Assembly: GCF_024757985.1 (NCBI RefSeq) | Contig: NZ_CP103289.1 | Span: 2,852,001-2,916,000, forward strand | Reading direction: 5' to 3' | Source of the DNA: Cellulomonas sp. NS3 | GTDB lineage: Bacteria; Actinomycetota; Actinomycetes; Actinomycetales; Cellulomonadaceae | Length of the DNA stretch: 64,000 nucleotides | Shown: piece by piece, positions 1-64,000 of the stretch | Position numbering within the stretch: position 1 is the stretch's first letter | How the letters are laid out: every line of letters begins with the position of its first letter | The notes under the pieces: generated by a model | Seen by the model: only the letters and a program-made list of their open reading frames with translations | The model's database searches: none | What the model was told of the DNA's origin: nothing | Position numbers and translations under genes: made by a program

Positions 1-253
1 CGCACGCGCGCCGGGCGCCGGGCAGCCCGAGCCGCCCGCGGGCGTCGGCGGCACCGCGCGCGTCGCGGGCCCCGAGCGCGGCGGCCACGGCGGGCAGCAC
101 GGCACCGAGGTGGCGGCCCGGGAACGCGGGGACGAGCAGCCCGGCGGTCGACAGCGCCGCACCGACCTCGGCGGCGGGGTCGACGGCGGCGTCCGCCGCG
201 GGCGCGTCGGCGGGCGTCGCGCCCGTCAGGGGCGACGAGGACGGCTCGGTCAT
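1..253 (-). CDS. N-terminal part of a probable alkaline phosphatase / nucleotide pyrophosphatase family protein (cut by window edge)
   Basis: Only the first 84 codons lie in the window, read leftward and running off the left edge. The start ATG (253-251) overlaps the stop of the upstream DUF5998 gene by 4 bp (ATGA), so the two are probably translated together. The visible part has a disordered Ala/Pro/Asp-rich leader, then a segment resembling the start of the type I phosphodiesterase fold (LLVPAFPGRHLGAVLPAV). The metal-binding core is outside the window. The family call rests partly on my memory that DUF5998 genes are usually followed by an alkaline-phosphatase-superfamily gene, so the function is an inference. 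Confidence 0.5.
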   Translation of the reverse strand, partial: MTEPSSSPLTGATPADAPAADAAVDPAAEVGAALSTAGLLVPAFPGRHLGAVLPAVAAALGARDARGAADARGRLGLPGARRAC

Positions 254-825
254 CGCGGGCCGGAGGTCGCGGCGGACAGAGCGCGGGCGAAGGTCGACGC
301 CGCGCGCACGGCGCCCGCCCCCTCGGCGACGGCCGAGACGCGTACGACGACGTCGTCGGGCGTGAGCGTCCCGGTGAGCCCGTGGTCCGCCTCGCACCCG
401 GCGTCCCCGCACGTCGCGGGCTCGAGGTCGACGCGCGAGACGGCGCCCCACCCGATCGCGAGCGTGAGCTCGGACGCCGCGTCGCCGGTGCGGTGCTTCT
501 CGGGCTTCGCGACCACGTGGGTCAGGGCGACGGACCGCAGCTCGGCGAGCGGGACCGACTCGGTCGTCGCGGAGGCGCTCGCCGACGGGTTCTCGCTGTC
601 CGCGGGGTGGTCGTCGACGTGCGCGACGACGAGCCGCGACGGCGTCAGGACGAGCACCGTGACGTGCCGGCGCACCTCGGCGTCGTCGAACGTCGTCTCG
701 GGATGGACGAGGTGCGCCACGACCGGCTCGTCGGCGAGCGCGACGTCGAGCACGTCGGCGACCAGGTCGGGGTAGTACCCGGCCCGGTGGAGGTCGTGGC
801 GGAGTTCGGTGAACGCGGCGGGCAC
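250..825 (-). CDS. DUF5998 family protein
   Basis: This predicted cytoplasmic protein of 191 aa has no membrane segment or signal peptide. It begins [20 protein letters not shown] and matches what I recall of the actinobacterial DUF5998 family in length and opening. I chose the GTG at 825 because a GGGAGG ribosome site lies about 8 nt upstream; an ATG a few bases earlier is in another frame. Three cysteine/histidine-containing stretches near the C-terminus ([13 protein letters not shown]) could bind metal, which is speculation. No biochemical function is known to me. It overlaps the next gene by ATGA and follows the acetyltransferase gene on the same strand. Confidence 0.75.
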
Positions 826-866
826 GGGTCCATCCTCCCATCCCGCGCGGCCCCGCCGGCCCCGCG

Positions 867-3614
867 TCACGTCGGGAGCGCCCGCCGGGAGCCGTCGGCG
901 CGGTCCGCCGTGCCGAGCTGGGCCCGCGCGCCGAGCACGGTCGCGCCGTGCTCGGAGACCACGACGGGGTTGAGCTCGAGGCTGCGCAGCTCGGGCAGGT
1001 CGTCCGCGAGGACCGACAGCCGCGCGATGACGTCCTCGAGCGCGTCGACGTCGAGCGGCGGGAGCCCGCGGTAACCGAACAGCCGGGGCGCGGCGCGCGC
1101 GGCCCGCACGAGCTCGGCGACGTCGACGTCCGTGAGCGGCGGGACGGCGTAGCTGATGTCCCCGAGCAGGTCGGACGCGTCGCCGGAGAGCCCGAAGCTC
1201 AGGACCGGCCCGAACAGCGGGTCCTCGACCGACCGCACGACGCAGGCCGCGCCGAGCGGGGCCATGCGCTGCACCTCGAGCGGCGCGCGCCCGGGGTCGA
1301 GCGGGTGCCCCTGCGCGAGCGCGAGCACCTGCTCGACGTCGGCGCGCAGCTCGGCCTCGTCGTGCACGTCGAGCCGGACCCCGCCGAGGTCCGCGCGGTG
1401 CCGCAGCGCCGGCACGGTGGTCTTGAGCGCGACCGGCCAGCCGATCCGGCGCGCGGCCTCGACCGCCTCGTCGGGCGTCGCGACGGGGACCGACTCGAGC
1501 ACCGCGATGCCGGCGCACGCCAGCAGCTCGGTGGTCTCGGCGGGGCTGAGGTCGACCGCGTCCCCCGGGGTCACGTCCGCGAGCCTCGCGAGGACCAGGC
1601 GGCGGGCCCGGCGGGTGTCGACCCCGTCGGGCTGCACCGGGCTCCCGCGGTCCGCCGAGCGCCACGCCGCGTAGCGCTCCGCCTGGCCGAGCGCGAGGAC
1701 CGCGTCCTCGGGGGTCGTGTAGGCGGGGATCGTCCAGCGCCGCCCGTCGTCGTCCTCCGCGGTGAGGTCGTCGGTCGCGCCGTGCAGCCCGAGCATGCAC
1801 GCGACCGTGGTGCGCCCCGACCCGGCCGCGACGGCCGCGAGCGCGCGCGAGACCCGCACCTGCGAGTGCCCGACGGTCGGCACGTGGACCGCGACGACGA
1901 CGTCCACCGCGGGGTCCGCGTACAGGCGCGTCAGCGTGGCGGCGAGCGCCTCGTCCTCGGCGTCCTCCCGGACGATCGCGGCCTTGCCGCCGACGACGAG
2001 CCCGACCGCGGCGGCGGCCTCGGCGACGAGCGCGGCCATGGGCGCCGAGCTCGCGACGATCGCGACGCGGCGGCCTGTGGGCAGCGGCTGGAGCGCGAGC
2101 ACCTGCGCCACCTCGAGCATCTGGTGCGTGTTCTCGACCCGGATCACGCCCGACTGGCGCATGACCTCCTCGAGCGTGCGCCGGGGGGCCCGCGTGGCGC
2201 GCACCGCGTGCCCGGGCGGGACGACCTGACCCGAGCGGCCCGCGGTCACGACGACGACCGGCTTGACCGCCGCGAGCCGCCGCGCGACGCGCGAGAACTT
2301 GCGCGGGTTGCCGATCGACTCGAGGTAGAGCCCGACGACCTCGGTCGCGTCGTCGTCGCGCCAGAACTGCATGAGGTCGTTGCCCGAGACGTCGGCCCGG
2401 TGCCCGGCGGACACGAAGTGCGAGAGCCCGAGCCGGCGCCTGCGCACGGAGCCCAGCAGCGCCACGGCCATCGGCGCGGACTGGCAGAACAGCCCGATCG
2501 TCCCCGGCGGCGGCGGGTCGGCGGCCAGGGACGCGTTGAGCACCCGGCCCCCGGTCGACGACAGCACGCCGTACGAGCTGGGCCCGACGACGCGCATGCC
2601 CGCCGCGTGCGCGGTGCGCAGCAGGGCACGCTGCAGCGCCAGGCCATCCGGACCGGTCTCCGCGAACCCGTCGGACAGGATGACGACGCCGCGGACCTGC
2701 AGCCGCGCGAGCGCCCGGACGGCGGCCACGGCCTCGGCCGCGGGCACCGCGACGACCGCGAGCTCGACCGGCCCCGGCACGGACGCCACGTCGGGCCAGT
2801 GCTGCGTGGCGACCCCCGGCGTCCGGGAGTCGGAGTCGGGCGGCTGCGCGACCACGTGCAGCTCGAGGTCGCCGTCGGCCCCGGCCTCGAGGTCCGAGAC
2901 GACGCGGCGTGCGAGCAGGTCGTCCATCGAGCCCCGCGCGACGTCCGGGGAGCCGACGACGACGACCGAGCGCGCCGAGAGCAGACCCTGGACGCTGCGG
3001 GCCTCCGCGCGGTGCTCGCGGTCGGCCATGACGGCGAGCGAGCGCCCCGTCGGGTCGATGTCGAACTCCACCGTCACGACGCCGTCCTCGAGCGACTGCC
3101 GCACGGCGTACCCGGCCTCGCGGAACACCGCGATCATGCGCCCGTTCTGCGGCAGCACCTCCGCGGTGAAGCGCCGGACACCGCGCTCGCGGGCGGCCGC
3201 GGCGAGGTGCTCGAGCAGCACGGACCCGAGGCCGCGCCCGTGGTGCGCGTCCGCGATGTTGAACGCGACCTCCGCGACGTCGGGCCCGATGCGGTCGTAC
3301 CGCGCGACGCCGATGATCTCCTCGTCCGCCGTCACGGCGACGAGCGCGACCCGGTCGGCGTGGTCGACGACCGTGAACCGCGCGAGGTCGCGGTCCGAGA
3401 GCCGGTCGAGGTTGGCGAAGAACCGCAGGTACGTCGAGCGCTCGGACTGCGCGACGTGGAACGCCTGGAGCGCCTCGGCGTCGGTGGGCCGGATCGGCCG
3501 CACGTGCGTCGTGGACCCGTCGCGCAGGACGACGTCGGCCTCCCAGCCGGCCGGGTACGCCGGCGTGGGCACGGGGGACGTCGCGGCCCCGTCGCCGTCG
3601 GTCACCTCAGCCAT
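867..3614 (-). CDS. Bifunctional GNAT acetyltransferase / ADP-forming acyl-CoA synthetase-like protein (Pat-type protein acetyltransferase)
   Basis: The 915-aa protein has a GNAT domain first (about residues 20-190, with acetyl-CoA loop [14 protein letters not shown]). A CoA-binding Rossmann domain, two succinyl-CoA-ligase-like flavodoxin domains and a C-terminal ATP-grasp domain ([17 protein letters not shown]) follow. This GNAT-first order is known for Streptomyces Pat-type enzymes that acetylate acetyl-CoA synthetase, and is the reverse of Salmonella Pat. The loop that carries the catalytic histidine in true ligases (usually SHTG) reads [10 protein letters not shown] here, so ligase activity is doubtful. 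The expected substrates are lysines of acyl-CoA synthetases, by inference. The ATG start sits 7 nt after TAGCCT, the leaderless pattern. Confidence 0.85.
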
Positions 3615-3621
3615 GCCGTCC

Positions 3622-3627
3622 AGGCTA
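3622..3627 (-). promoter_or_regulatory. -10 element of the GNAT/acyl-CoA synthetase gene
   Basis: TAGCCT on the minus strand lies 7 nt before the ATG at 3614, so transcription would begin at or next to the start codon. No clear -35 is visible. Confidence 0.5.
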
Positions 3628-3839
3628 GTGCGCCGGTGCCCGACCACACGGTCGGTCGCCGTCGCGCGGCGCCGGGCGGGCGACGGTGTCCGACCCGCGT
3701 GGCATGGTTCGCGCACGCCGTCCGACGCGCGACAATGGCGGCGCCGTGCGCGCCGACGCACCGCCGGTCACGACCCGCACGGCCCCGCAGAGCCCGCAGC
3801 ACCCGCCCGTCCGCACGTCCCCCGAGGAGCCGCTCACCC

Positions 3840-6311
3840 ATGGCGCGACGCAACGCGACCCCCGACGTCCCGCCCGAGGACGTCGTCGAGCGGATCGTCG
3901 ACATCGACGTCGCGACCGAGATGGAGGGCTCGTTCCTCGAGTACGCCTACTCGGTCATCTACTCGCGGGCCCTGCCCGACGCCCGCGACGGCCTCAAGCC
4001 CGTGCAGCGCCGGATCCTCTACCAGATGGCGGACATGGGCCTGCGCCCCGACCGCCCCTACGTGAAGTCGGCGCGCGTCGTCGGCGAGGTCATGGGCAAG
4101 CTCCACCCGCACGGCGACACCGCGATCTACGACGCGATGGTCCGCATGGCCCAGCCGTTCTCGCTGCGCCTGCCGCTCGTCGACGGCCACGGGAACTTCG
4201 GCTCGCTCGACGACGGTCCGGCCGCGCCCCGGTACACCGAGGCGCGCCTCGCCCCCGCGGCGGCGGCCATGACGACCGGGCTCGACGAGGACGTCGTCGA
4301 CTTCGTGCCGAACTACGACAACAAGCTCACGCAGCCCGAGGTCCTCCCCGCCGCGATCCCGAACCTCCTGGTCAACGGCGCGAGCGGCATCGCGGTCGGC
4401 ATGGCGACGAACATGGCCCCGCACAACCTCGTCGAGGTCGTCGCCGCGGCGCGGCACCTCGTGGCGCACCCCGACGCGACGCTCGACGACCTCATGCGCT
4501 TCGTGCCCGGCCCCGACCTGCCCTCGGGCGGCAAGATCGTCGGCCTCGACGGCGTGCGCGACGCGTACCGCACCGGCCGCGGGGCGTTCCGCACGCGGGC
4601 CACCGCGCGCATCGAGAACGTCACCGCGAAGCGCAAGGGCATCGTCATCACGGAGCTGCCGTACACGGTCGGCCCCGAGAAGGTCATCGAGAAGATCAAG
4701 GAGGGCGTGCAGTCCAAGAAGCTCTCCGGCATCTCCAACGCGGTCGACCTCACCGACCGCCAGCACGGCCTGCGGCTCGTGATCGAGGTCAAGACCGGCT
4801 TCAACCCGGAGGCGGTGCTCGAGCAGCTCTACCGGTACACCCCGCTCGAGGACTCGTACTCGATCAACAACGTCGCGCTCGTCGAGGGCCAGCCCCGCAC
4901 CCTCGGGCTGCGCGAGCTGCTGCAGGTGTGGGTCGCGCACCGCATCGACGTCGTGCGCCGCCGGACCACCTTCCGGCTCGCCCGGCGGCGCGAGCGCCTG
5001 CACCTCGTCGAGGGCCTGCTCATCGCGATCCTCGACATCGACGAGGTCATCCAGGTCATCCGCACGTCCGACGACTCCGACACCGCGCGCACGCGCCTGC
5101 GCGACGTGTTCGACCTGTCGGAGCCGCAGGCCGAGTACATCCTCGAGCTGCGGCTGCGCCGCCTGACGAAGTTCTCGCGCATCGAGCTCGAGAAGGAGCA
5201 GGAGCAGCTCCAGCGCGAGATCGCCGACCTCGAGACGATCCTGGCCGACGAGGAGCGCCTGCGCGGCGTGGTGTCCGAGGAGATGGCGGACGTCGCCGCG
5301 ACCTACGGCACCCCGCGTCGCACGGTGCTGCTCGAGTCGGCCGGCGGCACGAGCATCACGGGCGCCGCCGCGGCGTCCCGCTCGGCGACGCCGCTCGAGA
5401 TCGAGGACTCGCCGTGCTGGGCGCTGCTCTCCGCGACCGGCCTGCTCGCGCGCACCACGGGCCCCGACGCACCGCTGCGCGCCGAGGCCGGGTCGCGCCG
5501 CGCCAAGCACGACGTGCTGCGCGGTGCGGTCGCGACGACGGCGCGCGCCGAGGTCGGTGCCGTGACCTCGCGCGGCCGCGTCGTGCGCGTCTCGGTGCTG
5601 CACCTGCCCTCGCTCCCGCCGACCGACGGCGCGCCGACCCTGTCGGGCGGCGTCCCGCTCGCGGAGGTCGTGACGCTCGAGGCCGGCGAGCGCGTCGTCG
5701 GGCTGACGTCGCTGGCGCCCGACGCGCCGAGCCTCGCGCTGGGGACCGCGCAGGGCGTCGTCAAGCGCGTCTCCCCCGGCGACGTCCCCGGCAACAAGGA
5801 CGCGTGGGAGGTCATCGCCCTCAAGCAGCTCGACGAGGTCGTCGGGTGCGCCGAGGTGACCGACGCCGACGAGCTCGTGCTGGTCGCGTCCGACGCGTCG
5901 CTGCTGCACTTCGCCGCGTCGTCCGTGCGTCCGCAGGGCCGCTCCGCGGGCGGCATGGCCGGGATCAAGCTCGGGAGCGGTCAGCGGGTCGTGCACTTCG
6001 GCGCGGTGCGCCCCGGCGTCGAGGCCGCGGTCGTCACTGTCGCCGGCACGTCGAGCGCCCTGCCCGGCACGCAGCCGGGCTCGGTCAAGACGACGCCGTT
6101 CGACGTCTACCCGGGCAAGGGCCGCGCGACGGGCGGGGTCCGTGCGCACCGGTTCCTCAAGGGCGAGGACACGCTGCTGCTCGCCTGGGTCGGCCCGGTG
6201 CCGCCGCACGCGACGACGTCCGCGGGGCAGCCGGTCGAGCTGCCCGCGGTCGACCCGCGGCGGGACGGCTCCGGGCTGCCGCTGGCGGCGCCGATCCACG
6301 CCGTCGGCTGA
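3840..6311 (+). CDS. parC: DNA topoisomerase IV subunit A (ParC / GyrA-like)
   Basis: This 823-aa type IIA topoisomerase A subunit cleaves and rejoins DNA during decatenation, working with ParE encoded at 7637-9763. The catalytic tyrosine is Tyr132 ([13 protein letters not shown]). The DNA-gate helix spans about residues 76-100, with Thr94 and Asp98 at the positions of GyrA Ser83 and Asp87. A coiled-coil tower (about 440-500) and a beta-pinwheel C-terminal domain follow. I see no canonical GyrA box (QRRGGKG), which favours ParC over gyrase. The start is the ATG at 3840, giving [17 protein letters not shown] second A subunit (gyrA) would be expected elsewhere in the genome. Confidence 0.88.
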
Positions 6312-6323
6312 CGCACCGCCGCA

Positions 6324-6361
6324 CGGCCGGGGCGTGTCCACGACGGGGCTCGCCCCGGCCG
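6324..6361 (+). terminator. Hairpin downstream of parC
   Basis: Two 11-bp arms (CGGCCGGGGCG at 6324-6334 and its complement at 6351-6361) flank a 16-nt loop, 12 bp after the parC stop. There is no U-tract, as is usual in this G+C range. Confidence 0.6.
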
Positions 6362-6442
6362 CGCGCGGCGCCGGTGAGTCGGCACCCGGCGCGTGCTTCC
6401 CGCGGTGAGTCGGCACCCGGCGCGTACCTCGCGCGCGGCGCC
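6361..6442. repeat. Direct repeats in the parC-GNAT intergenic region
   Basis: A 23-bp unit beginning CGGTGAGTCGGCACCC occurs twice with a 31-bp period (6372-6394 and 6403-6425). The pair is bracketed by two copies of GCGCGCGGCGCC (6361-6372 and 6431-6442). No gene lies in 6312-6510. Confidence 0.75.
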
Positions 6443-6510
6443 CCGGCGCGGGCCCCCGTGCACGCCGCCCGGCGCGGGTGGCGGGCGCTGCAGCGCCCCG
6501 CACGAGCCGG

Positions 6511-7542
6511 TCAGAGCTCGATCGACCACATCGACGAGCCCTGGAACACCTCGTACCCGAGGCTCGCGTAGAGCCCGTGCGCGCCCGACGGGTTCGCGGT
6601 GTCCACGCCCAGCTCGGCGTAGTGCATGCCGTCCGCGGCGTACGCGTGCATCGCCGCCGTCAGCAGAGCCACCCCGAGCCCGCGCCCGCGCCACGCGCGC
6701 CGCACGCCGAGCAGCTCGGTGTACCCCGACGGGTAGCCCGCGACGGGCCAGTCCTGCTCGTAGCGGCCGGAGAGCAGGTACCCGGCGACCTCCCCGGTCG
6801 CCTCGTCGACCGCGAGGAAGCTCCACGACGGCGCGAACATGCTCCGGCCGTGGCTCCACGCCTCGGCGCTGCGCGGCTGGCTGCCCCAGTGGTCGGCGAA
6901 GGCCTCGTTGTGCGCGACGCGGGTCGCCTCGTCGAGCTCGGGCGACCAGGGCACGATCCGCACGCCGTCGACGTGCGGCACGTCCGGCACCCCGTCGCGC
7001 AGGGGGCGGCGCATCTCGGCGTAGTAGCGGATCGGCGCGAAGCCCGCGCGGGCGTACACGCGGCTCGCGGCCGGCGCGGCGTCCTCGAGGTAGGCGGCGA
7101 GCCGGCCCGGCACGTCCTTGCCCGACTCGGCGAGCAGCTGCCGCCCCCGCCCCTCGAGCCAGGCGACCACCGCGCGGCCGACCCCGCGGCCGCACCACTC
7201 GGGGTGCACCCCGCCGAGCAGGAACGCCCGCACGAGCGACTCGTCGCCCGGCGCGGTCGTGGCCTGCGCGTACGCGCGCATCACGCCGTCGTCGTCGAGG
7301 CCGACCAGCGTGTCCCGCGCGTGGTCCTTCCAGTCGCCCTCGAACATCTCGACGACCTCCTCGAGGGAGCGCCGGAACGGCAGGGCGTCGGCCTCCTCGA
7401 TCGCGGCCACGAGCGCGAACAGAGCCGGAGCGTCGTCGGGGACGAGCGGGCGCCAGGCGAGCCCGAGCTCGGCGGGGGGCTGGGGAGGCTCCGCGGGGGC
7501 GGCGGCGCGGACGGCGATCGGGGCGAGGGACACGGTGCTCAC
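6511..7542 (-). CDS. Tandem GNAT-domain acetyltransferase
   Basis: Two GNAT domains lie in one chain. The first is at about residues 30-170 (acetyl-CoA loop EWCGRGVGRAVVAWLEG). The second is at about 190-343 (RAWRGRGLGVALLTAAMHAY, then the C-terminal NPSGAHGLYASLGYEVF). The layout resembles mycothiol synthase MshD, but I cannot claim that activity from sequence; many actinobacteria carry several tandem GNAT proteins of unknown substrate. The start is uncertain: a GTG at 7542 gives 343 aa, and a TTG at 7578 would add 12 residues. The gene is convergent with parC and lies downstream of parE on the same strand. Confidence 0.75.
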   Translation of the reverse strand: MSTVSLAPIAVRAAAPAEPPQPPAELGLAWRPLVPDDAPALFALVAAIEEADALPFRRSLEEVVEMFEGDWKDHARDTLVGLDDDGVMRAYAQATTAPGDESLVRAFLLGGVHPEWCGRGVGRAVVAWLEGRGRQLLAESGKDVPGRLAAYLEDAAPAASRVYARAGFAPIRYYAEMRRPLRDGVPDVPHVDGVRIVPWSPELDEATRVAHNEAFADHWGSQPRSAEAWSHGRSMFAPSWSFLAVDEATGEVAGYLLSGRYEQDWPVAGYPSGYTELLGVRRAWRGRGLGVALLTAAMHAYAADGMHYAELGVDTANPSGAHGLYASLGYEVFQGSSMWSIEL

Positions 7543-7636
7543 CGCGCCACGATGCCGGTGCCACCGTGCGACGGGCAAGGCGAATACCGACGCCGCGCTG
7601 TGAGCACCACCCCACCCGGCGCCGGCGCGCGGTGCC

Positions 7637-9763
7637 TCACGCGTCGATGCGGCTCCGGTCGAGCTCGTCGGCGCCCGCGATGATGAAGTCCTTGCGCGGC
7701 GCGACGTCGGAGCCCATGAGCAGCTCGAACACCTGCTCGGCCCGCTGCGCGCCCTCGACGGTGACCCGGCGCAGCGTGCGGTGGCGCGGGTCCATCGTCG
7801 TCTCCGCGAGCTGGTCGGCGTCCATCTCGCCGAGGCCCTTGTAGCGCTGGATGTCGTCCTTGTACCGCCGCCCGGCCTTGTCGAGCTTCTTGAGCGTCGC
7901 GGCCAGCTCGGCCTCGGAGTACGTGTAGAGGTACTCGCCCTTGCGGCTGCCCACGGCGACGGTCTCGATGCGGTGCAGCGGCGGGACGGCGGCGAACACC
8001 CGGCCGGCCTCGACGAGCGGGCGCATGTACCGGAAGAAGAGCGTGAGCAGCAGCGTGCGGATGTGCGCGCCGTCGACGTCGGCGTCCGTCATCAGCACGA
8101 CCTTGCCGTAGCGCGCCGCCTCGAGGTCGAACGTGCGCCCCGAGCCGGCACCGAGCACCTGGATGATCGCCGCGCACTCGGCGTTCTTCAGCATGTCGGT
8201 GATCGACGCCTTCTGGACGTTGAGGATCTTCCCGCGGATCGGCAGGAGGGCCTGGAAGTCCGAGCTCCGCGCGAGCTTCGCGGTGCCGAGCGCGCTGTCG
8301 CCCTCGACGATGAAGAGCTCGCTGCGGGCGACGTCGTCGCTGCGGCAGTCCGCGAGCTTCGCGGGCAGCGAGGACGACTCGAGCGCGTTCTTGCGGCGCG
8401 AGATCTCCTTCTGCTTGCGCGCGGAGAGCCTGGCACGCATCTCGCCGACGACCTTGTCGAGCAGCAGCGCCGAGTGCGCCTTGTGCTCGCGCTTCGTCGA
8501 CGTGAAGATCGCGCCGAGCTCGGTGTCGATCACCTTGGCCACGATCCCCCGCACCGGCGCCGTGCCGAGGACCTCCTTGGTCTGGCCCTCGAACTGCGGC
8601 TCGGCGAGCCGGACCGTGATGACGGCCGTGAGCCCCGCGAGCACGTCCTCCTTCTCGATGCGCTCGCTCGTGTCGCGCGTCGAGATCTTGAGCCGGCGCG
8701 CGTTCGCCTCGACCTGCTTGCGCAGCGTCCGCAGCAGCGCGGTCTCGAAGCCGGCGAGGTGCGAGCCGCCCTTCGGGGTCGCGATGATGTTGACGAAGGT
8801 GCGGACCTCGGTCTCGTACCCCGTCCCCCAGCGCAGCGCGACGTCGACCTCGCAGCGTCGCTCGACCTCCTGCGGGCTCATGTGGCCACGGCCGTCAAGC
8901 ACCGGGACGGTCTCCGTGAAGGTCCCCTCGCCCGTCAGGTGCCAGACGTCGGTCACCGGCGCGTCGGGCGCGAGGTGCTCGACGAAGTCGACCGTCCCGC
9001 CGGCGTGCAGGAACGTCTCCTCGTGCGGCCCGTGCTCGCCCGGCGTCCCGGGGACCCGGCGCTCGTCGCGGACCGTGATCGCGAGGCCCGGCACGAGGAA
9101 GCTCGTCTGGCGCGCGCGCGTGACGAGCTCGTCGTAGGAGAACACCGCGCTCGTGGGGAAGACCTGGCGGTCGGCCCAGTACCGCACGCGGGTCCCGGTG
9201 CGCCCGCGCGGCGCCTTGCCGACCACCGCGAGCTCGGAGCCCGACACGAACGGCTCGAACGGCGCGTCGGGGCCCGGCGCCCCGGTGTCGGCGAACGTGC
9301 CGGGCTCACCGCGGTGGAACGTCATCCGGTACGTCTTGCTCCCGCGGTCGACCTCGACGTCGAGGCGCGCGGACAGCGCGTTGACCACCGACGCGCCGAC
9401 GCCGTGCAGACCGCCCGACGCGGCGTACGAGCCGCCACCGAACTTGCCGCCCGCGTGGAGCTTGGTGAACACGACCTCGACTCCCGTGAGGCCCGTCTTG
9501 GGCTCGACGTCGACCGGGATGCCGCGGCCGTTGTCCCGGACCTCGACCGAGCTGTCGGCGTGCAGGACGATCTCGATCCGGTCGCCGTGGCCGCCGAGCG
9601 CCTCGTCGACGGAGTTGTCGATGATCTCCCACAGGCAGTGCATGAGACCGCGCGAGTCGGTCGACCCGATGTACATGCCGGGGCGCTTGCGCACGGCCTC
9701 GAGCCCTTCGAGGACCGAGAGGTGGCGCGCCGTGTAGCTGGACTCCGCGGATGCTGTCGACAC
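7637..9763 (-). CDS. parE: DNA topoisomerase IV subunit B (ParE / GyrB-like)
   Basis: This 708-aa ATPase subunit of a type IIA topoisomerase partners the ParC protein encoded at 3840-6311. An N-terminal GHKL ATPase domain is clear (EIIDNSVDEAL, DNGRGIPV, GLHGVGASVVNAL). It is followed by the transducer domain and a TOPRIM domain with EGDSA and the metal motif DADVDGAH. The start is the GTG at 9763 (VSTASAESSYTARHL), because homology begins just after it. parE, a DUF7455 gene and the primary sigma gene lie together as in Streptomyces, where the equivalent gene is parE. A long upstream extension of the reading frame is not coding. Confidence 0.88.
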   Translation of the reverse strand: MSTASAESSYTARHLSVLEGLEAVRKRPGMYIGSTDSRGLMHCLWEIIDNSVDEALGGHGDRIEIVLHADSSVEVRDNGRGIPVDVEPKTGLTGVEVVFTKLHAGGKFGGGSYAASGGLHGVGASVVNALSARLDVEVDRGSKTYRMTFHRGEPGTFADTGAPGPDAPFEPFVSGSELAVVGKAPRGRTGTRVRYWADRQVFPTSAVFSYDELVTRARQTSFLVPGLAITVRDERRVPGTPGEHGPHEETFLHAGGTVDFVEHLAPDAPVTDVWHLTGEGTFTETVPVLDGRGHMSPQEVERRCEVDVALRWGTGYETEVRTFVNIIATPKGGSHLAGFETALLRTLRKQVEANARRLKISTRDTSERIEKEDVLAGLTAVITVRLAEPQFEGQTKEVLGTAPVRGIVAKVIDTELGAIFTSTKREHKAHSALLLDKVVGEMRARLSARKQKEISRRKNALESSSLPAKLADCRSDDVARSELFIVEGDSALGTAKLARSSDFQALLPIRGKILNVQKASITDMLKNAECAAIIQVLGAGSGRTFDLEAARYGKVVLMTDADVDGAHIRTLLLTLFFRYMRPLVEAGRVFAAVPPLHRIETVAVGSRKGEYLYTYSEAELAATLKKLDKAGRRYKDDIQRYKGLGEMDADQLAETTMDPRHRTLRRVTVEGAQRAEQVFELLMGSDVAPRKDFIIAGADELDRSRIDA

Positions 9764-9890
9764 GAGGCCCGATGGTAACCGTCGGTGCCCACAGGGGCCG
9801 CACGCCGGGCCGTCGAGCCGCCCGTTCCGGGACATCTGGGGTATTCCCGGGCGGGGTCGTGTACGCGGGGAGCGAACCACCCGCGCTCGA

Positions 9891-9904
9891 GGGGAAGTTT
9901 CCCC
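9891..9904. promoter_or_regulatory. Operator-like palindrome in the parE / DUF7455 divergent region
   Basis: GGGGAAGTTTCCCC is a perfect inverted repeat with 6-bp arms around GT. It lies 24-37 bp before the DUF7455 GTG, where a -35 element would be if that gene is leaderless. Confidence 0.45.
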
Positions 9905-9915
9905 GGTGCGGATGG

Positions 9916-9921
9916 TTGTAT
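9916..9921 (+). promoter_or_regulatory. Possible -10 element of the DUF7455 gene
   Basis: TTGTAT lies 6 nt before the GTG at 9928, in a locally AT-richer stretch. That spacing would give a leaderless mRNA. Confidence 0.35.
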
Positions 9922-9927
9922 GTCCAT

Positions 9928-10155
9928 GTGACTGGGACGACGACCGAACCGCTGACCGTAGCCGACCGCTGCGACCGCTGTGGCGCGCAGGCCTACGTCC
10001 GTGTGCTGCTTCCTGTGGGCGAGCTGCTCTTCTGCGCGCACCACTACCGGGCGCACGCGCCGAAGTTCGCCGATGTGGCGACCCACGTGCAGGACGAGAC
10101 CGACCGCCTTCTTGCCGAGCATGGAGCAGGTGCAGGAGCAGCAGCCGCGCGCTGA
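9928..10155 (+). CDS. DUF7455 small zinc-ribbon-like protein
   Basis: This small protein of 75 aa has a probable metal site made of CDRC near the N-terminus and CAHHYRAH about 25 residues later. The remainder is a short helix ending in an Ala-rich tail. I match it to the DUF7455 family from its length, the Cys/His pattern and its position: in Streptomyces an equivalent gene sits between the primary sigma gene and parE. I use the GTG at 9928 (VTGTTTEPLTVADRCDRC); the frame is open further upstream but the extra sequence looks non-coding. The function is unknown; DNA- or RNA-polymerase-related roles would be guesses. Confidence 0.8.
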   Translation: MTGTTTEPLTVADRCDRCGAQAYVRVLLPVGELLFCAHHYRAHAPKFADVATHVQDETDRLLAEHGAGAGAAAAR

Positions 10156-10165
10156 CCTCGACCCT

Positions 10166-10206
10166 CGAGAGGGCGCCGTCCGGGACACCCCGGCGGCGCC
10201 CTCTCG
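10166..10206 (+). terminator. Strong hairpin terminator after the DUF7455 gene
   Basis: The 13-bp arms CGAGAGGGCGCCG (10166-10178) and CGGCGCCCTCTCG (10194-10206) enclose a 15-nt loop, 10 bp after the stop codon. The same arms recur after qcrB. Confidence 0.85.
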
Positions 10207-10394
10207 TCGTTCCTGCCCGGCTCCTGTCCCCCGGCACGCCACCGACCCGGGCGTGGTCGGTGCTCCGGGAGAGGGCGGCGGTGTCGGTTCCTGACCAGAC
10301 GGCGGTGACGTCGGGCCCTGGGCGCGACGGCGGCGATGTCGGTGGCCCGCGAGACGATCGCGCGGCAGGCAACCGTCGACGAGAGGCGCGACCG

Positions 10395-11291
10395 ATGACG
10401 ATCGTCGTGACGACCCCCACGGGACACGTCGGATCACGTGTCACCACGCTTCTGGCCCAGGCCGGTGAGCGCCCGAGAGTCCTCCTGCGCGACCGCACCC
10501 GGCTCGACGCCGGGCTCCGGGCGCTGTGCGACGTGGTCGAGCTCGATCTCGGCGACGCGGACGCCGTCGCACGCGCGAGCGCCGGCGCGGACGCGCTCTA
10601 CTGGGTCGACCCCCCGACGCCCGACGACGACCCCGTCGCAGGCCACGAGCGCATGGGCGCCTCGGCGGCCCACGCCGTGCGGACGAACGGCATCCCGCGC
10701 GTCGTGCTGCAGAGCAGCGTCGGGGCCGAGGCCCGGCACGGCTTCGGGGACATCGACGGCCTTGCGCGCACCGAGGAGATCCTCGACGCGACCGGCGCTC
10801 ACGTGACCCACCTGCGCTGCGGGTACTTCTTCACGAACCTGCTGATGGACGTCGAGCAGCTCCGGTCGGGGACCCTGACGACGACGCTGCCGACGGACCA
10901 GCGGATCCCGTGGGTCGACCCGCGCGACATCGGCGACGTCGCCGCAGCCCGGCTGCTCTCGACGGCGTGGACCGGACGCACCACACAGGGGGTGCACGGC
11001 CCGGCCGACCTGTCGTTCGAGGACGTCGCGCGCATCCTCACCGACGTCACGGGGCACACCGTCGTCGCGGCCCGGGTCACCGACGAGCAGGTCGCCGAGG
11101 AGCTCCGCGGGTTCGGCCTCACCGACGCGCAGGTCGACGCCGTCGTGGGGATGTCCCGCGGGCTGCGCGGCGACTTCACCCCGGAGGACAGCCGCTCCAC
11201 CCGCACGACGACGCCGACGACCCTCGCCTCCTGGGCGCACGAGCACCTCCGCCCGCTGCTGGAGCGCGAGCCGGGCACCGCTGCCGGGTGA
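10395..11291 (+). CDS. NmrA-like NAD(P)-binding atypical short-chain reductase
   Basis: This 298-aa Rossmann-fold protein of the NmrA/atypical-SDR group opens with MTIVVTTPTGHVGSRVTTLL, the glycine-rich nucleotide loop in the form TPTGHVG. Typical SDR catalytic Tyr-Lys pairing is not obvious, so it may be a redox sensor, or a reductase like quinone reductase QOR2. The start ATG at 10395 has a GAGAGG ribosome site 8-10 nt upstream. It is a single gene between the DUF7455 terminator and the terminator shared with rpoD, and nothing around it indicates a pathway. It appears to be an insertion in an otherwise conserved sigA-parE block. Confidence 0.8.
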   Translation: MTIVVTTPTGHVGSRVTTLLAQAGERPRVLLRDRTRLDAGLRALCDVVELDLGDADAVARASAGADALYWVDPPTPDDDPVAGHERMGASAAHAVRTNGIPRVVLQSSVGAEARHGFGDIDGLARTEEILDATGAHVTHLRCGYFFTNLLMDVEQLRSGTLTTTLPTDQRIPWVDPRDIGDVAAARLLSTAWTGRTTQGVHGPADLSFEDVARILTDVTGHTVVAARVTDEQVAEELRGFGLTDAQVDAVVGMSRGLRGDFTPEDSRSTRTTTPTTLASWAHEHLRPLLEREPGTAAG

Positions 11292-11349
11292 CCGAGGGCG
11301 GCCGCGCCGCGCGCCGGGCCACGAGCCTCCGCGCCGCGGGCCGGGCAGC

Positions 11350-11383
11350 ACGAAGGCCCGGTGCACGTGCACCGGGCCTTCGT
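11350..11383. terminator. Bidirectional terminator between the NmrA-like gene and rpoD
   Basis: A perfect inverted repeat with 17-bp arms (centre between 11366 and 11367, arm start ACGAAGGCCCGG) lies 58 bp after the NmrA-like stop and 22 bp after the rpoD stop on the other strand. Confidence 0.88.
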
Positions 11384-11404
11384 CGTGCCTGCTGAGGGGA
11401 GGAC

Positions 11405-12955
11405 TCAGTCGAGGTAGTCGCGCAGCACCTGCGAGCGCGACGGGTGACGCAGCTTCGACATCGTCTTGGACTCGATCTGCCGGATCCGCTCGCGCGTGAC
11501 CCCGTAGACCTTGCCGATCTCGTCGAGCGTCTTCGGCTGGCCGTCGGTCAGGCCGAAGCGCATCGAGACGACGCCGGCCTCGCGCTCGGAGAGCGTGTCG
11601 AGGACCTGGTGCAGCTGCTCCTGCAGGAGCGTGAAGCTGACCGCGTCGGCCGGGACGACCGCCTCGGAGTCCTCGATGAGGTCACCGAACTCGCTGTCAC
11701 CGTCCTCACCGAGCGGCGTGTGCAGCGAGATGGGCTCGCGGCCGTACTTCTGGACCTCGACGACCTTCTCGGGCGTCATGTCGAGCTCCTTGGCGAGCTC
11801 CTCCGGCGTGGGCTCGCGGCCCAGGTCCTGGAGCATCTGCCGCTGGACGCGGGCGAGCTTGTTGATGACCTCGACCATGTGCACGGGGATGCGGATCGTG
11901 CGGGCCTGGTCGGCCATCGCGCGGGTGATGGCCTGGCGGATCCACCACGTCGCGTACGTCGAGAACTTGTAGCCCTTGGTGTAGTCGAACTTCTCGACCG
12001 CACGGATGAGGCCCAGGTTGCCCTCCTGGATCAGGTCCAGGAAGAGCATGCCGCGACCCGTGTACCGCTTGGCGAGCGAGACCACGAGGCGCAGGTTGGC
12101 CTCGAGCAGGTGGTTCTTGGCACGGCGGCCGTCGGACGCGATCCACTCGAGCTCGCGCCGCAGCTTGGGCTCCATGGTGACGCCCGCGTTGAGACGCTCC
12201 TCCGCGAACAGGCCGGCCTCGATCCGCTTGGCGAGCTCGACCTCCTGCTCGGCGTTCAGCAGCGCGACCTTGCCGATCTGCTTGAGGTAGTCCTTGACCG
12301 GGTCGGCCGTGGCGCCGGCGGTGACGACCTGCTGCGCAGGGGCGTCGTCGTCGTCGGCGTCGGAGTAGACGAAGCCGACGCTCTCCTCGGTCGTCTCGTC
12401 GGCGGCGGCAGCGGGCTTCGCCGGCTTCTCGGCGTCCTCCTCGAGCTCGCCGGCGACGGCCTCGACCTCGGCGACGGCAGGCTCGACGTCCTCGAGCTCG
12501 ACGTCCTCGAGCTCGACCTCGTCCTCGGCGACCTCGCCGTCGGGCGTGGCGGTCTTCGGGGCGGCGACCTTGGCGGAGGCGACCTTGGCGCCGGCGGCCG
12601 CCTTGGCGGCGGACGGCGCCTTGGGAGCGGCCTTGGCGCGGGCGGGCTTGCGAGCGGCGGGGGCCTCGGCGGAACCGTCGGCGACGACGGCCTTGGCGGC
12701 GGGGCGCGTCTTCGCGCTCGTGGCAGCGACGGCGCGCGCCGCGGGGACGGGCTCCTCGACGGCGATCCCGGCGGTCGCGAGACCGCGGACGACGGCCTTG
12801 AGACGCTTGGCGTCCTGGACCTGGGCCTGCTCGCAGGCCGTGCGCAGGGCGACCGCGTCGACGCTTCCGTGGGTCCGGCCACGACGGACGAGCTCCTGCA
12901 TGGCGGGATGCTCGAACTCACGCGGGAGTGCGGGGTGCGAAGGCTGGAGCGACAC
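11405..12955 (-). CDS. rpoD: RNA polymerase primary sigma factor (SigA/HrdB/RpoD)
   Basis: This is the 516-aa housekeeping sigma-70. Region 1.2 ([20 protein letters not shown]), region 2 ([20 protein letters not shown]), region 3, and a region 4 helix-turn-helix ([20 protein letters not shown]) are all intact. The first 200 residues form a lysine/alanine- then acid-rich extension typical of actinobacterial primary sigmas; it includes an ELEDV repeat coded by two exact 15-bp units (12482-12511). The start is the GTG at 12955, preceded by an AAAGG ribosome site 6-7 nt upstream. The gene sits alone, with its own promoter at 13008-13013 and a strong terminator. Confidence 0.97.
12482..12511 (-). 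repeat. Two exact 15-bp tandem units inside rpoD
   Basis: CTCGACGTCCTCGAG (plus-strand reading) occurs twice head to tail. It keeps frame and encodes the acidic ELEDV repeat in the variable sigma N-terminus. Confidence 0.8.
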
Positions 12956-13007
12956 AAACGACCTTTCGGCAGCGAGAGACCCGGATCAGATCGGCGGGTG
13001 CTCCCAT

Positions 13008-13013
13008 ATTGTA
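13008..13013 (-). promoter_or_regulatory. rpoD promoter -10 element
   Basis: TACAAT on the minus strand is a near-consensus -10 hexamer in an AT-rich pocket. It predicts a start near 13001 and a leader of roughly 45 nt with a ribosome site. The -35 region reads CCGCTG and is poor. Confidence 0.6.
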
Positions 13014-13354
13014 CCGGCCGCACCTCGGCACAGCGGGCCGAGAGGGCCGTTCGGGTCAGCGTGGGCGGGGTCCCGGCGCAGACGGCGCGAGGACGCGACG
13101 CTCGAGGATCGCGCGCGGACCCGGTGCCCGCCGCTCTCTCGAGACTGACGACGATCACAACGTGCGGGTGCGAGGAAAGATTCCCGCTCGCGGGCCGACG
13201 CGGCCGGCGCGGGACCTCGCGGTCACCACCACGCCCGCACGGGCTCAGGGCCGCGCGGATCCCGTCTGGTCGGTCGCAGCAGCTCTCGCGCCGGGTCAGC
13301 GAGGTGCGCGTGGTTCCCGGACGCCCGCCGAGGCGTGCCCGGCGGACGGAGCGG
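13014..13354. other. Intergenic region between rpoD and the universal stress gene
   Basis: About 340 bp upstream of rpoD and downstream of the usp gene on the same strand. Apart from the rpoD promoter, I see G+C-rich inverted repeats near 13310-13350 that may end usp transcription. I recognise no RNA gene and no credible reading frame. Confidence 0.5.
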
Positions 13355-13753
13355 TCAGCTCGCGGCGGGCTTGACCGCGAGCACGGGGCACGGGGAGTCG
13401 AGCAGGATGCGCTGTGCGTTCGCGCCGAGGATGAGCTTGCCGACGGGGCTGCGACGACGCAGGCCGATGACGATGAGCCCGGCCCCGACCTCCTCGGCGG
13501 TGCCGATGAGGTCCTCCGCGACGTCCCGCCCGCGGGCCAGCACGCGGACGTCGTGCTCGATGCCGCGTGAGCTCAGCTCGGACCGGACCGCGTCGAGCGC
13601 CGCCTGGGTCTCCTGACGGTGCTCGTCGGTCTCGTCGCCGCGCTCGCTCACGACCACGACGAGCGACTCGCCGCGCCGCTCGGCCTCGCCCGACGCCGTC
13701 TCGAGCGCCGCACGCCCCTCAGGGGTTGCCAGGTACCCGACCACGATGCCCAT
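13355..13753 (-). CDS. Universal stress protein (UspA family)
   Basis: This single-domain Usp of 132 aa has the alpha/beta nucleotide-binding fold. It starts MGIVVGYLATPEGRAAL and ends with the family's C-terminal block, which includes SPVGKLILGANAQRILLDS and CPVLAVKP. The glycine-rich loop suggests ATP binding, although the usual G-(S/T) is G-A here. The start is the ATG at 13753 with GGAGGA six nt upstream; a longer frame upstream is not coding. It is transcribed toward rpoD but not obviously in an operon with it. The specific stress cannot be read from sequence. Confidence 0.9.
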   Translation of the reverse strand: MGIVVGYLATPEGRAALETASGEAERRGESLVVVVSERGDETDEHRQETQAALDAVRSELSSRGIEHDVRVLARGRDVAEDLIGTAEEVGAGLIVIGLRRRSPVGKLILGANAQRILLDSPCPVLAVKPAAS

Positions 13754-13849
13754 CGGTCCTCCGCTCTCGACGCACTGACGTCCTGCCCCTGCCGTGACGC
13801 TACCGGAGCGCAGGCCCCGCGACGAACGCACGCCGGACGACGGGCCTGG

Positions 13850-14977
13850 TCAACCGGCGCGTCGGACCCAGCCCGGGGGCATCGCGACGGCGAGCGTCCG
13901 GTCCAGGATCCGCGCCAGCCGGTGGTCCGGATCCTCCTCGAGGGCGCGCTCGAGGAGCAGCCCCGCGCGCGCACCGTCCGCCTGCCACCAGGCGAGCAGG
14001 GCCAGCAGGGTGCACGCGGGCGCCTGCGCGCGGCGCCGACCGTGGCCGACGACGCGCTCGAGCACCGTCACGTGCGCGGCGGTGAGCGCCCGCGGTGGGA
14101 CGACGCCCCGTCGCTGGTCGACGATCCCGGCGACCGCCTCGGCGACGAGCGCGTCGGTCGCACCGGGCGCCTCGCGCAGCGACCGCTCGGGGAGGTCCGG
14201 CGGGCCGGGCACCATGCTGACGAGCACCGCGTCGCGCACGCGGGTGTCGGCGAGCGCGACATCGAGGCGGCCGAGCGCCGGCGCCCGCCCGCACGGCGCC
14301 CCCGCGAGCGCCGCGGCGACCTCGTCCCGCCACGCCGCGAGCGACGCGAGGCGCCACGCGGTGAGGGCCGCCGGACCGTCCGCGAGCGCCCGGTCGTGGC
14401 GCCCGCGCCAGCGTGCCGCGACGCGTGCCACCGACCGGCGGGCGTCACCGCCCGCCGACGGGATGCGCGCGACGTCCGCCCGGCAGTCGGCCACGGCGGA
14501 CCCGGCGAGCACGAGTTGTGCCCCGACGGCGGTCGACTCGAGGTCGCGGAGCGCCCGGCCGCCGGGCGGGCAGCAGCCGGGGTCGTCGCAGTCGAGCGCC
14601 AGGTAGCCGTCGGCCGTCACCACCCAGACGGCGACGTCGGACAGGCCCGCGGCCGCGGCCTCCCGGAAGTGCTCCGCCGCGGCCCTCGCGACCGGCGGGC
14701 TGCCCGGCCCGCGCGGGTCGTGCGCCGTGTACAGGACGAGCACCGCGCGCTCGGCGCCGTCCGCGTCGAGGTGCGCGACGAGACCGCGCGCGACCTGCGG
14801 GCCGTGGACCACGTCCCCCAGGTCGGCGAGGTCGACGCGCGCGACCAGCCCGATCCGCCCCCGGGGTGGTCGCAGGCTGACCGCGACGGCGCTCTCGTGC
14901 GGCCGGAACCCGAGCTGGTGCGGAAGGTAGGCGAGCAGCTCCCGGGGCTCGCTGACCCGGATCGTGGTGGTGTCCAT
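13850..14977 (-). CDS. DUF4192 domain-containing protein
   Basis: The 375-aa protein matches DUF4192, a family found almost only in actinobacteria. It begins MDTTTIRVSEPRELLAYLPH and continues LGFRPHESAVAVSLR, the recognisable family opening. An internal Cys-rich segment (LDCDDPGCCPPGGR, about residues 130-145) is typical. There is no signal peptide or membrane helix. I take the ATG at 14977; a TTG four codons earlier is possible. In other actinobacteria this gene often lies near the primary sigma gene, as here. No biochemical function is established to my knowledge. Confidence 0.85.
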   Translation of the reverse strand: MDTTTIRVSEPRELLAYLPHQLGFRPHESAVAVSLRPPRGRIGLVARVDLADLGDVVHGPQVARGLVAHLDADGAERAVLVLYTAHDPRGPGSPPVARAAAEHFREAAAAGLSDVAVWVVTADGYLALDCDDPGCCPPGGRALRDLESTAVGAQLVLAGSAVADCRADVARIPSAGGDARRSVARVAARWRGRHDRALADGPAALTAWRLASLAAWRDEVAAALAGAPCGRAPALGRLDVALADTRVRDAVLVSMVPGPPDLPERSLREAPGATDALVAEAVAGIVDQRRGVVPPRALTAAHVTVLERVVGHGRRRAQAPACTLLALLAWWQADGARAGLLLERALEEDPDHRLARILDRTLAVAMPPGWVRRAG

Positions 14978-15102
14978 GCCCGTACCCAAGCGAGCACGCG
15001 CCCCTCGCCGGACGGCGGCCTCCGCACCCTGTGGACCGCCCCTCGACCCACGGACGCTGGGGTCGCCCGACCACCCGCGCCACGGTCCGGGAGGACGTTC
15101 GT

Positions 15103-15108
15103 TACGGT
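15103..15108 (+). promoter_or_regulatory. -10 element of the lipoprotein gene
   Basis: TACGGT lies 6 nt before the GTG at 15115, the leaderless spacing seen repeatedly in this window, and is used to choose that start. Confidence 0.4.
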
Positions 15109-15114
15109 GTGCGC

Positions 15115-15660
15115 GTGCGCCGCCCCTCCCCCCTCCGACGTGCCTGCACGGCGCTCGTGTCGACCGTCGTCGCCGTGAGCGCGCTCGGCGGGTGCACGGC
15201 GGACGCCGACCCGGCGCCCGACCCCACCGGCACGGCCACCGGCACCGCGAGCGTCGCCGCGTCGACCCCGACGCCGACCGAGCCGCTGCTGACCGCCGGT
15301 CCCGACACCTCGTCCGCGGTCGGTCGCCTCGTGGAGGGCTTCCCCACCGACCTCGTGACCGTGCCGGCCGATGCGGAGGTCCTCGTCTCGTCGGCCCGGC
15401 CGCCGGACGCCGCGGGCCTGCGGGAGATCAGCCTGAACCTCCGCAGCCCGCAGGACGCGGCCGCGCTGCTGGACGGGGTCCGGGCCACCGTGCTGGCCGC
15501 GGGCTTCTCCGAGACGGCGGGCACGGCTGCCGAGCCCGGCCTGGCGGCGCAGGCGGCGTTCAGCCGCAGCGAGGGCCAGGAGATCGTCATCGTGGGCGTC
15601 CTCGACCGTGACGGGGTGCGCACGCTCACCCTCGGCGGACGGGTGCGCACCGCCCCGTGA
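15115..15660 (+). CDS. Putative secreted lipoprotein
   Basis: The protein is about 181 aa. It has a lipoprotein signal: a basic N-terminus (VRRPSPLRRACTALVS), a hydrophobic core and the lipobox SALGGC. A Thr/Pro/Ala-rich linker follows, then a compact domain of about 130 aa with no motif I recognise (for example NLRSPQDAAALLDGVRATVL). It should be anchored on the outer face of the membrane. The start is either this GTG or the GTG two codons earlier. It lies 19 bp before the polyprenyl synthase gene, which has its own -10 element, so co-transcription is uncertain. Confidence 0.7.
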   Translation: MRRPSPLRRACTALVSTVVAVSALGGCTADADPAPDPTGTATGTASVAASTPTPTEPLLTAGPDTSSAVGRLVEGFPTDLVTVPADAEVLVSSARPPDAAGLREISLNLRSPQDAAALLDGVRATVLAAGFSETAGTAAEPGLAAQAAFSRSEGQEIVIVGVLDRDGVRTLTLGGRVRTAP

Positions 15661-15667
15661 GCGCACC

Positions 15668-15673
15668 TAGGCT
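15668..15673 (+). promoter_or_regulatory. -10 element of the polyprenyl synthase gene
   Basis: TAGGCT followed by 6 nt and then the GTG at 15680. It begins 8 bp after the lipoprotein stop codon. Confidence 0.5.
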
Positions 15674-15679
15674 GCCCGC

Positions 15680-16798
15680 GTGACCTCCTCCCCCTCACTC
15701 GTCGACGTCGAGGACGTCCGCCGCCGCGTCGACGCTGCGCTCCGCCTCCACGTCGAGGACCTCCGCCCGAGCCTCGCCGCCTCGAGCGCCGACGCGGACC
15801 GGCTCGCCGGTGCCGTGGAGCAGATGCTCAGCGGCGGCAAGCGGCTGCGCGCGGCCTTCTGCTACTGGTCCTGGCGTGCGCACGGCGGCGTCCCGGGGAC
15901 TGCGCGCGAGCAGGTCGTCGTGCAGGTCGGTGCGGCGCTCGAGCTGTTCCAGGCGGCCGCGCTCTTCCACGACGACGTCATGGACGACTCGGACACCCGC
16001 CGCGGGCTGCCCGCGGCGCACCGCACGTTCGCGGCGCTGCACGAGGACGCGGCCTGGTCGGGGGACGCCCGCCGCTTCGGCGAGTCGGCGGCGATCCTGC
16101 TCGGCGACCTCGCGCTCGTGCGCAGCGAGCACGTGTTCTCCCGCGCGCTCGACCCCGAGCCGGCGGAGCTGCGCTCGCGCGTGCGCGGCGTGTTCGACCT
16201 GATGCGCACCGAGGTCACCGTCGGCCAGTACCTCGACGTGCTGGCCCAGGCGCTCCCCTGGGGCGAGGACCCGCAGGCCGACGAGCACCGCGCGCGCGAG
16301 GTCATCCGGTCGAAGTCGGCGCGCTACAGCGTCGAGCACCCGATCGTGCTCGGGGCGGCGCTCGCGGAGGCCGACGACGACGCGCTGGCGGCGTGCCGGT
16401 CCCTCGGGCTCCCGCTGGGCGAGGCCTTCCAGCTCCGCGACGACCTGCTCGGGGTCTTCGGCGACCCCGCTGCGACGGGCAAGCCCGCCGGCGACGACCT
16501 GCGCGAGGGCAAGCGCACCGTCCTCGTCGCTCGCGCGATGGCCCGTGCGCTCGCCTCCGGGGACGACGGGACGGTCGCCCGGCTCCGGTCCGAGCTCGGG
16601 GTCCGGGACCTGTCCGAGGAGCGCGTCGCCGCGCTGGCCTCGGCGATCGCGCGCACGGGCGCGCCCGACGACGTCGAGCGGCTCATCGACGAGCTCGCGG
16701 GCGACGCCTTCGCAGCGCTCGACCGGCTCCCGCTGCACGAGCCCGGCCGGACCTACCTCGTGCGGCTCGCGCACGCGGCGGTCGACCGGCGCGCCTGA
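15680..16798 (+). CDS. Polyprenyl diphosphate synthase (IspA/IdsA type)
   Basis: This trans-isoprenyl diphosphate synthase of 372 aa adds isopentenyl diphosphate units to allylic diphosphates. The first Asp-rich motif is DDVMDDSD and the second is DDLLGVFGD; the GKRLRAAF segment and the QLRDD context are also standard. Chain length (geranylgeranyl or longer) cannot be set from sequence alone. Products could feed carotenoid, menaquinone or glycan-carrier synthesis. The location next to an Rv2175c-like gene and a PASTA kinase parallels M. tuberculosis idsA2 (Rv2173). The start GTG is 6 nt downstream of TAGGCT. Confidence 0.9.
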   Translation: MTSSPSLVDVEDVRRRVDAALRLHVEDLRPSLAASSADADRLAGAVEQMLSGGKRLRAAFCYWSWRAHGGVPGTAREQVVVQVGAALELFQAAALFHDDVMDDSDTRRGLPAAHRTFAALHEDAAWSGDARRFGESAAILLGDLALVRSEHVFSRALDPEPAELRSRVRGVFDLMRTEVTVGQYLDVLAQALPWGEDPQADEHRAREVIRSKSARYSVEHPIVLGAALAEADDDALAACRSLGLPLGEAFQLRDDLLGVFGDPAATGKPAGDDLREGKRTVLVARAMARALASGDDGTVARLRSELGVRDLSEERVAALASAIARTGAPDDVERLIDELAGDAFAALDRLPLHEPGRTYLVRLAHAAVDRRA

Positions 16799-16807
16799 GC
16801 ACGGCGG

Positions 16808-16844
16808 GCTCCCCCGCGCCCCGGACAGCGGGAGCGCGGGAGCC
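16808..16844. terminator. Imperfect hairpin between convergent polyprenyl synthase and Rv2175c-like genes
   Basis: GGCTCCC-CGCGC pairs with GCGCGGGAGCC across a short loop with one bulge, in the 51-bp gap between the two stop codons. Confidence 0.45.
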
Positions 16845-16849
16845 GGGGC

Positions 16850-17269
16850 TCAGAGCAGCGCCTGGGCCTGACGACGCACCGCGGTCTTGTGGCCCGTCCG
16901 CAGCGCCTCGATCGGCGTCGCACCGAGCGAGTCGTCGTGCGTGAAGAGCCAGGCGACGGCCTCCTCGTCGTCGAACCCCGCGTCGGACAGCAGCGTGAAC
17001 GTGCCCTGCAGGGCGGCCAGCACCGTCCACTCCGGGGCGTCGGGACCGGAGGCCTCGCGCGACGGCGCGGACGGGTTCGCGAGGTGGCTCGGGACGAGGA
17101 ACGCCTCCGGGACGGACAGGACACGCGGCTCGCCGCGGCGGACGGCGGCGAGCCGGCCCTCCTGCAGGAGCCGGCGGACCTTCCCCACGTCGAGCCCGAG
17201 GCGCTCCGCGACGTCGGGCAGCGGCAGCCAGGAACCGACGAGCTGGTCGAGTGGTGTGGATTCAGTCAC
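16850..17269 (-). CDS. Rv2175c-family DNA-binding protein
   Basis: This 139-aa regulator begins VTESTPLDQLVGSWLPLPDV and contains a MerR/excisionase-like winged helix at about residues 12-55 (LGLDVGKVRRLLQEGRLAAV). A C-terminal helical region ending GHKTAVRRQAQALL is typical of Rv2175c. In M. tuberculosis Rv2175c binds DNA, is phosphorylated by the neighbouring kinase PknL, and loses DNA binding when phosphorylated. The equivalent kinase is encoded 1.4 kb away here, so the same relationship is a reasonable inference; an N-terminal Thr-rich segment is available for phosphorylation. The start GTG is set by TACCCT 6 nt upstream. Confidence 0.88.
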   Translation of the reverse strand: MTESTPLDQLVGSWLPLPDVAERLGLDVGKVRRLLQEGRLAAVRRGEPRVLSVPEAFLVPSHLANPSAPSREASGPDAPEWTVLAALQGTFTLLSDAGFDDEEAVAWLFTHDDSLGATPIEALRTGHKTAVRRQAQALL

Positions 17270-17275
17270 CGCCAC

Positions 17276-17281
17276 AGGGTA
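17276..17281 (-). promoter_or_regulatory. -10 element of the Rv2175c-like gene
   Basis: TACCCT on the minus strand, then GTGGCG, then the GTG at 17269. The element argues against the upstream GTG at 17275 as the start. Confidence 0.5.
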
Positions 17282-17431
17282 CGCACCCCGGAGATCACCC
17301 GTATGCGCGGGAATGACAATGCCGTAATTCCGGCACGGCGCTTTCGCGGCCGCATTCCCTGCGTTACGTTCGCAGTCAAGTCACACGAGTCACACAGGCA
17401 CCATCCATCACATCTGCCACACGAGGTCGAC

Positions 17432-18664
17432 ATGACGCAGCACGCCACCGCCCCGTCCGCCGCGCCAGCTCCGCGCACGGCCGACGCGCGGCCCCGTCCG
17501 CAGCGCATCGACCCGCAGCTCGTGCGCCGGCTGGGGACCGGCACCGGCGCGACGCTCGTGCTGGCCGCCGCCGCGGTCGCCGCGTCGGCGAGCGCCGCGC
17601 ACGCCGACGAGCAGTACACCGTCCGCAGCGGCGACACCGTGAGCCACATCGCGACGCGCACCGGGACGACCGTCGCGGCGCTCGCCCGCGCGAACGCCCT
17701 CGCCGACGCCTCGCACATCCGCATCGGGCAGAAGCTCGTCATCCCGACCGGCGCCTCGGCGCCCGCGGCAGCCCCGGCGGCCGCCGCTGCCGCCCCTGCC
17801 CCGGCCGCGGCGACGCACACGGTCGCGCGCGGCGAGACGGTCTCGCACGTCGCGAAGCGCTACGGCACCACGGTGGCCGCGATCGTGAGCGCGAACGGTC
17901 TCGACGCCCGGGCGTTCGTCCGTGCCGGCCAGACGCTCGCCATCCCCGGCGCCGCCCGGTCCGCACCGGCCCCCGCCGCGCCCGCCGCCGCCCCCGCCGC
18001 GGCGGCGACGCACACCGTCGGGTCGGGCGAGACCGTCTCGAGCATCGCGAAGCGCTACGGCACCACGGTCCCGGCGATCGTGAGCGCGAACGGCCTCGAC
18101 AAGCGCGCGTTCATCCGCGTCGGGCAGAAGCTCGCCGTCCCCGGCGCCGCTGCGCCCGCGGCCGCGCCGGCCGCACAGCTCGTCGGGAACACCTTCGCGG
18201 GACGCACCTACGCGAGCCCGGTCGTGGCCGCCGCCAACGCGAACAAGGCGACGCTGCTGGCCGCGGGGGTCCCGTCGAAGGCCGAGATGCAGGCGAAGGT
18301 CGCCGCGACGGCGCGCTCGATGGGCGTCGACGCCGCGCTCGCGCAGGCCGTCGCCTTCCAGGAGTCGGGCTTCAACCACACGTCGGTGTCCCCCGCGAAC
18401 GCCATCGGCACCATGCAGGTCATCCCGTCCTCCGGTGAGTGGGCCTCGCAGCTCGTCGGGCGCAGGCTGGACCTGCTGAACCCGGACGACAACGTCGTGG
18501 CCGGCGTCGCGATCCTGCGTTCGCTCGTGCGGACGAGCCCGGACCTGCCGACCGCGATCGCCGGGTACTACCAGGGCGCCTCCTCCGTCCAGCGCAACGG
18601 CATGTACGCCGACACGCGGCGCTACGTCGCGAACGTGCAGACGCACATGACGCGCTTCCGCTGA
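17432..18664 (+). CDS. Secreted LysM-repeat lytic transglycosylase (SLT domain)
   Basis: This 410-aa exported cell-wall enzyme has a long basic N-region and a hydrophobic stretch (about 38-58). Three LysM peptidoglycan-binding modules (61-105, 128-172, 193-237) are joined by Ala/Pro linkers. A C-terminal SLT domain (about 285-405) carries the catalytic Glu311 in QESGFN and the GTMQVIPSSG motif. LysM 2 and 3 are almost identical in DNA, with a 195-bp period, so they duplicated recently. The start ATG at 17432 lies 8 nt after GAGGTC. It sits between the Rv2175c-like gene and the PASTA kinase, suggesting a shared link to cell-wall control. Confidence 0.9.
   Translation: MTQHATAPSAAPAPRTADARPRPQRIDPQLVRRLGTGTGATLVLAAAAVAASASAAHADEQYTVRSGDTVSHIATRTGTTVAALARANALADASHIRIGQKLVIPTGASAPAAAPAAAAAAPAPAAATHTVARGETVSHVAKRYGTTVAAIVSANGLDARAFVRAGQTLAIPGAARSAPAPAAPAAAPAAAATHTVGSGETVSSIAKRYGTTVPAIVSANGLDKRAFIRVGQKLAVPGAAAPAAAPAAQLVGNTFAGRTYASPVVAAANANKATLLAAGVPSKAEMQAKVAATARSMGVDAALAQAVAFQESGFNHTSVSPANAIGTMQVIPSSGEWASQLVGRRLDLLNPDDNVVAGVAILRSLVRTSPDLPTAIAGYYQGASSVQRNGMYADTRRYVANVQTHMTRFR
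17852..18120 (+). repeat. Recent 195-bp duplication of a LysM module
   Basis: GCGAAGCGCTACGGCACCAC occurs at 17852 and again at 18047, followed in both copies by GCGATCGTGAGCGCGAACGG. The spacing is a whole number of codons. Confidence 0.75.
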
Positions 18665-18666
18665 GG

Positions 18667-18692
18667 CGCGGCCTCCACGATGTGAGGCCGCG
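18667..18692 (+). terminator. Hairpin between the LysM gene and the PASTA kinase gene
   Basis: CGCGGCCTC and GAGGCCGCG pair across an 8-nt loop just after the LysM stop codon. It would separate that gene from the kinase promoter at 18700. Confidence 0.55.
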
Positions 18693-18699
18693 GCGACCG

Positions 18700-18705
18700 T
18701 AGACT
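18700..18705 (+). promoter_or_regulatory. -10 element of the PASTA kinase gene
   Basis: TAGACT lies 7 nt before the GTG at 18713. Confidence 0.5.
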
Positions 18706-18712
18706 CACCCGC

Positions 18713-20725
18713 GTGGGAGCCACCGTCACCGATCCGCTCGTGGGCCGCCTGGTCGACGGGCGGTACGAGGTCGTCTCCCGGATCGCCCGCGGCGGCATGG
18801 CGACCGTGTACCTCGCCGTCGACCGGCGCCTCGACCGCGACGTCGCCCTCAAGGTCATGCACCCCCACCTCGCCGAGGGCGGCGCCGGCTCGGACTTCGT
18901 CGCGCGCTTCCGCCGGGAGGCCCGTGCCGCGGCCCGCCTCACGCACCCCGGGCTCGTCGGCGTGCTCGACCAGGGCGTCGACGGCGAGACCAGCTACCTC
19001 ACGATGGAGTACGTCGACGGCACGAACCTGCGCCGCCACCTGGCCGAGCGCGGCGCGCTGACGGTCGGCGACGCGCTCGGGATCCTCGAGCGCGTGCTCG
19101 ACGCGCTCGGCGCTGCGCACCGCGTCGGCCTGGTGCACCGGGACATCAAGCCCGAGAACGTGCTCATCGCGGTCGACGGCCGCGTCAAGCTCGCCGACTT
19201 CGGGCTCGCCCGCGCGGTGACCGAGGTGACCTCGACGACGACCGGCACGGTCCTCGGGACGGTCGCCTACCTCGCGCCCGAGCTCGTGACCCGCGGCGCG
19301 AGCGACGCACGCACCGACGTGTACGCCGCCGGGATCCTGCTCTTCGAGATGCTCACCGGCCGTCAGCCGTTCACGGGCGAGACGCCGATCCAGGTCGCGT
19401 TCCAGCACGTGAACTCGGACGTGCCGGCGCCGTCGGACCTCGTCCGCTGGCTGCCGGTCGAGGTCGACGAGCTCGTCACCGCGCTGGCGGCCCGCGAGCC
19501 CGCGGACCGTCCGGTCGACGCGGCCGCGGCGCTCGAGCAGCTGCGCCGCACGCGCGCGACCCTCGACGCGCCGACGCTCGCCCGCGCCGCCGAGGTCCCG
19601 CCCACGATCACCCTGCCGAGCGCGACGGACCCCCGGCCCGCGGAGGACGACGAGCTCACGACCGGCGAGGCGTCCGCGGGGCTCGACGCCGCGCGCCGCC
19701 AGGAGGAGACGACGCGGCTCGACGTGGCCGAGGCCGGCCGCACCGTGGCGCTGCCCATCGGCACCGGGCTGCGCAGCACCGCGGTGTCGACCCGGCACGA
19801 GGACCCGGCGTCCGACCGGAGCCGGCCCGCCGGCCGGCGGCGGCGCTGGCTCGTGGTGACCGCGTTGCTCCTGGTGCTCGCCGGGGCGGGTGCCTGGTGG
19901 TACATGACGTCCGGTCCGGGCGCCTACACACGGGTCCCGGAGCTGATCAGCCTCACGCGCGACGAGGCGCTCGCGACGCTCGGCGGGCACGGGCTCGAGG
20001 GCGAGCCGGTCGACGCGTTCGACAGCGTCGCCCCCGTCGGCACGGTCTTCGCGAGCGACCCGGCCGTCGGCGACCGTATCCGCAAGGACGGCACCGTGAC
20101 GTTCTCGGTGTCCAAGGGACCGGACCTCGTCGCCGTGCCCGCGGGGCTCGTCGGGGCGATGCAGGCCGACGCGCAGGCCGCGCTCGAGGCCGCCGGCCTC
20201 GTCGCCGAGTACGCGCCGGGCGAGGACCACTACGACGACAGCGCACCGCTCGGCTCCGTCCTCGAGGCGTCGGCCGAGCCCGACCAGCAGGTCGAGCGGG
20301 GGTCGGCCGTCGTGCTCACGCTGTCGGACGGGCCCGCCCCGGTGACGATCTTCTCGGTCGTCGGCGCGAGCCAGGACGAGGCCACCGCCCAGCTCACCGA
20401 CGCAGGGCTCAGGCCGGAGCCCGTGCCCGCGTGGTCCGACACCGCCCCCGCGGGCCAGGTGATCGCCCAGGACCCCAAGGCCGGCACCGCCGGGCACCGG
20501 ACCGACACCGTGACGATCACGGTGTCGCAGGGCCCGGAGCCCATCGCGGTCCCTGACCTCACCGGCAAGCAGTTCGCCGAGGCCGAGGCCGCGCTCAAGG
20601 CCCTCGGGTTCGCGGTCAAGCGGGAGAACGTGCTCGGGGGGATCTTCGGGACCGTGCGCTCGCAGAGCACGCCGGCCGGCGAGAAGGTCCCCAGGGGCAG
20701 CACCATCACGCTGACCGTCGTCTGA
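18713..20725 (+). CDS. Transmembrane PASTA-domain Ser/Thr protein kinase (PknL/PknB type)
   Basis: The 670-aa kinase has a cytoplasmic Hanks-type domain (about 17-280): a glycine loop (ARGGMATVYLA), Lys47, catalytic HRDIKPEN (Asp144), DFG (Asp162) and a Thr-rich activation loop (TSTTTGTV). A juxtamembrane linker and one membrane helix (about 380-400) follow. About four extracellular PASTA repeats extend to the C-terminus; these usually bind muropeptides or lipid II. Synteny with Rv2175c and aroG points to PknL, although M. tuberculosis PknL lacks PASTA repeats, so this copy is closer to PknB in build. Likely targets include the Rv2175c-like protein. Confidence 0.9.
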   Translation: MGATVTDPLVGRLVDGRYEVVSRIARGGMATVYLAVDRRLDRDVALKVMHPHLAEGGAGSDFVARFRREARAAARLTHPGLVGVLDQGVDGETSYLTMEYVDGTNLRRHLAERGALTVGDALGILERVLDALGAAHRVGLVHRDIKPENVLIAVDGRVKLADFGLARAVTEVTSTTTGTVLGTVAYLAPELVTRGASDARTDVYAAGILLFEMLTGRQPFTGETPIQVAFQHVNSDVPAPSDLVRWLPVEVDELVTALAAREPADRPVDAAAALEQLRRTRATLDAPTLARAAEVPPTITLPSATDPRPAEDDELTTGEASAGLDAARRQEETTRLDVAEAGRTVALPIGTGLRSTAVSTRHEDPASDRSRPAGRRRRWLVVTALLLVLAGAGAWWYMTSGPGAYTRVPELISLTRDEALATLGGHGLEGEPVDAFDSVAPVGTVFASDPAVGDRIRKDGTVTFSVSKGPDLVAVPAGLVGAMQADAQAALEAAGLVAEYAPGEDHYDDSAPLGSVLEASAEPDQQVERGSAVVLTLSDGPAPVTIFSVVGASQDEATAQLTDAGLRPEPVPAWSDTAPAGQVIAQDPKAGTAGHRTDTVTITVSQGPEPIAVPDLTGKQFAEAEAALKALGFAVKRENVLGGIFGTVRSQSTPAGEKVPRGSTITLTVV

Positions 20726-20753
20726 CGCGTCCTGCGCGCACGGGCGCACGAGA

Positions 20754-20785
20754 ACGGCGCGTGACCCCGTCGGGTCACGCGCCGT
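20754..20785. terminator. Bidirectional terminator between PASTA kinase and aroG
   Basis: The 14-bp arms ACGGCGCGTGACCC (20754-20767) and GGGTCACGCGCCGT (20772-20785) enclose a 4-nt loop between the two convergent stop codons. Confidence 0.88.
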
Positions 20786-20808
20786 CGTCACAACCGGAGG
20801 GCCGGACC

Positions 20809-22161
20809 TCACGCCTTGCGGAGCAGCTCCACGACCTGGAACGCGAGCTCGAGCGACTGCTGGTGGTTCAGGCGCGGGTCCACGAGGGTCTCGTAGCGGC
20901 GCCCCAGGCCCTCGTCGTCGATCTCCTCGGACCCGCCGAGGACCTCGGTGACGTCGTCGCCGGTGAGCTCGATGTGCAGGCCGCCCGGGACCGTGCCGAG
21001 CGCGCGGTGCACCTCGAAGAACCCGGCGACCTCGTCCATGACGTCCGAGAACCGCCGCGTCTTGTACCCGCTCGCCGAGGTGATGCCGTTGCCGTGCATC
21101 GGGTCGCACACCCACGTGACGGGGCGGCCGTCCGCCGCGACCTTCTCCACGAGCGCCGGGAGCAGGTCGCGGATCTTGCCGGCACCCATGCGCGTGATGA
21201 AGGTGAGCCGGCCCGGCTCGGCCGTCGGGTTGAGCTTGTCCATGAGCGCGAGGGCGTCGTCCCCCGTGCTCGTGGGCCCGAGCTTCACGCCGATCGGGTT
21301 GTGCACGCGCGAGAAGTAGTCGACGTGCGCGCCGTCGAGCTGACGCGTGCGCTCCCCCACCCACAGGAAGTGCGCCGAGCAGTCGTAGGGCAGCCCGGTG
21401 CGGGAGTCGATGCGCGTGAGCGGACGCTCGTAGTCGAGCAGCAGGCCCTCGTGGCTCGAGAAGAAGTCGACCGTGCGCAGCGCGTCGAAGTCGGCGCCGC
21501 ACGCCGCCATGAAGCGGATCGCGCGGTCGATCTCCGCGGCGATCTCCTCGTAGCGCGCGTATGCCGGGTTCGCCGTGAACCCGCGGTTCCACTCGTGCAC
21601 GCGCAGCAGCGACGCGAAGCCGCCCGTGGTGAACGCGCGGATCAGGTTCAGCGTCGAGGCCGACGTGTGGTACGCCTCGAGCAGCCGCTCGGGGTTCGGC
21701 ACGCGGGCCTCGGGCGTGAACTCGTACCCGTTGATGATGTCGCCGCGGAACGCCGGCAGCGTCACCCCGTCGCGCGTCTCGGAGTCCGAGCTGCGCGGCT
21801 TGGCGTACTGCCCCGCCATGCGGCCCATCTTGATCACCGGCAGGCTCGCGCCGTACGTCAGGACGACGGCCATCTGCAGGATCGTCTTGATCTTGTTGCG
21901 GATGTTGTCCGCGGTCGCGTCGGCGAACGTCTCGGCGCAGTCCCCGCCCTGGAGCAGGAACGCCTCGCCGCGGCCCGCGGCGGCGAGCTGGGCGCGCAGC
22001 GCGTCGGACTCCCCCGCGAACACGAGCGGCGGCACGGCGGACAGCCGGTCCGTGACGCGCGCGAGGTCCGCGGCGTCCGGCCAGCGCGGCTGCTGCGTCG
22101 CGACGAGCTCACGCCAGTGGTCGAGCCCCGCGACGACCTGCGGGTCCGCCTCGACGGTCAT
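20809..22161 (-). CDS. aroG: Class II 3-deoxy-7-phosphoheptulonate (DAHP) synthase
   Basis: This 450-aa enzyme condenses phosphoenolpyruvate and erythrose 4-phosphate in the first step of the shikimate pathway. Class II features are plain: LLQGGDCAETFADATADNIR, KMGRMAGQYAKPRS, LRVHEWNRGF, GVKLGPTS, WVCDPMHGNG. M. tuberculosis AroG (Rv2178c) is the nearest described relative and is feedback-inhibited by aromatic amino acids. The ATG at 22161 overlaps the upstream phosphofructokinase stop by 4 bp (ATGA), so the two proteins are translated from one message. A longer upstream frame belongs to the other gene. Confidence 0.95.
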   Translation of the reverse strand: MTVEADPQVVAGLDHWRELVATQQPRWPDAADLARVTDRLSAVPPLVFAGESDALRAQLAAAGRGEAFLLQGGDCAETFADATADNIRNKIKTILQMAVVLTYGASLPVIKMGRMAGQYAKPRSSDSETRDGVTLPAFRGDIINGYEFTPEARVPNPERLLEAYHTSASTLNLIRAFTTGGFASLLRVHEWNRGFTANPAYARYEEIAAEIDRAIRFMAACGADFDALRTVDFFSSHEGLLLDYERPLTRIDSRTGLPYDCSAHFLWVGERTRQLDGAHVDYFSRVHNPIGVKLGPTSTGDDALALMDKLNPTAEPGRLTFITRMGAGKIRDLLPALVEKVAADGRPVTWVCDPMHGNGITSASGYKTRRFSDVMDEVAGFFEVHRALGTVPGGLHIELTGDDVTEVLGGSEEIDDEGLGRRYETLVDPRLNHQQSLELAFQVVELLRKA

Positions 22162-23378
22162 GAGTGGCCGCCGGGCACGAGCGGCTGGCCGATGTCGGCG
22201 AGCAGCGCACCGAACCACTCCTGCGACACGTCGAACGCCTTGCCGCCCGCGATGCGCGGGAACGCGATGGCCTTGAGCCGGTCGCCGTCCTCCTCGTCGT
22301 GCCCGATGACGCCCGAGTCGCCCTTGAGCGCGGCCTCGACCGCGAGGTCCGTCATCGACTTGATGAGGCGCAGGTCCTCGGCGTTGGCGGCTGCGGCGCG
22401 GGAGTAGTAGCCCGACTTCTGGACCATGACCTTCTCGGCGCCGAGCTTCTCGGCGAACTGCTTCGCGAACCACTGGCCCGGGTTGATCGTGTCGAGCTTG
22501 ACGTGCCCGAACGGGTCGCGCGGGACCTCGGCCCCGGACGCCTCGAGCTGCTCGACGATCTCGTGCATGCCCGCACCCTCCGACAGGAAGATGTTGACGT
22601 TGCCCTGCTCGTCCATGATCGTCTTCAGGCGCGCCGCCTCGGCGTCGATGTCGAGCGCCAGCTCCGGCAGGAAGACCGCGTGGATGTCCCAGCGCTCACG
22701 CGTCAGGCCGAGGCTCGGGACCCACTCCTGGGCGTCGAGCCACTTCCGGTACTCCGCCGCCGCAGCAGCGGTGAGCCAGCCGCAGTGCCGGCCCATGACC
22801 TCGTGGACGATGAGCATGCGCGGGCCCGAGCGGTGCTCGCCGATGACGTTGGCCGCGAAGCCGGCGGCCTCCTCGGCGGCGGTCCAGGCGCCGAGCGACT
22901 GCTTGATCGGGACGACGTCGTTGTCGATCGTCTTGGGGAGACCGACGACCGTCAGGTGGTAGCCGTTCTCCTCGAGGAACGCCGCGAGGTCCGCGGCCGT
23001 CGTGTTCGTGTCGTCGCCGCCGATGGTGTGGAGCACGTCGACGCCGTCGGCCTTGAGCTGCTCGGCCGCGACGTGCAGGGGGTTCTGGCCCTCCTGGACG
23101 AGCCCGCGCTTGACGCAGTCCGCCGCGTTCGTCAGCTTGACGCGCGAGTTGCCGATCGGGGAGCCGCCGAAGCGGTGCAGGAGGCCGGCCTTCGCGCGGG
23201 CCTCGGCGTCGACGACGATTTTGTCGCCCCGGAGGAGCCCGTGGTAGCCGTGCTGGTAGGCGATGATCTCGATCTCGGGCGCGATCTCGGTGTACCGCTC
23301 GATGAGGCCACCGACGGCCGAGGACAGGCACGGGGCGAAGCCGCCTGCGGTCAGGAGCGCGACGCGACGAACCGACAT
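22158..23378 (-). CDS. pfp: 6-phosphofructokinase, pyrophosphate-dependent type
   Basis: This 406-aa PFK-family enzyme phosphorylates fructose 6-phosphate. The phosphate-donor loop reads GGDDTN (120-125), with Asp at the position where ATP-dependent enzymes have Gly. Lys149 in PKTIDND completes the pair known to specify pyrophosphate, so PPi use, and therefore a reversible step, is the likely chemistry. This assignment follows described actinobacterial PPi-PFKs. The start is the ATG at 23378 with a GAGAGG site 9 nt upstream. The gene is first in a two-gene unit with aroG, which ties a glycolytic step to the PEP and pentose-derived supply for aromatic synthesis. Confidence 0.9.
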   Translation of the reverse strand: MSVRRVALLTAGGFAPCLSSAVGGLIERYTEIAPEIEIIAYQHGYHGLLRGDKIVVDAEARAKAGLLHRFGGSPIGNSRVKLTNAADCVKRGLVQEGQNPLHVAAEQLKADGVDVLHTIGGDDTNTTAADLAAFLEENGYHLTVVGLPKTIDNDVVPIKQSLGAWTAAEEAAGFAANVIGEHRSGPRMLIVHEVMGRHCGWLTAAAAAEYRKWLDAQEWVPSLGLTRERWDIHAVFLPELALDIDAEAARLKTIMDEQGNVNIFLSEGAGMHEIVEQLEASGAEVPRDPFGHVKLDTINPGQWFAKQFAEKLGAEKVMVQKSGYYSRAAAANAEDLRLIKSMTDLAVEAALKGDSGVIGHDEEDGDRLKAIAFPRIAGGKAFDVSQEWFGALLADIGQPLVPGGHS

Positions 23379-23523
23379 GAGACACACCTCTCGTTGTTTC
23401 TGCACAGCTGGCGCCCACAGGGTGGGGCGTCCCGGTGGCCCGTCGTCGGGCCCAAGGTCCGGGATCGTGACGGCGGGACTGGTGGATCGGCGCCGTCGCG
23501 GGAGGCCCCGGACGGGGACCGGC

Positions 23524-24321
23524 TCATCCTACTGACGCGCCCGCGTCGTCCTCGGGCGGTCCCGGCACCTGGACGTCGGGGGCGGGCCGGCCGCCCGGCG
23601 CCGTCGGGCCGGACTCCGCCACGGGCGCGGCCGCGGGGTGGCCCGTCGCGATGCGGGCCTTCTGCGTCGCGGCGTACACGTCGACGTACTCCTGGCCCGA
23701 CAGGCTCATGAGCGCGTACATGATCTCGTCGGTCACCGACCGCAGGATGAAGCGGTCGTTCTCCATGCCGCGGTACCGGCTGAAGTCGAGCGGCTCACCG
23801 ATCACGACGCCGAGGCGCACGGGCTTGGGGATGACCCGGCCGAGCGGCTGCGCGACGTCGGTGCCCACCATGACGACGGGGACGACCGGGGCGCCGGACT
23901 CGAGCGCGAGGCGCGCGACGCCCGTCTTGCCGCGGTACAGGCGCCCGTCCGGGCTGCGGGTGCCCTCGGGGTAGATGCCGAACAGCCCGCCCTCGCGCAG
24001 CCGGTTCAACCCGGTGCGCAGCGCCGCCTCGCTCGCCTTGCCGCCCGAGCGGTCGACGGGGATGGTCCCGACCCCGCGGAAGAAGCCGGCCTTGAGGCGC
24101 CCCTTCATGCCGGTCCCGGTGAAGTACTCGGACTTGCCGATGAAGACGATCTCGCGGTCGAGCACGAGCGGCAGCACGAACGAGTCGATCACCGCGAGGT
24201 GGTTGCTCGCGAGGATCGCGGCACCCTCGCTCGGCACGTTCTCCGCGCCACGGACCCAGGGGCGGAAGACGAGGTGCAGGAGCGGACCCACCATGACCCG
24301 CTTCATCAACCAGTAGAACAA
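23524..24321 (-). CDS. 1-acylglycerol-3-phosphate O-acyltransferase family protein (PlsC-like)
   Basis: This 265-aa membrane-associated acyltransferase has the four PlsC blocks: the catalytic H-x4-D motif NHLAVID (His41, Asp46), the RGVGTIPVDRSGG block, YPEGTRSPDG, and VPVVMVGTD. It transfers an acyl chain to lysophosphatidate or a related acceptor in phospholipid synthesis. A disordered, Pro-rich tail of about 40 residues ends the protein. I use the TTG at 24321, since GAGAGGTGG lies just upstream; an ATG five codons later is the alternative. Its place beside aroG and a FadD-type ligase parallels M. tuberculosis Rv2182c. Confidence 0.87.
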   Translation of the reverse strand: MFYWLMKRVMVGPLLHLVFRPWVRGAENVPSEGAAILASNHLAVIDSFVLPLVLDREIVFIGKSEYFTGTGMKGRLKAGFFRGVGTIPVDRSGGKASEAALRTGLNRLREGGLFGIYPEGTRSPDGRLYRGKTGVARLALESGAPVVPVVMVGTDVAQPLGRVIPKPVRLGVVIGEPLDFSRYRGMENDRFILRSVTDEIMYALMSLSGQEYVDVYAATQKARIATGHPAAAPVAESGPTAPGGRPAPDVQVPGPPEDDAGASVG

Positions 24322-24385
24322 GCTGCCACCTCTCGACCACGCCGCCCGGGGATGTCCCGCGCGGCCCGCACCGCATGTCCGACTC

Positions 24386-24391
24386 TAGAGT
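24386..24391 (+). promoter_or_regulatory. -10 element of the gene at 24398
   Basis: TAGAGT followed by GCTCTC and the ATG at 24398. Confidence 0.5.
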
Positions 24392-24397
24392 GCTCTC

Positions 24398-25030
24398 ATG
24401 GCCGCACGCCCGGACGACCCCGACGACACCGTCCCCGATCCCGGGACCACTCCCGGCACCGCGGAGGGCGCCGGTGGCGCCCTCTCCGAGCCCGTCCCCG
24501 ACGTGCCCCGCGAGCCCACCGACGACGAGCGCTGGGCGGCGATCGTCGCCGACCTGACCGGCGGGAACGACCCCGTGGGCGACGCGTCCGGACCCACGAG
24601 CACGACCGGGCCGGCCGCGGGTCCCGCCGTAACCTACCCCGTCGCCCCGGGGGTCCCGGACCCCCGCGTCGTCCGTCCCGCCGCCGACGACGCCGGGCAC
24701 GAGCGGCCCGGACCGCCCGAGCTCACCGGCCGGTCGTGGGACGGGACCACCCAGATGGACGCCGCCGACGCGGCGGACGAGGCCGAGGAGCACTTCGTCG
24801 CCCCGGACCCCGGCCCCGTCCTCGGCGGGGACCCGCTCCTGACGATGGCGTGGTTCGCCGCCGCCGGGATGCCGGTCCTCCTGCTCGTGGTCGTCGTGGC
24901 GTGGCCGACGGCCCCTGCCGCGCTCATCCAGGCCGCGGCGGCCGTCTTCGTGCTCGGCGTCGCGACGCTGCTCTGGCGGATGCCGCACCGGCGCGACGAC
25001 GCGGACGACGACACGGGCGCCGTGGTCTGA
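24398..25030 (+). CDS. Conserved actinobacterial membrane protein of unknown function
   Basis: The first 140 of its 210 residues are acidic, Pro/Gly-rich and probably disordered, with one short motif (DERWAAIVADLTG, about 43-55). Two membrane helices follow (about 150-170 and 175-193), then a charged tail with RRDDADDD. I recognise the ERWAxIVADL motif from unnamed actinobacterial proteins but know no function. The start ATG has a -10 element 6 nt upstream. It diverges from the acyltransferase gene across 76 bp, and its stop codon lies inside the first unit of a tandem repeat. Confidence 0.75.
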   Translation: MAARPDDPDDTVPDPGTTPGTAEGAGGALSEPVPDVPREPTDDERWAAIVADLTGGNDPVGDASGPTSTTGPAAGPAVTYPVAPGVPDPRVVRPAADDAGHERPGPPELTGRSWDGTTQMDAADAADEAEEHFVAPDPGPVLGGDPLLTMAWFAAAGMPVLLLVVVVAWPTAPAALIQAAAAVFVLGVATLLWRMPHRRDDADDDTGAVV

Positions 25031-25083
25031 CCGGAGCGACGGTGGTCTGACCGGAGCGGCCGCGGTCCGACCGGAGCGGCCGT
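25024..25083. repeat. Three tandem 20-bp units across a stop codon
   Basis: Units at 25024-25043, 25044-25063 and 25064-25083 share GGTC(T/C)GACCGGAGCG. The first includes the stop of the membrane-protein gene. The rest of 25084-25161 shows only a weak GGCCCGGG hairpin. Confidence 0.85.
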
Positions 25084-25161
25084 GCTGCAGCCACGGCGGT
25101 GGCGCGGCCGGCCGCCGCGTGCTGGGGAGGCCCGGGACGTCGCCGCCCCGGGCCGTCCGCG

Positions 25162-26106
25162 TCAGAAGCGGGCGAGGTCCGCCGCGCCGACGATGCCGGC
25201 GTCGTTGCCCATCGCGGCGAGCTCGATGCGCGCCTCGGGACGGTAGCCGCGCGCGGACAGCTGCTCGCCGAACGCCTGGCGGGCCGGCGCGAGGAGCAGG
25301 TCGCCGGCGGCGCCGACCCCGCCGCCGACCACGATGAGCTCGGGGTCGAGCAGGGCCGCGACCGAGGCCGAGCCCTCACCGATCCAGCGGCCCAGCTCGG
25401 TGAAGAGCTCGACGGCGAGCGGGTCGCCCTCCTGCGCGGCGTCGGTCACGTGCGGGCCGACGAGCTTCTCCGCGTCGCCGCCCGCGAGCTCGAGCAGGCG
25501 CACCGCACGCTCGGGCTGGGTGATGACGGCGGCCTGCGCGTCGCGCACGAGCGCGCTGCCCGAGGCGTACTGCTCCCAGCAGCCCTCGTGCCCGCAGCCG
25601 CAGTAGTGCCCGCCCGGCACGACGCGCATGTGCCCGACCTCGGCGGCCACGCCCCACGCGCCGCGCACGAGCCGCCCGCCGATCATGATCGCGCCGCCCA
25701 GGCCCGTGCCGACGGTGAGCATGAGCATGTCGTCGACGTCGCGGCCCACGCCGAACCGGAACTCCGCCCAGCCCGCGGCGTTGGCGTCGTTCTCGACGAC
25801 GATGCGCACGTCGGGACCGACGAGCTCCGCGACACGGTCGCGCAGCGGGTAGTTGCGCCACGCGAGGTTCGGTGCGAACAGCACGCCGGACCGGTCGGAG
25901 GCGACGAAGCCCGCCGCGGCGAGGCCGATCGCGCCGACCTCGTACGACGCGGACAGCTCGGCGTAGATCTCGGCGATCGCCCGGTCGATGCTCCCGGCGT
26001 CGTCGGGCTGCGTGGCCCGGCGGGTCTGCGCCAGGATCACGCCGTCCTCGTCGACCACGCCGGCCGCGATCTTGGTCCCGCCGATGTCCACACCGATCGC
26101 GTGCAT
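25162..26106 (-). CDS. glkA: ROK-family glucokinase
   Basis: The 314-aa enzyme phosphorylates glucose with ATP. The phosphate-1 motif is GVDIGGTKIAAGVVD, the sugar-binding ENDANAAGWAE carries the catalytic Asp, and the ROK zinc motif CGCGHEGCWEQYASG is complete. This set, without an N-terminal helix-turn-helix, marks a kinase rather than a ROK repressor. In Streptomyces the equivalent GlkA also mediates carbon catabolite repression; that role here is inference. The start is the ATG at 26106, with GGAGCAAGGA just upstream. It is a single gene convergent with the membrane-protein gene. Confidence 0.9.
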   Translation of the reverse strand: MHAIGVDIGGTKIAAGVVDEDGVILAQTRRATQPDDAGSIDRAIAEIYAELSASYEVGAIGLAAAGFVASDRSGVLFAPNLAWRNYPLRDRVAELVGPDVRIVVENDANAAGWAEFRFGVGRDVDDMLMLTVGTGLGGAIMIGGRLVRGAWGVAAEVGHMRVVPGGHYCGCGHEGCWEQYASGSALVRDAQAAVITQPERAVRLLELAGGDAEKLVGPHVTDAAQEGDPLAVELFTELGRWIGEGSASVAALLDPELIVVGGGVGAAGDLLLAPARQAFGEQLSARGYRPEARIELAAMGNDAGIVGAADLARF

Positions 26107-26400
26107 GTCCGTCCTTGCTCCTGGGATCGTCGTCCGCCGAAGTGTGCGCCGGCCCGCACGAGCCGCCCGCGGGCGGCTGCGGCAACGCGCCGGCTGCTGC
26201 GCGACAACCGTGCCGTACCGGGCGCACGGGTGCGAGCCCACGCTAGCGCGCGCGGCGCACGTGCCCCGCACGGGTCCGCGGTGCGGAGCACGGGCGGAGC
26301 ACGCCCGGCACGGACGGGTGACGGACGGGACCCGCGCCGGGGTCGGGCGGTGCCGCGCACCGCACGGCGCACACGGTCAGGACCCTAGCCAGGGTGAATG

Positions 26401-26410
26401 TGACCGGTCA
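26401..26410. promoter_or_regulatory. Operator-like palindrome upstream of the acyl-CoA ligase gene
   Basis: TGACCGGTCA is a perfect 10-bp palindrome. It overlaps the position expected for a -35 relative to TATCGT at 26426-26431, so a bound regulator would block RNA polymerase. Confidence 0.45.
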
Positions 26411-26425
26411 GTACCAAAGTCCCGG

Positions 26426-26431
26426 TATCGT
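26426..26431 (+). promoter_or_regulatory. Possible -10 element of the acyl-CoA ligase gene
   Basis: TATCGT, with a predicted leader of about 33 nt that contains a GGAG ribosome site before the ATG at 26471. Confidence 0.35.
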
Positions 26432-26470
26432 GCGACGAACCCCCGTCGCCCTACTGTCACTGGAGCCAGC

Positions 26471-28282
26471 ATGGACGAGATCCACACTCCCCCGCTCGTC
26501 GAGGCGAGGCCCGACGAGAACCTCAACGACCTGCTCGCAGCGCGTGTCGCGTCGACCCCCGACCATCCGCTGATGGAGATCAAGTCCCCCGGCGACGGCC
26601 CCTGGATCCCGCTGACCGCGCGCGCGTTCGACGCCGAGGTCGTCGCGCTCGCCAAGGGCCTCGTCGCGCGCGGCGTCCAGCCGGGCGACCGCGTCGGCAT
26701 CATGTCGCGGACCCGGTACGAGTGGACGCTGCTCGACTGGGCGACGTGGGCCGCGGGCGCGGTGCCCGTGCCGGTCTACGAGACGTCCTCCGCGGAGCAG
26801 GTCCTGTGGATCCTCACCGACGCCGACGTGTCGCTGCTCGTCGTCGAGACGGCCGAGCACGCCGCGACCGTCGCCGAGGTCCGCGCCGACGCGCCGAACC
26901 TGCGCGAGGTCGTCGTGATCGACGACGGCGCCGTCGAGAGCCTCGTCGCGGGCGGGACCGGCGTCGACGACGCCGAGATCGTGCGACGCCGCGCGCTCGC
27001 CGACCTCGACGACGTCGCGACGATCATCTACACGTCCGGCACCACGGGCCGGCCCAAGGGCGCGCGGCTGACGCACGGGAACTTCAGCGTCCTGACGCGC
27101 AACGCCGTCGAGGGCCTCGAGGAGGTCGTCTCGACGCCGGGTGCCCGCACGCTGCTCTTCATGCCGCTCGCGCACGTGTTCGCGCGGTTCGTCGAGGTGC
27201 TGTGCATCCCTGCGGGCGCGGTCCTGGGCCACACGCCGGACACCAAGAACCTGCTGGCAGACCTCGCGTCGTTCCAGCCGACCTTCATCCTCTCGGTCCC
27301 CCGCGTGTTCGAGAAGGTCTACAACTCCTCGGAGCAGAAGGCGGCGGCGGGCGGCAAGCTCAAGGTCTTCCAGTGGGCCGCGGCCACGTCGATCCTGTAC
27401 TCGCGGGCGACCGAGACGGCGAGCGGGCCCGGCCTCGGCCTCAAGCTCCAGCACAAGGTCGCGGACGTCCTCGTCTACAAGAAGCTCCGGCACGCGCTCG
27501 GCGGACGCTGCGAGTGGGCCATCTCGGGCGGTGCGCCGCTCGGCGAGCGCCTCGGGCACTTCTACCGCGGCATCGGTTTCCGGGTCCTCGAGGGCTACGG
27601 CCTGACGGAGACGACGGCCCCGGCGACCGTCAACATGCCGGGCCGGACCAAGATCGGGACCGTCGGCCCCCCGCTGCCCGGCTGCGGCATCCGGATCCAG
27701 GAGGACGGCGAGATCGAGGTCACGGGCCCCCACGTCTTCGCCGGGTACCACAACAACGACGCCGCGACGGCCGAGGCGTTCCACGACGGCTGGTTCCGGA
27801 CCGGTGACCTCGGGTCGCTCGACGACGACGGGTTCCTGCGCATCACAGGGCGCAAGAAGGAGATCATCGTCACCGCCGGCGGCAAGAACGTAGCGCCCGC
27901 GGTGCTCGAGGACCGGCTCCGCAGCCACGCACTCGTGAGCCAGGTCGTCGTCGTGGGCGACGCCCGGCCGTTCATCGGCGCCCTCGTGACGCTCGACGCC
28001 GAGGCGCTCCCGGGCTGGCTCAGCGCGCACGGCCACAAGCCGATGACCGTCGCCGAGGCCGCAGAGGACCCCGAGGTCCTGGCCTCGATCGAGAAGGCCG
28101 TCGAGCGGGCCAACCGGGCCGTCTCGCGCGCCGAGTCCATCCGCAAGTACCGCATCCTCGACACCGACCTGACGATCGCCAACGGCTACCTCACGCCGAA
28201 GCTCAGCGTGCGCCGTGCGCAGGTCATCAAGGACTTCGCGGCGGAGATCGACGCGCTGTACGACACGGCACCGGCCGACTGA
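26471..28282 (+). CDS. fadD: Long-chain-fatty-acid--CoA ligase (FadD15-like)
   Basis: This 603-aa ANL-superfamily enzyme activates fatty acids to acyl-CoA through an acyl-adenylate. The P-loop is YTSGTTGRPKGARLTH, the adenylate motif GYGLTETTAP, then GWFRTGDLG and the C-terminal hinge/Lys region GRKKEIIVTAGGKNVAP. The size and motifs match the bacterial long-chain ligases of the FadD15 group. The start ATG has GGAG 5 nt upstream. The neighbouring PlsC-like gene suggests acyl chains for membrane lipids, while the promoter palindrome hints at fatty-acid-responsive control; both are inferences. M. tuberculosis fadD15 (Rv2187) lies in the equivalent position. Confidence 0.93.
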   Translation: MDEIHTPPLVEARPDENLNDLLAARVASTPDHPLMEIKSPGDGPWIPLTARAFDAEVVALAKGLVARGVQPGDRVGIMSRTRYEWTLLDWATWAAGAVPVPVYETSSAEQVLWILTDADVSLLVVETAEHAATVAEVRADAPNLREVVVIDDGAVESLVAGGTGVDDAEIVRRRALADLDDVATIIYTSGTTGRPKGARLTHGNFSVLTRNAVEGLEEVVSTPGARTLLFMPLAHVFARFVEVLCIPAGAVLGHTPDTKNLLADLASFQPTFILSVPRVFEKVYNSSEQKAAAGGKLKVFQWAAATSILYSRATETASGPGLGLKLQHKVADVLVYKKLRHALGGRCEWAISGGAPLGERLGHFYRGIGFRVLEGYGLTETTAPATVNMPGRTKIGTVGPPLPGCGIRIQEDGEIEVTGPHVFAGYHNNDAATAEAFHDGWFRTGDLGSLDDDGFLRITGRKKEIIVTAGGKNVAPAVLEDRLRSHALVSQVVVVGDARPFIGALVTLDAEALPGWLSAHGHKPMTVAEAAEDPEVLASIEKAVERANRAVSRAESIRKYRILDTDLTIANGYLTPKLSVRRAQVIKDFAAEIDALYDTAPAD

Positions 28283-28288
28283 GGCACC

Positions 28289-28320
28289 GCGCGCACGCCG
28301 GGTCCGCCCGGCGTGCGCGC
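28289..28320 (+). terminator. Hairpin terminator after the acyl-CoA ligase gene
   Basis: The 14-bp arms GCGCGCACGCCGGG and CCCGGCGTGCGCGC enclose a 4-nt loop, 6 bp after the stop codon. Confidence 0.85.
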
Positions 28321-28370
28321 GGGTCCGCCTCGTCGCGCCCGTCCCGCCACGGACGCCGGGCGAGGACCGC

Positions 28371-28547
28371 TCACCCGGTGCGGCGCAGGCGCAGCGGCGG
28401 CACGAGACCCGACGCGGCGAGGACCTCGAGCGCCGCTCGCTCCTCCTCGACGAGGTCGACCGCGCGCACCGGCACCGTCAGGAACGTCACCACGCAGTCG
28501 GAGCACGCCGCCGGGCGCACCGTGCAGGCCTCGCAGTCGATGAGCAT
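28371..28547 (-). CDS. Small Cys-rich conserved actinobacterial protein
   Basis: This 58-aa protein, MLIDCEACTVRPAACSDC at its start, has two CxxC pairs (Cys5/Cys8 and Cys15/Cys18) that probably bind zinc or iron. A short helical tail ends LVPPLRLRRTG. I recognise the pattern from unnamed small actinobacterial proteins, usually beside NlpC/P60 or similar genes, but no function is known to me. The start ATG is supported by TAGCGT 7 nt upstream. It is downstream of the NYN gene on the same strand, in its own short unit. Confidence 0.75.
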   Translation of the reverse strand: MLIDCEACTVRPAACSDCVVTFLTVPVRAVDLVEEERAALEVLAASGLVPPLRLRRTG

Positions 28548-28554
28548 GCGCCGG

Positions 28555-28560
28555 ACGCTA
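28555..28560 (-). promoter_or_regulatory. -10 element of the small Cys-rich gene
   Basis: TAGCGT on the minus strand, 7 nt before the ATG at 28547. Confidence 0.45.
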
Positions 28561-28644
28561 GCCGCGCACCCCGACACGTCGGCGCCGCCCGTCCACAGAG
28601 CGCTCGGGCACCACGACCCCGTGCCGCCGCCGGGACCGGCCGGC

Positions 28645-30099
28645 TCAGAGCCGGGTGACCCGCGCGACCAGCGTCGCGGACGGCACGACGCGCGCCCCGG
28701 CCGCCTCGACGTCGTCGGCCACCTGCCGGTCGCTCGTCACCACGACGACGACCCGTCCGCGTGGCTCCGCCCCGACCAGACGCCGGATGAGGTCGTCGGC
28801 GATCTCCCCCACCGAGAACAGGACGCGGACGCCGCGCGGGCCGCCCGCCGAGGGGCGCGGGCCCTCCTGACCGTCGAAGCAGCACGTGACCTCGGCGCCC
28901 GTGCGGCCGGCGACGTTCGCCAGCGCGTCGACCAGCCTGCGCCGCTGCTCGGCGAGGCTCAGCCCGGGCCACGCCGCCTTCGAGACGTTGTAGCCGTCCA
29001 CCACGAGGTGCGCGTGCGGCAGGGCGAGGAGGTCGTCGAGCAGCGCCGGGTCGCTCGCCGCGCGTCCCCGCGACGTCGCGCGCTCCACAGGGACGGGGGC
29101 CCGGGTGCCGACCAGGTCGGCGGGCCGGTCGCCGACGGGCGGGAGCGCGAGCTCGGCGCGCAGGCCCTGACCGGCGTCGACGAGCGTGTCGAGCAGGAGC
29201 CGCACGCGCACCCCGGCGAGGTCGCGCGCCACGCGGGCCTCCTGCCGGACCTGGGCCCGCTCGGCCTCCGCGACCCGGCGCAGGGTCTGCGCGCTCTCGA
29301 GCGCCTCGTCGGCGGCGACCCGTGCGGCCGTCGCGCGCGCCAGGACGTCCTCGGCCTCGGCGGCGGCGCGCCGGGCCTCGCTGCGTGCGCGGTCGGCGTC
29401 CGAGCGGAGCCGGCGCTGCTCGCGCCGGAGCGCCGCCGCGTCCTCCTCGGCCCGCTCCGCACGGACGCGCGCCGCACCGAGCTGCGCCGTCAGCACGGCC
29501 GCGCGCTCCTCCGCGCGCTGCAGGGCGTCGAGCGCGCCCGCCACGGCGGCCTGCTGGTCGCCGTCTGCCGGCCCGGCGACGAGCTCCCGCGCCGCCTCGG
29601 CGAGCGTGCCGACCCAGCCGTCCGGCCGCAGCAGCCAGGCCCCCACGGCGACGTCGAGCGGCGACACGGCGGAAGGCGCGGCGGGGTCCACCGCCGCGTC
29701 GTCGCCTGGCCCCGACTGCTCCTCCGCCGGGCCGTCGGGCGGTCGCGCCTGCTCCTCCGGCGAGCCGTCGGAGGACCCGGCGGCGGGCTCGTGCGTCGCG
29801 CCCTCGTCCGGGGCCGCCGACGTGCCGCGTCCCAGCAGCGCGGCGACCTCCGGCCGTGCCCCTGCCCACACGCGCGCGACACGGGCCCGGAACGCCGTGT
29901 CCCCCTCGAGCGCGGACCACAGCGGGAGCGCACCGGCGGTCGCCCGGCGACGCGGCGCGAACCTCTGGACCTGGCGCAGGGCGGCCGGGACGTCCGCGGG
30001 CTCGATCGCGGTCAGCACCTCGGCGGCGAGCCGCACGAGAACGGTCCGGACGGCGTCGGGAACCGTGGGGTCCGGCTGTCCCGGTGCGTCGTCGGCCAT
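28645..30099 (-). CDS. NYN-domain protein (YacP-like PIN-fold RNase)
   Basis: The 484-aa protein has an N-terminal helical region, an acidic Pro/Gly-rich linker (about 120-170), a long Ala/Arg/Glu-rich coiled coil (about 200-320) and a C-terminal NYN domain of the PIN-like nuclease fold. The NYN core includes HLVVDGYNVSKAAW and CCFDGQEGPRP, with the later VVVVTSDRQVADD strand; the Asp residues are those expected to bind a metal. The likely role is RNA cleavage, by analogy with the YacP/Rae1 group. The ATG start is 6 nt after TAGGGT. It diverges from the nuclease gene at 30166 across 66 bp. Confidence 0.85.
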   Translation of the reverse strand: MADDAPGQPDPTVPDAVRTVLVRLAAEVLTAIEPADVPAALRQVQRFAPRRRATAGALPLWSALEGDTAFRARVARVWAGARPEVAALLGRGTSAAPDEGATHEPAAGSSDGSPEEQARPPDGPAEEQSGPGDDAAVDPAAPSAVSPLDVAVGAWLLRPDGWVGTLAEAARELVAGPADGDQQAAVAGALDALQRAEERAAVLTAQLGAARVRAERAEEDAAALRREQRRLRSDADRARSEARRAAAEAEDVLARATAARVAADEALESAQTLRRVAEAERAQVRQEARVARDLAGVRVRLLLDTLVDAGQGLRAELALPPVGDRPADLVGTRAPVPVERATSRGRAASDPALLDDLLALPHAHLVVDGYNVSKAAWPGLSLAEQRRRLVDALANVAGRTGAEVTCCFDGQEGPRPSAGGPRGVRVLFSVGEIADDLIRRLVGAEPRGRVVVVVTSDRQVADDVEAAGARVVPSATLVARVTRL

Positions 30100-30105
30100 G
30101 CGCCC

Positions 30106-30111
30106 ACCCTA
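30106..30111 (-). promoter_or_regulatory. -10 element of the NYN gene
   Basis: TAGGGT on the minus strand, 6 nt before the ATG at 30099. It faces away from the -10 element of the next gene at 30153. Confidence 0.5.
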
Positions 30112-30152
30112 GGCACCGACGGGTGGCCGCCGGTCGTGTCGGTCCCGGCGGC

Positions 30153-30158
30153 TAGCGT
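30153..30158 (+). promoter_or_regulatory. -10 element of the DEDDh/GIY-YIG gene
   Basis: TAGCGT, 7 nt before the ATG at 30166. Confidence 0.5.
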
Positions 30159-30165
30159 CCACGCC

Positions 30166-32091
30166 ATGCAGCACGACCGCCCCGCCGCGCGCCGGGTCAC
30201 CCGGGTGGACCTCGCACCCCCGCTGCAGGGCCGGCCGGTCCAGCTCGCGCTCGACGAGCTCGGGACACCGCTGTCGGACGTGACGTTCGTGGTCGTCGAC
30301 CTCGAGACGACGGGCTCGGTGCCCGGCACGAGCGCGATCACCGAGATCGGCGCCGTCAAGGTGCGCGGTGGCGAGGTGCTCGGCGAGTTCCAGACGCTCG
30401 TCGACCCGGGGGGCCCGGTGCCCGCCTTCATCTCCGTGCTGACCGGCATCACGACGTCGATGGTGATCGGCGCGCCGCGCATCGAGGAGGTCCTCCCGAG
30501 CTTCCTCGAGTTCGCGCGCGGCTCCGTGCTGGTCGCGCACAACGCGCCGTTCGACGTCGGCTTCCTCAAGGCGGCAGCCGCGCAGACGGGGCACGCCTGG
30601 CCGGGCCACCAGACGGTGGACACCGTGCGGCTCGCGCGCCGCGTCGTGACCCGCGACGAGGCGCCGAACCACAAGCTGGGCACGCTCGCGGCGCTGTTCG
30701 GCGCGACCGTGACGCCCAACCACCGCGCGCTGGCCGACGCCCGCGCGACCGTCGATGTGCTGCACGCGCTCCTCGCGCGCCTCGCACCGCTCGGCATCAC
30801 GCACCTCGAGGACCTCGCGACGGCCACCGACCCGGTGCCGTCCGACGTGCGGCGCAAGCGGCACCTCGCCGACGGGCTGCCCGACGGCCCGGGCGTCTAC
30901 ATGTTCGTGGGCCCGCGCGAGGAGATCCTCTACGTCGGCACCTCGACGTCGCTGCGCACGCGCGTCCGCAGCTACTTCACGGCGGCCGAGAAGCGCTCGC
31001 GCATGGTCGAGATGGTGCGCGTCTCCGAGCGGGTGCACCCCGTCCCGTGCGCGACGACGCTCGAGGCCCGGGTCCGTGAGCTCCGGCTCATCGCCGAGCA
31101 CTCGCCGCGCTACAACCGCCGCTCGCGCTTCCCCGAGCGCATGCCGTGGGTCCACCTGACGGTCGAGCCCTACCCCCGGCTGTCGGTCGTGCGCGAGGTG
31201 CGCCCGCCCGCCGACCCCTCGCCGCACGGGCACGAGCCCGCGTACATCGGCCCGTTCGCGTCGCGCGGCGCGGCGCAGTCCGCGATCGACGCGCTCCACG
31301 AGACGTTCCCCGTGCGGCAGTGCAGCGGCCGGCTTCCGCTGCGCGCCGCGCTCGGGGCGGTCGCGTGCGCGCTCGCGGAGATGGGCCGCTGCGGGGCGCC
31401 GTGCACGGGCCGCTCCTCGCCCGAGCAGTACGCGGAGGTCGCGTCCGCGGTCCGCGCGGCGATGGTCGGCGACCCCTCCCCCGTCGTGCGCGCCCACGCG
31501 ACACGCATCGGGCGCCTCGTCACCCAGGAGCGGTTCGAGGAGGCGGCCGTCGTGCGCGACCGGCTCGCGGCGTTCCTGCGGGGAGCGGCCCGCGCGCAGC
31601 GGCTCGCGCCGCTCGCCCGGTGCCCCGAGCTCGTCGCGGCGCGGCGCGCGGAGGCCGGCGGGTGGGAGGTCGTGCTCGTCCGCCACGGCCGCCTCGCCGG
31701 CACGGCGACCGTGCCGCGCGGTGCCGACCCCTGGCCCGCGATCGAGTCGCTGCGGCTGTCCGGCGAGGAGGTCGCCGCACCCGCGGTCCCCGCGCCGGCG
31801 TGCCATCCGGAGGAGGCCGACCTCGTGCTGACCTGGCTCGACCAGCCGGGCGTGCGGCTCGTGCTGGCGCCTGAGGGCTGGACGTGCCCGGTCGGCGGCG
31901 CGCAGGCCTACGCAGACCCGGCGAGCACCGCGGGACGCGTCGCGGCCTACCTCGCGCACGACCTCGAGACCGCCGCGTCGGTCGGCGTCCCCGGAGCGCA
32001 GGCCACGGCCGGGGTGCCAGGCGTGGAGGGTCCCGGTGCGGGGTCGACCACGGCGGGGTCCACCGGCACGGGGTCGACCGGCGCGGCATGA
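30166..32091 (+). CDS. DEDDh exonuclease fused to a UvrC-like GIY-YIG nuclease
   Basis: This 641-aa fusion carries an N-terminal DnaQ-like 3'-5' exonuclease (about 42-205) with Exo motifs VVDLETTG, HNAPFDVGFL and the H-x4-D motif HRALAD. A GIY-YIG endonuclease domain (about 235-320; GVYMFVGPREEILYVGTS) like UvrC or Cho follows, then a UvrC-like Cys-containing segment and one UVR-like helix (RFEEAAVVRDRL). The UvrC RNase-H and HhH domains are missing. The tail repeats a Gly-Ser-Thr unit. Rv2191 has the same build. A role in DNA repair, parallel to Cho, is inferred. Confidence 0.9.
   Translation: MQHDRPAARRVTRVDLAPPLQGRPVQLALDELGTPLSDVTFVVVDLETTGSVPGTSAITEIGAVKVRGGEVLGEFQTLVDPGGPVPAFISVLTGITTSMVIGAPRIEEVLPSFLEFARGSVLVAHNAPFDVGFLKAAAAQTGHAWPGHQTVDTVRLARRVVTRDEAPNHKLGTLAALFGATVTPNHRALADARATVDVLHALLARLAPLGITHLEDLATATDPVPSDVRRKRHLADGLPDGPGVYMFVGPREEILYVGTSTSLRTRVRSYFTAAEKRSRMVEMVRVSERVHPVPCATTLEARVRELRLIAEHSPRYNRRSRFPERMPWVHLTVEPYPRLSVVREVRPPADPSPHGHEPAYIGPFASRGAAQSAIDALHETFPVRQCSGRLPLRAALGAVACALAEMGRCGAPCTGRSSPEQYAEVASAVRAAMVGDPSPVVRAHATRIGRLVTQERFEEAAVVRDRLAAFLRGAARAQRLAPLARCPELVAARRAEAGGWEVVLVRHGRLAGTATVPRGADPWPAIESLRLSGEEVAAPAVPAPACHPEEADLVLTWLDQPGVRLVLAPEGWTCPVGGAQAYADPASTAGRVAAYLAHDLETAASVGVPGAQATAGVPGVEGPGAGSTTAGSTGTGSTGAA
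32040..32084 (+). repeat. Three 15-bp tandem units at the end of the DEDDh/GIY-YIG gene
   Basis: Units beginning GGGGTC at 32040, 32055 and 32070 encode a GST-rich tail just before the stop. The region also provides the spacer to the next start codon. Confidence 0.75.
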
Positions 32092-32098
32092 TGGCGGG

Positions 32099-32380
32099 AT
32101 GCTGACCGCCATCGTGCTCATCGACACCGACGCCGCCCGCATCCCCGAGGTCGCCGCCGCGATCGCCGACGTCCCCGGCGTGAGCGAGGTCTACTCGGTC
32201 ACGGGTGAGGTCGACCTCATCGCCCTCGTGCGCGTGCGTGAGCACGAGGCCCTCGCCGACGTGATCGCGGACCAGGTGAGCAAGATCGCGGGGGTGCTGC
32301 GCACGCAGACGTACATCGCGTTCCGCGCGTACTCCAAGCACGACCTCGAGCAGGCGTTCGACCTCGGCATCGAGGACTGA
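32099..32380 (+). CDS. Stand-alone Lrp/AsnC ligand-binding (RAM) domain protein
   Basis: This 93-aa protein begins MLTAIVLIDTDAARIPEVAA and contains only the RAM domain of Lrp/AsnC regulators, the ferredoxin-like fold that binds amino acids and drives oligomerisation. There is no helix-turn-helix, so it cannot bind DNA like a full Lrp. The ATG lies 7 bp after the preceding stop, with GGCGG in between, so co-translation with the nuclease gene is likely. Such stand-alone RAM proteins are common beside trpD and ctaE in actinobacteria; an amino-acid sensing role is a guess. Confidence 0.85.
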   Translation: MLTAIVLIDTDAARIPEVAAAIADVPGVSEVYSVTGEVDLIALVRVREHEALADVIADQVSKIAGVLRTQTYIAFRAYSKHDLEQAFDLGIED

Positions 32381-32479
32381 GCCGCCGCCCGCCACCGGAC
32401 CTCGGCGGCCGCGGGGCGGTCACGTCGACTTCCCGTGCACCCTGCAGCGGTCCTCGCGCGTGCGCGTCGCCGGCCGCGC

Positions 32480-33526
32480 TCAGACCGCCGCGGCCCGCCA
32501 GCGCTCGAGGACCGCAGCGGCCGCCCCGTCGTCGACCGAGCGGCGCGCGATCTCCATCCCGGTGCGCAGCCGCTCCACCAGCGAGCCCTCCGCCGTGCCG
32601 GGCAGGGTCCCGTCCGCGACGATGCCCGTCGCCGCGTTGAGCAGCACGGTCTCGCGCGAGGGGACCGCCTCGCCCGCGAGCACCTCCCGCACGACACCGG
32701 CGTTGAACGCGGCGTCCTCCCCGCGCAGGTCGGCGATCGTGACGGGCACGAGGCCGAGGTCCGCGGCGGGGTCCAGGCGGTGCTCCCCGACCTCGCCGTC
32801 ACGCACCTCCCAGACCCGGGCCGGGCCGGTCGGCGCGAGCTCGTCGAGCCCGTCGTCGCCGCGGAACACCAGCGCGCTCGACCCCCGTGCCGCGAGCACG
32901 CCCGCCACGAGCACCGCCATCCGGGCGTCCGCGACCCCGATCGCGCTCGCGGCCGGCTGCGCCGGGTTGGTGACCGGCCCGAGGAAGTTGAACGCCGTGG
33001 CGACACCGAGCTCGCGGCGGACGACCGCCGCGTGCCGCATCGACGGGTGGAAGACCTGCGCGAAGCAGAACGTGATGCCGACCTCGGTCGCGAGCTCGGC
33101 CACGCGCTCGACGGGCTGGTCGAGCCGGATCCCGAGCGCCTCGAGCACGTCCGCGGAGCCCGACGACGACGACGCCGCGCGCCCGCCGTGCTTCACGACG
33201 CGCAGGCCCGCGCCCGCGATCACGATGGCGGCCATCGTGGAGATGTTGACGGTGTGCGAACGGTCACCGCCGCTGCCGACGATGTCCACCGTCCGCCCGG
33301 GCACGGTGAACCGGTGCGCGTTCGCGAGCATGACGTCGGACAGCGCGCGGAACTCCTCGACCGTCTCGCCCTTGCTGCGCAGCCCGACGAGGAACGCGGC
33401 GACACGCGCGGGCGAGGCGCTGCCGGCCATGATCTCGCCCATCGCCCACGTGGACTGCTCGCGCGTCAGGTCACGGCCCTGGACGAGCGCCGTGAGCAGG
33501 TCGGGCCAGGTGTGCTCCGCGCTCAT
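32480..33526 (-). CDS. trpD: Anthranilate phosphoribosyltransferase
   Basis: The 348-aa enzyme joins anthranilate and PRPP in tryptophan synthesis. It has the PRPP loop [14 protein letters not shown] (usual form GTGGD), [21 protein letters not shown] and [11 protein letters not shown], all standard for TrpD. The metal-binding DE pair appears in the AFNAG-flanking region. The ATG at 33526 overlaps the stop of the upstream receiver-like gene by ATGA. No other trp gene is in the window, so trpD is separate from the rest of the pathway, as in M. tuberculosis (Rv2192c). Confidence 0.94.
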
Positions 33527-33963
33527 CCGGCGCTCGCCGCGGCACCGACCAGCTCGGCGACGACGCGCTGCACGTCGATCGGGTCGAGCGGCTGGCTGAG
33601 CACGGCGTCGGCCTGCGACCAGGACGCGAGCCACGCGTCCTGGGGCCGGCCGGTGAGGAGCAGGATCGGGGGGCACCGGAAGATCTCGTCCTTGAGCTGC
33701 CGGGCGATGCCCATGCCGCCCGCCTTGCCGGCCTCGCCGTCGAGCACGAGGACGTCGAACCCGCCGCCGTCGACGTTGCTCAGGACGGCCGCGGGCGTCG
33801 CGACCTCGACCCACGTGATGTCGGGGGCCCCGCGGCGCAGCCGTCGCCCCACGGCCAGCAGCACCTGCTGCCGGGTGTCCACGTCGTCGCTGTAGAGGAG
33901 GATCCGGGGGGCGCGCTCGCGCTCGTCCGTCGCGTCAGCTCCGTGCGGGTCGGCCGTGACCAT
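33523..33963 (-). CDS. Degenerate response-regulator receiver protein
   Basis: This 146-aa receiver-like protein has no output domain. The acidic pair (Asp26/Asp27 in LLYSDDVDT), a candidate phospho-Asp75 (VLVLDGEAG) and Thr104 (LLLTGRP) are in place, but the invariant Lys of the KP motif is Gln124 (LSQPLDP). Loss of that Lys usually abolishes normal phosphorylation signalling, so it may act as a pseudo-receiver or partner protein. The ATG at 33963 has GAGG 8 nt upstream. Its stop overlaps the trpD start, so the two proteins are made together. Confidence 0.78.
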
Positions 33964-34197
33964 GGTGCGTCCTCATTCGTCGTCGACGTGCGTGCCCCGG
34001 CATCTTGGCACGGCGACGGGGCGGTTGTGCAGGTCGGGGACACCGTTCCGCGCGTCGTCCCCGGGGTCGTCGGGACCCCGCTCGGGACCCCCGGAGGACC
34101 CCGGAGTCACGATGCTGAGGTGACGCTGTGACATATACCGCTCCCCGCGGGTGGGTCCGACGACCCATGCACGAGCGTCATCAGCCATAATGAACGG
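33964..34197. other. Divergent intergenic region between the receiver-like gene and ctaE
   Basis: This 234-bp stretch carries a run of GGACCCC/GGGGTC-type short inverted repeats (about 34060-34100) and the ctaE -10 element. I see no gene in it. Confidence 0.5.
34186..34191 (+). promoter_or_regulatory. -10 element of ctaE
   Basis: CATAAT, one mismatch from consensus, 6 nt before the GTG at 34198. It is the most AT-rich promoter of the respiratory block and would drive ctaE-qcrCAB. Confidence 0.55.
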
Positions 34198-34836
34198 GTG
34201 TCGACTGCAACGGCTGCCCCTCGCACCGCACCCCACGTGAGCGTGAACCGCCCCAACCCCGTCTCCGTGGGGACGATCGTGTGGCTGGCCAGCGAGCTCA
34301 TGTTCTTCGCGGGCCTGTTCGCGATGTACTTCACTCTCCGGGCGACGGTGCCCGACGAGTGGGCCGAGCAGACGCAGAAGCTCAACCTGACGTTCGCCGC
34401 GATCAACACCGCGATCCTGGTGCTCTCGTCCGTGACGTGCCAGATGGGCGTCTGGGCGGCCGAGCGGTTCCAGCCCGCACGGACCGGGAGGCTGCTCCAG
34501 GTCGGGCGCTGGGGCATGAACGAGTGGATGACGCTCACGTACGTCATGGGCGCGATCTTCATCGGCGGCCAGGTCTACGAGTACGCCGAGCTGGTCCACG
34601 AGGGCCTCACGATCGCGTCGAGCCCGTACGGCTCGGTCTTCTACCTCACGACCGGGTTCCACGGTCTGCACGTCGTCGGCGGACTCATCGCCTTCCTGTT
34701 CCTGCTCGGCCGCTCGTTCGCCGCCAAGCGGTTCGGTCACCACGAGGCGACCACCGCGATCGTGACGTCGTACTACTGGCACTTCGTCGACGTCGTCTGG
34801 ATCGCGCTGTTCGCGGTCATCTACCTCCTGCGCTGA
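34198..34836 (+). CDS. ctaE: Cytochrome c oxidase subunit III
   Basis: This 212-aa integral membrane subunit of the aa3 oxidase has five predicted helices. Conserved segments include [17 protein letters not shown] (carrying the carboxylate near the proton path), [26 protein letters not shown] and [11 protein letters not shown]. It associates with the CtaD core encoded at 40108-41919. The GTG start follows CATAAT by 6 nt. The gene opens the rightward respiratory unit, 61 bp before qcrC, matching the order ctaE-qcrC-qcrA-qcrB in mycobacteria (Rv2193-Rv2196). Confidence 0.95.
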
Positions 34837-34897
34837 CGCCCCCGGGCAGCGGCGCGCGGTTCCACCCTTCCCCAACGTGCGAGACGAGGATCGATTC

Positions 34898-35683
34898 GTG
34901 AAGGCACTCGCAGCCCGCAGGCACCACCGGTACGCACCGGCCGTGCTGCTCCTGCTGGCGCTGCTGCTCACCGGAGGGCTGTACGCGGTCCTCGCACCGC
35001 AGGCGGCCGACGCCGCGCCGGCCGCGGCGGGCAGCGACGACATCGCCACCGGCGAGAAGATCTTCCAGGCCAACTGCGCGACGTGCCACGGCCCGTCGGC
35101 GGAGGGCACGGACGCAGCACCGTCGCTCGTGGGCGTCGGAGCGGCCTCGGTCGACTTCCAGGTCGGCACCGGCCGCATGCCGATGCAGGCGAACGGCCCG
35201 CAGGCCCCCGCCAAGGAGGTGCAGTTCACCGACGAGCAGATCGAGCAGCTCGCGGCGTTCGTCGCGTCGCTGGGCGCCGGCCCGTCGGTGCCGAGCGAGG
35301 AGATGGTGGACCCGGCGCAGGGCGACGTGGCGAACGGCATGGCCCTCTTCCGCACGAACTGCGCGATGTGCCACAACGCCGTCGGCGCGGGCGGCGCGCT
35401 CTCCGAGGGCAAGTGGGCCCCGTCGGTCGTCGAGACGTCGCCCCGGCACATCTACGAGGCCATGCTCACCGGCCCGCAGTCGATGCCCGTCTTCAACGAC
35501 GCGAACCTCTCCCCCGAGGAGAAGCGCGACATCATCGCCTACATCGACGCGCAGCGTGAGCCGTCCCCCGGTGGCATCAAGCTGGGATCGCTCGGCCCCG
35601 TCAGCGAGGGCGTGTGGATCTGGCTCGTGGGCATCGGCCTGCTGATCGGTATGTCCGTCTGGATCGGAGCGAGGTCCTCGTGA
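34898..35683 (+). CDS. qcrC: Diheme cytochrome c subunit of the bc1-type complex
   Basis: This 261-aa membrane-anchored cytochrome cc has an N-terminal signal/anchor (about 13-36), two c-type heme sites (CATCH at 60-64 and CAMCH at 155-159) and a C-terminal helix (about 236-257). It carries electrons from the Rieske centre to the oxidase without a soluble cytochrome c, which is the actinobacterial bcc design. The GTG start has GAGGA 9 nt upstream. Its stop overlaps the qcrA start by GTGA. Confidence 0.95.
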   Translation: MKALAARRHHRYAPAVLLLLALLLTGGLYAVLAPQAADAAPAAAGSDDIATGEKIFQANCATCHGPSAEGTDAAPSLVGVGAASVDFQVGTGRMPMQANGPQAPAKEVQFTDEQIEQLAAFVASLGAGPSVPSEEMVDPAQGDVANGMALFRTNCAMCHNAVGAGGALSEGKWAPSVVETSPRHIYEAMLTGPQSMPVFNDANLSPEEKRDIIAYIDAQREPSPGGIKLGSLGPVSEGVWIWLVGIGLLIGMSVWIGARSS

Positions 35684-36720
35684 GCATGCAGCACAACCCG
35701 GTTCCCGGGAACACCGAGGCCGTCGAGGTCCACCGTGACGGCGGGCACTACCCGGACCGCTTCGAGAACCCCGGTCTCGAGGAGCACCGCCCGCGTCTGG
35801 GCGACGTCGACCCGGCCGCGAGCAAGCGCGCGGAGCGTCAGGTCGTCGCGCTGTTCCTGGTCTCCCTGCTCGGCACGGTCGTCTTCATCGCGGCGTACTT
35901 CGTGGTGCCGCTCGGCGACACGCCCGAGACCATGCAGCGCTCGAACCTCTTCCTCGGGCTGGGCCTGTTCCTGAGCCTGTTCGGGATCGGCGCGGCCGCG
36001 GTCCACTGGGCCAAGGCGCTCATGAACGACCACGAGCGCGCGGAGGAGCGCCACCCGCAGCGCAGCTCCGACGAGAACCGCGCGGCCGCCATCCAAGCGC
36101 TCAAGGACGGTGCCGAGGACTCGGGCATCGGCCGCCGCGGCGTGCTCAAGGGCGCGTTCGCGTCCGCGCTCGCGATCTTCCCGCTCACGATCGTCCTGCC
36201 CCTCATCGGTGAGGTCGGCGAGGACTGGGACGTCTCGAAGTTCAAGCACACGTGGTGGAAGAAGGGCACGAAGCTCGCCCTCGACCCGTCTGGCGAGCCG
36301 ATCAAGGCCGCCGACGTCACCATCGGGTCGGTCTTCCACGTCATCCCCGAGGACCTGCACGAGGCCGAGCACCCGCTCGACGAGAAGGCCAAGGCCGTCG
36401 TGCTGCTCATCCGGATGGACCCGCGCGACCTCAAGTCCGAGCAGGGCGAGGGCTGGTCGTACGACGGCATCGTCGCCTTCTCGAAGATCTGCACCCACGT
36501 CGGGTGCCCCGTAGCTCTGTACGAGCAGCAGACGCACCACCTGCTCTGCCCGTGCCACCAGTCCACGTTCGACGTGGCCGACGGCGCCAAGGTCGTCTTC
36601 GGTCCCGCCAACAGGCCGCTGCCTCAGCTGCCCATCGAGGTCGACGACGAGGGCTACATCGTCGCGCAGTCCGACTTCCACGAGCCTGTCGGTCCGAGCT
36701 ACTGGGAGCGCCTGAAGTGA
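35680..36720 (+). CDS. qcrA: Rieske iron-sulfur subunit of the bc1-type complex
   Basis: This 346-aa protein has three membrane helices (about 50-72, 82-104 and 155-175) and a C-terminal Rieske domain. The [2Fe-2S] ligands are in CTHVGC and CPCHQSTFD. The three-helix N-terminus is specific to actinobacterial QcrA. A twin-Arg-like GRRGVLKGAF precedes the third helix, as expected for Tat-assisted insertion of the folded cluster domain. The GTG at 35680 overlaps the qcrC stop; an ATG two codons later is possible. Its stop overlaps the qcrB start. Confidence 0.95.
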   Translation: MSMQHNPVPGNTEAVEVHRDGGHYPDRFENPGLEEHRPRLGDVDPAASKRAERQVVALFLVSLLGTVVFIAAYFVVPLGDTPETMQRSNLFLGLGLFLSLFGIGAAAVHWAKALMNDHERAEERHPQRSSDENRAAAIQALKDGAEDSGIGRRGVLKGAFASALAIFPLTIVLPLIGEVGEDWDVSKFKHTWWKKGTKLALDPSGEPIKAADVTIGSVFHVIPEDLHEAEHPLDEKAKAVVLLIRMDPRDLKSEQGEGWSYDGIVAFSKICTHVGCPVALYEQQTHHLLCPCHQSTFDVADGAKVVFGPANRPLPQLPIEVDDEGYIVAQSDFHEPVGPSYWERLK

Positions 36721-38498
36721 CCACCACCACCACCCGCACGGGCGCCGCTGCCGGCGCCACCGCGGACTACCTCGACCAGCGGACCGGCATCGGCACCGCG
36801 GTCAAGACGTTCGCGCGCAAGATCTTCCCCGACCACTGGTCGTTCCTGCTCGGCGAGATCGCGCTGTTCAGCCTCGTCGTGCTCATCATCTCGGGCGTGT
36901 TCCTCACGATGTTCTTCGTGCCGAGCATGGCCGAGACGCACTACGAGGGCCCCTGGGCCGCGATGAACGGCGTGGAGATGTCCGAGGCGTTCGCCTCGAC
37001 GCTGCGCCTGTCGTTCGAGGTCCGCGGCGGCCTGCTCATGCGCCAGATCCACCACTGGGCGGCGCTGCTGTTCATGGCGGCGATCGTCACGCACATGATG
37101 CGTGTGTTCTTCACGGGCGCGTTCCGCAAGCCGCGCGAGATCAACTGGGTCGTCGGCTTCGTCCTGCTGATCCTCGGCCTCGCGGCCGGCTTCTCGGGCT
37201 ACTCGCTCCCGGACGACGTCCTCTCGGGCAACGGCCTGCGCATCACCGACGGCGTCGTGCGGTCGATCCCGATCATCGGCAGCTACCTGTCGTACTTCAT
37301 CTTCGGTGGCGAGTTCCCCGGCCAGGACCTGATCCCGCGCCTGTTCACGGTGCACGTCCTGCTCGTGCCGGGCCTCATCCTCGCGCTCGTCGGGCTGCAC
37401 CTGCTGCTCGTCGTGCTGCACAAGCACACGCAGTACCCGGGCTCGGGCCGCACCGACAACAACGTCGTCGGCTACCCGCTCTTCCCGACGTACACCGCCA
37501 AGGCCGGTGGCTTCTTCTTCCTCGTGTTCGCCGTCATCGCGCTGATGGCCGGCACGATGACGATCAACCCGGTCTGGAACTACGGCCCGTACGACCCCTC
37601 CCCCGTGTCCGCCGGCGCCCAGCCGGACTGGTACATGCTGTTCCTCGAGGGAGCGCTGCGGCTCATGCCGGGCCAGGGCACCGAGTGGGTCATCGGCGGC
37701 TACACGCTGTCGCTCAACGTCCTCATCCCGGCCGTCGTGGTCCCGGGCATCCTGTTCACCGTGCTCGCGGTGTGGCCGTTCGTCGAGGCCGCCGCGACCG
37801 GCGACAAGCGCGAGCACCACGTGCTCGACCGCCCGCGCAACGCGCCGTTCCGCACCGCGATGGGCGTCGCGATCCTCACGGCGTTCACCGTCCTGGTCCT
37901 CGCCGGGTCGAACGACATCATCGGCGCGCAGTTCTCGATGTCGATCAACGACATCATCGAGGTCTTCCGCGTGCTGTTCTTCGTCCTGCCGGTGCTGGCG
38001 TTCTGGATCACCAAGCGCATCTGCCTCGGTCTGCAGCGCAAGGACCGCGAGCTGGTGCTGCACGGGCACGAGACGGGCCGCATCGTCCGGTTCGCGCACG
38101 GCGAGTACATCGAGGTCCACCGCCCGCTCGACGAGCACGAGCGCTGGCTGCGCGTGCAGCACGAGCCCCGTCGTCCGCTCGAGATCGAGCCGGCCGAGGA
38201 CTCGCGCGGCGTGCGCCGCAAGGGCTACGGGCGTGACCGCCTCCGGCAGCGCCTCTCGCGGCTCTTCTACGAGGACCGCGTCGAGCCCGTGACCCCGGCC
38301 GAGCTGGCCGCAGCGCACTCGCACGGCGAGCACGACGCCATCGCGGCGCCGGAGCGGAACGAGAGCACCCGCCTCGTCGGCTCCGCGACGGGCGGCTCGG
38401 GTTCGCAGGAGGGCTCGGCCATCGGGTCTGTCGGCGGCGGGCAGCACCTCGTCGAACCGGAGACCGGCAACCCCGAGACGGACGCGCGGAATCGCTGA
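36717..38498 (+). CDS. qcrB: Cytochrome b subunit of the bc1-type complex
   Basis: This 593-aa quinol-oxidising membrane subunit has about nine helices. Heme-ligand histidines lie in RQIHHWAALLFM and in the HVLLVPGLI-LVGLHLLLVVLH region. The quinol-site motif is PDWYMLFLEGAL, the actinobacterial equivalent of PEWY. A hydrophilic C-terminal tail of about 150 residues lies in the cytoplasm. QcrB is the target of telacebec-type inhibitors in mycobacteria. The GTG start overlaps the qcrA stop by GTGA, and a strong terminator follows. Confidence 0.96.
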   Translation: MTTTTTRTGAAAGATADYLDQRTGIGTAVKTFARKIFPDHWSFLLGEIALFSLVVLIISGVFLTMFFVPSMAETHYEGPWAAMNGVEMSEAFASTLRLSFEVRGGLLMRQIHHWAALLFMAAIVTHMMRVFFTGAFRKPREINWVVGFVLLILGLAAGFSGYSLPDDVLSGNGLRITDGVVRSIPIIGSYLSYFIFGGEFPGQDLIPRLFTVHVLLVPGLILALVGLHLLLVVLHKHTQYPGSGRTDNNVVGYPLFPTYTAKAGGFFFLVFAVIALMAGTMTINPVWNYGPYDPSPVSAGAQPDWYMLFLEGALRLMPGQGTEWVIGGYTLSLNVLIPAVVVPGILFTVLAVWPFVEAAATGDKREHHVLDRPRNAPFRTAMGVAILTAFTVLVLAGSNDIIGAQFSMSINDIIEVFRVLFFVLPVLAFWITKRICLGLQRKDRELVLHGHETGRIVRFAHGEYIEVHRPLDEHERWLRVQHEPRRPLEIEPAEDSRGVRRKGYGRDRLRQRLSRLFYEDRVEPVTPAELAAAHSHGEHDAIAAPERNESTRLVGSATGGSGSQEGSAIGSVGGGQHLVEPETGNPETDARNR

Positions 38499-38521
38499 GC
38501 CCGCGCAAGAGTTGGTCGTAC

Positions 38522-38560
38522 CGAGAGGGCGCCGCACCCCCAGGGCGCGGCGCCCTCTCG
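38522..38560 (+). terminator. Terminator after qcrB
   Basis: The 14-bp arms CGAGAGGGCGCCGC (38522-38535) and GCGGCGCCCTCTCG (38547-38560) enclose an 11-nt loop, 23 bp after the stop. Thirteen bp of each arm match the DUF7455 terminator exactly. Confidence 0.88.
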
Positions 38561-38629
38561 ATATGTATCTGACGGAGCACCCGACGACGCCGCGGTCCGC
38601 CGCGGCCTGACGCAGGAGAGGCACCACCT

Positions 38630-39256
38630 ATGGCTGACTACACCCTTCCCGAGCTCCCGTACGACTACGCGGCGCTCGAGCCCCACATCTCCGGCAAGAT
38701 CATGGAGCTGCACCACGACAAGCACCACGCGGCCTACGTCACCGGCGCGAACACCGCGCTGGCCAAGCTCGCGGAGGCCCGCGAGAGCGGCGACCTCGCC
38801 GCGGTGAACCTGCACGAGAAGAACCTCGCGTTCAACCTCGGCGGGCACGTCAACCACACGGTCTTCTGGAACAACCTCTCCCCCGAGGGTGGCGGTGCAC
38901 CCACCGGCGAGCTCGCGGCCGCCATCGACGAGTTCTTCGGCTCGTTCGACGGCTTCCAGAAGCACTTCGCGGCCGTCGCGGCCGGCGTGCAGGGCTCCGG
39001 CTGGGCGATCCTCGCGTGGGACTCGATCGGCCAGAAGCTCGTCGTGGGCCAGCTCTACGACCAGCAGAGCAACATCGCCCTGGGCCTCGTCCCGGTGCTC
39101 ATGCTCGACGTCTGGGAGCACGCGTACTACCTGGACTACCTGAACGTCCGTGCCGACTACATCACGGCCTGGTGGAACATCGTCAACTGGGCCGACGCGG
39201 GCGAGCGCCTCGCGCGTGCGCGCACCCAGACGGCGGGACTGATCATCCCCGCCTGA
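38630..39256 (+). CDS. sodA: Superoxide dismutase (Mn/Fe family)
   Basis: This cytoplasmic SOD of 208 aa has the metal ligands His ([12 protein letters not shown]), His ([12 protein letters not shown]), and Asp/His ([12 protein letters not shown]). There is no signal peptide. Mn is likely from the overall family resemblance, but Fe or cambialistic use is not excluded. The ATG has AGGAGAGG 8-10 nt upstream. The gene sits between the qcrB terminator and the oxidase genes read from the other side, in its own unit; AT-rich bases right after the terminator (38561-38570) may be part of its promoter. Confidence 0.95.
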
Positions 39257-39273
39257 GGTCCTCAGAGCGCCTT

Positions 39274-39316
39274 CTCCGGCCGGTTCCGGGTCCTCGCGAC
39301 CTGGCGCCGGCCGGAG
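39274..39316 (+). terminator. Possible sodA terminator
   Basis: CTCCGGCCGG and CCGGCCGGAG pair across a 23-nt loop, 17 bp after the sodA stop. Confidence 0.45.
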
Positions 39317-39635
39317 CCGTCTCCAGGCCGTCCTGAAGGGCGTCGAGCTCGCGCCGCCGGGGTCGGCTCGGGTGGCCACGGACACGTTCGGCTCACACCA
39401 GCCGTCGCCGCTCGCCGCGGCTCCGCTCGCCGGCGACGCAGGGGACGTGGCGCGCGGACGCGAGACGGCCGTGGCGGGCACCGGTCAGTCCCCGCCCCCC
39501 TCGCGAGCGCAGGCAGCGCCAGGCGCGCGTCGACCGCTCCGGAAGCGGCGTCGTCGCGACGCGGGCAGACCCGTCGAGGCCGGCACGCGGACTGACGCGC
39601 GGACGCACGGCGTCGCGGTCGAGCTCCGAGCATGA

Positions 39636-39673
39636 CGAGAGCGCCGGCACCCCTCGGGGTACCGGCGCTCTCG
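39636..39673 (-). terminator. ctaF terminator
   Basis: CGAGAGCGCCGG (39636-39647) pairs with 39662-39673. An inner ACCCC/GGGGT stem continues the helix almost to the loop. It lies 40 bp past the ctaF stop. Confidence 0.75.
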
Positions 39674-39712
39674 GTGGAGCCTCGGCGTCAGCGGGCTCGT
39701 GCCCGCGCGCCG

Positions 39713-40111
39713 TCAGTGCGCGTGCTGACCGCGGGAGAACTCGAAGACGAAGCCGACGAGCGCGACCAGCCCGAGGACCGAGCCGAGACCGACCAGCCAC
39801 CAGCCCATCGCGAGCCCGGCGAAGACGAGGGCGGCCGCGAGGGCGATGGCGAGCGGCCACCAGCTCCACGGGCTGTACACACCCTGGTCGCCGGCGCCCT
39901 GCTCGATCTCGCCCAGCGGGTCGTCCTCCGGACGGTCGTCGATGCGCCGCGCCAGGAGCGCGAGGTAACCGCCGATCATCCCGACGAGCCCGCCCACGAG
40001 CGGGATGCCGAGCGTGCCGACCGGCTCACCGTCGCTCCACACGGCGTAGACCACGCCGACCGGGACGAAGAACAGGATGCCGTAGAGGAAGAGCTTGGCC
40101 TCGAGCTTCAC
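39713..40111 (-). CDS. ctaF: Cytochrome c oxidase subunit IV (CtaF)
   Basis: This 132-aa membrane subunit of the actinobacterial aa3 oxidase begins [20 protein letters not shown]. It has two helices in the first half (about 6-24 and 35-54), an acidic loop ([15 protein letters not shown]), then two helices to the C-terminus (about 85-125). This four-helix form matches Rv2199c/CtaF. The GTG at 40111 overlaps the ctaD stop by GTGA, making it the last gene of ctaC-ctaD-ctaF. Confidence 0.92.
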
Positions 40112-41919
40112 CGGTTGCCCTCCTGGTCCTTCACGTCCGGGAGCACGGTCGTGCTCGACTGCTCGGGCTCACCGGTGCCGTTGCGCACCCGCTCGTCCGC
40201 GAGCTCCTTCTGACCGGTGAGGTCGGCCTCACCGAGCAGCTCGTCGAGGACGTTCTGGTCCGGTGCCGCCTGGTCGAGCGCAGCGACCTCGGGGTGGTGC
40301 AGGTCGAACGCGGGGCGCTCGGACCGGATGCGCGGCAGCGACGTGAAGTTGTGCCGCGGCGGCGGGCAGCTCGTGGCCCACTCGAGCGAGCCGCCGAAGC
40401 CCCACGGGTCGTCGACCGTGACGAGCGGCGCCTTGCGCCAGGTCACGTAGACGTTCCAGAGGAACGGCAGCGTCGAGGCCGCGAGGACCACCGAGCCGAC
40501 CGTCGAGAGCTGGTTCATCCACGTGAACCCGTCCTCGGGCGAGTAGTCGACGTACCGGCGCGGCATGCCGACGACACCGAGCCAGTGCTGCACGAGGAAC
40601 GTCATGTGGAAGCCCACGAACAGCAGCCAGAAGTGCACCTTGCCGAGGCGCTCGTCGAGCATGCGGCCCGTGAACTTGGGCCACCAGAAGTAGAAGCCCG
40701 CGAACATCATGAACACGACGGTGCCGAACACCACGTAGTGGAAGTGCGCGACGACGAAGTACGTGTCCGAGACGTGGAAGTCCAGGGCGGGGCTCGACAG
40801 GATGATGCCCGTCAGGCCGCCGAAGAGGAACGTCACGAGGAACCCGAGCGTCCACAGCATCGGCGTCTCGAACGTGATCTTCCCGCGCCACATCGTGCCG
40901 ATCCAGTTGAAGAACTTCAGACCGGTCGGGACGGCGATGAGCATCGTCATGAGCGCGAAGAACGGCAGCAGCACCGCGCCGGTGACGTACATGTGGTGCG
41001 CCCACACGGTCACGGACAGGGCGGCGATCGCGAAGAACGCGTAGATCAGGCCCTTGTAGCCGAAGATCGGCTTGCGGCTGAAGACCGGGATGATCTCCGA
41101 GGCGATGCCGAAGAACGGCAGCGCGATGATGTACACCTCGGGGTGCCCGAAGAACCAGAACAGGTGCTGCCAGAGGATCGCTCCCCCGTTCTCGGGGTTG
41201 AACACCTGCGCGTCGAGCCGCCGGTCCGCGCCGAGAGCGAGCAGCGCCGACGCGAGCGGCGGGAACGCCATGAGCACGAGCAGGCTGGTCACGAGGACGC
41301 CCCACGTGAACACCGACATCCGGAACATCGTCATGCCGGGTGCGCGCATGCAGACGATCGTGGTGATGAAGTTGACCGCACCGAGGATCGTGCCGAAGCC
41401 ACCGAGGGCGAGGCCGAAGACCCACAGGTCACCGCCGAGCCCGGGCGAGTACGCCGTCGTCGACAGCGGCGTGTACGCGAACCAGCCGAACGACGCGGCA
41501 CCCTGCGGCGTGAGGAACCCGCCCACCGCGATGAGTCCGCCGAAGAGATACAGCCAGTACGCGAACATGTTGAGCCGCGGGAACGCGACGTCGGGCGCGC
41601 CGATCTGCAGCGGCATGATGATGTTCGCGAAGCCGGCGAACAGAGGCGTCGCGAACAGCAGCAGCATGATCGTGCCGTGCATCGTGAAGAGCTGGTTGTA
41701 CTGCTCGGGGGTCTGCACGACCTGGATGCCGGGCTCGAACAGCTCGGCGCGGATGAGCAGCGCCATGACGCCGGCGATGCAGAAGAAGACGAACGACGAG
41801 ATCAGGTACAGGTACCCGATGGTCTTGTGGTCGGTCGACGTCACCCACTTGATGACGGTCCGACCGAGGGTCTGGCGACGCGGCGCCAGACCGGGGATCC
41901 GCTCGGCGGTGGCGGTCAT
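40108..41919 (-). CDS. ctaD: Cytochrome c oxidase subunit I (heme a / heme a3-CuB core)
   Basis: The 603-aa catalytic subunit has 12 predicted helices and reduces oxygen while pumping protons. CuB and heme ligands are in [14 protein letters not shown] (His, and the cross-linked Tyr), WAHHMYVTG and [10 protein letters not shown]; the low-spin heme His is in FTMHGTIM. The hydrophilic C-terminal tail is Asp/Glu-rich. The ATG has AAGGAG 10 nt upstream and overlaps the ctaC stop by ATGA. In M. tuberculosis ctaD lies far from ctaC, so the joined order here is a local difference. Confidence 0.97.
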
Positions 41920-42794
41920 GAACCCTGGCTCCTTCTCGTGGGCGTGTCGAGGTCCTGGACGCGGCTGTACTCCAGGCCCAGCTCGCCCGTCTGCCCGCGC
42001 TCACGCAGGTCCTCGATGTGCGCGTCGTACTCCTCGCGCTCGACGACCTTGACGTTGAACAGCATCGACGCGTGGTACTCGCCGCACAGCTCGGCGCACT
42101 TGCCGGTGTAGTCGCCCACCTCCTGGGGGGTGACCTGGAACTCGTTGGTGAAGCCCGGGATCACGTCGAGCTTGTAGAGGAACGCGGGGATCCAGAACGA
42201 GTGGTTGACGTCGCGCGAGTCGAGCTCGAAGCGGACCGTCTCGTCGACCGGCAGGTAGAGCGTGGGCTGCTCGGCGAGGACGCCCGGGTCGCCTATGCCC
42301 TGCGCCTGCTGGCCCGTGTCGTACACCTGGTCGTCGACGTAGTTGAAGTCCCAGCTCCACTGCTTGCCGATGACGTGGACCGTCAGGTCGGGCTCCTCGC
42401 TGACGTCGGTGATCGCCGACATGTCGCGCGCGGTGTAGTAGAAGAGCACGCCGACCATGATCAGCGGGAGGATCACGTACATGACCTCGAGCGGCACGTG
42501 GTAGCGCAGCTGGACCGGCAGCGTGTTGTCGTTCTTGCGCTTGCGGTAGACCGTGATGCACCAGAGCATCAGGCCCCACGTGATGACGCCGACGATGAGC
42601 GCGGCGATCCACGAGCCGACCCAGAGGTTCGTGATCCGGCCGGTGTGGTCGGTCACCTCGGCCTCGGAGTCGCCGGGCAGCCAGCCGCGCTGGACCTCGG
42701 CGGAGCAGCCCGCCAGGGCGATGGACACGACGGCGACCAGGGTCGCCCACCTCACGGCGGGCCGCTGGTGCCGGCGGGGATTCTGCGAGTGCAC
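41916..42794 (-). CDS. ctaC: Cytochrome c oxidase subunit II (CuA), lipoprotein
   Basis: This 292-aa subunit has a lipoprotein signal (lipobox IALAGC, Cys30), two membrane helices (about 65-87 and 105-127) and an outer cupredoxin domain with the CuA site [14 protein letters not shown]. The Trp-rich electron-entry motif is [10 protein letters not shown] set the start at the GTG at 42794, which has GAGAGG 6 nt upstream; frames further upstream remain open but cross the repeats at 42845-42881. It heads the ctaC-ctaD-ctaF unit and diverges from the NifS-like gene. Confidence 0.93.
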
Positions 42795-42844
42795 GCGGGA
42801 CCTCTCACTCACGTCCCGGCGGCACGCCGCCGGGTGCTGGCGGA

Positions 42845-42881
42845 GGTTTCCCGGGACCTTCGTCCTCATTCCCGGGAAGCC
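42845..42881. promoter_or_regulatory. Paired TTCCCGGGA sites in the ctaC / NifS-like divergent region
   Basis: TTCCCGGGA occurs at 42848-42856 and 42869-42877, exactly 21 bp apart, two helical turns. The second is part of the perfect palindrome TTCCCGGGAA. The two can also fold together as a 12-bp imperfect hairpin in the ctaC leader. Confidence 0.45.
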
Positions 42882-42981
42882 TATCGCCTGTGCGGCGCGG
42901 ATTCGCTCCGACCGAGCCGCATGGCGACGCCGCGTCAGCATCGTGACGGGCCGCAGAAGGGCCTGCTCGGGCCCGGCGCGC

Positions 42982-42987
42982 TAGCGT
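42982..42987 (+). promoter_or_regulatory. -10 element of the NifS-like gene
   Basis: TAGCGT followed by GCGCGG and the GTG at 42994. Confidence 0.5.
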
Positions 42988-42993
42988 GCGCGG

Positions 42994-44217
42994 GTGACCA
43001 CGCACGTCGGAGGACCGGCACCGGCCGGTGACCCGCGCCCGGGTGTGACGCATCCCACGTCCGCCGCCCGCGTCTTCCTCGACGCCGGAGGCCGTGCGCC
43101 CCTGAGCCGTGCCGCCCGCGCGGCGTTCGACGAGGCGCTCGACCAGGGCTGGGCCGACCCGCGACGGCTGCACGCGGAGGGCCGGCGCGCCCGGCTGCTG
43201 CTCGACGGCGCGCGCGAGGCCCTTGCCGCGGCGGTCGGCGCGCGCACCGAGGAGGTCGACCTCGCGCCGTCCCACACCGCGGGCCTGCACGGCGCGGTGC
43301 TGTCCGTGGCACGCGGCCGGCGCCGCACCGGCCGCGACGTGGTCGTCGGCGCGACCGAGCGTGCCGCGGTGCTGTCCGTCGCGGAGTTCGCCGCAGCCCA
43401 GCCGTGGTCGTCCGCGACGGGCTCGCGCGTCGTGGTGGAGGTCGACCGCGAGGGGCGCGTCGACGTCGAGGCCTACCGGTCCGCGCTCCGCTCCCCCGGT
43501 GTCGCGCTCGCGGCGCTGCAGCACGCGAACGGCGAGGTCGGCACCGTGCAGCCGGTCGAGGCGGTGCACGAGGCCGCGCACGCGGCGGGCGTGCCGCTCC
43601 TGGTCGACGCGGGCGCGAGCCTGGGGCACGTGGCGGTCCCCGACGCGTGGGACGTGCTCGCCGCCGATCCCGGCGACTGGGGCGGCCCGGCGGGCCTGGG
43701 GGTGGTCGTCACGCGCGCGGGGGTGCGGCGCGCGCCGGTCTGGCCGGAGGACGAGGACCGCTGGTTCCCGGGCGGCGTGAGCGTGCCGGCCGCGCTGTCC
43801 GCGGCGGTGGCGCTGCAGTCGGCCCTCGCGGAGCGTGCGGCGCAGGACGCGCGGCGCCGCACGCTGGTCGACCGGGTACGGGCACGGGTCGCGGCCGAGG
43901 TCCCCGACGTCGAGGTCGTGGGCGCCCGGGAGGCGCGGCTCCCGCACGTCGTGACGTTCTCGTGCCTCTACGTCGACGGCGAGGCGCTCGTCACCGAGCT
44001 CGACCGGCTCGGGTTCGCCGTCGGCTCGGGCTCCGCGTGCACGTCGAGCGCGCTCGAGCCGAGCCACGTGCTCGCCGCGATGGGCGTGCTCACGCACGGC
44101 AACGTGCGGCTCGCGCTCCCCGTGGACGTGACGGACGACGACGTCGAGCGGTTCCTCGCGGTGCTGCCCGGCGCGGTGGCCCGGGTCCGCGCGGTGCTCG
44201 GCGTCGAGGGGCTCTGA
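42994..44217 (+). CDS. NifS/IscS-like class V aminotransferase fold protein lacking the PLP lysine
   Basis: The 407-aa protein has the cysteine-desulfurase fold from LDAGGRAPLS to its end. The family's HVDA-type Asp205 and the catalytic Cys349 loop (GSGSACTSSALEPSHVL) are present. However, the SGHK segment that holds PLP reads DPGDWGGPAG: the Lys position is Asp228 and the His before it is Gly227. The PLP-stacking His is Arg123 (ATERAAVL), and the usual Gln after the Asp is Ala208. Classical PLP chemistry therefore looks impossible, while a Cys able to hold persulfide remains. It lies 5 bp upstream of a TusA-like gene and diverges from ctaC. The start is set by TAGCGT 6 nt upstream. Confidence 0.85.
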   Translation: MTTHVGGPAPAGDPRPGVTHPTSAARVFLDAGGRAPLSRAARAAFDEALDQGWADPRRLHAEGRRARLLLDGAREALAAAVGARTEEVDLAPSHTAGLHGAVLSVARGRRRTGRDVVVGATERAAVLSVAEFAAAQPWSSATGSRVVVEVDREGRVDVEAYRSALRSPGVALAALQHANGEVGTVQPVEAVHEAAHAAGVPLLVDAGASLGHVAVPDAWDVLAADPGDWGGPAGLGVVVTRAGVRRAPVWPEDEDRWFPGGVSVPAALSAAVALQSALAERAAQDARRRTLVDRVRARVAAEVPDVEVVGAREARLPHVVTFSCLYVDGEALVTELDRLGFAVGSGSACTSSALEPSHVLAAMGVLTHGNVRLALPVDVTDDDVERFLAVLPGAVARVRAVLGVEGL

Positions 44218-44222
44218 GCCCG

Positions 44223-44534
44223 GTGGCCGAGGTCGAGCCGCCGGAACGGCCGGAGGACGACCGGCCGGACGCTGCGGGTCCTCCCACGCACGCTCGTCAC
44301 GACGGCGTGGTGGTCGACGCCCGCGGGCTGCGCTGCCCGATCCCCGTGATCCGCCTCGCCCGCGCGGCCCGTGACGCGGCACCCGGCGCGGTGCTCACGG
44401 TGCTCTCGACGGACCCGGCGGCGCGGCACGACGTCCCGGCGTGGGCGCGGCTGCGCGGGCACGCGGTCGTCGCGTCCCGCGAGGAGCCCGAGGGCGCGCT
44501 CGCGATCAGCGTGCGGGTGGGGCCGGCGGACTGA
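44223..44534 (+). CDS. TusA-like sulfur-carrier protein
   Basis: This protein of 103 aa has a charged, Pro-rich lead of about 27 residues. A TusA/SirA domain follows: VVDARGLRCPIPVIRLARA with the sulfur-accepting Cys38 in the CPxP motif, and LTVLSTDPAARHDVPAW afterwards. TusA proteins accept persulfide from cysteine desulfurases and pass it on. The start GTG lies 5 bp after the NifS-like stop, with GAGGGG inside the preceding gene, so the two are one transcript. Fusions of the two domains are annotated in other actinobacteria, to my recollection. Confidence 0.87.
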   Translation: MAEVEPPERPEDDRPDAAGPPTHARHDGVVVDARGLRCPIPVIRLARAARDAAPGAVLTVLSTDPAARHDVPAWARLRGHAVVASREEPEGALAISVRVGPAD

Positions 44535-44745
44535 CTCCGCGACGCACGACGCCCCTCGGGTGCGCGGCCCGCGACGGGGTGCAGCCGGCGGGCGGCGCCC
44601 GGTCGACGACCGGGTGCGCAGCCCACGCCGGCCGCCCGGCCGGCGAGCGGGTGGGCCGTCGCCGACGGGCGGGGACGCAGCAGGGCCCGGCACCCCTCGG
44701 GTGCCGGGCCCTGCGACGTCAACGGTGGAGCTGCGAGCCGTCGGC
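44535..44745. other. Intergenic region between convergent TusA-like and ErpA-like genes
   Basis: This 211-bp stretch has no gene; the only clear structure is the terminator at 44681-44713. Confidence 0.5.
44681..44713. terminator. Bidirectional terminator, TusA-like / ErpA-like
   Basis: The 14-bp arms CAGGGCCCGGCACC (44681-44694) and GGTGCCGGGCCCTG (44700-44713) enclose a 5-nt loop. Confidence 0.88.
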
Positions 44746-45096
44746 TCAGCCGAACGAGCCGCCGCACGCGCACGAGCTGCCCGCGTTCGGGTTGTCGATC
44801 GTGAAGCCCTGCTTCTCGATGGTGTCGGCGAAGTCGATCGTCGCGCCGTCGAGGTACGGGACGCTCATGCGGTCCACGACGACCTCGACGCCGTCGTAGT
44901 CCTTGAGGGCGTCGCCGTCGAGCACGCGCTCGTCGAAGTAGAGCTGGTAGATCAGGCCCGAGCAGCCGCCGGGCTGGACGGCGACGCGCAGACGCAGGTC
45001 GTCGCGCCCCTCCTGCTCGAGCAGGCTGCGGACCTTGCCCGCGGCGACGTCGGTGAGGAGGACGCCGTGCGTCGCGGTCTCGGTGGTCTCGCTCAT
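44746..45096 (-). CDS. erpA: A-type iron-sulfur cluster carrier (ErpA/HesB)
   Basis: The 116-aa A-type carrier has the three invariant cysteines Cys45 (QPGGCSGL), Cys109 and Cys111 (SSCACGGSFG). It delivers [4Fe-4S] or [2Fe-2S] clusters to client enzymes; nadA, whose product needs a [4Fe-4S] cluster, lies 1.4 kb away, and the Rieske gene is also near. The start ATG has GGGAGC 8 nt upstream; a longer upstream frame is noise. The Rv2204c-Rv2205c pair in M. tuberculosis has the same order, HesB after the glycerate kinase gene. Confidence 0.93.
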   Translation of the reverse strand: MSETTETATHGVLLTDVAAGKVRSLLEQEGRDDLRLRVAVQPGGCSGLIYQLYFDERVLDGDALKDYDGVEVVVDRMSVPYLDGATIDFADTIEKQGFTIDNPNAGSSCACGGSFG

Positions 45097-45277
45097 TGGT
45101 TGCTCCCGTGCCTCGAGGAAAGGTCGAGTGGTGCTCAGCACTCTCGTCAGCGTCGTCAACAGCCCGGCGCCGCGTCTTGTTCCCTCAGCGTACGCCGCGG
45201 TGCGGAGCCCTCCTGCGCACGCCCTGCGTGACGCGCACGGCACGGACGCTCGACGTCGCAGGCCTCGGGCCCGGCTG

Positions 45278-46465
45278 TCAGCGCGCCCAGGTCCGCGCGA
45301 CCCGCTCGACCCGGCGCCCGAGGGTCCCGGCGGGGTCCGCGAGCGACTCCCGGACCTGCTCGGGCGTCTCGGCGACCGCGTACGCGGCGGCGATCCCCGC
45401 GGCGCCCCACTCACGGCGCCCGACGTCCACCTGCCCCGCGAGCACGACCGTGGGCACCGCGAGCGGCAGCGCACGCGCGGCGACCGCGGCGACGACCTTG
45501 CCGTGCAGCGACTGCCAGTCGAACCGGCCCTCGCCCGTGAGCACCACGTCGACGTCCGCGATGCGCTCACCGAGCCCGACCGCGTCGGCCACGAGCGCCG
45601 AGCCCGGCAGCAGGCGCGCGCCGAGGAGCGCGAGCCCGAAGCCGAGGCCGCCGGCCGCTCCCGCGCCGGGCTGCGCGGCGAGCCGGGTCACCGGCGCCGA
45701 CGCCCGGGCGCCCGCGAGCAGGTCGGGCCGGACGGACCCGGCGAGCGCCCCGACCGCGACGTGCGCGAAGTGCCCGAGGGCGCGCTCGAGCTCCTGGGCC
45801 TGCACCGGGGTCGCGCCCTTCTGCGCCGCGAAGCCCGCGCTCGCGCCGTGCAGCCCGAGCAGGGGCACGTCGACGTCGTACGCGCCGACGAGCTCGACAC
45901 CGGCCAGTCCCGAGCGGACGTCCGCGAGCGCGTCGAGGTCCTCGGCGAGGACGTCGCCGAGCTCACCACCGCCACGCCCGAGCGGCGACGGCGGGCCGCC
46001 GACACCGAGCGCGGCGAGCATCCCGGCACCCGCGTCGTTGGTCGCGGAGCCGCCGAGCCCGACGACCACGCGCCGGACACCGGTCGCGACCGCGGCGCGC
46101 AGCAGCTCCCCGACGCCGTACGTGCTGGTCACCGCCGGGTCCCGCCGCCCGGGCGGGACGAGCGCGAGGCCCGCGGCGTGCGCCGACTCGACGTACGCCG
46201 TCCCCGGACCGCCGTCCGCGCCGGCGACCACGAGCACCGCGGCCGGGACCGGCTCGCCGAGCGGCGAACGGACGGTCACCGAGAGCATCTCGCCACCGAG
46301 GCTCGCGCGCAGCGTCGCGAGGAAGCCGGGGCCACCGTCGGACAACGGGCACACGCGCACGTCCGACCCCGGGACGGCGCGCAACCAGCCGTCACGGAGC
46401 ACGGTCGCGGCCTCCTGGGCCGTGAGGGTCCCGCCGAAGTCGTCGGGGGCGATCAGCACGCGCAC
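45278..46465 (-). CDS. Glycerate kinase
   Basis: This 395-aa glycerate kinase of the GlxK/GckA type makes phosphoglycerate from glycerate and ATP. Signature segments are IAPDDFGGTLTAQEAA (usually APDSFKG), PLSDGGPGFL, GLGGSATNDAGAGML, and LTGEGRFDWQSLHGKV. The S-F-K to D-F-G change in the first motif is a small departure from the family. The start GTG at 46465 is 7 nt after CAGGAT. It diverges from nadA across only 41 bp and is followed by the ErpA gene on the same strand, 181 bp away. Confidence 0.88.
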   Translation of the reverse strand: MRVLIAPDDFGGTLTAQEAATVLRDGWLRAVPGSDVRVCPLSDGGPGFLATLRASLGGEMLSVTVRSPLGEPVPAAVLVVAGADGGPGTAYVESAHAAGLALVPPGRRDPAVTSTYGVGELLRAAVATGVRRVVVGLGGSATNDAGAGMLAALGVGGPPSPLGRGGGELGDVLAEDLDALADVRSGLAGVELVGAYDVDVPLLGLHGASAGFAAQKGATPVQAQELERALGHFAHVAVGALAGSVRPDLLAGARASAPVTRLAAQPGAGAAGGLGFGLALLGARLLPGSALVADAVGLGERIADVDVVLTGEGRFDWQSLHGKVVAAVAARALPLAVPTVVLAGQVDVGRREWGAAGIAAAYAVAETPEQVRESLADPAGTLGRRVERVARTWAR

Positions 46466-46472
46466 GCCGCCG

Positions 46473-46478
46473 ATCCTG
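46473..46478 (-). promoter_or_regulatory. Possible -10 element of the glycerate kinase gene
   Basis: CAGGAT on the minus strand, 7 nt before the GTG at 46465. It is weaker than TANNNT but in the same position. Confidence 0.35.
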
Positions 46479-46494
46479 TCACGGCGCGCTGTGG

Positions 46495-46500
46495 GAAGAT
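46495..46500 (+). promoter_or_regulatory. Possible -10 element of nadA
   Basis: GAAGAT, 6 nt before the GTG at 46507. Confidence 0.35.
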
Positions 46501-46506
46501 CGCGCC

Positions 46507-47721
46507 GTGACCCTCACGACACCGCCGCAGGACACCACGTTCACGGAGCCCGCCCCGTCGGCGCTGCTGCTCCTCGGGCGCGGGGTCGACCTCGCCTCCG
46601 AGCGCGGCGTCGAGTGCGTCGGGTCGCTGCCGGCCGCGAGCGACCCCGACCTCGTCGAGCGCGCGCACGCGGCCCGCGCCGCCCTCGGCGACCGCGCGTT
46701 CGTGCTCGGCCACCACTACCAGCGCGACGAGGTGATCGACCTCGCGGACGTCACCGGGGACTCGTTCAAGCTCGCGCGCGAGGCGGCGGCCCGCCCGGAG
46801 GCCGAGTTCATCGTGTTCTGCGGCGTGCACTTCATGGCCGAGTCGGCGGACATCCTCACGTCCGACGCCCAGCAGGTCGTGCTCCCGGACCTCGCGGCGG
46901 GCTGCTCGATGGCGGACATGGCGGCGATCGACCAGGTCGAGGACGCGTGGGACGTGCTGGTCGAGGCGGGCGTCGCGGAGGACACCGTCCCCGTGACGTA
47001 CATGAACTCCACGGCGGCGATCAAGGCGTTCACCGGGCGCCACGGCGGCACGGTCTGCACGTCGTCGAACGCGCACGTCGCGCTGCGCTGGGCGTTCGAC
47101 AAGGTCGGCGGCGTCGAGGGCACGGGCAAGGTCCTGTTCATGCCCGACCAGCACCTCGGCCGCAACACCGCGGTGAACCAGCTCGGGCTCTCGCTCGACG
47201 ACTGCGTGGTGTTCGACCCGCGCCGGCCGAACGGCGGGCTCACCGCCCAGCAGCTCAAGGACGCGCGGATGATCCTGTGGCGCGGGCACTGCTCGGTGCA
47301 CGGCCGCTTCTCCGAGCGCAACGTCACCGACATCCGGGCGGCGGTCCCCGGCGTCCACGTCCTGGTGCACCCCGAGTGCAAGCACGAGGTCGTGACCGCG
47401 GCGGACATGGTCGGCTCGACGGAGTACATCATCCAGGCGCTCGCCGCGGCGGAGCCGGGGTCGTCGTGGGCGATCGGCACCGAGCTCAACCTGGTCCGGC
47501 GCCTGGCTCGCGCGCACGCCGACAAGCAGGTGCACTACCTCGACTCGACGGTGTGCTTCTGCTCGACGATGAACCGCATCGACCTGCCGCACCTCGTGTG
47601 GACGCTGGAGTCGCTCGTGGCCGGCCGGGTCGTCAACCGCATCGTCGTCGACGCGGACGACGCCCACTGGGCCCGGGTCGCGCTCGACCAGATGCTCGCG
47701 CTGCCGGGGTACGGCGCATGA
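46507..47721 (+). CDS. nadA: Quinolinate synthase A
   Basis: The 404-aa NadA condenses iminoaspartate with dihydroxyacetone phosphate to quinolinate for NAD synthesis. Its [4Fe-4S] cluster ligands are Cys in VFCGVHFMAE, VCTSSNAH and STVCFCSTMN; GHHYQRDEV and MNSTAAIKAF are other family marks. nadB and nadC are not in the window; the next two genes are unrelated. The start GTG is close to GAAGAT. The stop overlaps the next start (ATGA). Confidence 0.95.
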   Translation: MTLTTPPQDTTFTEPAPSALLLLGRGVDLASERGVECVGSLPAASDPDLVERAHAARAALGDRAFVLGHHYQRDEVIDLADVTGDSFKLAREAAARPEAEFIVFCGVHFMAESADILTSDAQQVVLPDLAAGCSMADMAAIDQVEDAWDVLVEAGVAEDTVPVTYMNSTAAIKAFTGRHGGTVCTSSNAHVALRWAFDKVGGVEGTGKVLFMPDQHLGRNTAVNQLGLSLDDCVVFDPRRPNGGLTAQQLKDARMILWRGHCSVHGRFSERNVTDIRAAVPGVHVLVHPECKHEVVTAADMVGSTEYIIQALAAAEPGSSWAIGTELNLVRRLARAHADKQVHYLDSTVCFCSTMNRIDLPHLVWTLESLVAGRVVNRIVVDADDAHWARVALDQMLALPGYGA

Positions 47722-48317
47722 GCACGCAGAGCCCGGTGCGGGTCGGGGTGTTCGTGTTCGACGACGCCGAGGAGCTCGACGTCGTCGGGCCCTACGAGGT
47801 GCTCGCGTGGTGGGCGCAGCACTCCGAGCTCAAGCCCGAGGTCGTGACGTTCTCCCGCGACGGGAACGGGGTGCGCTGCGCGAAGGGCCTGCGCCTCGTC
47901 CCCGACCGCTCGGCCGAGGACGTCGGACCGCTGCACGTCGTCGTCCACCCCGGCGGCAAGGGCACGCGCCTGCTCGCGAAGGACTCCGAGCACCTCGCGT
48001 GGGTCCGGCAGCTGCGGTCCACGACCGCGCTCATGACCAGCGTGTGCACCGGCGCGCTCGTGTACGCCGCGGCGGGCCTGCTCTCCGGCCGCCCGGCGAC
48101 GACGTACTGGGGCGCGCTCGACGAGCTCGCGCAGCTCGACCCGACGGTGCTCATCGACGCCGACGCGCGCTTCGTGGACGACGGCGACGTCGTCACGTCC
48201 GCGGGCGTGTCCGCGGGCATCGACATGGCGCTGCACCTCGTGGCCCGGCTCGAGTCGGTGGACGAGGCGCGCGCGGTGCGCCGCGGGATCCAGTACGACC
48301 CCGCTCCCCCGGTCTGA
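47718..48317 (+). CDS. DJ-1/PfpI-family protein (GATase1-like)
   Basis: This 199-aa single-domain protein of the DJ-1/PfpI/isocyanide-hydratase group begins VRVGVFVFDDAEELDVVGPY after a short lead. The nucleophile elbow is SVCTGALVYAAAGLL (Cys110). The usual following His in the TTHW motif is Tyr130 (ATTYWG). There is no AraC-type DNA-binding domain. It is coupled to nadA by an ATGA overlap, which suggests joint expression but not a known pathway link. Hydratase, glyoxalase or chaperone activity cannot be decided. Confidence 0.85.
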   Translation: MSTQSPVRVGVFVFDDAEELDVVGPYEVLAWWAQHSELKPEVVTFSRDGNGVRCAKGLRLVPDRSAEDVGPLHVVVHPGGKGTRLLAKDSEHLAWVRQLRSTTALMTSVCTGALVYAAAGLLSGRPATTYWGALDELAQLDPTVLIDADARFVDDGDVVTSAGVSAGIDMALHLVARLESVDEARAVRRGIQYDPAPPV

Positions 48318-48321
48318 CCCG

Positions 48322-48885
48322 GTGAACCGGTACCTGCGCCTCCTGCTCGTGTGGCTGCGGGCGCGGCGGTCCGCGCACACGCCGTCCGCGCCGTCGCCCG
48401 GCTCCCCGCTCGGGGAGTACCGCACGACGCTGCGCGTCATGCCCAACGACCTCGACCTGCTGCGGCACGTCAACAACGGTGCGTTCCTGACGCTGCTCGA
48501 CATCGGGCGCGTGGACATGACCCTGCGCTCGGGCGCGCAGTCGGCGCTCGACGCCCGGGGCTGGTTCCCGGTGGTGGTCGGCGAGTCGATCCGGTTCCGG
48601 CGCTCGATGACGCTGTGGGAGCGGTTCACGATCGTCACGCGCGTGCTCGGGTGGGACGAGCGGGTCATCTACCTCGACCAGCGCTTCGAGCGGACCGGGC
48701 GCGACGGCGCCGTCGAGGTCGTCGCCGACGCGTGGGTCGTGGCGCGCTTCCTCGCGCGCAGCGGCGGCACGGTTCCCTCGCCCGAGGTCGCCGAGCTGTT
48801 CGGGCTCGACCCGGTCAGCCCGCCGCTGCCGGAGCCCGTCGTCACGTGGTCCCGCGCGCTCGACCTGGCGCACCGGGCGGTCTGA
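48322..48885 (+). CDS. Hotdog-fold thioesterase family protein
   Basis: The 187-aa protein has a hydrophobic or amphipathic N-terminus (MNRYLRLLLVWLRARR) and then a 4HBT-like hotdog domain: MPNDLDLLRHVNNGAFLTLL with the DxDxxxHVNN motif, and RFERTGRDGAVEVV later. It should hydrolyse or bind acyl-CoA or acyl-carrier thioesters; the substrate is unknown. The GTG start lies 5 bp after the preceding stop, so it is the third gene of a nadA-DJ-1-thioesterase unit. A hairpin overlaps its stop codon. Confidence 0.82.
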   Translation: MNRYLRLLLVWLRARRSAHTPSAPSPGSPLGEYRTTLRVMPNDLDLLRHVNNGAFLTLLDIGRVDMTLRSGAQSALDARGWFPVVVGESIRFRRSMTLWERFTIVTRVLGWDERVIYLDQRFERTGRDGAVEVVADAWVVARFLARSGGTVPSPEVAELFGLDPVSPPLPEPVVTWSRALDLAHRAV

Positions 48886-48912
48886 CGGCGCACGGCCGCC
48901 GGACCGCCCGGT
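48872..48912. terminator. Bidirectional terminator, thioesterase / M20 peptidase
   Basis: The 11-bp arms ACCGGGCGGTC (48872-48882) and GACCGCCCGGT (48902-48912) flank a loop that can form its own small CGGC/GCCG stem. The left arm overlaps the end of the thioesterase gene. Confidence 0.7.
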
Positions 48913-48921
48913 GACCGGTCG

Positions 48922-50364
48922 TCAGGCGCGGGCGTCCCGCGCGAGCCGGGCCAGCAGGAGCGCCTCCGCGAGCACGACGCGCTCGAGCTCGCCGAGGTGC
49001 ACCGACTCGTCGATCCCGTGCGCGCGGCTGTCCGGGTCCTCGACGCCCGTCACGAGGATCGCGGCGTCGGGGTAGACCTCGAGGAGCTCGGCGATGAACG
49101 GGATCGAGCCGCCCACGCCCACGTCGACCGGGTCGGTGCCCCAGGCCTGCGCGAACGCCCAGCGCGCCGCGCGCATCGCCTCGGAGTCCTGCGGCGACTG
49201 GAACGGTCGGCCGAGCTCCCCGTCGCGGACCGTGACGCGCGCTCCGAGCGGCGCGTGCGCGTGCAGGTGCTCACGCAGCGCGGCCAGCGCGGCGGCGGGC
49301 TCCTGCCCGGGCGGGATCCGGAGGCTGAGCTTCGCGGTCGCCGTCGGGGTCAGCGTGTTCGACGCCCGCGCGACGCTCGGCGCGTCGAGCCCGATGACCG
49401 AGAGCGCCGGCCGGGTCCACAGGCGGGCCGTCAGCGGACCGGTCCCGGCGAGCCGGGCACCCTCGACGACCGAGGCGTCGGCGCGCAGCGCGACCTCGTC
49501 GTAGTCGACGGTCGGGTCGGGCGCGCTGGTCAGCCCGGCCACCGCGACGTCGCCCGCGTCGTCGTGCAGCGTCGCGATGAGCCGGGCCAGGAGCGTGACC
49601 GCGTCGAGCACCGGCCCGCCGTACATGCCGGAGTGCACCGCGTGCTCGAGGACGGTGACCTCGACCTCGAGGTCCACGAGCCCGCGCAGCGACGTCGTGA
49701 GCGCCGGGACGCCGATGCGCCAGTTGCTCGAGTCCGCCACGACGATGACGTCGGCCGCGAGCTCGTCGCGGTGCGCCGTCAGGAACGGCAGGAACGTCGG
49801 CGAGCCGATCTCCTCCTCGCCCTCGACGAAGACCGTCACGCCGACGCCGAGGTCGTCGCCGAGCACGCGCAGCGCCCCGAGGTGCGCGATCACGCCGGCC
49901 TTGTCGTCGGCCGCCCCGCGCCCGTAGAGCCGCCCGCCGCGCTCGGTCGGCTCGAACGGCGCGCTCGACCACGCGGCGTCGTCGCCCGGCGGCTGGACGT
50001 CGTGGTGCGCGTACAGCAGGACGGTCGGCGCGCCGGCCGGTGCGGGCCGGCGCGCCACGACCGCGGGTGCGCCCGGGCGGCCGTCCGGCCCGTCGACGCG
50101 CAGCACCTGCACGTCGTCGAGCCCCGCGTCGCGCAGGAGCGCGGCGACCGCGTCGGCGCTCGCGGCGACGTGCGCCTGGTCGAACTCGGCGTTGGAGACG
50201 CTCGGGATCCGCACGAGGTCCTCGAGGTCGGTGCGCAGGCGCGGGAACTCGCGTGCCGTGCGGGACCGCAGCTGCTCGACCTGGTCGGTCGTGAGCGGGG
50301 CGTCGGGTGCGAGCGGGGAGCCGGCGGGGGTGGGGCCGGCGGGCGTGGAGGAGTCGTTCGTCAC
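48922..50364 (-). CDS. M20-family dipeptidase
   Basis: The 480-aa metallopeptidase carries the M20 metal ligands: His in LLYAHHDVQPPG, Asp in RGAADDKAG, the Glu pair in VEGEEEIGSP, Asp in VVADSSNWR and His in AHGIDESVHLGE. A lid/dimerisation domain lies between (about 215-330). It should cut dipeptides or N-acyl amino acids in the cytoplasm; no signal peptide is present. The GTG at 50364 gives VTNDSSTPAGPTP. It diverges from the DUF3043 gene across 32 bp. Confidence 0.9.
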   Translation of the reverse strand: MTNDSSTPAGPTPAGSPLAPDAPLTTDQVEQLRSRTAREFPRLRTDLEDLVRIPSVSNAEFDQAHVAASADAVAALLRDAGLDDVQVLRVDGPDGRPGAPAVVARRPAPAGAPTVLLYAHHDVQPPGDDAAWSSAPFEPTERGGRLYGRGAADDKAGVIAHLGALRVLGDDLGVGVTVFVEGEEEIGSPTFLPFLTAHRDELAADVIVVADSSNWRIGVPALTTSLRGLVDLEVEVTVLEHAVHSGMYGGPVLDAVTLLARLIATLHDDAGDVAVAGLTSAPDPTVDYDEVALRADASVVEGARLAGTGPLTARLWTRPALSVIGLDAPSVARASNTLTPTATAKLSLRIPPGQEPAAALAALREHLHAHAPLGARVTVRDGELGRPFQSPQDSEAMRAARWAFAQAWGTDPVDVGVGGSIPFIAELLEVYPDAAILVTGVEDPDSRAHGIDESVHLGELERVVLAEALLLARLARDARA

Positions 50365-50372
50365 GGACCCGC

Positions 50373-50378
50373 ACGCTA
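50373..50378 (-). promoter_or_regulatory. -10 element of the M20 peptidase gene
   Basis: TAGCGT on the minus strand, 8 nt before the GTG at 50364. It is 6 bp from the opposing -10 element. Confidence 0.45.
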
Positions 50379-50384
50379 CTCGAC

Positions 50385-50390
50385 TACCCT
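50385..50390 (+). promoter_or_regulatory. -10 element of the DUF3043 gene
   Basis: TACCCT, 6 nt before the GTG at 50397. Confidence 0.5.
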
Positions 50391-50396
50391 GGACGG

Positions 50397-51002
50397 GTGT
50401 TCGGACGCAGCAGCAAGGACCAGGGACCCACCTCCCCCGCGCCCCTCGGCACCCCGGGCCCGGACGACGCCGTCCGCGACGGCAAGGGGCGCCCGACGCC
50501 GCGTCGCAAGGTCGCCGAGTCGGCCAACCGCCGACCCCTCGTCCCCGCCGACCGCAAGGGCGCCGCGAAGGCTGCGCGCCTCGAGCAGCGGGCCGCGCGC
50601 GACCGCCAGTACCAGGCGCTGCAGACCGGCGATGAGCGGTTCCTGCCCGCGAAGGACAAGGGGCCCGTGCGGCGCTACATCCGCGACCACGTCGACGCGC
50701 GCTGGAACCTCGGGGAGATGTTCCTGCCCGTCGCGCTCGTGATGCTCGTGCTGCAGATCGTGCTCGCGCAGGTCAACCCGAACGCCGCCTTCGTCGTCCT
50801 CATCGCGCTGTACGCGTTCAGCCTCGTCATGCTGCTCGACGCGTACCTCATGTGGCGCGGCCTGAAGAAGCGCCTCCGCGCGAAGTTCGGCGAGGACGTC
50901 GTCGTCCGGGGCACCGCGATGTACGCCGTCCTGCGCGTGTTCCAGATCCGCCCGTCGCGGCTGCCCAAGCCGCAGGTCAAGCACGGCCAGTACCCCTCCT
51001 GA
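50397..51002 (+). CDS. DUF3043 membrane protein
   Basis: This 201-aa actinobacterial protein has a long basic cytoplasmic N-terminus: FGRSSKDQGPTSPAPLG, then the family motif DGKGRPTPRRKVAESANRRP and RRYIRDHVDARWNLGEMFLP. Two membrane helices (about 115-135 and 138-158) and a basic C-terminal tail follow. DUF3043 is widespread in actinobacteria; I know of no function. The start GTG is set by TACCCT. It is followed 70 bp later by the aldo/keto reductase gene with its own -10. Confidence 0.9.
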   Translation: MFGRSSKDQGPTSPAPLGTPGPDDAVRDGKGRPTPRRKVAESANRRPLVPADRKGAAKAARLEQRAARDRQYQALQTGDERFLPAKDKGPVRRYIRDHVDARWNLGEMFLPVALVMLVLQIVLAQVNPNAAFVVLIALYAFSLVMLLDAYLMWRGLKKRLRAKFGEDVVVRGTAMYAVLRVFQIRPSRLPKPQVKHGQYPS

Positions 51003-51060
51003 CCCCGCGGGCGCGTGGGGTCCGTGACGCCGCGGACGGGCCGCGCGAGACGGGCGATCG

Positions 51061-51066
51061 TAGGGT
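51061..51066 (+). promoter_or_regulatory. -10 element of the aldo/keto reductase gene
   Basis: TAGGGT, then TGCGGC, then the ATG at 51073. Confidence 0.5.
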
Positions 51067-51072
51067 TGCGGC

Positions 51073-52083
51073 ATGGTCAACTACCGCTACCTCGGACGCT
51101 CCGGGCTCAAGATCTCGGAGATCACCTACGGCAACTGGCTGACGCACGGCTCGCAGGTCGAGAAGGACGCCGCCGTCGCGTGCGTGCACGCCGCCCTCGA
51201 CGCCGGCATCACGTCGTTCGACACCGCCGACGTGTACGCCAACACCAAGGCCGAGAAGGTCCTCGGCAAGGCGCTCAAGGGTCAGCGCCGCCAGTCGCTC
51301 GAGATCTTCACGAAGGTCTACTGGCCGACCGGTCCGCAGGGCCCCAACGACTCCGGCCTGTCGCGCAAGCACATCCTCGAGTCGATCGACGGCTCCCTCG
51401 AGCGGCTGCGCACCGACTACGTCGACCTGTACCAGGCGCACCGCTACGACCACGCGACGCCGCTCGAGGAGACGATGCAGGCGTTCGCCGACGTCGTGCG
51501 CTCGGGGAAGGCGCTGTACATCGGCGTCAGCGAGTGGACCGCGGACCAGATCCGTGCCGGCCACGCGCTCGCGCAGGAGCTCGGGTTCCAGCTCATCTCG
51601 AACCAGCCGCAGTACTCGGCGCTGTACCGGGTCATCGAGGGGGAGGTCGTGCCCACGTCGGCCGAGCTCGGCGTCTCGCAGATCGTCTGGTCGCCGATCG
51701 CGCAGGGCGTCCTCACGGGCAAGTACCTGCCCGGTCAGCCGCTGCCCGCGGGCTCGCGGGCGACCGACGAGAAGGGCGGCGCGAAGATGATCGCGCGCTT
51801 CCTCGACAGGCCCGAGGTGCTCCAGCGGGTTCAGGACCTGCGCCCGGTGGCGGACGAGCTCGGGCTCTCGCTCGCGCAGCTCGCGGTGGCCTGGGTGCTG
51901 CAGAACCAGAACGTCGCGGCGGCGATCATCGGGGCGTCGCGCCCCGAGCAGGTCACCGAGAACGTCAAGGCGTCCGGCGTCGAGATCCCCTCGGAGCTGC
52001 TCAACCGGATCGACGAGATCCTCGGCGACTCGGTGATCTCGGACCCCGCAGAGACGGCCAAGAGCTCCCCGAAGTCCCGCTGA
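51073..52083 (+). CDS. Aldo/keto reductase (potassium-channel beta-subunit type)
   Basis: This 336-aa NADPH-dependent TIM-barrel reductase begins MVNYRYLGRSGLKISEITYG. The catalytic tetrad is Asp and Tyr (FDTADVYANTKAE), Lys (EIFTKVYWP) and His (LYQAHRYD). The C-terminal NADP-binding block is AAAIIGASRPEQVTENV. The sequence resembles the Kv-beta-like AKR group that reduces aldehydes such as methylglyoxal; the substrate is not determined. It stands alone, and a strong terminator separates it from the YczE-type gene. Confidence 0.92.
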   Translation: MVNYRYLGRSGLKISEITYGNWLTHGSQVEKDAAVACVHAALDAGITSFDTADVYANTKAEKVLGKALKGQRRQSLEIFTKVYWPTGPQGPNDSGLSRKHILESIDGSLERLRTDYVDLYQAHRYDHATPLEETMQAFADVVRSGKALYIGVSEWTADQIRAGHALAQELGFQLISNQPQYSALYRVIEGEVVPTSAELGVSQIVWSPIAQGVLTGKYLPGQPLPAGSRATDEKGGAKMIARFLDRPEVLQRVQDLRPVADELGLSLAQLAVAWVLQNQNVAAAIIGASRPEQVTENVKASGVEIPSELLNRIDEILGDSVISDPAETAKSSPKSR

Positions 52084-52090
52084 GCGCGCC

Positions 52091-52123
52091 GACGGCCCGC
52101 CCTCCCGCGGAGGGCGGGCCGTC
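52091..52123. terminator. Bidirectional terminator, aldo/keto reductase / YczE-type gene
   Basis: The 15-bp arms GACGGCCCGCCCTCC (52091-52105) and GGAGGGCGGGCCGTC (52109-52123) enclose a 3-nt loop. Confidence 0.9.
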
Positions 52124-52175
52124 GTGCGTCCGGCACCGGCGGGCGGGCCGGCGCGCGGCTCAGCGGCTCAGCGGC

Positions 52176-52859
52176 TCAGCGGACGGTGAACCGCGGCAGC
52201 AGGTGGTGGACCACCGGCCCGATCGCGAGCGCGTACGCGAGGGTGCCGAGCCCGACGGTCCCGCCGAGCAGCCAGCCCACGGTCACGACGACGACCTCGA
52301 TGGTCGAGCGCACGAGCCGGGTCGACCGGCCGGTCCGGGCGACGAGGCCCGTCATGAGCCCGTCGCGCGGGCCCGGGCCCAGGCGGACGCCGACGTACAG
52401 GGCGGTCGCGAGACCGTTCAGCAGGATCCCGGCGACGACGAGCCCGATGCGGGTCGCGAGCGGCAGCGGCTCGGGCAGCCGCGCGAGCAGCGCGAGGAAC
52501 GGGTCGACGAGCGCGCCGATGACCACGACGTTCGCGGCGGTGCCGATGCCGGGCCGCTGGCGCAGCGGGATCCACACGAGCAGCACGACGACGCTCACGA
52601 GCACCGTGACGGTGCCGAACGACAGGTCGGTGCGCCGGGAGATCCCCTGCGAGAGCACGTCCCACGGCGTCGAGCCGAGGCCGGCCCGGACCAGCAGCGT
52701 GATGGACGCGGCGTAGAGGACGAGCCCCACGAGCAGCTGCAGCCACCGACGTGCGCGGCGCGTCGTCGGCAGGAGCTCGGGGCGGTCGCCCGACGGCGAG
52801 CCCGTGGTCGGGACACCCGACGGCACCGCTCCGTCGCCGGGCGCGGTGCGGACCGTCAC
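52176..52859 (-). CDS. YczE/YyaS/YitT-type membrane protein
   Basis: This 227-aa protein has five or six membrane helices, including LLVGLVLYAASITLLVRAGL, the family's GLGSTPWDVLSQGI loop and GVRLGPGPRDGLMTGL. YczE-type proteins of unknown transport role are commonly encoded opposite MocR/GabR-type regulators, as here. The GTG start at 52859 overlaps the stop of a 60-codon gene (GTGA), so both are made from one message. A disordered N-terminal stretch of about 35 residues precedes the first helix. Confidence 0.85.
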   Translation of the reverse strand: MTVRTAPGDGAVPSGVPTTGSPSGDRPELLPTTRRARRWLQLLVGLVLYAASITLLVRAGLGSTPWDVLSQGISRRTDLSFGTVTVLVSVVVLLVWIPLRQRPGIGTAANVVVIGALVDPFLALLARLPEPLPLATRIGLVVAGILLNGLATALYVGVRLGPGPRDGLMTGLVARTGRSTRLVRSTIEVVVVTVGWLLGGTVGLGTLAYALAIGPVVHHLLPRFTVR

Positions 52860-53038
52860 ACCAGGCCGCGGATGCGGGGGCCGGTGGGGAGCCCCGCGGT
52901 GAGCGCGCTGCCGTCGGCCCAGTGCGGCTCGGAGGCGGGCGGCCGGCGGTGGCCGAGGCCATCGCCCTTGAGGGTGGCGGGCAGCTGCACGAGGGCGACG
53001 AGGACGGTGACGGCGACGAGGACGGCGAAGAGGACCAT
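52856..53038 (-). CDS. Small single-pass membrane protein upstream of the YczE-type gene
   Basis: This 60-aa frame begins MVLFAVLVAVTVLVALVQLP, one membrane helix, followed by a soluble tail (GDGLGHRRPPASEPHWADGS). Its stop overlaps the YczE-type start by GTGA, the same coupling used by genuine pairs in this window, and it starts within the MocR divergent control region. I do not recognise the family. A role as an accessory subunit of the YczE-type protein is inference. It is embedded in a much longer antisense frame that is not coding. Confidence 0.65.
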   Translation of the reverse strand: MVLFAVLVAVTVLVALVQLPATLKGDGLGHRRPPASEPHWADGSALTAGLPTGPRIRGLV

Positions 53039-53046
53039 AGGAGTAG

Positions 53047-53074
53047 TCAATCGCGAGTTGGCATTGTCTTCAAT
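53047..53074. promoter_or_regulatory. TCAAT direct repeats in the MocR divergent region
   Basis: TCAAT at 53047-53051 and 53070-53074 are 23 bp apart in an unusually AT-rich 60 bp. The second is part of ATTGTCTTCAAT, itself a small inverted repeat. MocR/GabR regulators typically bind direct repeats at about this spacing. Confidence 0.4.
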
Positions 53075-53098
53075 AGCCACTTGAGGGAAGGTGGACCC

Positions 53099-54574
53099 GT
53101 GACAACCACGGAGGACCTGCCCAACGACCGCCGGCTCTCGGCGAGCGGGCTCGCGCGCCTGCTCGGGGCGTGGCAGCGCCCCGGACCCGCGTACGCCGCC
53201 CTGGCCGACGGCGTGCGCTCCGCGATGCACGCCGGTTCGCTGCCGCTCAGCACACGTCTGCCGAGCGAGCGCGAGCTCGCCGAGGCGCTCGGCGTCTCGC
53301 GCACGACGACCACCGCGGCGTACCGGACGCTGCGCGACGAGGGCTTCCTCGTGAGCCGGCAGGGCTCCGGGACCGTCACGACGCTGCCCGCGTCGGGCGC
53401 CCAGGGCGTGCACGCGCCCGTCGTCGTGCGACCGGCCCAGCCGGACGTCGCCGACCTGTCCATCGCCGCCCCGCCCGCGCCGTCGGCGCTGCACCCGGCG
53501 TACGTGACCGCGCTCGACGCGCTCCCCCGCTACCTGTCCGGGCGCGGCTACGAGCCGCTCGGGCTGCAGGTGCTGCGCGAGGCGATCGCCGCGCGGTACA
53601 CCGAGCGCGGGACCCCGACGACCCCGGACCAGGTCCTCGTGACGAGCGGCGCCCAGCAGGCGATCAACCTGCTCGTGCACGCGCACGTCGGGCCCGGCGA
53701 CCGGGTCGTCGTCGAGCACCCCACCTACCCGCACGCCCTCGACACCGTGCGCGCGGCGGGAGGACGCCCGGTCCCCGTGCCCGTGAGCACCGGGCCGTCC
53801 GGGGGCGTCGACGTCGACCTGCTGGAGTCCACGCTGCGCCAGGTCGCGCCCCGGCTCGTCTACCTGGTCCCCGACCACCACAACCCGACCGGCGCGAGCC
53901 TCGACCCGGCGGCCCGCGACCGCGTCCGCGCGCTCGCACGGCGCCATCGCACGGTGATCGTCGGCGACGAGGCCCTCACCGACCTCACGCTCGACGGCCC
54001 CGAGCCCGAGCCGTTCGCGGGTGCCGGCGCCGCCTCGGGCTTCGTCGTCTCCGTGGGTTCGGCGTCCAAGACCTACTGGGGCGGGCTCCGCATCGGGTGG
54101 ATCCGCGCGCACCCCGACCTCGTGTCCCGGCTCGCGGTCCTGCGCGGCCACGTCGACATCGCGACCGCGGTCCTCGAGCAGCTCGTGACCGCCGAGCTCC
54201 TCGCCCGGCGCGACGAGATCGTGCCGGGCCGTCGTGCGGCGCTCCGTGAGCGGCGCGACCTGCTCGTGGACCAGCTCGCGGAGCAGATCCCGTCGTGGCA
54301 GGTGCCCGTGCCCGCGGGCGGGCTGTCGCTGTGGCCCGACCTCGGGGCGCCGGTGGCGTCGGCGTTCACGGCCCTCGCCGTCCGCCACGGGGTGCGCGTG
54401 CTGCCCGGCCCGGCGTTCGCGGTCGACGGGAGCTTCGAGCGGCACCTGCGGCTCACGTTCAGCGAGCCGGTCGAGGTGCTCGAGAACGGCGTGCGCGGGC
54501 TCGCGGCGGCGTGGGCCGCGCTGGGCATGCCGCAGGACGCCCGCCGCTCGGCGCCCGTGCAGGCGATGGTCTGA
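53099..54574 (+). CDS. MocR/GabR-type regulator (GntR wHTH + aminotransferase fold)
   Basis: The 491-aa protein has an N-terminal GntR winged helix (about 20-95; PSERELAEALGVSRTTTTAA). A linker and a fold-type I aminotransferase domain follow, with PDHHNPTGASL and the PLP lysine in VGSASKTYWGGLRIG. Such proteins sense PLP or a PLP-amine adduct and regulate a neighbouring gene, commonly vitamin B6 or amine metabolism, or a YczE-type membrane protein as here. The GTG start has GGGAAGG about 8 nt upstream. It probably controls the divergent 52856-53038/YczE unit and itself. Confidence 0.92.
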   Translation: MTTTEDLPNDRRLSASGLARLLGAWQRPGPAYAALADGVRSAMHAGSLPLSTRLPSERELAEALGVSRTTTTAAYRTLRDEGFLVSRQGSGTVTTLPASGAQGVHAPVVVRPAQPDVADLSIAAPPAPSALHPAYVTALDALPRYLSGRGYEPLGLQVLREAIAARYTERGTPTTPDQVLVTSGAQQAINLLVHAHVGPGDRVVVEHPTYPHALDTVRAAGGRPVPVPVSTGPSGGVDVDLLESTLRQVAPRLVYLVPDHHNPTGASLDPAARDRVRALARRHRTVIVGDEALTDLTLDGPEPEPFAGAGAASGFVVSVGSASKTYWGGLRIGWIRAHPDLVSRLAVLRGHVDIATAVLEQLVTAELLARRDEIVPGRRAALRERRDLLVDQLAEQIPSWQVPVPAGGLSLWPDLGAPVASAFTALAVRHGVRVLPGPAFAVDGSFERHLRLTFSEPVEVLENGVRGLAAAWAALGMPQDARRSAPVQAMV

Positions 54575-54575
54575 G

Positions 54576-54612
54576 CGGCGGACCGGCACCGCTCGGGGGC
54601 TCCGGTCCGCCG
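54576..54612 (+). terminator. Terminator after the MocR-type gene
   Basis: CGGCGGACCGG (54576-54586) and CCGGTCCGCCG (54602-54612) enclose a 15-nt loop, immediately after the stop. Confidence 0.7.
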
Positions 54613-54647
54613 CGGCCGAGCTCACGGGCGCCGGGCGCCGGCGCGCC

Positions 54648-54860
54648 CTAAGGCACGTGCAGCACGAGCGGCGGCGTGGCAGGCGTGCCGTCGTGCAGGA
54701 GCTGGGCCGAGTGCGCCCCGCCCGCCGCGAGCGCGCGCCACTGCTCGCCGAGCCACTGCTCGGCGTCGTACTGGTTCGTGAACGCGGGGCTGCCCGGCCG
54801 GTCGAGGCGCCTGCCGTCGGCGTCGTCGAACGTCCACTCCCACTGCGGCCGGACCACCAT
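54648..54860 (-). CDS. Small conserved protein coupled to pyrD
   Basis: This 70-aa frame begins MVVRPQWEWTFDDADGRRLD and continues AFTNQYDAEQWLGEQWRALA, aromatic- and acid-rich with no membrane helix. Its ATG shares one base with the pyrD stop (TGATG), so it is translated right after PyrD. I have a recollection of similar unnamed small actinobacterial proteins (WEW...SPxFxNQxDAEQWLGExWR) but no function. The tight coupling and balanced composition make it a credible gene. Confidence 0.7.
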   Translation of the reverse strand: MVVRPQWEWTFDDADGRRLDRPGSPAFTNQYDAEQWLGEQWRALAAGGAHSAQLLHDGTPATPPLVLHVP

Positions 54861-55918
54861 CAGCTGCCTCCCGCACGTGCCGCGGCGCGCGCGGCGTCGG
54901 CTGCCAGCGCGCGGTTGACGCCCGCTGCCCAGAAGGGGCCACGGTAGATCAGCCCGGTGTACCCCTGCACGAGCGTCGCGCCGACGGCGACGTACTCGCG
55001 CGCGTCCGCGGCCGTGGTGATGCCGCCGACGCCGATCACGACCGGGTCCGGCCCGAGCCGCGTGCGCAGGCGCGCCACGACGTCGAGGCCGCGCTCGAGG
55101 ACCGGCGGCCCGGACAGCCCGCCGGGGCCGAGGTCGTGGGAGATCGTCGTGTTGACCGCGACCACGCCGTCGAGCCGGAGGTCGAGCGCGAGGTCGGCGA
55201 CCGCGTCGACGTCGTCGTCGGACAGGTCGGGGGCGATCTTGACCAGGAGCGGGACGCGCGGCCGGCCGGCGCGCTCGGTCGCCTCGTCGGCGGCGGCGCG
55301 CGTGGCCTCGAGGATCGGGCGCAGCGCCTCGACGGACTGCAGGTCGCGCAGGCCCGGGGTGTTGGGCGACGACACGTTGACCACGAGGTAGTCCGCGTAC
55401 GGGGCGAGCCGCCCGGCGCTCGTGGCGTAGTCGGCCGGCGCGTCCTCGGCCGGGGTCACCTTCGTCTTGCCGATGTTGACCCCCACGACCAGGGACCGGC
55501 CCCGGGGGGTCGCGCGCAGCCGGCGCAGCCGGAGCGCGACCGCGGAGGACCCCTCGTTGTTGAAGCCCATGCGGTTGCGCAGCGCACGCTGGTCGAGCAC
55601 GCGCCACAGCCGCGGCTGCTCGTTGCCCGGCTGCGGGTGCGCGGTCACCGTGCCGACCTCGACGAAGCCGAACCCGAGCATCACGAGACCGGGGACCGCG
55701 CGGGCGTTCTTGTCGAAGCCCGCCGCCAGGCCGAACCGTGCGGGGAACGTGCGGCCCAGGACCGTCACCGCCGCCGCGGGAGGGGGCGCCGTGAACCGGC
55801 CGACGAGCGCCCGCAGCGGCGGCAGCTCACCGACGAGCCGGATCAGCGCGAACGCGAGCTCGTGCGCGCGCTCGGGGTCGAGGCGACGCAGGACGAGACG
55901 GAACAGGAGGCTGTACAC
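54860..55918 (-). CDS. pyrD: Dihydroorotate dehydrogenase (quinone), class 2
   Basis: This 352-aa membrane-bound FMN enzyme of pyrimidine synthesis passes electrons to menaquinone. An amphipathic N-terminus (MYSLLFRLVLRRLDPERAHE) is the class 2 quinone-site region. GLAAGFDKNARAV, RMGFNNEG, the catalytic Ser in NVSSPNTPGLRDLQ, and VGVGGITTA are family motifs. The GTG start is set by TAGGTT 7 nt upstream; the longer frame is noise. It carries a coupled 70-codon gene downstream. Confidence 0.95.
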   Translation of the reverse strand: MYSLLFRLVLRRLDPERAHELAFALIRLVGELPPLRALVGRFTAPPPAAAVTVLGRTFPARFGLAAGFDKNARAVPGLVMLGFGFVEVGTVTAHPQPGNEQPRLWRVLDQRALRNRMGFNNEGSSAVALRLRRLRATPRGRSLVVGVNIGKTKVTPAEDAPADYATSAGRLAPYADYLVVNVSSPNTPGLRDLQSVEALRPILEATRAAADEATERAGRPRVPLLVKIAPDLSDDDVDAVADLALDLRLDGVVAVNTTISHDLGPGGLSGPPVLERGLDVVARLRTRLGPDPVVIGVGGITTAADAREYVAVGATLVQGYTGLIYRGPFWAAGVNRALAADAARAAARAGGS

Positions 55919-55925
55919 GGCTGAC

Positions 55926-55931
55926 AACCTA
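55926..55931 (-). promoter_or_regulatory. -10 element of pyrD
   Basis: TAGGTT on the minus strand, 7 nt before the GTG at 55918. Confidence 0.5.
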
Positions 55932-55977
55932 GCCGCCGGGGCACGGCCTCCGACGGCAGCGACCGCGCCGGCCGCCG

Positions 55978-56415
55978 TCAGGCGACGGGACCGCGACCCG
56001 CCGCCGCTCGCGTGCGCCACAGCCACGCGAGGCCGAGGAACGGGAGCACGAGGGGGACGTAGCCGTACCCCTGCCCGAACGCCGACCAGACCGTCTCGTC
56101 CGGGAAGTCCCCGGCGTCGAGGACCGAGAGCGCGCCGACCGCGAGCACCCCGACGAGCTCGATGCCGACCGCGACCCACGCGACCGCGCGCCACCGACCG
56201 CCGCCGCGCGCGAGGGCGACCGTCGCGAGGACGTAGACGAGCGCCGAGAGCGCCGACAGGCCGTACGCGAGCGGTGCCTCGTCGAGCTTCGTGGCGATCT
56301 GGTAGGCCGCGCGTGCGCTCGCGGCGAGCGCGAAGACCCCGTAGACGGCGACGAGCGCCCGGCCGGGGCCGGACGCGGTGCTCCTGGGCCGCGTGTCGCC
56401 GGGCGCGGCGCTCAT
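55978..56415 (-). CDS. Four-helix membrane protein of unknown function
   Basis: The 145-aa protein has a short hydrophilic lead (MSAAPGDTRPRSTASGPG) and about four membrane helices (ALVAVYGVFALAASARA, LSALSALVYVLATVALA, and two more), ending in a basic tail. The sequence PDETVWSAFGQGYGYVPLVLP between helices 3 and 4 is the most distinctive segment. Its ATG overlaps the stop of the preceding membrane-protein gene (ATGA). I do not recognise the family; the pair probably forms one membrane unit. Confidence 0.75.
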   Translation of the reverse strand: MSAAPGDTRPRSTASGPGRALVAVYGVFALAASARAAYQIATKLDEAPLAYGLSALSALVYVLATVALARGGGRWRAVAWVAVGIELVGVLAVGALSVLDAGDFPDETVWSAFGQGYGYVPLVLPFLGLAWLWRTRAAAGRGPVA

Positions 56416-56768
56416 GCGGCCCAGATCTGGGTGAGACGCATCTCGAGGAACGCGACCGTCAGGGCGGCGCCGAGGAGCACGACCGAGCTCCACCGGGTGC
56501 GCTCCGCGAACGCCCACGCCGCGGCGAGCGGCAGCAGGATCAGCTGGGTCAGCACGTACCCCCAGAACAGCGCGACGTCCGGCGAGGCCGCCCCCTGCGC
56601 GAGCAGGACGCCCGCGACGACCGCCTGGACGACGAGCAGCCCGACGACGACGGCGCCGCCCCAGAGCTGGCGCAGGATCACGGCGCGGTCGCGCACGACG
56701 AACCACAGGGCCCACGCCGCGAGCGCGAGGGACGTGGCCGCGACCAGCGCGGTGAGGGGGCCTGGCAC
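56412..56768 (-). CDS. Membrane protein of unknown function, partner of the next gene
   Basis: The 118-aa protein has three or four helices: LTALVAATSLALAAWALWFV, GGAVVVGLLVVQAVVAGVLL, a third around FWGYVLTQLILLPLAAAWAF and the C-terminal VVLLGAALTVAFLEMRL. The GTG at 56768 is 8 nt after TAGCGT. It diverges from pepA across 137 bp and is coupled to the four-helix gene. No function is recognised. Confidence 0.75.
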   Translation of the reverse strand: MPGPLTALVAATSLALAAWALWFVVRDRAVILRQLWGGAVVVGLLVVQAVVAGVLLAQGAASPDVALFWGYVLTQLILLPLAAAWAFAERTRWSSVVLLGAALTVAFLEMRLTQIWAA

Positions 56769-56776
56769 GGGCGACC

Positions 56777-56782
56777 ACGCTA
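56777..56782 (-). promoter_or_regulatory. -10 element of the membrane-protein pair
   Basis: TAGCGT on the minus strand, 8 nt before the GTG at 56768. Confidence 0.4.
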
Positions 56783-56893
56783 CCCGTCACGGCGGTCCGC
56801 CACCGGTCGCCGGCCGCGTGACGCGCGTCCCAGCGCCGGGCCGGCCCGTCGGGTGGCCGGCGGGGCTGCCGGGGGCTGTCGGAGGTCGCGGTC

Positions 56894-56899
56894 TACCAT
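56894..56899 (+). promoter_or_regulatory. -10 element of pepA
   Basis: TACCAT, 6 nt before the GTG at 56906. Confidence 0.5.
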
Positions 56900-56905
56900 C
56901 GACGC

Positions 56906-58405
56906 GTGCCCCGTGCGACCCTCACCTCCCAGGACCCTGCCCACCTCGACGTCGACGCCCTCGTGGTGGGCGTCGCCCGGACCGACCAGGGTCCGCGGCT
57001 GCTCGACCCCGACGCGCTGCCGCAGGCCGTGCGCACCGAGGTGACGGCGCACGCCGTCGCGCTCGGCATCTCCGGGGACCAGGACGAGGTGCGCCGCCTG
57101 CCCAGCGCCGGGCGCCTCAAGGCCGGCGTCCTCGTGCTCACCGGCGTGGGCCCGCTCGACGCCGTGACCCCCGAGGCGCTCCGCCGCGCCGCGGGTGCGG
57201 CGACCCGCGAGCTCGCCGGCGTCGCGTCGGTCGCCGTCGCCCTGCCCGCCGCCGACGTGGCTGCGCTCGCGGCGGTCGCCGAGGGCGCGCTGCTCGGCGC
57301 CTACTCCTACACGCGCTACCGCGGTGCCGATGCCGCGGCCAAGTCCGCACCGGTCGCGACGCTGCAGGTCGTCACGCCGCTCGTGCGCGACCGCGGGGCC
57401 AAGGCCGCGCTCGCCCGCGCCGAGGTCCTCGCCGACGCCGTCCACGGCGTGCGCGACCTCGTGAATACCGCGCCCAACGACCTGTTCCCGTCGGCGTTCG
57501 CCGATCTCGCGAAGGCCGCCGCCAAGGACGTCGGCGCGCGCGCCCTCAAGGTCACCGTGCTCGACGAGAAGGCGCTCGCCGCCGGTGGCTACGGCGGCCT
57601 GCTCGGCGTCGGCCTCGGCTCCGTGCGGGGCCCGCGGCTCGTCAAGGTCGCGTACACCCCGTCGAAGCCGGCCGCGAAGGTCGCGCTCGTCGGCAAGGGC
57701 ATCACGTTCGACTCGGGCGGCATCTCGATCAAGCCCGCGGCCGGCATGGAGGCCATGAAGTCCGACATGGCCGGCGCCGCCGCCGTGCTGCACACGGTCC
57801 TCGCGGCCGCGCGCCTCGAGCTGCCCGTGGCCGTCACCGGCTGGCTCTGCCTCGCCGAGAACATGCCGTCCGGCACCGCGCAGCGCCCGTCGGACGTGAT
57901 CACGATCCGCGGCGGCAAGACGGTCGAGGTGCTCAACACCGACGCCGAGGGCCGGCTCGTGCTCGCCGACGGGCTCGTCGCGGCGACCGAGGAGAAGCCC
58001 GACGTCGTGCTCGACATCGCGACGCTCACCGGCGCCCAGCTGATCGCTCTCGGCAACCGGGTCTCCGCGGTCATGGGCACCGACGCGGTGCGTGGCGAGG
58101 TCACCGCCGCCGCCGAGGGCGCGGGCGAGCTGTTCTGGCCCATGCCGCTCCCGGCCGACCTGCGCGCGGGGCTCAAGTCGAAGGTCGCCGACCTCGCGAA
58201 CATCGGCGACCGCTTCGGCGGGATGCTCACGGCCGGGATCTTCCTGCAGGAGTTCACGGGCGGGACCCCGTGGGCGCACCTCGACATCGCGGGGCCCGCA
58301 TTCAACGAGAAGGCCGCCCACGGGTACACGCCCGTCGGGGGCACCGGGGTCGGCGTCCGCACGATGCTCACGTTCCTCGAGCAGCGGGGCCACGCCGGCC
58401 GCTGA
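56906..58405 (+). CDS. pepA: Leucyl aminopeptidase (M17 family)
   Basis: This 499-aa cytoplasmic aminopeptidase has two metals per active site. The C-terminal catalytic domain carries VGKGITFDSGGISIKP (Lys and Asp ligands), KSDMAGAAAVL and the signature NTDAEGRLVLADGL with the catalytic Arg. The N-terminal macro-like domain is residues 1-170. It releases N-terminal residues from peptides and may also act on Cys-Gly. Its position beside lpd/sucB matches both Streptomyces (pepA-lpd-sucB) and M. tuberculosis (Rv2213 near dlaT). Confidence 0.95.
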   Translation: MPRATLTSQDPAHLDVDALVVGVARTDQGPRLLDPDALPQAVRTEVTAHAVALGISGDQDEVRRLPSAGRLKAGVLVLTGVGPLDAVTPEALRRAAGAATRELAGVASVAVALPAADVAALAAVAEGALLGAYSYTRYRGADAAAKSAPVATLQVVTPLVRDRGAKAALARAEVLADAVHGVRDLVNTAPNDLFPSAFADLAKAAAKDVGARALKVTVLDEKALAAGGYGGLLGVGLGSVRGPRLVKVAYTPSKPAAKVALVGKGITFDSGGISIKPAAGMEAMKSDMAGAAAVLHTVLAAARLELPVAVTGWLCLAENMPSGTAQRPSDVITIRGGKTVEVLNTDAEGRLVLADGLVAATEEKPDVVLDIATLTGAQLIALGNRVSAVMGTDAVRGEVTAAAEGAGELFWPMPLPADLRAGLKSKVADLANIGDRFGGMLTAGIFLQEFTGGTPWAHLDIAGPAFNEKAAHGYTPVGGTGVGVRTMLTFLEQRGHAGR

Positions 58406-58416
58406 CCGCACGGGCG

Positions 58417-58470
58417 CCTGCGGGGCGCGTGGGGCCGGGCCAGGGCTGCCCGGCGTCACGCGCCCGCAGG
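58417..58470. terminator. Imperfect bidirectional hairpin after pepA
   Basis: CCTGCGGGGCGCGTG (58417-58431) pairs with CACGCGCCCGCAGG (58457-58470) with one bulged base, between two convergent stop codons. Confidence 0.6.
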
Positions 58471-58480
58471 TGCGACCTCG

Positions 58481-58849
58481 TCAGTGCAGGCCGGCCTCGC
58501 GCGCGTTCTCGCGGCGACGCTCGATGCGCTGCCGGGAGTTCCAGTCGCGCATCCGCTGCGGGTAGCCCGTGCGCTGCACGTCGTACACCGGGATGCCCAG
58601 GCCGCGCGCGAGCTCGTGCGCGGCGCGCGCGTCCGGCACGCGACGGCGCGTCCACTCGCCCGTCGTCGCGATGAGCATGAGCGTCGTCTGGGTCACGTTC
58701 GTCTGCGGCTCGACGTAGGCCTCGACGCCGACGCGGGTGTCGATGAAGTCCCGGAAGTGCGCGACCGTGGCCTGCTGCGCGGCGCGCCCGGTCGGTGCGG
58801 CCTCCTCGCTCCCCGGTGAGCGGCGACGGCGGCGTGAGAACAGGCCCAT
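58481..58849 (-). CDS. Conserved actinobacterial protein of unknown function
   Basis: The 122-aa soluble protein has a basic N-terminus (MGLFSRRRRRSPGSEE). The core includes FRDFIDTRVGVEAYVEPQTN, LMLIATTGEWTRRRVPDARA and GIPVYDVQRTGYPQRMRDWN. I remember similar unnamed proteins between pepA and lpd in other actinobacteria; none has a function I can name. The ATG follows TACCCT by 6 nt. The gene is convergent with pepA and divergent from lpd, with 222 bp before the latter. Confidence 0.8.
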   Translation of the reverse strand: MGLFSRRRRRSPGSEEAAPTGRAAQQATVAHFRDFIDTRVGVEAYVEPQTNVTQTTLMLIATTGEWTRRRVPDARAAHELARGLGIPVYDVQRTGYPQRMRDWNSRQRIERRRENAREAGLH

Positions 58850-58855
58850 CCGTGG

Positions 58856-58861
58856 AGGGTA
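58856..58861 (-). promoter_or_regulatory. -10 element of the gene at 58481-58849
   Basis: TACCCT on the minus strand, 6 nt before the ATG at 58849. Confidence 0.5.
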
Positions 58862-59071
58862 GCGGCCGGACCTGGGCGTCCGCCGGGAGCCGCGTGAACG
58901 TCGCGTGTGGGCTCCCGCCCGCCGACCGCGCCGAGTCATGGGATGACTGTTCGGAGCGTCACACCGCGTCGTGGCTGGTCCGGTTCGTTCGGCGGGCCCT
59001 ACGGTGACAAGATGGTCGGCGAGCACCCAGCCCACCACACGCCTGCACAGAATTGCGCTGAGGAGTTGCAC

Positions 59072-60457
59072 GTGGCCGACACGACCGGATCCGCTTTCGA
59101 CATCGTCGTCCTGGGCGGAGGGAGTGGTGGCTACGCGGCTGCGCTCCGCGGCGCCCAGCTCGGCCTCAACGTGGCTCTCGTCGAGGAGAGCAAGCTCGGC
59201 GGCACCTGCCTGCACTGGGGCTGCATCCCGACGAAGGCGTTCCTGCACGCCGCGCAGCTCGCCGACGACGCCCGCGAGGGTGCGCACTTCGGGGTGCACA
59301 CGGAGCTCAAGAGCATCGACATGGCCGGCGTCCAGCAGTACAAGGACTCGGTCATCGGCCGCCTGTACAAGGGCCTCCAGGGCCTGATCAAGTCGCGCAA
59401 GATCACCGTGATCGAGGGCCACGGGCGCCTCGTCGCGAAGGACACCGTCGAGGTCGACGGTCAGCGGTACACCGGCAAGCACGTCGTCGTCGCGACCGGC
59501 TCGTACGCGCGCTCGCTCCCCGGCCTCGAGATCGGCGGCCGCATCCTCACCTCGACCGAGGCGCTCGACCTCACCGAGGTCCCGAAGTCGGTCATCGTGC
59601 TCGGCGGCGGCGTCATCGGCTCGGAGTTCGCGAGCGTCTGGAAGTCGTTCGGCGCGGACGTCACGATCATCGAGGCGCTCCCCCACCTCGTCGCGAACGA
59701 GGACGAGGCGCTGTCGAAGGCGTTCGAGCGCGCGTTCCGCAAGCGCGGCATCAAGTTCAACCTGGGCGTGCGGTTCGCCGGCGTCACGCAGGACGAGAAC
59801 GGCGTGCACGTCTCGCTCGAGGACGGCAAGACGTTCGACGCCGAGTACCTGCTCGTCGCCGTCGGCCGCGGCCCGCGCACCGCCGACCTCGGCTACGAGG
59901 AGCAGGGCCTCACGCTCGACCGCGGCTTCGTCCTCACGAACGAGCGCCTGCACACCGGCGTCGGCAACGTCTACGCGGTCGGCGACATCGTCCCCGGCCT
60001 GCAGCTCGCGCACCGCGGCTTCGCGCAGGGCATCTTCGTCGCCGAGGAGATCGCGGGCCTCAACCCGCAGCCGATCGTCGAGTCGGGCATCCCGCGCGTC
60101 ACCTACTCCGAGCCCGAGGTCGCCTCGGTCGGCCTCACCGAGGCCAAGGCCAAGGAGGTCCACGGGGCCGACGCGGTCGAGGTCCTCGAGTACAACCTCG
60201 GCGGCAACGGCAAGAGCCAGATCCTCGGCACGGCGGGCTTCGTCAAGCTCGTCCGCCAGAAGGACGGCCCCGTCATCGGTGTCCACATGATCGGCGCGCG
60301 CGTCGGCGAGCTCATCGGGGAGGGCCAGCTCATCGTCAACTGGGAGGCCTACCCCGAGGACGTCGCGGCGCTCGTGCACGCCCACCCTACGCAGAACGAG
60401 GCTCTCGGGGAGGCGCATCTCGCGCTCGCCGGCAAGCCGCTGCACGCCCACAACTGA
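59072..60457 (+). CDS. lpd: Dihydrolipoamide dehydrogenase (E3)
   Basis: This 461-aa FAD enzyme reoxidises the lipoyl groups of E2 with NAD. The FAD loop is [15 protein letters not shown], the redox disulfide is [13 protein letters not shown] (Cys46/Cys51), the NAD loop is [16 protein letters not shown], and the His-Glu pair is [13 protein letters not shown] place the start at the GTG at 59072, where GAGGAG lies 6-7 nt upstream; the ORF is open further back but lacks homology. It is 28 bp upstream of sucB, so both subunits come from one operon. Confidence 0.95.
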
Positions 60458-60485
60458 CCCCACGATCGAAGGAGAACGAGCGGTC

Positions 60486-62336
60486 ATGTCCGACAACGTG
60501 CAGCTCCCCGCCCTCGGCGAGTCCGTCACCGAAGGAACCGTCACCCGCTGGCTCAAGCAGGTCGGCGAGACCGTCGAGGTCGACGAGCCCCTGCTCGAGA
60601 TCTCGACCGACAAGGTCGACACCGAGATCCCCTCGCCGTTCGCCGGCGTGCTCGAGCAGATCCTCGTCCAGGAGGACGAGACCGTCGAGGTCGGCGCGAA
60701 CCTCGCCGTGATCGGCTCCGGCGAGGGCGGCGGGTCCGCCCCCGCCGAGCCCGCGGCCGAGCAGCCCGCCGCCGAGGCGCCCGCGGCGCAGGAGCAGGCT
60801 CCTGCCGAGCAGCCCGCGGCACCCGAGCAGCCCGCCGCCGAGGCGCCGGCCGCTCCCGCCGAGCAGCCCGCCGCATCGTCCGCCCCGTCGGGCGGTGGCG
60901 AGAACGTCACGCTCCCCGCGCTCGGCGAGTCCGTGACCGAGGGCACCGTGACCCGGTGGCTCAAGGCCGTGGGTGACGAGGTCGCGGTCGACGAGCCGCT
61001 GCTCGAGATCTCGACCGACAAGGTGGACACGGAGATCCCCTCGCCGCTCGCCGGCACGCTCCAGGAGATCCGCGTCCAGGAGGACGAGACCGTCGAGGTC
61101 GGCGCCGTCCTGGCCGTGATCGGCTCCGGTGCCGCCGCACCCGCCGAGGCACCGGCACCGTCTGCGGCCCCCGCCGCGCAGGAGCAGCCGTCGGCCCCTG
61201 CCACGGAGGCGTCCCCGCAGGTCGCGGCCCCGGACGAGGCACAGGCACCGGCCGCACCGCCGACCCCGCAGCCCGCCGCCGAGCAGGTCGCCGCGCCCGC
61301 CGCTCCGGCACCGGCACCGGCACCGCAGGAGACCCACGCGCCCGCGCCGAGCGCGCCTGCAGCGCCCGCCCCGAGCGCGTCCGCGTCGGGCACGTACCTG
61401 ACCCCGCTGGTGCGCAAGCTCGCGGCGGAGAAGGGCGTCGACGTCACGACCCTCACGGGCACCGGCGTCGGTGGGCGCATCCGCAAGGAGGACGTCCTCG
61501 AGGCGGCCGCCAAGGCGGAGGAGGCGGCCCGCGCCGCAGCCGCAGCCCAGGCCCCGGCTGCCGCACCCGCCGCTGCGCCCGCCGCGTCGAAGCCGGCCGC
61601 TGCGGTCGAGGTCTCGCCCCTGCGCGGGACGACGGAGAAGGCCAGCCGGCTCCGCCAGATCATCGCCGAGCGCATGGTCGACGCGCTGCACAGCCAGGCG
61701 CAGCTCACGACGGTCATCGAGGTCGACGTCACGAAGGTCGCGCGCCTGCGGGCGAGCGCCAAGGACGGCTTCCGGGCGCGCGAGGGCGTGAACCTCACGT
61801 TCCTGCCGTTCTTCGTGCTCGCGGCCGTCGAGGCGCTCAAGGTGCACCCCAAGGTCAACGGCGTGCTCGAGGGCAACCAGATCACGTACCACGGGCACGA
61901 GAACGTCAGCATCGCGGTCGACACCCCGCGCGGGCTGCTGACGCCGGTGATCCGGGACGCGGGCGACCTCAACCTCGCGGGCATCGCGCGCAAGATCGCG
62001 GACCTCGCGGCCCGCACGCGCGACAACAAGGTCACGCCCGACGAGCTGAGCGGCGCGACCTTCACGGTGACGAACACGGGCTCCGGCGGTGCGCTGTTCG
62101 ACACCCCGATCGTCCCGGGCGGCACGTCGGCGATCCTCGGCACGGGCGCGATCGTCAAGCGCCCGGTCGTCACCAAGGACGCGGACGGCGGCGAGGTCAT
62201 CGCGATCCGCTCGATGTGCTACCTGTCGCTCTCGTACGACCACCGCCTGGTCGACGGCGCCGACGCGTCGCGCTACCTCGCGACGGTCAAGGCCCGCATC
62301 GAGGAGGGTGCGTTCGAGGCCGAGGTCGGTCTCTGA
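60486..62336 (+). CDS. sucB: Dihydrolipoyl acyltransferase (E2) of 2-oxoacid dehydrogenase complexes
   Basis: The 616-aa E2 has two lipoyl domains (about 2-77 and 139-215), each with the lipoylated Lys in [14 protein letters not shown]. Ala/Pro linkers flank them. A peripheral-subunit-binding domain (303-340; [15 protein letters not shown]) and a catalytic domain (378-616) with the active-site motif [11 protein letters not shown] follow. In actinobacteria this protein serves the pyruvate (and shared oxoglutarate) complexes; DlaT of M. tuberculosis (Rv2215) is the named relative. The ATG has AAGGAG 10 nt upstream. The two lipoyl segments are near-copies in DNA, 408 bp apart. Confidence 0.95.
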
Positions 62337-62350
62337 CACACCCCGCACGA

Positions 62351-62384
62351 CGCCCGGGCACCCGCAGCAGCGGGTGCCCGGGCG
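62351..62384 (+). terminator. Terminator of the lpd-sucB operon
   Basis: The 14-bp arms CGCCCGGGCACCCG (62351-62364) and CGGGTGCCCGGGCG (62371-62384) enclose a 6-nt loop, 14 bp after the stop. Confidence 0.9.
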
Positions 62385-62508
62385 CCGTCGTTCGTCGGGT
62401 CGGCAGACCGTCCGCGGCCCCGGGCGGCGCGCCGCACCCCGGGGCGGCAGACCGTCCGCAGCCCGGAGCTGCAGCGCCGCTCCCCCGGCAGGTTCGCCGC
62501 CCGCTCCC

Positions 62509-62514
62509 TAGGGT
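62509..62514 (+). promoter_or_regulatory. -10 element of the TIGR01777 gene
   Basis: TAGGGT, then GAGCGC, then the ATG at 62521. Confidence 0.5.
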
Positions 62515-62520
62515 GAGCGC

Positions 62521-63411
62521 ATGCGCATCGTCGTCGCCGGATCGCACGGCCTCATCGGCACCGCCCTGGTCTCCGAGCTGCGGGGGCGCGGCGACACCGT
62601 GGTCCGCCTCGTCCGCGGGACGCCGGGACACCCCGAGGACGTCGCGTGGGACCCGGACGCCGGGCGGCTCGACCCCGAGGCGCTCGCCGGGGCCGACGCG
62701 GTGGTCAACCTCGCCGGGGTCAACGTCGGCACGCGCCGGCTCACCGAGAGCCGCAAGCGCGCGGTGATCCTCTCCCGGACCCGCACGACCGGCCTGATCG
62801 CCACGACCCTCGCCGGGCTGGCGTCACCGCCGCCCGTGCTGCTGCAGGCGTCGGGGATCGGCGCCTACGGGGACCGCGGGGACGACGTGCTCGACGAGGG
62901 CGAGCCGCTCGGCGACACGTTCTTCGCCGGCGTGGTCCGGCAGTGGGAGGGGGCGACCGCTCCCGCCGAGCACGCGGGAGTCCGTGTCGCGCACCTGCGC
63001 AGCGGGATCGTCCTCGCGCGCGGCGGGGGCGCGCTGGCGCGCATCGTGCCGCTCGTCCGGGCGGGGATCGCGGGTCCGCTGGGCTCGGGCCGCCAGTACT
63101 GGAGCTGGATCACGCTGACGGACGAGGTCCGAGCCGTCCTGCACCTGCTCGAGGCTCCCGTGGCGGGCCCGGTGAACCTCGTCGCGACGGCGGCGACCAA
63201 CGCCGAGGTGACGTCCGCGCTCGCCCGCGCCGTGCACCGCCCTGCGGTCGTGCCCGTGCCGGCGTGGGCCGTGCGCCTCGGGCTCGGCGACTTCTCCCAG
63301 GAGATCCTGGGTTCGGTGCGGGCCGTCCCGCGCAAGCTCACGGACAGCGGGTTCACGCACGTGCACCCCGACATCGACTCGGCGGCGGCCTACGTCACGG
63401 CGCGGGGCTGA
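62521..63411 (+). CDS. TIGR01777 / SDR39U1-type epimerase-like protein
   Basis: The 296-aa atypical SDR has the nucleotide loop VVAGSHGLIGTALVSEL at its start. Family marks are VVNLAGVNVGTRRLTESRKR, QASGIGAYGDRG and the C-terminal GFTHVHPDIDSA. No enzyme activity is established for the family as far as I know. The M. tuberculosis homologue Rv2216 follows dlaT in the same way. The ATG follows TAGGGT by 6 nt. Its last 17 bp overlap the 3' end of the convergent gene. Confidence 0.92.
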   Translation: MRIVVAGSHGLIGTALVSELRGRGDTVVRLVRGTPGHPEDVAWDPDAGRLDPEALAGADAVVNLAGVNVGTRRLTESRKRAVILSRTRTTGLIATTLAGLASPPPVLLQASGIGAYGDRGDDVLDEGEPLGDTFFAGVVRQWEGATAPAEHAGVRVAHLRSGIVLARGGGALARIVPLVRAGIAGPLGSGRQYWSWITLTDEVRAVLHLLEAPVAGPVNLVATAATNAEVTSALARAVHRPAVVPVPAWAVRLGLGDFSQEILGSVRAVPRKLTDSGFTHVHPDIDSAAAYVTARG

Positions 63412-64000
63412 CCTCCGGGTCACGGACCTCGGCCACCCGCCAGCCCGCCGGGGTCTCGCGGAGGACGAGCACGACGGTGCGTGCCGGGGCGGCCGGCACC
63501 TCGGCGTGCACCGACCCGTCCGCCCGGACGCGCTGGTGAGCCGAGGTCGCGCTCGTCACGCGCACGTGCGCCTCGCCGTCCGCGGGCACCCCGGGACCGG
63601 AGGGCTCCGCCGCCGGGACGCCGGCCTCCTCCACCGCGGCCGACTCCGTGACGACCACGCTCAGCCCGGTGAGGCGCAGCCCCTCGGCGGCGAGCCGGTC
63701 GAGGAGCTGCCTGTCGGCGGCGTGGGCGGCGGACCCCGGCACCTCGACCGCGTCGAGGTCGGCCGGGTCGCCGGCCACGAGGACCTCGCCCCGTCGCTCG
63801 GTGAGCTCGCGCGCCGCCGCCTCGACCTCCGCCCGGCGGCTGGTCGCGAGCCCCGCCGGGCGGCTGGTCGGCGCGTCCGCCCGGGTCGGCTCCCCCCAGG
63901 GACGGGGCACGACCAGCGCGACGGCGCCCACGGCGGCCACGACCGCCGCGGCCGCCAGCCCCGCGAGGACCCGGCGCGTGCGGACCGTCCTGCGGGTGCG
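63395..64000 (-). CDS. Membrane-anchored or exported protein, partial (start beyond window edge)
   Basis: The frame enters from the right edge without a start, giving at least 201 codons. It opens with a basic segment (RTRRTVRTRR) and a hydrophobic helix (about VLAGLAAAAVVAAVGAVAL), a signal or anchor. An Ala/Glu/Pro-rich region with short predicted helices (RRAEVEAAARELTERRG) and a beta-rich end (VLVLRETPAGWRVAEVRD) follow. I do not recognise a family. Its 3' end overlaps the TIGR01777 gene by 17 bp, convergently. Confidence 0.65.
   Translation of the reverse strand, partial: RTRRTVRTRRVLAGLAAAAVVAAVGAVALVVPRPWGEPTRADAPTSRPAGLATSRRAEVEAAARELTERRGEVLVAGDPADLDAVEVPGSAAHAADRQLLDRLAAEGLRLTGLSVVVTESAAVEEAGVPAAEPSGPGVPADGEAHVRVTSATSAHQRVRADGSVHAEVPAAPARTVVLVLRETPAGWRVAEVRDPEVSPAP

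Follow-up and report, generated by a model that had tools for sequence, protein, structure and literature searches.

A NifS/IscS-fold protein without the PLP lysine, encoded between the aa3 oxidase genes and a TusA-like gene in Cellulomonas

We show here, by comparison of orthologues, that an actinobacterial protein of the cysteine desulfurase fold has had its PLP site dismantled but has retained this fold, its mobile cysteine loop and in most cases the TusA partner. The gene lies in a 64,000-nucleotide stretch of Cellulomonas sp. NS3 DNA, referred to below as the window. We see about an even chance that the product is a former desulfurase that has been retained as a PLP-free cysteine-loop protein, which would most likely relay a persulfide to TusA. 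Lysine-less IscS proteins are already known from archaea (excerpts of PMC7585200); in our literature searches, which were limited to open-licence papers and in several cases narrowly worded, we recognised no paper on this actinobacterial lysine-less gene. The features of the locus are as follows.

39713..40111, minus strand: ctaF, oxidase subunit IV (PF12270)
40108..41919, minus strand: ctaD, aa3 oxidase subunit I (NF050116, 1007.9 bits, cut-off 880)
41916..42941, minus strand: ctaC, aa3 oxidase subunit II, divergent and 52 bp off (NF050117, 345 bits, cut-off 250)
42994..44217, plus strand: NifS/IscS-fold protein without the PLP lysine, 407 aa (open frame, PF00266, AlphaFold2 model, Foldseek)
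43360..43362, plus strand: Arg123 codon at the site of the PLP-stacking His (His in 65/65 lysine-bearing, Arg in 108/123 lysine-less orthologues)
43666..43680, plus strand: Asp225-Pro226-Gly227-Asp228-Trp229 at the site of the Ser-x-His-Lys PLP motif (letters, residue counts)
43675-43677, plus strand: Asp228 codon at the PLP-lysine site
44038..44040, plus strand: Cys349 codon, loop cysteine, the persulfide site in desulfurases (letters; 187/187 orthologues covering the site)
44223..44534, plus strand: TusA-like sulfur carrier, 103 aa, CPIP cysteine at residue 38 (PF01206)
44746..45096, minus strand: ErpA/HesB-type Fe-S carrier, convergent (PF01521, 57.1 bits in ORF 44746-45570; start set at the Met preceding the domain)
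46507..47721, plus strand: nadA, quinolinate synthase, an Fe-S enzyme

The protein and its remodelled PLP site

The 407-aa protein carries a class V aminotransferase domain (PF00266, 101.8 bits against a Pfam cut-off of 21.5), and its AlphaFold2 model has a mean pLDDT of 89.6 and a pTM of 0.88, with a pLDDT below 50 in the cysteine loop (residues 348-354). When this model was used in a Foldseek search, M. tuberculosis IscS ranked first and A. fulgidus IscS fifth, and TM values of 0.84-0.91 against the IscS structures 4ISY and 4EB5 point to a class V aminotransferase/IscS fold; by sequence, A. fulgidus IscS is the best PDB match. The best NCBIfam score was obtained with TIGR03402 (199.7 against a cut-off of 530.75), a cut-off that is also missed by the lysine-bearing orthologues L137 (234.4) and L143 (284.7) and by the genome's own NifS, L002 (388.4). 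This intact NifS is 37-38% identical to the window protein, whose closest named relative is that of Cellulomonas cellasea (88%).

Of the hallmarks of a desulfurase, the IscS fold and the loop cysteine Cys349 are present, and the Schiff-base lysine is replaced by Asp228, the stacking His by Arg123, and the phosphate-binding Ser and His by Asp225 and Gly227. The PLP-site stretch accordingly reads ADPGDWGGPAG, compared with VSGHKVGGPGG in the genome's own NifS. A substitute lysine elsewhere in the chain, named in an earlier note on this DNA as a finding that would speak against its reading, is ruled out, since the 407 residues include no lysine at all; the two cysteines are residues 324 and 349.

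Contacts to PLP and substrate were mapped by alignment from SspA (excerpts of PMC7188994). Among 132 positions conserved to at least 90% in the lysine-bearing rows, ten (86, 94, 123, 124, 180, 207, 225, 227, 228 and 374) drop below 20% in the main lysine-less group, and five of these ten belong to the eight conserved mapped contacts (Fisher p 4e-5, a value that serves as a guide only because the rows share ancestry). The changed residues are concentrated in the PLP cradle, where the phosphate-binding Ser site is Asp225 in the window protein and Thr95 is relaxed in the lysine-less group. No such change has affected the cysteine loop, nor the residues that contact pyridine N1 and the substrate carboxylate: Asp205, for the former, is found in 123/123 lysine-less rows and Arg372, for the latter, in 122/122. 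Gly180 aligns with the substrate Asn site, at which 63 of the 65 lysine-bearing orthologues already have His and not Asn.

The earlier note had described an intact desulfurase fold and Cys349 loop in a clean frame with a TusA-like CPIP gene 5 bp downstream, and all of this, including the coordinates and the motif, proved correct. It had further proposed that four cofactor contacts were lost jointly. The residues that it named (R123, A208, G227 and D228) are correct; however, Ala208 also occurs in 14/65 lysine-bearing orthologues, which rules out the change from Gln as part of a joint loss, and more than four contacts have changed, as Asp225 at the Ser site and Gly180 at the substrate Asn site have to be added. 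Its proposal of a non-PLP protein agrees with our results, in that the missing lysine and the remodelled cradle would make desulfurase action very unlikely.

Arg123 is accompanied by Asp or Glu at position 228 in 102/108 rows, with Ala or Gly at this position in five Arg123 rows, whereas His123 is found together with an acid in 0/79. This association, though it has largely one origin, suggests that Arg123 and the acid at position 228 may form a salt bridge in an empty pocket.

Distribution, descent and selection

From 214 loci, 8 NifS-type paralogues (below 300 bits) and 18 identical rows were removed, which left 188 distinct orthologues; these were collected largely by similarity to the query, and the counts given here are not natural frequencies. 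The lysine is present in 65 and absent from 123 of them, with D in 100, K in 65, S in 10, A in 8, E in 2 and G, Q and T in 1 each at site 228, and 90 of the 123 lysine-less rows are entirely free of lysine within the aligned region. Cys349 is found in each of the 187 orthologues that span the site (122/122 for the lysine-less rows), the remaining row ending before it. An orthologue is present in 6/6 other genomes of the genus sample, in about 103/121 genomes of the family sample (E 1e-60 or better, counted by hand), in 49/198 genomes of the order sample (E 1e-42, two of the 49 resembling the NifS paralogue) and in 192/394 genomes of the class sample (profile E of 1e-90). Larger groups were subsampled to give the family, order and class samples, and the latter two contain family genomes. 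One sequence in the collection, L075, comes from a bin labelled Proteobacteria and falls among the Cellulomonas rows, so that the bin is probably mislabelled.

Trees were built without the trait columns, after removal of two short rows and of near-copies; further thinning gave 112 rows for a quick tree, and 68 rows were used for a careful tree, from which L207, L210 and most Asp/Glu rows were excluded. In both trees a single clade unites the order's lysine-less rows; in the careful tree it has a support of 99/92 and was recovered in 200/200 bootstrap trees. L207 sits among the Cellulomonas rows on a long branch in the quick tree, and its placement is doubtful. Orthologues from Kribbella, Nonomuraea and Catellatospora retain the lysine. 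Apart from the main clade there are two additional single losses, L191 (K to A; genome completeness 75%) and L193 (K to Q; completeness 100%), in both of which the Ser and His beside the Lys have also been lost, His123 and Cys349 are kept and the adjacent TusA has a CPLP motif. In the quick tree A. fulgidus IscS, represented by a partial sequence, groups with the NifS paralogue outgroup with a branch support of 100, and therefore its Lys-to-Asp change appears to be separate, that is, convergent; a count of changes on the careful tree agrees that its lysine-less state is not due to common descent.

As judged from these trees, the loss of the lysine is old and not a local error. The earlier note had considered that homologues with the lysine restored would point to local loss or a sequence error; such homologues do exist (65/188), yet they fall outside the old lysine-less clade, and so neither local loss nor error accounts for the missing lysine. 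Purifying selection on the lysine-less genes is no weaker than on the lysine-bearing genes, with a median dN/dS of 0.152 over 92 close lysine-less pairs against 0.191 over 62 lysine-bearing pairs, although the pairs are not mutually independent. For the window gene and its nearest relative dN is 0.0535 and dS 0.362. The one old clade and the low median thus uphold the view that the gene is conserved and not decaying.

Gene neighbourhood and the TusA-like partner

One gene order, with ctaCDF divergent, TusA next and ErpA beyond, is common to lysine-bearing and lysine-less loci. Considering loci of at least 10 kb, ctaC lies divergently upstream in 55/57 lysine-less and 29/31 lysine-bearing cases, and ErpA lies downstream in 55/57 and 25/31, respectively, which extends across loci the position between ctaC and ErpA that had been pointed out for the window gene. 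In L107 the gene is inverted between ErpA and ctaC, and no ctaC match was found at loci L178, L182 and L210. The same respiratory neighbourhood of the window holds qcrC and qcrA of the bc1 complex (34877-36720) and an Fe/Mn superoxide dismutase (38630-39256). A role in CuA supply, which the earlier note had also entertained, is weakened, because the CuA site faces the outside of the membrane and proteins of the NifS and TusA types act in the cytosol; on this topology we regard it as unlikely.

The TusA-like gene, whose start follows the NifS-like stop after 5 bp, is the sole PF01206 match in the genome (73 bits, cut-off 28.6), and its product misses the NCBIfam TusA equivalog cut-off (47.2 against 78 bits). 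TusA is adjacent or fused in 65/65 lysine-bearing rows (4 fused) as compared with 102/123 lysine-less rows (1 fused), in line with the linkage that had been noticed in the window. Of the remaining lysine-less rows, one has no flank and 20, each with 900 bp of flank or more, have no adjacent TusA, and 6 of 20 genomes probed, which were picked partly for a missing adjacent TusA, gave no TusA match. Cys349 is nevertheless retained in 20/20 lysine-less rows without adjacent TusA, which rules out TusA as the sole partner.

The cysteine of the TusA CPxP motif is kept in 165/167 pairs of the alignment count, with one pair not covered and one having Asn, and in 101 of the 102 lysine-less pairs. In contrast, the second TusA cysteine (PAWC), which corresponds to residue 75 of the window protein encoded at 44223-44534, is present in 65/65 lysine-bearing pairs and in 17/102 lysine-less pairs, where it is mostly replaced by Ala (alignment count); thus the TusA partner has been altered too. 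One genome (G268) has two lysine-less copies, L209 and L210, and the latter adjoins a TusA-like ORF in which Asn replaces the motif cysteine. Trp229, nearly constant elsewhere, is Val in L105, L110, L116, L117 and L122, all five of which are without adjacent TusA. In G010, G128, G162, G190, G242, G268 and G294 a TusA domain occurs inside open frames of 837-911 codons that are distant from the NifS-like gene and encode a different protein.

Comparison systems and possible functions

The closest comparison is A. fulgidus IscS (PDB 4EB5, 4EB7, 4HVK, 4R5F), which shares with the window protein the desulfurase fold, the Lys-to-Asp change, the Ala at the Gln site and the loop Cys. According to excerpts of PMC7585200 and PMC9769115 this protein has no desulfurase activity, and its Cys321 is a ligand of a [2Fe-2S] cluster held by IscU. 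A figure legend in PMC9769115 describes its structure as drawn with PLP; the Lys-to-Asp change alone therefore need not block PLP binding, and the loss of PLP binding that we propose for the window protein would rest on the further changes. Unlike the window protein, A. fulgidus IscS has kept the stacking His and the Ser, has an IscU partner and lost its lysine separately. At the window locus the neighbour is TusA and not IscU, and the genome's only NifU_N match adjoins SufS. Methanosarcina acetivorans IscS1 is likewise without the catalytic lysine, but it is encoded with IscU (excerpts of PMC7585200). In E. coli, sulfur passes from IscS to TusA within a known complex of the two (excerpts of PMC2854127). 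This complex (PDB 3LVJ, 3LVK) has both folds and the pairing in common with the window pair, although E. coli IscS is an active PLP enzyme. The two E. coli genes are presumably not an adjacent pair. The lysine-bearing orthologues from Kribbella, Nonomuraea, Catellatospora and others are 53-56% identical over the alignment and also have TusA adjacent and ctaC divergent; in contrast to the window protein, the PLP Lys, the Ser and the stacking His are all present.

According to the reading that we prefer, the protein would have originated as the cysteine desulfurase of an old, ctaC-linked NifS-TusA gene pair in actinobacteria. In the ancestor of a Micrococcales clade the Lys, the adjoining His and Ser and the stacking His were replaced, and cysteine cleavage was very probably lost with this dismantling of the PLP site. 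Most likely, Cys349 would then take up sulfane sulfur from another source, be it the intact NifS, SufS or a small persulfide, and hand it to the TusA-like protein, from which it could meet the respiratory demand for Fe-S clusters or for sulfur in other forms. Intact desulfurases, all with the HK motif, are encoded in the genome, namely SufS, with a SufU-type gene next to its own, another protein like SufS, and the NifS discussed above, whose gene adjoins an ORF that we take, by its motif, to be mnmA-like.

The main alternative, which we consider unlikely but well worth keeping in mind, is by analogy with A. fulgidus IscS that the protein supplies no sulfur and that Cys349 may instead help to coordinate an Fe-S cluster while this is being assembled on a scaffold or carrier protein, such as ErpA or one of the SufU type. 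The shared Lys-to-Asp change and the cluster-binding cysteine of the inactive archaeal protein are consistent with this, as is the downstream ErpA. That Cys349 persists even without TusA speaks for a function going beyond TusA and leaves this alternative in play. However, the usual neighbour is TusA and not IscU, the sole NifU_N match being next to SufS, and ErpA also lies beside the lysine-bearing forms, hence it is not tied to the loss of the lysine. The same cysteine weakens the proposal, in our opinion an improbable one, that the protein acts as a regulatory or structural partner that pairs up with an intact desulfurase in mixed dimers or serves to hold TusA, passing no sulfur through its own cysteine: such a role alone would not require Cys349, which is never lost. 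LCB1, which is paired with LCB2 in serine palmitoyltransferase, offers a comparison, and the intact NifS in the same genome and the fold, preserved in the predicted model, would be compatible with it.

Still more improbable is that PLP is bound without a Schiff base, or that another ligand is bound, and other chemistry done. The constant Asp205 and Arg372 of the lysine-less rows speak for this, but the Lys, Ser, His and stacking His have all been replaced and the phosphate loop has changed (sites 94 and 95). Least probable, and very much so, is a decaying gene or a sequence error, to which one might ascribe that 149/198 genomes of the order sample are without a match at E 1e-42, or that in G004, a member of the same genus, the orthologue (L008, L015) is split over two reading frames, by an assembly error or a real frameshift. 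Against this stand the purifying selection, the one old clade, the presence of Cys349 in all rows covering the site and the occurrence of the gene in about 103/121 genomes of the family sample, and we have rejected this explanation.

Taken more broadly, we put slightly below an even chance the proposal that actinobacteria have made a desulfurase PLP-free on three or more occasions, and archaea independently of them, to act through its loop cysteine alone, and that in one large Micrococcales clade it has become an old and dedicated component of a pathway for sulfur or Fe-S that is fed by other desulfurases and tied to the aa3 oxidase and to a TusA mostly without its second cysteine. Such proteins are readily annotated as cysteine desulfurases, probably wrongly. 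The lysine-bearing and lysine-less orthologues, found in one gene order, provide a natural series in which the role of the loop cysteine could be studied separately from PLP chemistry. If our proposal is true, the desulfurase fold would have a second, PLP-free job that evolution has reached several times, and the gene would indicate that the respiratory chain of actinobacteria is linked to a sulfur or Fe-S step that has yet to be described.
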